Part shown: piece by piece, positions 1-12,457 of the stretch | How the letters are laid out: every line of letters begins with the position of its first letter | How positions within the stretch are numbered: position 1 is the stretch's first letter | Source of the DNA: Sporisorium sorghi | Taxonomy: Eukaryota; Basidiomycota; Ustilaginomycetes; Ustilaginales; Ustilaginaceae | Reading direction: 5' to 3' | NCBI GenBank assembly: GCA_023212695.1 | Contig: JALCCG010000440.1 | Location: 1 to 12,457 of the forward strand | DNA length: 12,457 nt | The notes under the pieces: generated by a model | The model's input: only the letters and a program-made list of their open reading frames with translations | Databases searched by the model: none | What the model was told of the DNA's origin: nothing | Translations under genes and position numbers: made by a program

Positions 1-720
1 ATTTCAAATGAGCTGCCTTCCAGCAGAGCCAGACACATCTCAAAAGTCAAACCCAGCCCTCGACAGGCTTGGAACCCAGCATCCTTTTTGCCAGCCTTCT
101 TGCAAGTCTCTCCTCCATTGCCACCTGCCTTTTTGCCCACCTTGCTGTTTGTCTTGCCATCAACCTTTTTTGTCCACTTTGCCTGCCAGCGGTCTGCCTG
201 TTTGTGCAATGTGGCAAGCCTCTTACAGTCCTCCTTTGAGCCAAATTCCATGACTGTGCCATCAGAGGAATACCAAGTCCGTGCAGTATGCACGCCAGGA
301 TCACCCCCTCTAATGAGAATGGGCTAGGGTAATGTTGAACCGAGCCTCCTAGCCTTGTGACCTGCTGCTGGCCTCAGCAATTTTGCATATAGCCATTGAG
401 GTCTTCGGACTTCAGGGGCTTACCAGTCCCAAGGATTGGTAGGCAGCTGACATTGTCCAGCAAGAAACTCAGGAGCAAACACGACCAGGCCCAAATTTGC
501 AATGAGGCGTCCAAGGGCTGGTGGCACAAGACCATACCAACCTGGAGTATGGCACACTTGTCTTGAGCTGCGTGCTGCTTGTGCCCATTGTAAAGCTTAG
601 CACTGAGGCACGGTTGCCGCTCAAAGCAGTCAAGGCAGTCAAAGAGCCACAAGAATCGACACCAGGCTTCTTGTTGGTGAGCATTTGACAGGCCCGGTAC
701 TCGTCGATGACTTGGAATGT
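1..720 (-). pseudogene. Possible decayed coding sequence of unknown family, running off the left edge
   Basis: Read on the minus strand, this stretch gives protein-like segments in changing frames. The first is around 720-655 (begins TFQVIDEYRACQML). Next is a segment around 660-540 in another frame with RFLWLFDCLDCFER. A third frame, about 596-423, includes PPALGRLIANLGLVVFAPEF and ends at a TAA (422-420). Last is a frame open from 323 to the window edge, with ARTWYSSDGTVMEFG followed by a Lys-rich part with repeated Lys-Lys pairs. No single frame joins them and stops lie between, so this would be a frameshifted relic or a gene with unrecognised introns. I do not recognise the family. A transposon-derived protein is possible, but I see no terminal repeats, zinc knuckle or catalytic motif. 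The segments could also be chance open frames. Confidence 0.25.
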
Positions 721-1204
721 GCTGGCTCTCGGGCTCACGGTTGTTTGCATTCTGGAGGAAGCCAGATTGCTTGGCATGGCACGGTTTGACCGACCAATGA
801 TGCAATGCTGTCAATGCTTGCGCAGAGACCGAGGGACAATTGTAGCATCAACGAGATGCGACAGAGGGCAATGCTGTGTTTGGCGGAACGCAGGATGTGG
901 TTGAAGAAAGATGACAGCTGCCGCAGAACGAGTCACTGCAATCAATCCTTGGCCGCTTCTCTCGTCGGCGAATTTCTGTGCCAAATGCTTGGCATTACAG
1001 ACCCCGATTCATTGGTCTGAGGCACCGTGTCACAAGAACCCTCGAAGAGCGTTGACTGCTTTGCTAGACACCATCACAATCCTCAAAGAATAGCAGTAGA
1101 CGGCTTCGACTACATTGGCACAGCAGAACGAAGTTTGTCCGCGTGGACAACCCTGGATCCTTTGCGTGGACGCCGACGGTACCGACTCGTGGTGAGCTGC
1201 GACC
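721..1204 (+). promoter_or_regulatory. Upstream (promoter) region of the antiporter gene
   Basis: There is no convincing gene here; the short frames on both strands lack recognisable motifs. By position it should hold the promoter and 5' leader of the antiporter that starts at 1205. A CCAAT pentamer is at 794-798, about 400 bases before the start, and no TATA box is evident at a sensible distance. The last bases before the ATG (GCGACC, then ATGG) give a strong Kozak context, with A at -3 and G at +4. Assignment as promoter is inferred from position only. Confidence 0.45.
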
Positions 1205-2962
1205 ATGGACGCACTCGCCTACACCTCTCCGTCGATCGATACCGTGCTCGTACTCGCATCGTACCTCTTACTCCTATCCATCTTCGGCCATGCTTTCCAA
1301 GAGCTTTTCTACGCAGGCATCTTGGGTCCCCTTGTACTCGGTGCCATCTACGCCCGACCCCTCGCCGACATCCTGCCATCAGATGTGCAATCCGCAGTAC
1401 TTTCGATCGGCTACCTGGGCCTGATCCTGCTCATTGTGCAGGGCGGCCTCGAGGCGCGCATTGACATCCTCTCCAGCCCGCGCAACTTTGCCGTCTCTGT
1501 GCTTGTTGGTGCGACGGGGGTGATGCTGCCCATCGGACTCAGCATGTCGCTTTTGCCGTTTGGGTTCGGCTACGGTTACCTGGAAAGCTTTGCGATCGGC
1601 GCCGCGCTGGCTTCCACCAGCCTGGGCACCACGTTTGCCGTGCTGAGCTCGTTCAATGGCTCGTCAGAAGCGTCCAGCAGAAGTAGCAGCACCGAAGACA
1701 ACGCAAGCAGCAGCGATGACGATGTCAAGCATGGCATCGCCAACACGCGCATCGGCGCCATCCTTATCGGCGCAGCGCTTCTTGATGATATCGTTGGTCT
1801 TGTCATCATAAGCGTCATCTCGACGCTCGGCCCAGCACAGGAAGGTGGTGGTCTCCGCACCATCGGGGCCTGGAAGATCGCCAAGCCTATCGTTTCGTCT
1901 GCGCTGCTGCTGATCGTGTCCTGGCTGCTGTCACGATTTGCACTTGGGCCAGCAGCCAGACTCTTGGCATCCCGAGTTGCGCAGTCATCGAGCAGCCACG
2001 CGATTGCAGAGCATCCATCCACCCGTTCGAGCACCACCTTTGTCTGCAAGGTCCGGGCACGCCTGCAGCGTGACCGTGGTGCTCAGCAGCTCTTGGCAGT
2101 GACGCTGCTCATCTCGACGGTGCTGGCATACTCGGTGATCAGCGAAGAGATCGGCTCGTCCCTCCTCATCGGTGCCTTTACTTCGGGAGCGATGATGAAG
2201 TACGTCTACACTTGCTTCACTCGCCGCCGCCAAGAAGATTCGAATCGCACCCGCAAGGACTCGCCGTGGTCCCCAGAATACCTCCTCTCCACCAGCACCT
2301 CGCTCGGGGTGGTCCAGGAGGTGATCCTCGTCCCCTTTTTCTTCTCGAGCATCGGATCCGCCATCCCGGTCAAGTTCATGTTCGACGGCACCACTGTCTG
2401 GCGCGGCGTGATCTTTGCGGGCCTCATGGCGTTTGCCAAAGTGTGCGCCGGAGGTTGGGTGTTTGTGGCCGACTGGATCGAGCAACGAGGCGTTAGACAA
2501 CGAGCTTTGAAAGCTGAGAGACAGAAAGAGGCGCGACGAGGAGCGGATGCACGCGATGGCAGCGGTGCAGTCGATGATGCGGGCCCGATCGAGATGCAGC
2601 CGCAAGGAAACAGCTCGGTCAGGGCACCCACCCTTGACGATCGTGTTGCCGGACCGGATGCTTACCCAGCAGACACCCCCAGTCGTCGAGGTGAACAACC
2701 AGACAGCGCACCCGTGTGGCCCGCGTCGCTGTTCCTGGGGATAGCGCTCATGTCACGCGGCGAAGTCGGCTTCCTCGTCATCAACATCGCCAGCCAGGGC
2801 GGACTCGTGAGCGAGCAGGCCTTCAACGTCGCCACCTGGGCCATTGTGCTCAATACGCTGGCTGGACCCGTATCGATCGGCATAATGATGCGCACGCAGC
2901 ATGGCCAGAACCTTTTGCAACGTGCTACGGGCAGCAACAGCCATGCGGGACGCTGGAGCTGA
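1205..2962 (+). CDS. CPA2-type monovalent cation/H+ antiporter
   Basis: A 585-residue integral membrane protein of the cation:proton antiporter-2 family (Na_H_Exchanger fold). It is expected to exchange Na+ or K+ for H+ at the plasma or an organelle membrane. Hydrophobic segments fill about residues 10-145, 180-250, 295-335, 365-425 and 505-565. Family landmarks are visible: an Asp-Asp pair in LLDDIVGLV (D194-D195) at the position of the ion-binding acidic pair, TSLGTT at 138-143, K412 in a late helix (AFAKVCAGGW), and SRGEVGFLVI (R518, E520) near the C-terminus. Two hydrophilic insertions stand out: a Ser/Asp-rich loop at about 150-176 and a charged loop at about 428-503 before the final helices. 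ATG 1205 is in strong context (ACCATGG) and directly precedes the first helix. No intron is needed. It converges on the kinase-hydrolase gene. The ion preference and membrane cannot be told from sequence. Confidence 0.92.
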   Translation: MDALAYTSPSIDTVLVLASYLLLLSIFGHAFQELFYAGILGPLVLGAIYARPLADILPSDVQSAVLSIGYLGLILLIVQGGLEARIDILSSPRNFAVSVLVGATGVMLPIGLSMSLLPFGFGYGYLESFAIGAALASTSLGTTFAVLSSFNGSSEASSRSSSTEDNASSSDDDVKHGIANTRIGAILIGAALLDDIVGLVIISVISTLGPAQEGGGLRTIGAWKIAKPIVSSALLLIVSWLLSRFALGPAARLLASRVAQSSSSHAIAEHPSTRSSTTFVCKVRARLQRDRGAQQLLAVTLLISTVLAYSVISEEIGSSLLIGAFTSGAMMKYVYTCFTRRRQEDSNRTRKDSPWSPEYLLSTSTSLGVVQEVILVPFFFSSIGSAIPVKFMFDGTTVWRGVIFAGLMAFAKVCAGGWVFVADWIEQRGVRQRALKAERQKEARRGADARDGSGAVDDAGPIEMQPQGNSSVRAPTLDDRVAGPDAYPADTPSRRGEQPDSAPVWPASLFLGIALMSRGEVGFLVINIASQGGLVSEQAFNVATWAIVLNTLAGPVSIGIMMRTQHGQNLLQRATGSNSHAGRWS

Positions 2963-3243
2963 AGAGGCGTCACACTCTCCATAGGTTCATTGGGACCTTT
3001 TCTCTTTCACAAAGCAACTCAAGAATTTGCACACACCAGCGAAGTGAGCATGTGCCATCAGCGTCCTCGGGGCGAGTTGGTCATCGTCGAGCCTCGGCGC
3101 ACGTTGACACACATTCTTTCGAGGCGATCAGAAATTGCATTGCGGTCTATTTGAGCATGGAATGATTGGAATGAACACGAAACATCAACTGAGCTTGCAC
3201 AATGAAAGAGCAGTCTTCTTCTGCGCACCGACATCCACGCATC
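2963..3243. other. Convergent intergenic region (two 3' ends)
   Basis: The stop of the antiporter (TGA, 2960-2962) and the stop of the opposite-strand gene (TAA, 3246-3244) are only 281 bases apart, so both 3' UTRs and poly(A) sites must lie here or overlap the neighbouring gene. I see no canonical AATAAA on either strand, which is common in fungi. There is no credible gene. Confidence 0.6.
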
Positions 3244-6200
3244 TTACGAGTTGGAGGGCGTCCAGACGTTGGTCTTGAGACCCGAACCGCCGCTCTTGTT
3301 GCTCTCCTCAAACGACTTGAGCAGCGTCGTAAGCTCCTTGCCGCTGCTCGTGCATCGCATCTTGGGCGTGAGCGGCTTGGCGGGAGCGTGGAACTTGCTC
3401 AGCGCAGGCGCGTCCGACGAGAGCTGCTGCTGCATGCCCGCCTGGCCACGCAGACGAGCCTCTTCGATGGTCATCTGAGGGAACGACGGATCCCGTGCAG
3501 AAGACTCGGATGCTTCTTCTTGCTGCTCCTTCTGCTTCTCTTGCCTTCTGCCCTCGCTGGTAGCTTCGGTGACCGCCTTGTCGTCCGTGCCGAGCGCTTT
3601 CTGCGCAATTTTGGCCGGCAGTCCTGCGGCTATGGCCTCGGTGGACCTGCGCTCTTCGCTCGATGGCCGTCCATCCAGCTCCCAATCCTCCTCGTCCGCA
3701 GGAAGAGCGCCTGCCTCTGCGTCGTCCTCGTCATCGTCGACGTTGCCGTCTGAACGCGAGTGCGGCAACGATACAATCTCGTTAATGCCGCCGTCCACCG
3801 CGTTGGAAGAGGTGCTGGGCGTGAGGGTGCCTCCAGGCGCCTGGCCCTTGGCAGCAGACGAGGCAGACTCGGATTGCTTCTCGCCCGTCGCTGGATTGGC
3901 CTTTTCGCCTTGCGGTGTCTGCATCGAGCCGCTGGCCATCTCCTTGTTGACAGCCGACTCGGTACGTTTGGTAGAAGCCGACGAGGATCGAGACTTGCCC
4001 CGCTTGTCGAGTGCGGTGCGCACAAAGTGTCTCGCACTCTGCAGCGCTTTGCGACTGGCGTCTAGGAACAGGAACGCCTGGAAGACGTGGACACAGTCTT
4101 CGTAGAGCTCGTGGCGAACGGCGACGCCCGACAAGGAAGCTTTGTGGGCAAGCAAAGTCACCTCGTCTCGCAGCACCTCGGCATCTCCACACTGGATGAG
4201 CAAGGGAGGCAGACCGTGCATGTCTCCGAACAGAGGAGACACGTACGGATGGGTGAGATACTTGTCGATGTTGTCCCCGAGATAGGCCCAGACTGGGTTC
4301 ATATGGTCGCCCGACTTGGGCATGGGCAGGTAGTCGAACTCGGCGTTGGTGTCCCAAGAGTCGCAGGACATGGTGAGGTCGACCCACGGGCTGAAGAGCA
4401 TGGCGCCGCTGGGCATCTCGTAGTCGTTGTCGCGGAGGTAGTACAGCAAAGCCAGAGCAAGTCCACCGCCAGCGCTGTCGGCACCAAGCACAATGTTGCT
4501 GGGCGGGATGCCGAGATCGTCGGTGAGACGGAAGTAGGAGGCGACGCAGTCGTGGAGGGCGCCTGGGAACTTAGTTTCGGGCGCGAGACGGTAGTTGATG
4601 CCAAAGACACGGCACTCGGTGTACTTGGAGAGCGAGATGGTGAGCGGACGATGCGTGGCGGCCGACATGACAAAGTAGGCGCCTCCGTGAATGTAGAGGA
4701 TAACGCGTTCCTTGCCCTTCTGTTTGCCGCTGCGCCACTCTGCCTGAAGGCGACGCCAGGTTTGCTTGCCGACGACCCACTCGGCGCTGATCTCGCGCTT
4801 GCCATCCTCGGCGGCATCGGCCTCCGCGAGGAAGCCGCGCAGGCCGCGCTTCTTGACGCGGAACGTCACAGGAGTGATGAGACCGTCCTTGGGTGTGGGG
4901 AGGAAGGCGCCCAAGTCGAAGAAGCTCTGCAGACCTTCGATGGAAGCAAATTCGGAATACGCGGCGACATCGCGCATGACTCTGGTAAAGACGGAGGTCT
5001 CGATACCCCACGACTTTTTTGCTGGGCCGTAGATGGCGTGCGAGGCGACGGCGGTGCCGATAGTGACGCCTTGCGAAACGAGGAAGGGCAGGTAGCGCCA
5101 AGCGTTGGTGAAAGTGAGTTTGGGCGGCTTGGTCATCTTGGCAGTTGGGTTGAGACGCGCTGAAGCTGGGACCTCGGTCTTTTTGTACTGGTCCAAGAGC
5201 GAAGTGAGCGTCTTTGTTGACTCGCTGTCTTTGCGATTGACGGTGCTACTGGCGCGACGAGGTTGGCTGGCCGAGGCGGCCGGTGGTGGGGCTGAGGGTC
5301 GGACGGTAGCTTCGGACTGGCCGGTAGATGAAGCGGTTGGGCTCGCCTCGCCTTGGGCCGCTGCATCGCTCTTGTCTTTGCTTTTGCTGGAGTCGACCTT
5401 TTGCTCGGCGGGCTGAGGAGAGGCAGTCGGATCAGGGCCGCGATTGATGGTGGATGCGGCGGCTTCTGCTACTGCTTCGGTACCAGACGCGCCGCCCTGG
5501 GCAGCATTGGATTCGGACGAAGATGCAGGACGGCCCCAGCTTTCAGGCATGATAGCCATCATGACGGTCAAGTCGAGGGCCATAGCAGAGTCGCCGCGCT
5601 CTTTAGTGCGTTCCTTCTCTGGGAGGCTGTGTACTTGAGGTGCAGGGTCGATTTCTGAAGGCTCCAGTGACATGGGCGCAGGTGCCTCGGATTCGGACGG
5701 TGCGGGAGCGCTGGCATCGGCGTCGACGGGATCGGGCAGGAGCGAATCGCCGCGTTTGTAGGACCGAATGTAGCTTGCGATGCTGAGCAGAGATTGCTGC
5801 TTCTGAGGCAAGGCATCGCCGTTCTGCTGACGAAGTGCGTGCAGTCGCTGCAGGTGATTGACGGCCTCGACGGCGGTGACGGCCTTTCGCAGCTTGCGCA
5901 TGGCGGTGAGGTTGCGGAGCGCGCGGTCCTTGAGGCAGGCGCCCTTTGCACTCTCCTCGTGGAGTGGTGGCAGATTGGCGAGCCAAGGGTGAGCAAGAGC
6001 CTCATGAGCCGTCATGCGCTTCTCGGCAGGGCAGAGACAACGGAGGATAAAGTCTTTGGCCGTGTCAGAGATCTCGGACCAGTACTCTGGCTCGAACTGA
6101 ACCTGCATCTTGATGATTTGCTGAAAGAGGGTGGGTTGATCTTCGCCATAGAAGGGCGTGTAGCCGCCCAGCAGTGCGTAGGCAATGACACCGCTGGACC

Positions 6201-7476
6201 AGATATCGACGGCAGCGTTGTAGCCCTTGCCAAGGAGCACCTCGGGTGAGACGTACTGAGGCGAGCCGCACGCGGACATGAGGAGGCCCTCGTCAGGGAT
6301 GAAGCGCGAGAGGCCAAAGTCGGAAATGACAATGTCGCTGGGGTCGGACTTGTCGCGCAAGAGGATGTTTTCGGGCTTGAGGTCGCGATGAATGATGTCG
6401 TGGTCGTGGAGGTATGCGACACCCTCGAGGATCTGCTTCATGATGTGACGTGCGTCCAGCTCGTTGTAGTGCACCTTTTCGACGAGACGGTCAAAAAGCT
6501 CGCCGCCGCGGCAGAGGTCGGTGACGATGAAGACGCCTTCTTTGGTCTCATAGAGGTCCCACATCTTGATGATGTTGGGATGCTCTACCTTGCCGAGGAT
6601 GGTGATCTCCTCCTTGAGCATCTTCTCGTTGCTGTCCTTGAGAGGCTTTTTGGCGATGATCTTGAGCGCACGCTGTGTGCCTGTGGATTTGTCGACGACG
6701 GCTTTGACAACGGCAAAGGAGCCTTGACCCAGGACCTGAGGTAGAACATCGTACTTTTTCGAGAGTTGGATGGGGAGAAGAGGAGTGCCGTCCTTTTCTG
6801 TCTCCTTGAACCAGGAGCGAAAGGCGTGGTGGAGGTGAGAGCCGACCATCCTGACCTGATCTCGCTTGGATGACGTCCTACGAGGGAGTGAGCCAGTCAC
6901 GAGTCCAGCCGAGTGCGTGCCGATGCGTTCGAGGTTGGGAGCCAGTTGAGGAGGTGGAGGAGAGGCGATGGGAACAGACTCGCCGGCGTCGAGGCGGTTG
7001 TGAGGATCCTTGTGACTGTTGCGCCTCTGAAAGATGTTGGAGAGACGCTGTCGAGGCGAAACCGACGAGTCAGAGGTGGTGGAATTGTCTGTCGTGGATG
7101 GACGAGTTTGGCGCGGTGGAGTGCGGTTTTGAAGGTGCGCGGCGAGAGAGCGATGGATGCCCCGAAAAGAGAGCGGAACAGCCGAGGTGTCTGCAGTGGA
7201 TTGGTGCTGCTGCTGACTGGTGACGTTGGCTGTGTTTGGCAACTTCGACGGAGAAGCCGAAAAGTAAACGGCACGAGAGGTGTTGGCACGCGGTGCGGCG
7301 TCTGGCTCCAGATGCTGGTGCTGCTGATCGAACGGCGCAGGGGTAGTGGCAGTGAGAGAGCTGGCTAGGGTTTGGGAGCGAGTGTCAGAGGACGACTCAT
7401 TGGTTGTAGAGGTGGTGGTGGTGGTGATGGGAAGAGGAGGAGGAGGTGTAGCGGATGCGAGTGAGGGATCGGCCAT
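3244..7476 (-). CDS. CaM-kinase-type Ser/Thr kinase fused to an HSL-like alpha/beta hydrolase
   Basis: One uninterrupted frame of 1410 residues. Residues 1-240 are disordered (Ser/Thr/Pro/Gln). A complete CaMK-group kinase domain spans about 242-499: glycine loop GQGSFAVV, Lys272 (ALKIIAKK), HRDLKPEN with Asp365, DFG with Asp386, activation-loop SACGSPQYVSPE. A basic helical stretch at about 514-546 (RALRNLTAMRKLRKAV) sits where CaM kinases carry their autoinhibitory/calmodulin-binding segment. Residues 550-780 are low complexity. From about 785 comes a hydrolase-fold-3 domain: hydrophobic segment 793-816, oxyanion HGG (H930), GADSAGG with nucleophile Ser1001, GDAEVLRDE with probable acid Glu1100, and His1130 (CVHVF). 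The tail is acidic (about 1245-1271). It probably phosphorylates Ser/Thr and hydrolyses a lipid or ester; substrates are unknown. ATG 7476 (AGCATGG) is the first in-frame ATG; the frame is closed upstream by TGA at 7581-7579. The alternative is two separate proteins, the second from ATG 5136. Confidence 0.83.
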   Translation of the reverse strand: MADPSLASATPPPPLPITTTTTSTTNESSSDTRSQTLASSLTATTPAPFDQQHQHLEPDAAPRANTSRAVYFSASPSKLPNTANVTSQQQHQSTADTSAVPLSFRGIHRSLAAHLQNRTPPRQTRPSTTDNSTTSDSSVSPRQRLSNIFQRRNSHKDPHNRLDAGESVPIASPPPPQLAPNLERIGTHSAGLVTGSLPRRTSSKRDQVRMVGSHLHHAFRSWFKETEKDGTPLLPIQLSKKYDVLPQVLGQGSFAVVKAVVDKSTGTQRALKIIAKKPLKDSNEKMLKEEITILGKVEHPNIIKMWDLYETKEGVFIVTDLCRGGELFDRLVEKVHYNELDARHIMKQILEGVAYLHDHDIIHRDLKPENILLRDKSDPSDIVISDFGLSRFIPDEGLLMSACGSPQYVSPEVLLGKGYNAAVDIWSSGVIAYALLGGYTPFYGEDQPTLFQQIIKMQVQFEPEYWSEISDTAKDFILRCLCPAEKRMTAHEALAHPWLANLPPLHEESAKGACLKDRALRNLTAMRKLRKAVTAVEAVNHLQRLHALRQQNGDALPQKQQSLLSIASYIRSYKRGDSLLPDPVDADASAPAPSESEAPAPMSLEPSEIDPAPQVHSLPEKERTKERGDSAMALDLTVMMAIMPESWGRPASSSESNAAQGGASGTEAVAEAAASTINRGPDPTASPQPAEQKVDSSKSKDKSDAAAQGEASPTASSTGQSEATVRPSAPPPAASASQPRRASSTVNRKDSESTKTLTSLLDQYKKTEVPASARLNPTAKMTKPPKLTFTNAWRYLPFLVSQGVTIGTAVASHAIYGPAKKSWGIETSVFTRVMRDVAAYSEFASIEGLQSFFDLGAFLPTPKDGLITPVTFRVKKRGLRGFLAEADAAEDGKREISAEWVVGKQTWRRLQAEWRSGKQKGKERVILYIHGGAYFVMSAATHRPLTISLSKYTECRVFGINYRLAPETKFPGALHDCVASYFRLTDDLGIPPSNIVLGADSAGGGLALALLYYLRDNDYEMPSGAMLFSPWVDLTMSCDSWDTNAEFDYLPMPKSGDHMNPVWAYLGDNIDKYLTHPYVSPLFGDMHGLPPLLIQCGDAEVLRDEVTLLAHKASLSGVAVRHELYEDCVHVFQAFLFLDASRKALQSARHFVRTALDKRGKSRSSSASTKRTESAVNKEMASGSMQTPQGEKANPATGEKQSESASSAAKGQAPGGTLTPSTSSNAVDGGINEIVSLPHSRSDGNVDDDEDDAEAGALPADEEDWELDGRPSSEERRSTEAIAAGLPAKIAQKALGTDDKAVTEATSEGRRQEKQKEQQEEASESSARDPSFPQMTIEEARLRGQAGMQQQLSSDAPALSKFHAPAKPLTPKMRCTSSGKELTTLLKSFEESNKSGGSGLKTNVWTPSNS

Positions 7477-8205
7477 GCTCCGATTGATACGTGTGTGCTG
7501 AGAATGAGAAGAGCTAAGAGTGTGACACTCGAATATGCGAGCAAGCAAGGGCGAGAGAGAGAGAGAGAGAGAGAGATCTCAAGCGAAGCAATCCAGGGTT
7601 GTGCGTGATGCGGTGACGACTGACAAGCGAGAGAGAAAATCGCGGTCAGCGGTGAGAAGTGTGTGAGAGAGGGAGGAGCTGGCTGGCCGTGTGTGTGAAA
7701 GGGTGAAATTGGACGGCATCGACAGCTCGGCACGCGCGACCCTCTCTCGCCTTTCGCCTCTCGCTCTGCATGTCTAGCTCGCTCGTTGAGTTGAGTCTTT
7801 TCCCGCCTCATTTTTTCGAAGCCCACCTCCACACATCCAGTCTCGTGTCTGCACAGCGTCAAGCACGGCCTTCACGCTCCGACGCGCGGTGGAAACCCAC
7901 ACAGACCCACCGCAGCTCTCTCTTTCTCTTCTCTTGTGCCCAAAAGAGAGAGAAGTGCTGGGGTGTCGCCGGCAAACGGCTCTCTTGACCCACCGATTGC
8001 AGGATGGGCTCGGTCCGCCAGGCTGCAACTCCTCTCGAGGGTCCAGAACTCGATTTGTGCACACTCCCACGTGCTGTCTTGGTATTGACCACACCATCGC
8101 ACCGACAACATACGTCTGACATCCTCCAAAGTCCAATCATGATCAAAAGCTTGTGTGTGTAGATGTGTGTATTGACAGTAAAGACAGCGAAAGTGGTTGA
8201 ATCTT
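7477..8205 (-). promoter_or_regulatory. 5' region of the kinase-hydrolase gene and 3' end of the upstream gene
   Basis: This 729-base gap separates two genes transcribed in the same direction (minus). It must contain the 3' end of the Bre4-like gene and the promoter and leader of the kinase-hydrolase gene. On the coding (minus) strand the part nearest the start is strongly CT-rich, as is common in fungal promoters and leaders. Other visible items are a CACGTG E-box at 8068-8073, a (GA)12 run at 7553-7576, and TG-rich sequence near 8152-8172. Several minus-strand ATGs (7811, 7771, 7719) would be upstream ATGs if transcription starts above them. No AATAAA or clear TATA box was seen, and no credible gene. 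Confidence 0.5.
7553..7576. repeat. (GA)12 dinucleotide microsatellite
   Basis: Twelve perfect GA units (CT on the coding strand of the kinase-hydrolase gene) lie 77 bases upstream of its ATG, probably in the 5' leader or core promoter. Such tracts often vary in length between strains by replication slippage and can influence promoter or leader behaviour; no effect can be shown here. Confidence 0.95.
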
Positions 8206-11200
8206 TTAAACCTTGCCTAGAGCCGCGGCGGCACGGTACAAGCGCTCGTCGTACTCCTCCTTGAGCCTGTCGAAACCATGCAACGAGCTCTCGCCCACCA
8301 GGTCCTTGACGATCGCCTTGAACTTGTCCAGCTGGGCCGCCAGCGTCAACGAAGCCAGTCTGGCAGTCGTGAAGCGAAGGTACATGGGATCGCGCAGTAC
8401 GCTCCAGCTCAGCACATCTTCGCCTTCCGTCGTGCCGAGTCCGCCCTTCTCGCCCCGTTCGGCAGCCGCCCTGCTGGGCAAGAAGCGCTCCATGTTGCGG
8501 TTGCGATCCGCATACTTGAAGTGGTTCTCGAGCAACGAAAACGACGCGTGGTTGAGACGCTCGCCGTTCTTGAGCGCCTTGGAGAGCAGGTCAAAGACGG
8601 TGCACAGTTCTCCCAGATACTGCGGGTCCAGCAGCGAAGTCGACGACGAAACCAACGCTTGCCAGTCATTCTGACTTTTCTCCAGCTCGGTCACGTTTGT
8701 CTTTCTCGGGATCATGTCGCCCTGCGACGTGATGACCAACTCGTCAAAGGCTCGCACCGAAGAGAGAATGGCGCCGAGCGATTCGAGGATCGTGTGGTGG
8801 ATCGTGGCGATCTCGGCGTATCTTTCCGCCGGCCAACGCCCTCGAATGTGGAAATCCATCGTGGCCAGTGCGATCTGCATGGGATACGACGCCACCTGCG
8901 TCGAGATGGCCAAGAAGCGCGCTCGAATCACCGCTTCGCGTTCCTGCCAGAGCTTGTCGATGGCGTCGCTGCTCGAGACCTCCTTGTCTCCGTCGGCTCC
9001 TACCTGGTTTGCAAAGCCAGAACGCTGCGACTCCTGCGCGTGGATGCGATTTCTGGCAATCCAGGCCTCCACGACATCGACAAACAAGTCGTTCAGCTGG
9101 CGCGTCACCTTGGCCATGTTCTTACGCAACAGAAGGCGACTCGACACTGGGCGAGGCAACACCATGACGATGAGCGCAACAGCCATGCCGATGATGACCA
9201 ACAATACGCGCTTCCAAGCCAGGTTGATGCCAATGCCGCTGTTGGCTGTCACCTGGAGGTGCGTGTCGATCCATGAGTAGCCAACGACCAGCACGACCGA
9301 GACCGAAAGCATGATACTGGGCAGCAAGAGCATCTTGGGCGCCCAAATGCGAAGGAAGACGAGTGGGACGAACCCCACCGCGGCGGTGGCTGCAATTCCG
9401 TATGCATTGCCATTGCCCCTGCCCGTAGAGATGTACCACATAACGGTGCCGTAGAGGAGCCCGATCACGGTGCCGATGATGCGCATGGCGAAGGTGAAGA
9501 TGAGCTCGCCGCCACTGAGTGCGGCAGCGGTCTGCACCATGATGAGCGCCCAGATGCCTCGATGCTGGTAGACAAAGCCGGCCGAGTGCGGGATCACGGC
9601 GGCGATCCAGACGGCAAACGAGGCAATGCACATCCGCAACGCATAGAGACCTGTAGGCCCAGACACAAAGTGGTAGGTGGCTGCCACGGCTCGTCCAATG
9701 TGATGTCCAACGTTGGTGGGCGGCAGTGCATCTGGGTCACGAGCATAGAAGCGCTTCTTGTGTTCACGCTTGGCCTTTGCTTTTTTGGAGGACTTCGAGC
9801 CGGTGTTCTTCTCCTCATCGATTGGTCGCGAGGAGCCGGAAGAAGGGGCGCGAGTATCATCGTCTTCGTCGAAATCAGCATCGCCTTCCGCGTCGAGTTG
9901 GTCGGCTAGGCTGCTGGTTCGGGAGCTGTTGGACGACCAAGCTGTGCGAGCTCGATCCTGTCTAAATTCGCTGTCAATGACCTCCTCGCGATCGAATTGG
10001 CCGTCGCCCTGTCCGAAGCGATCCAAACCGTCGGCGGATCCGTGCTTGTCGCTGCTGAGGATGGCAAAGAGGCGGCTGAGATGCTTGGGAGCCCAGATGC
10101 GCTTTTTTGTTCCAGCACGGTCGGCGGCGCTGAGTACCTCTTCGTGCAAGCGCAAGATAGAGTCGAGTGCGTCGACCAGGTTGGTGACGTACACGAGACA
10201 GATGTGGAGCGGTCGTCCGCCCATTCGGAACGAGCGAACGGATTCCTTTGTCTGCAAAAAGTGCTCGTTGAGATCGAGGTCGGGGTGCAAGGCACGGAAA
10301 TGATCGGCGTAGGGTTGCAACAGCTCGAGCCTCTTGTCCGTGAGCAAGCTCTGGCGGGCGCTTTCGAGTTGGGTCTTGGTTTCATGCAGGTCGTGGAGCA
10401 CCTGATCGATGGGTCGCTTCTGACGCCAAGAGAGATTGGCCTCGAAATAGTCCTGCACGGCTTGGATCGAGTTGGCGGCGGCGTCGAGGGAGGGCGCGGC
10501 AGCGCGTTGGAGGATGTTGAGCATGCGCGCCATGGGGACTTGCTGAGCGGCCTCACTCGTGCGGATGTCCTGGTGAACGCGGTGCAGGACGTTGGTTTCG
10601 TGTAGCCTGATGGGCTCGAGGCGATCCTTGGTGGGCAGGGCTTCAGTGCCGTGCTCGCCATCGACCGAGTAGCCGCGTTCAGCCTTGTTTGGATCCCAGT
10701 TCTCGTCAAAGACGTTGGGATCGGTGAGACCGAATTCGCGGGCGGCCAATCGCCAAAAGCTGGTGAGGAGCGCAAGCTGGAGGTGGACCGTGCGAGTCTT
10801 GCGAAGGGCGGCTTTCATATCATGCGAACTAAAGTAGGATCGATAAAACTCCATGCCCAGAAAGATGGTTTGGCCTGTGATGTCTTCGTTGTGCTGGGCG
10901 CTGGCGGAACGGTTCGCCTTTGCATCGGCAAGCAGACTACGGGCGACGTTGGCGGCGTCGTCTTCGGCTTTGCGATGTTGATGGAGCAGATCGCTCGAAG
11001 GTGTGTCGCCGTGAGTGTCGGAGCGGTGGAGATGAGTCTCGGGATCGTAAAGCTGAGAAACGTCGGCGAGTGCGGACTGGTGTATGCGGATGAGGTCGCG
11101 ATTGGTGCCGAGCATGCGAACGAAGGTGAGTTGCCAGGCGTACGCGAGCGTCTCGGGGAAGACGAGGATCTGCGCAGCGAGACAGATGGCGAAGGAGCAA

Positions 11201-11958
11201 CCGATGGGGATCATGAAGACTTCGCCGAGTGTATACCTAGCATAGGGGAAGAGAGGGCCGTACATGCACATGACATCGAGCACGATGAGGAGGAAGATGC
11301 TGCCAATCTTGAGTTTGGGACGCTTGACTTGCAAAACGGCAGCAAAGTAGCATCCAAGCATGAGGAAGATGCCAAAGACGGCAGTGGAGCGCACGTCGAG
11401 GAAATCGCCTCTGAAAACGGCAATGATGGTCGAGGCTTCCGGGTTGGTGGAAGAAGCAGCGGAGGAACGGACGCGCTGAGTAGCCGCTTGCAGGACTTGG
11501 ACGCTTCGAGCGCGAGCAGCGGCTGCCGCAGCAGCACAACCCCATGCCCAGCCGATAAGAGAGCCGATGGCCAAGATGGAAAAGGCAAGGAAGAAGAGGA
11601 AGAAGGGATAGGAGGGCGGGATCATGAGGGTGAGCATGCACCCGAAGAAAGCGGCTTGGCCGAGCGTGCGGAGGGATGGACCAGGGATCATGAGAACAAA
11701 GTTGGCCCAGGTGGCGACCCAGCATCGTGCGACGATTCTCCAGGAGCGAGCCGAGGTGAGGTTGTCCTTGATCCAGGCGGGCACCTTGGACGCTTTTTTG
11801 GGCTTCGCGGCGGCTTGTTGGTCATGGTCGGGTTTGGTTGAAGAAGCAGCAGGGTCGGCCTGCTTCACCTCGTTGGTAGAATTTGAGCCTGTTTGAGTGG
11901 CAGCCTGCATCGTGGGAGCTGGAGGCGGCTCCGTGTGACTGTTTGCGGGTGTTGACAT
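8206..11958 (-). CDS. Bre4-like ArAE_2/FUSC-family membrane transporter
   Basis: A 1250-residue protein with two hydrophobic blocks, matching the fungal family made of an ArAE_2 N-terminal 6-TM domain, an FUSC-like second membrane domain and an ArAE_2 C-terminal domain (brefeldin A sensitivity/Bre4-like, related to aromatic acid exporters). Residues 1-60 are hydrophilic. The first membrane block runs about 72-145 and 188-270. A long soluble helical region covers about 275-640, then an acidic disordered stretch (about 685-720) and a basic patch ending near 736 (KKAKAKREHKKRF). The second block, about 768-935, includes YQHRGIWALIMVQTAA, typical of FUSC proteins. The rest is a soluble helical C-terminal domain. 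ATG 11958 has GCC before it (G at -3); the frame needs no intron and ends at TAA (8208-8206). Family members are implicated in drug sensitivity and organic anion or small-molecule export. The substrate and the membrane (ER/secretory or plasma) are not decided by sequence. Confidence 0.9.
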   Translation of the reverse strand: MSTPANSHTEPPPAPTMQAATQTGSNSTNEVKQADPAASSTKPDHDQQAAAKPKKASKVPAWIKDNLTSARSWRIVARCWVATWANFVLMIPGPSLRTLGQAAFFGCMLTLMIPPSYPFFLFFLAFSILAIGSLIGWAWGCAAAAAAARARSVQVLQAATQRVRSSAASSTNPEASTIIAVFRGDFLDVRSTAVFGIFLMLGCYFAAVLQVKRPKLKIGSIFLLIVLDVMCMYGPLFPYARYTLGEVFMIPIGCSFAICLAAQILVFPETLAYAWQLTFVRMLGTNRDLIRIHQSALADVSQLYDPETHLHRSDTHGDTPSSDLLHQHRKAEDDAANVARSLLADAKANRSASAQHNEDITGQTIFLGMEFYRSYFSSHDMKAALRKTRTVHLQLALLTSFWRLAAREFGLTDPNVFDENWDPNKAERGYSVDGEHGTEALPTKDRLEPIRLHETNVLHRVHQDIRTSEAAQQVPMARMLNILQRAAAPSLDAAANSIQAVQDYFEANLSWRQKRPIDQVLHDLHETKTQLESARQSLLTDKRLELLQPYADHFRALHPDLDLNEHFLQTKESVRSFRMGGRPLHICLVYVTNLVDALDSILRLHEEVLSAADRAGTKKRIWAPKHLSRLFAILSSDKHGSADGLDRFGQGDGQFDREEVIDSEFRQDRARTAWSSNSSRTSSLADQLDAEGDADFDEDDDTRAPSSGSSRPIDEEKNTGSKSSKKAKAKREHKKRFYARDPDALPPTNVGHHIGRAVAATYHFVSGPTGLYALRMCIASFAVWIAAVIPHSAGFVYQHRGIWALIMVQTAAALSGGELIFTFAMRIIGTVIGLLYGTVMWYISTGRGNGNAYGIAATAAVGFVPLVFLRIWAPKMLLLPSIMLSVSVVLVVGYSWIDTHLQVTANSGIGINLAWKRVLLVIIGMAVALIVMVLPRPVSSRLLLRKNMAKVTRQLNDLFVDVVEAWIARNRIHAQESQRSGFANQVGADGDKEVSSSDAIDKLWQEREAVIRARFLAISTQVASYPMQIALATMDFHIRGRWPAERYAEIATIHHTILESLGAILSSVRAFDELVITSQGDMIPRKTNVTELEKSQNDWQALVSSSTSLLDPQYLGELCTVFDLLSKALKNGERLNHASFSLLENHFKYADRNRNMERFLPSRAAAERGEKGGLGTTEGEDVLSWSVLRDPMYLRFTTARLASLTLAAQLDKFKAIVKDLVGESSLHGFDRLKEEYDERLYRAAAALGKV

Positions 11959-12457
11959 GGCGATGAAGGCGGATATACCCTCTCGTGAAGAGGATCACGA
12001 CGAGACAAGCCCAGCGGAGAGCGACGTGGTCGTAGTCGACGCTCGAGGGAAGCTCCGGTCCTCTATTCTTTGAGGTCTACGGATGTCTACGAATGAAGTC
12101 GAGGTCTGGACAGAGGATCGAATGAATGGCGGACGAGCGATAGCAAGAATGCGGTCCACCGCGTTCTAGGGTCCTCTGTCTGGAGAGAAAAGAAGAAGCT
12201 CAAGCCGAAACAGCCAAGCAACTTGACGAGAATGATCCTCAAAACACGGCAGCGAGCGAGAAGCCACTTCGCTACCGCTGCAGCAAAACAACAACTGACA
12301 GCCTGCCTGAATTCCGGATCGCATGCACATGCACCTCGGGAAAAAAGAAAAAGAAAAAAAAAAAAAAAAAAAAAAAAGGAAAAAAAAAAAAGAAAAAAAT
12401 GAAGAAAAAGATCCGTCAAAGCCAAAAAACCAAAGAGACACGGGCGAGCCGCCCTTC
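11959..12457 (-). promoter_or_regulatory. Upstream (promoter) region of the Bre4-like gene
   Basis: There is no credible gene in these 499 bases up to the window edge. By position the region holds the promoter and leader of the gene starting at 11958. Its most obvious element is the poly(dA:dT) tract at 12341-12411. A short TATA-like run at 11973-11978 (minus strand TATATC) is too close to the ATG to be a TATA box. Frames here that encode runs of Phe are products of the homopolymer. Confidence 0.5.
12341..12411. repeat. Interrupted poly(dA:dT) tract
   Basis: A roughly 70-base nearly pure purine tract, almost all A on the plus strand. It contains an uninterrupted run of 24 A (12354-12377) and another of 12 A (12380-12391), broken by isolated G and one T. 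It lies about 385-450 bases upstream of the Bre4-like ATG, where it reads as poly(T) on that gene's coding strand. Long poly(dA:dT) tracts are known to disfavour nucleosomes in fungal promoters. An alternative is the fossil tail of a retrotransposed insert, but no element body adjoins it. Exact length is prone to sequencing error. Confidence 0.85.

What the first reader, a model, noticed from the sequence alone, without database searches (positions are those of the whole stretch)
3244..7476. Single open frame joining a CaM-kinase-like domain to an HSL-like lipase/esterase
Both enzymes look catalytically complete (kinase Lys272, Asp365, Asp386; hydrolase HGG, Ser1001, Glu1100, His1130), and no stop occurs over 1410 codons, including about 285 codons of linker. 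I know of no established family that combines a CaMK-type kinase with an alpha/beta hydrolase fold-3 enzyme. If real, it would put a Ca2+-type signalling kinase and a lipid or ester hydrolase in the same molecule, for instance with the kinase controlling the hydrolase in cis. This is the strongest candidate for an undescribed system in the window.
Basis: partly seen in the sequence, partly recalled or inferred. Interest (0 to 1): 0.78.

Follow-up and report, generated by a model that had tools for sequence, protein, structure and literature searches.

The report
Fused kinase-lipase enzyme of smut fungi
One uninterrupted gene in this smut fungus encodes a calcium-type protein kinase joined to a lipase-like enzyme, and many relatives show the same join; it may be a lipase with a built-in signalling switch, which has not been tested.

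Summary
It is neither a chance frame nor a merged gene model: 67 relatives, from Ustilaginales to Malassezia, carry both domains in that order, the linker holds conserved motifs, and the hydrolase's conserved first helix lies upstream of Met781.

Tilletia has the halves as separate genes, probably by later fission; trees do not settle this.

Signs of coupling: 31 of 38 long fusions carry a CaMKI-type site in the hydrolase tail (2.0 expected), though not this query in full. Malassezia-type fusions lack that site and the calmodulin-type helix; their kinase diverges faster, and four have a predicted pseudokinase, while the hydrolase triad stays intact.

Best reading: a kinase held beside the lipase it controls. 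The fusion is near certain; control in cis is inferred. Ten library searches listed no paper describing it.

The parts
3244..7476 (-). Whole fused gene, single open frame, 1410 aa (computed mass 153 kDa)
   Evidence: mass
5980..6738 (-). Protein kinase domain, residues 247-499 (Lys272, Asp365, Asp386; activation-loop Ser401, Ser/Thr in 64 of 68 rows)
5830..5898 (-). Helix homologous to the CaMKI autoinhibitory/calmodulin-binding segment, residues 527-549
   Evidence: homology in the alignment; pattern found in 38 of 38 long fusions, 0 of 25 Malassezia-type, 4 of 4 Tilletia kinases
5737..5760 (-). Linker stretch YKRGDSLL, residues 573-580, shared with the tails of Tilletia kinases; an R-x-x-S candidate site
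5533..5601 (-). Linker motif DSxMxxDLxVM (within residues 626-648), including near-invariant Met632 and Met639
   Evidence: pattern in 35 of 38 long fusions
5458..5487 (-). Linker motif GTxxVAxAA (residues 664-673), also near the start of Tilletia hydrolases
5185..5235 (-). First predicted helix of the hydrolase half, residues 748-764 (holds LTSLLDQY)
   Evidence: conserved consensus
5035..5100 (-). Hydrophobic helix of the hydrolase's N-terminal extension, residues 793-814
4078..4698 (-). Alpha/beta hydrolase fold-3 core, residues 927-1133 (HGG 930-932, Ser1001, Glu1100, His1130)
3331..3360 (-). C-terminal tail site MRCTSSGKEL, residues 1373-1382; the CaMKI-type pattern is full in 31 of 38 long fusions but here has Cys at the -3 position
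3304..3336 (-). C-terminal amphipathic motif ELTTLLKSFEE, residues 1381-1391

Best explanation
The locus makes one 153 kDa protein. A CaMKI-type kinase with its own regulatory helix is tethered by a long, fast-changing linker to an HSL-like lipase/esterase that other Basidiomycota make without the kinase. Proposed working: Ca2+/calmodulin, and an upstream kinase acting on the activation-loop Ser/Thr, switch the kinase on; it then phosphorylates basic-directed serines in the hydrolase's C-terminal tail, perhaps also in the linker, in the same molecule, and so changes the lipase's activity or its place on a lipid surface. Shown from sequence: the fusion, both intact active sites, the helix, conserved linker motifs and, in most long relatives, the tail site. 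Inferred: calmodulin binding, phosphorylation in cis, its effect, the lipid substrate and the cellular place. The direction is a guess: that the tail restrains the enzyme and phosphorylation relieves it.
For: Same order of domains in 67 relatives. In 38 long fusions the kinase residues K/D/D and hydrolase S/E/H are intact in 38 of 38, and the helix pattern is found in 38 of 38. The hydrolase tail matches Hyd-x-R-x-x-S/T-x-x-x-Hyd in 31 of 38, against 2.0 expected from shuffled tails; linker R-x-x-S/T sites number 148 against 82.6 expected. In Malassezia-type fusions the helix is gone (0 of 25), the tail pattern is gone (0 of 23), the kinase diverges 2.40 times as fast as the hydrolase (1.03 in long fusions) and four have Asn for the HRD Asp, while S/E/H is intact in 24 of 24. 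Catalysis by the kinase thus seems dispensable where helix and tail site are gone.
Against: The query itself lacks the full tail pattern (Cys at -3; R1374-x-x-S1377 remains), and so do 6 other long fusions. Only 1 of 7 Tilletia hydrolases has it. The pattern also occurs in 29 of 93 unfused hydrolase tails (9.0 expected), so it need not be meant for the fused kinase; similar sites are used by other kinases (recalled). Rows are related, so counts are not independent, and Malassezia is one lineage. Tilletia has the halves apart. The two-domain model gave no usable contact (pLDDT 63, pTM 0.43). Nothing here shows calmodulin binding, phosphorylation or lipase activity.
Confidence: 0.45

Rival explanations
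1. Tether, not switch: one half places the other (for example the hydrolase's hydrophobic N-terminal extension puts the kinase on a lipid surface), and the two act on different targets without regulating each other.
For: The linker is long and mostly not conserved, and the hydrolase carries a hydrophobic helix that could bind membranes (inference). The fused kinase is intact in 38 of 38 long fusions, as expected if it has its own targets.
Against: In four Malassezia-type proteins the kinase is a predicted pseudokinase and yet stays fused, and the conserved tail site suggests a regulated hydrolase.
Confidence: 0.22
2. Dual output: besides the fused protein, an internal promoter or start at Met632 gives a free hydrolase of 779 aa (84 kDa), so the locus is partly a nested pair of genes.
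For: Met632 is Met in 36 of 38 long fusions and has G at -3 and G at +4. Tilletia hydrolases start 30-47 residues before the GTxxVAxAA motif; Met632 lies 33 before it in the query.
Against: The residues just before Met632 are as conserved as those after it (D629 35 of 38, S630 37 of 38), which a plain start codon does not explain. The DSxM pattern is found in 0 of 25 Malassezia-type proteins. No transcript data were available.
Confidence: 0.15
3. Passive fusion: two neighbouring genes were joined in an ancestor and the join persists without functional coupling.
For: Tilletia has them apart; the same hydrolase is also listed joined to methionine aminopeptidase 2 in 5 of 120 listed proteins, all mushrooms by name, though these may be merged gene models.
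Against: The join is held in 67 relatives, with conserved linker motifs in the long ones, and helix, tail site and kinase constraint change together in Malassezia.
Confidence: 0.15
4. Artefact: the join is an assembly or gene-model error.
For: Merged models may occur with this hydrolase elsewhere.
Against: The frame is intronless and open in the raw DNA, and relatives from several sources show the same join.
Confidence: 0.03

Closest known systems
Calcium/calmodulin-dependent protein kinase I (CaMKI, CaMKID; PDB 1a06, 6t28)
   Same: Best solved relatives of the kinase half, aligned through the regulatory helix; intact catalytic residues.
   Different: CaMKI ends soon after its regulatory helix (recalled); here a linker and a hydrolase follow. 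The activation-loop Thr is Ser in the query.
HSL-like esterases EstD11 and EstE5 (PDB 7at0, 3fak)
   Same: Best fold matches of the hydrolase model (7at0: 31% identity, TM 0.88 by target length); same HGG and GxSxG motifs.
   Different: About 295 aa, without the fungal N-terminal extension, C-terminal tail or kinase.
Unfused basidiomycete hydrolases of the same family (for example P0240, P0266)
   Same: Same hydrolase with its N-terminal extension and a C-terminal basic-serine motif in many.
   Different: No kinase domain listed; N-terminus of its own.
Tilletia kinase (P0123-P0126) and hydrolase (P0067, P0069-P0074)
   Same: Closest unfused relatives of each half; kinase keeps the helix and RGDS stretch, hydrolase keeps the GTxxVAxAA motif in 6 of 7.
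   Different: Two separate genes with distant locus numbers.
Mammalian hormone-sensitive lipase and its regulating kinases (recalled, not tested)
   Same: A lipase of this superfamily controlled by basophilic kinases.
   Different: The kinases there are separate proteins acting in trans.

Membership tests
CaMKI-type protein kinase | Protein kinase fold with VAIK Lys, HRD Asp and DFG Asp | tested here: met
   intact in 38 of 38 long fusions
CaMKI-type protein kinase | C-terminal autoinhibitory/calmodulin-binding helix | tested here: met
   by homology only: alignment, pattern; Malassezia-type fusions fail it (0 of 25)
CaMKI-type protein kinase | Activation-loop Thr for an upstream kinase | tested here: inconclusive
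   Ser401 in the query; Thr in 61 and Ser in 3 of 68 rows
CaMKI-type protein kinase | Ca2+/calmodulin-dependent activity | not testable with these tools
   needs protein
HSL-like alpha/beta hydrolase (Abhydrolase_3) | HGG oxyanion motif, GxSxG nucleophile and acid-His triad | tested here: met
   S/E/H intact in 38 of 38 long and 24 of 24 covered Malassezia-type rows
HSL-like alpha/beta hydrolase (Abhydrolase_3) | Fold match to solved HSL-like esterases | tested here: met
   EstD11 and EstE5
NCBIfam GESAG motif subfamily of HSLs (NF058651) | Curated score cut-off | tested here: not met
   173 bits against a cut-off of 430
Steryl acetyl hydrolase (Say1_Mug180, PF10340) | Pfam gathering score, 21 bits | tested here: met
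   47 bits, but Abhydrolase_3 scores 156; substrate not testable
Kinase-hydrolase fusion seen in smuts and Malassezia | Both domains in one frame, kinase first | tested here: met
Kinase-hydrolase fusion seen in smuts and Malassezia | Full CaMKI-type site in the hydrolase tail (long members) | tested here: not met
   query has Cys at -3; 31 of 38 long fusions have it

The most novel reading that the evidence does not exclude
A self-contained Ca2+-operated lipase: a CaMKI-type kinase covalently joined to its own lipase substrate and phosphorylating a serine in the lipase tail in cis. In Malassezia the switch was dismantled (tail site and calmodulin-type helix lost, kinase drifting, one clade a pseudokinase), leaving a permanently fused lipase under other control.
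Probability: 0.3. Interest if true: 0.78.

Novelty: new variant of a known kind. Interest (0 to 1): 0.6.

Why it matters
Control of lipases by kinases is usually studied as two proteins meeting in trans. A covalent pair found from smuts to Malassezia, with one genus that has the halves apart (Tilletia) and one clade with a predicted dead kinase, is a natural experiment on what the join is for. It would tie Ca2+ signalling directly to lipid or ester breakdown in plant-associated smuts and in skin yeasts, and the tail serine makes the idea directly testable.

Tried and rejected
Separate hydrolase start at Met781: rejected. The predicted first helix of the hydrolase half (748-764) lies upstream, and Met781 is Met in 4 of 38 long fusions.

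Ribosome-skipping motif NPGP: absent from all 68 rows checked.

Is Tilletia unfused by ancestry or by a later split? Hydrolase tree: Tilletia falls among the fused rows next to Malassezia (94/89, below the starred threshold), but holding the fused rows as one clade is not rejected (p 0.154). Kinase tree: p 0.128. Joined tree: p 0.453. Unresolved. The GTxxVAxAA motif, in 6 of 7 Tilletia hydrolases and 0 of 161 other hydrolase-only rows (found in 0.1-0.5% of shuffled Tilletia N-termini), favours fission, but a lineage that had the motif before fusing is not excluded. The same pattern was found in only 27 of 68 fused rows and in 0 of 17 Malassezia-type rows.

Domain contact: the two-domain model of P0057 was poor and was not used.

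Unfused kinase orthologue in Agaricomycotina or Pucciniomycotina: none seen in the 120 listed of 5219 hits, which are crowded by vertebrate two-domain S6 kinases; cannot tell.

DNA of relatives: nothing confirmed in viral contigs or genome contigs.

Rows left out: the hydrolase tree used 33 of 68 fused and 5 of 7 Tilletia rows, hand-chosen; the kinase tree lost P0062, P0065, P0161 and own-genome loci L005 and L006 because my pattern missed them; the joined tree used 26 fused rows; tail counts used 93 of 162 unfused rows and 23 of the 25 Malassezia-type rows. The rate ratio used pairs with hydrolase identity under 97% (634, 134 and 8 pairs).
Full report
What was checked. Pfam finds Pkinase at 247-499 and Abhydrolase_3 at 926-1133; the other matches overlap these two. 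The best solved relatives of the whole protein are CaMKI and CaMKID, and the alignment to 1a06 runs on through the regulatory helix. The hydrolase half modelled alone is confident (pLDDT 89.5, pTM 0.91) and its best fold matches are the HSL-like esterases EstD11 and, lower in the list, EstE5.

Is it one protein? The full-length search gave 770 hits among 7984 scored candidates and listed 120; 66 of the 120 carry both PF00069 and PF07859, and P0239 from the hydrolase search makes 67. Of the 66, 26 bear an organism name: 25 are smuts or their kin, from Sporisorium, Ustilago, Melanopsichium, Kalmanozyma, Moesziomyces, Pseudozyma, Testicularia, Thecaphora, Jaminaea, Ceraceosorus, Exobasidium, Meira and Tilletiaria to six Malassezia. 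I place these in Ustilaginomycotina from general knowledge; only Tilletia horrida and M. cuniculi were looked up. The 26th is a fern protein that is 71% identical to the Exobasidium one, probably a contaminant. Between the columns of residues 501 and 782 the rows hold 82 to 369 residues, and the linker is poorly conserved overall. In the 38 long fusions (P0001-P0038) two short stretches stand out: D629 35, S630 37, M632 36, L636 37 and M639 37 of 38, and G665 37, T666 36 and G680 37 of 38. Met781 is Met in 4 of 38, and the hydrolase's predicted first helix lies before it. No NPGP motif occurs in the 68 rows. In the own genome the next best match to the kinase piece is 37% identical and to the hydrolase piece 45% over 130 residues, so no close second copy was found among the candidates scored.

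The exception. Tilletia has the kinase (P0123-P0126, 433-445 aa) and the hydrolase (P0067, P0069-P0074, 984-1110 aa) as separate proteins. Their gene numbers lie far apart: OC846_005950 and OC846_005504, V8E36_004780 and V8E36_005815, CF319_g3257 and CF319_g3874; that numbers follow the chromosome is my assumption. The Tilletia kinase tails keep the helix (4 of 4) and an RGDS stretch. Six of 7 Tilletia hydrolases carry GTxxVAxAA and the seventh a near variant; they begin 30-47 residues before it. None of 161 other hydrolase-only rows has it in the stretch searched. This looks like a split inside the linker of a once-fused gene. Three trees do not reject the alternative (p 0.154, 0.128, 0.453), so fission is favoured, not shown.

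How it may work. In 31 of 38 long fusions the hydrolase tail has Hyd-x-R-x-x-S/T-x-x-x-Hyd, for instance MRRSSSGKEL or MRRTASNVAI, against 2.0 expected from shuffled tails. I recall this as the CaMKI substrate consensus; AMPK-type kinases favour a similar one, so the site alone does not name the kinase. The seven without it are P0001 (the query, MRCTSSGKEL), P0008, P0010 and P0014 (IRQSSSGKEL), P0027 (MRKTGSNVVL), P0032 and P0036. In 93 unfused hydrolase tails 29 have the full pattern (9.0 expected) and 60 the shorter Hyd-x-R-x-x-S/T (45.8 expected); 56 of 94 carry a SHPD-type motif, often after IRRS. So a basic-serine site seems older than the fusion. In the linker, R-x-x-S/T sites number 148 against 82.6 expected over the 38. 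Rows are related, so none of these counts is independent.

Malassezia as a test case. The 25 Malassezia-type fusions are 6 named ones and 19 whose hydrolase is nearer to a named Malassezia than to any other named row. The helix pattern is found in 0 of 25, the full tail pattern in 0 of 23 examined, and the last 90 columns of the query are nearly empty in the short rows. The kinase diverges 2.40 times as fast as the hydrolase there, against 1.03 in the long fusions, and 4.19 times in a set of five that holds the four predicted pseudokinases and P0054. Four (P0060, P0062, P0063, P0065), one clade in the hydrolase tree, have Asn for the HRD Asp; three of them also lost the DFG Gly, as did P0064, whose HRD is intact. 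Of the 19 Malassezia-type rows covering all three kinase positions 15 are intact; the hydrolase triad is intact in 24 of 24 covered. So where the helix and the tail site are gone, kinase catalysis seems to become dispensable, while the hydrolase triad is kept. This fits a kinase whose main client is the attached hydrolase. It may be one historical event and does not prove it.

Verdict. The fusion as a real coding unit is near certain (about 0.95, my judgement). Functional coupling with phosphorylation in cis is my preferred mechanism at 0.45, and the fully self-contained Ca2+ switch at 0.3. Ten searches of the held library listed no paper about this protein; I saw listings and abstract starts and opened no paper. 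The parts are known and databases carry the architecture under mixed names; as far as those searches go the combination is undescribed.

Noticed in passing
window 1205-2962 (+): Open frame of 585 aa with a sodium/hydrogen exchanger domain (PF00999, E 1.3e-25), pointing towards the 3' end of the fused gene.
   Followed up: no
window 8206-11958 (-): Open frame of 1250 aa with ArAE_2_N (E 4.6e-52) and BRE4 (2.8e-24) domains, on the same strand as the fused gene and upstream of it.
   Followed up: no
window 7553-7576: A (GA)n run just upstream of the fused gene's start codon.
   Followed up: no
P0095, P0098, P0111, P0112, P0116: Five listed mushroom proteins join methionine aminopeptidase 2 (PF00557) to the same hydrolase; in the rows looked at the hydrolase motif is in the later part. 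A second fusion or merged neighbouring genes.
   Followed up: partly
P0266: A Serendipita protein named 'Related to calmodulin-dependent protein kinase' for which only hydrolase domains are listed; the name was probably carried over from the fused smut protein.
   Followed up: no
P0041: A protein filed under the fern Adiantum nelumboides is 71% identical to the Exobasidium fusion, probably a fungal contaminant.
   Followed up: partly
P0060, P0062, P0063, P0065: Predicted pseudokinases fused to an intact hydrolase in unnamed Malassezia-type proteins; P0065 stands for 542 member sequences.
   Followed up: yes
P0055, P0058: Two unnamed divergent fusions, 48% or less identical to other fused rows in their main alignments, without the helix pattern; lineage unknown.
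   Followed up: partly
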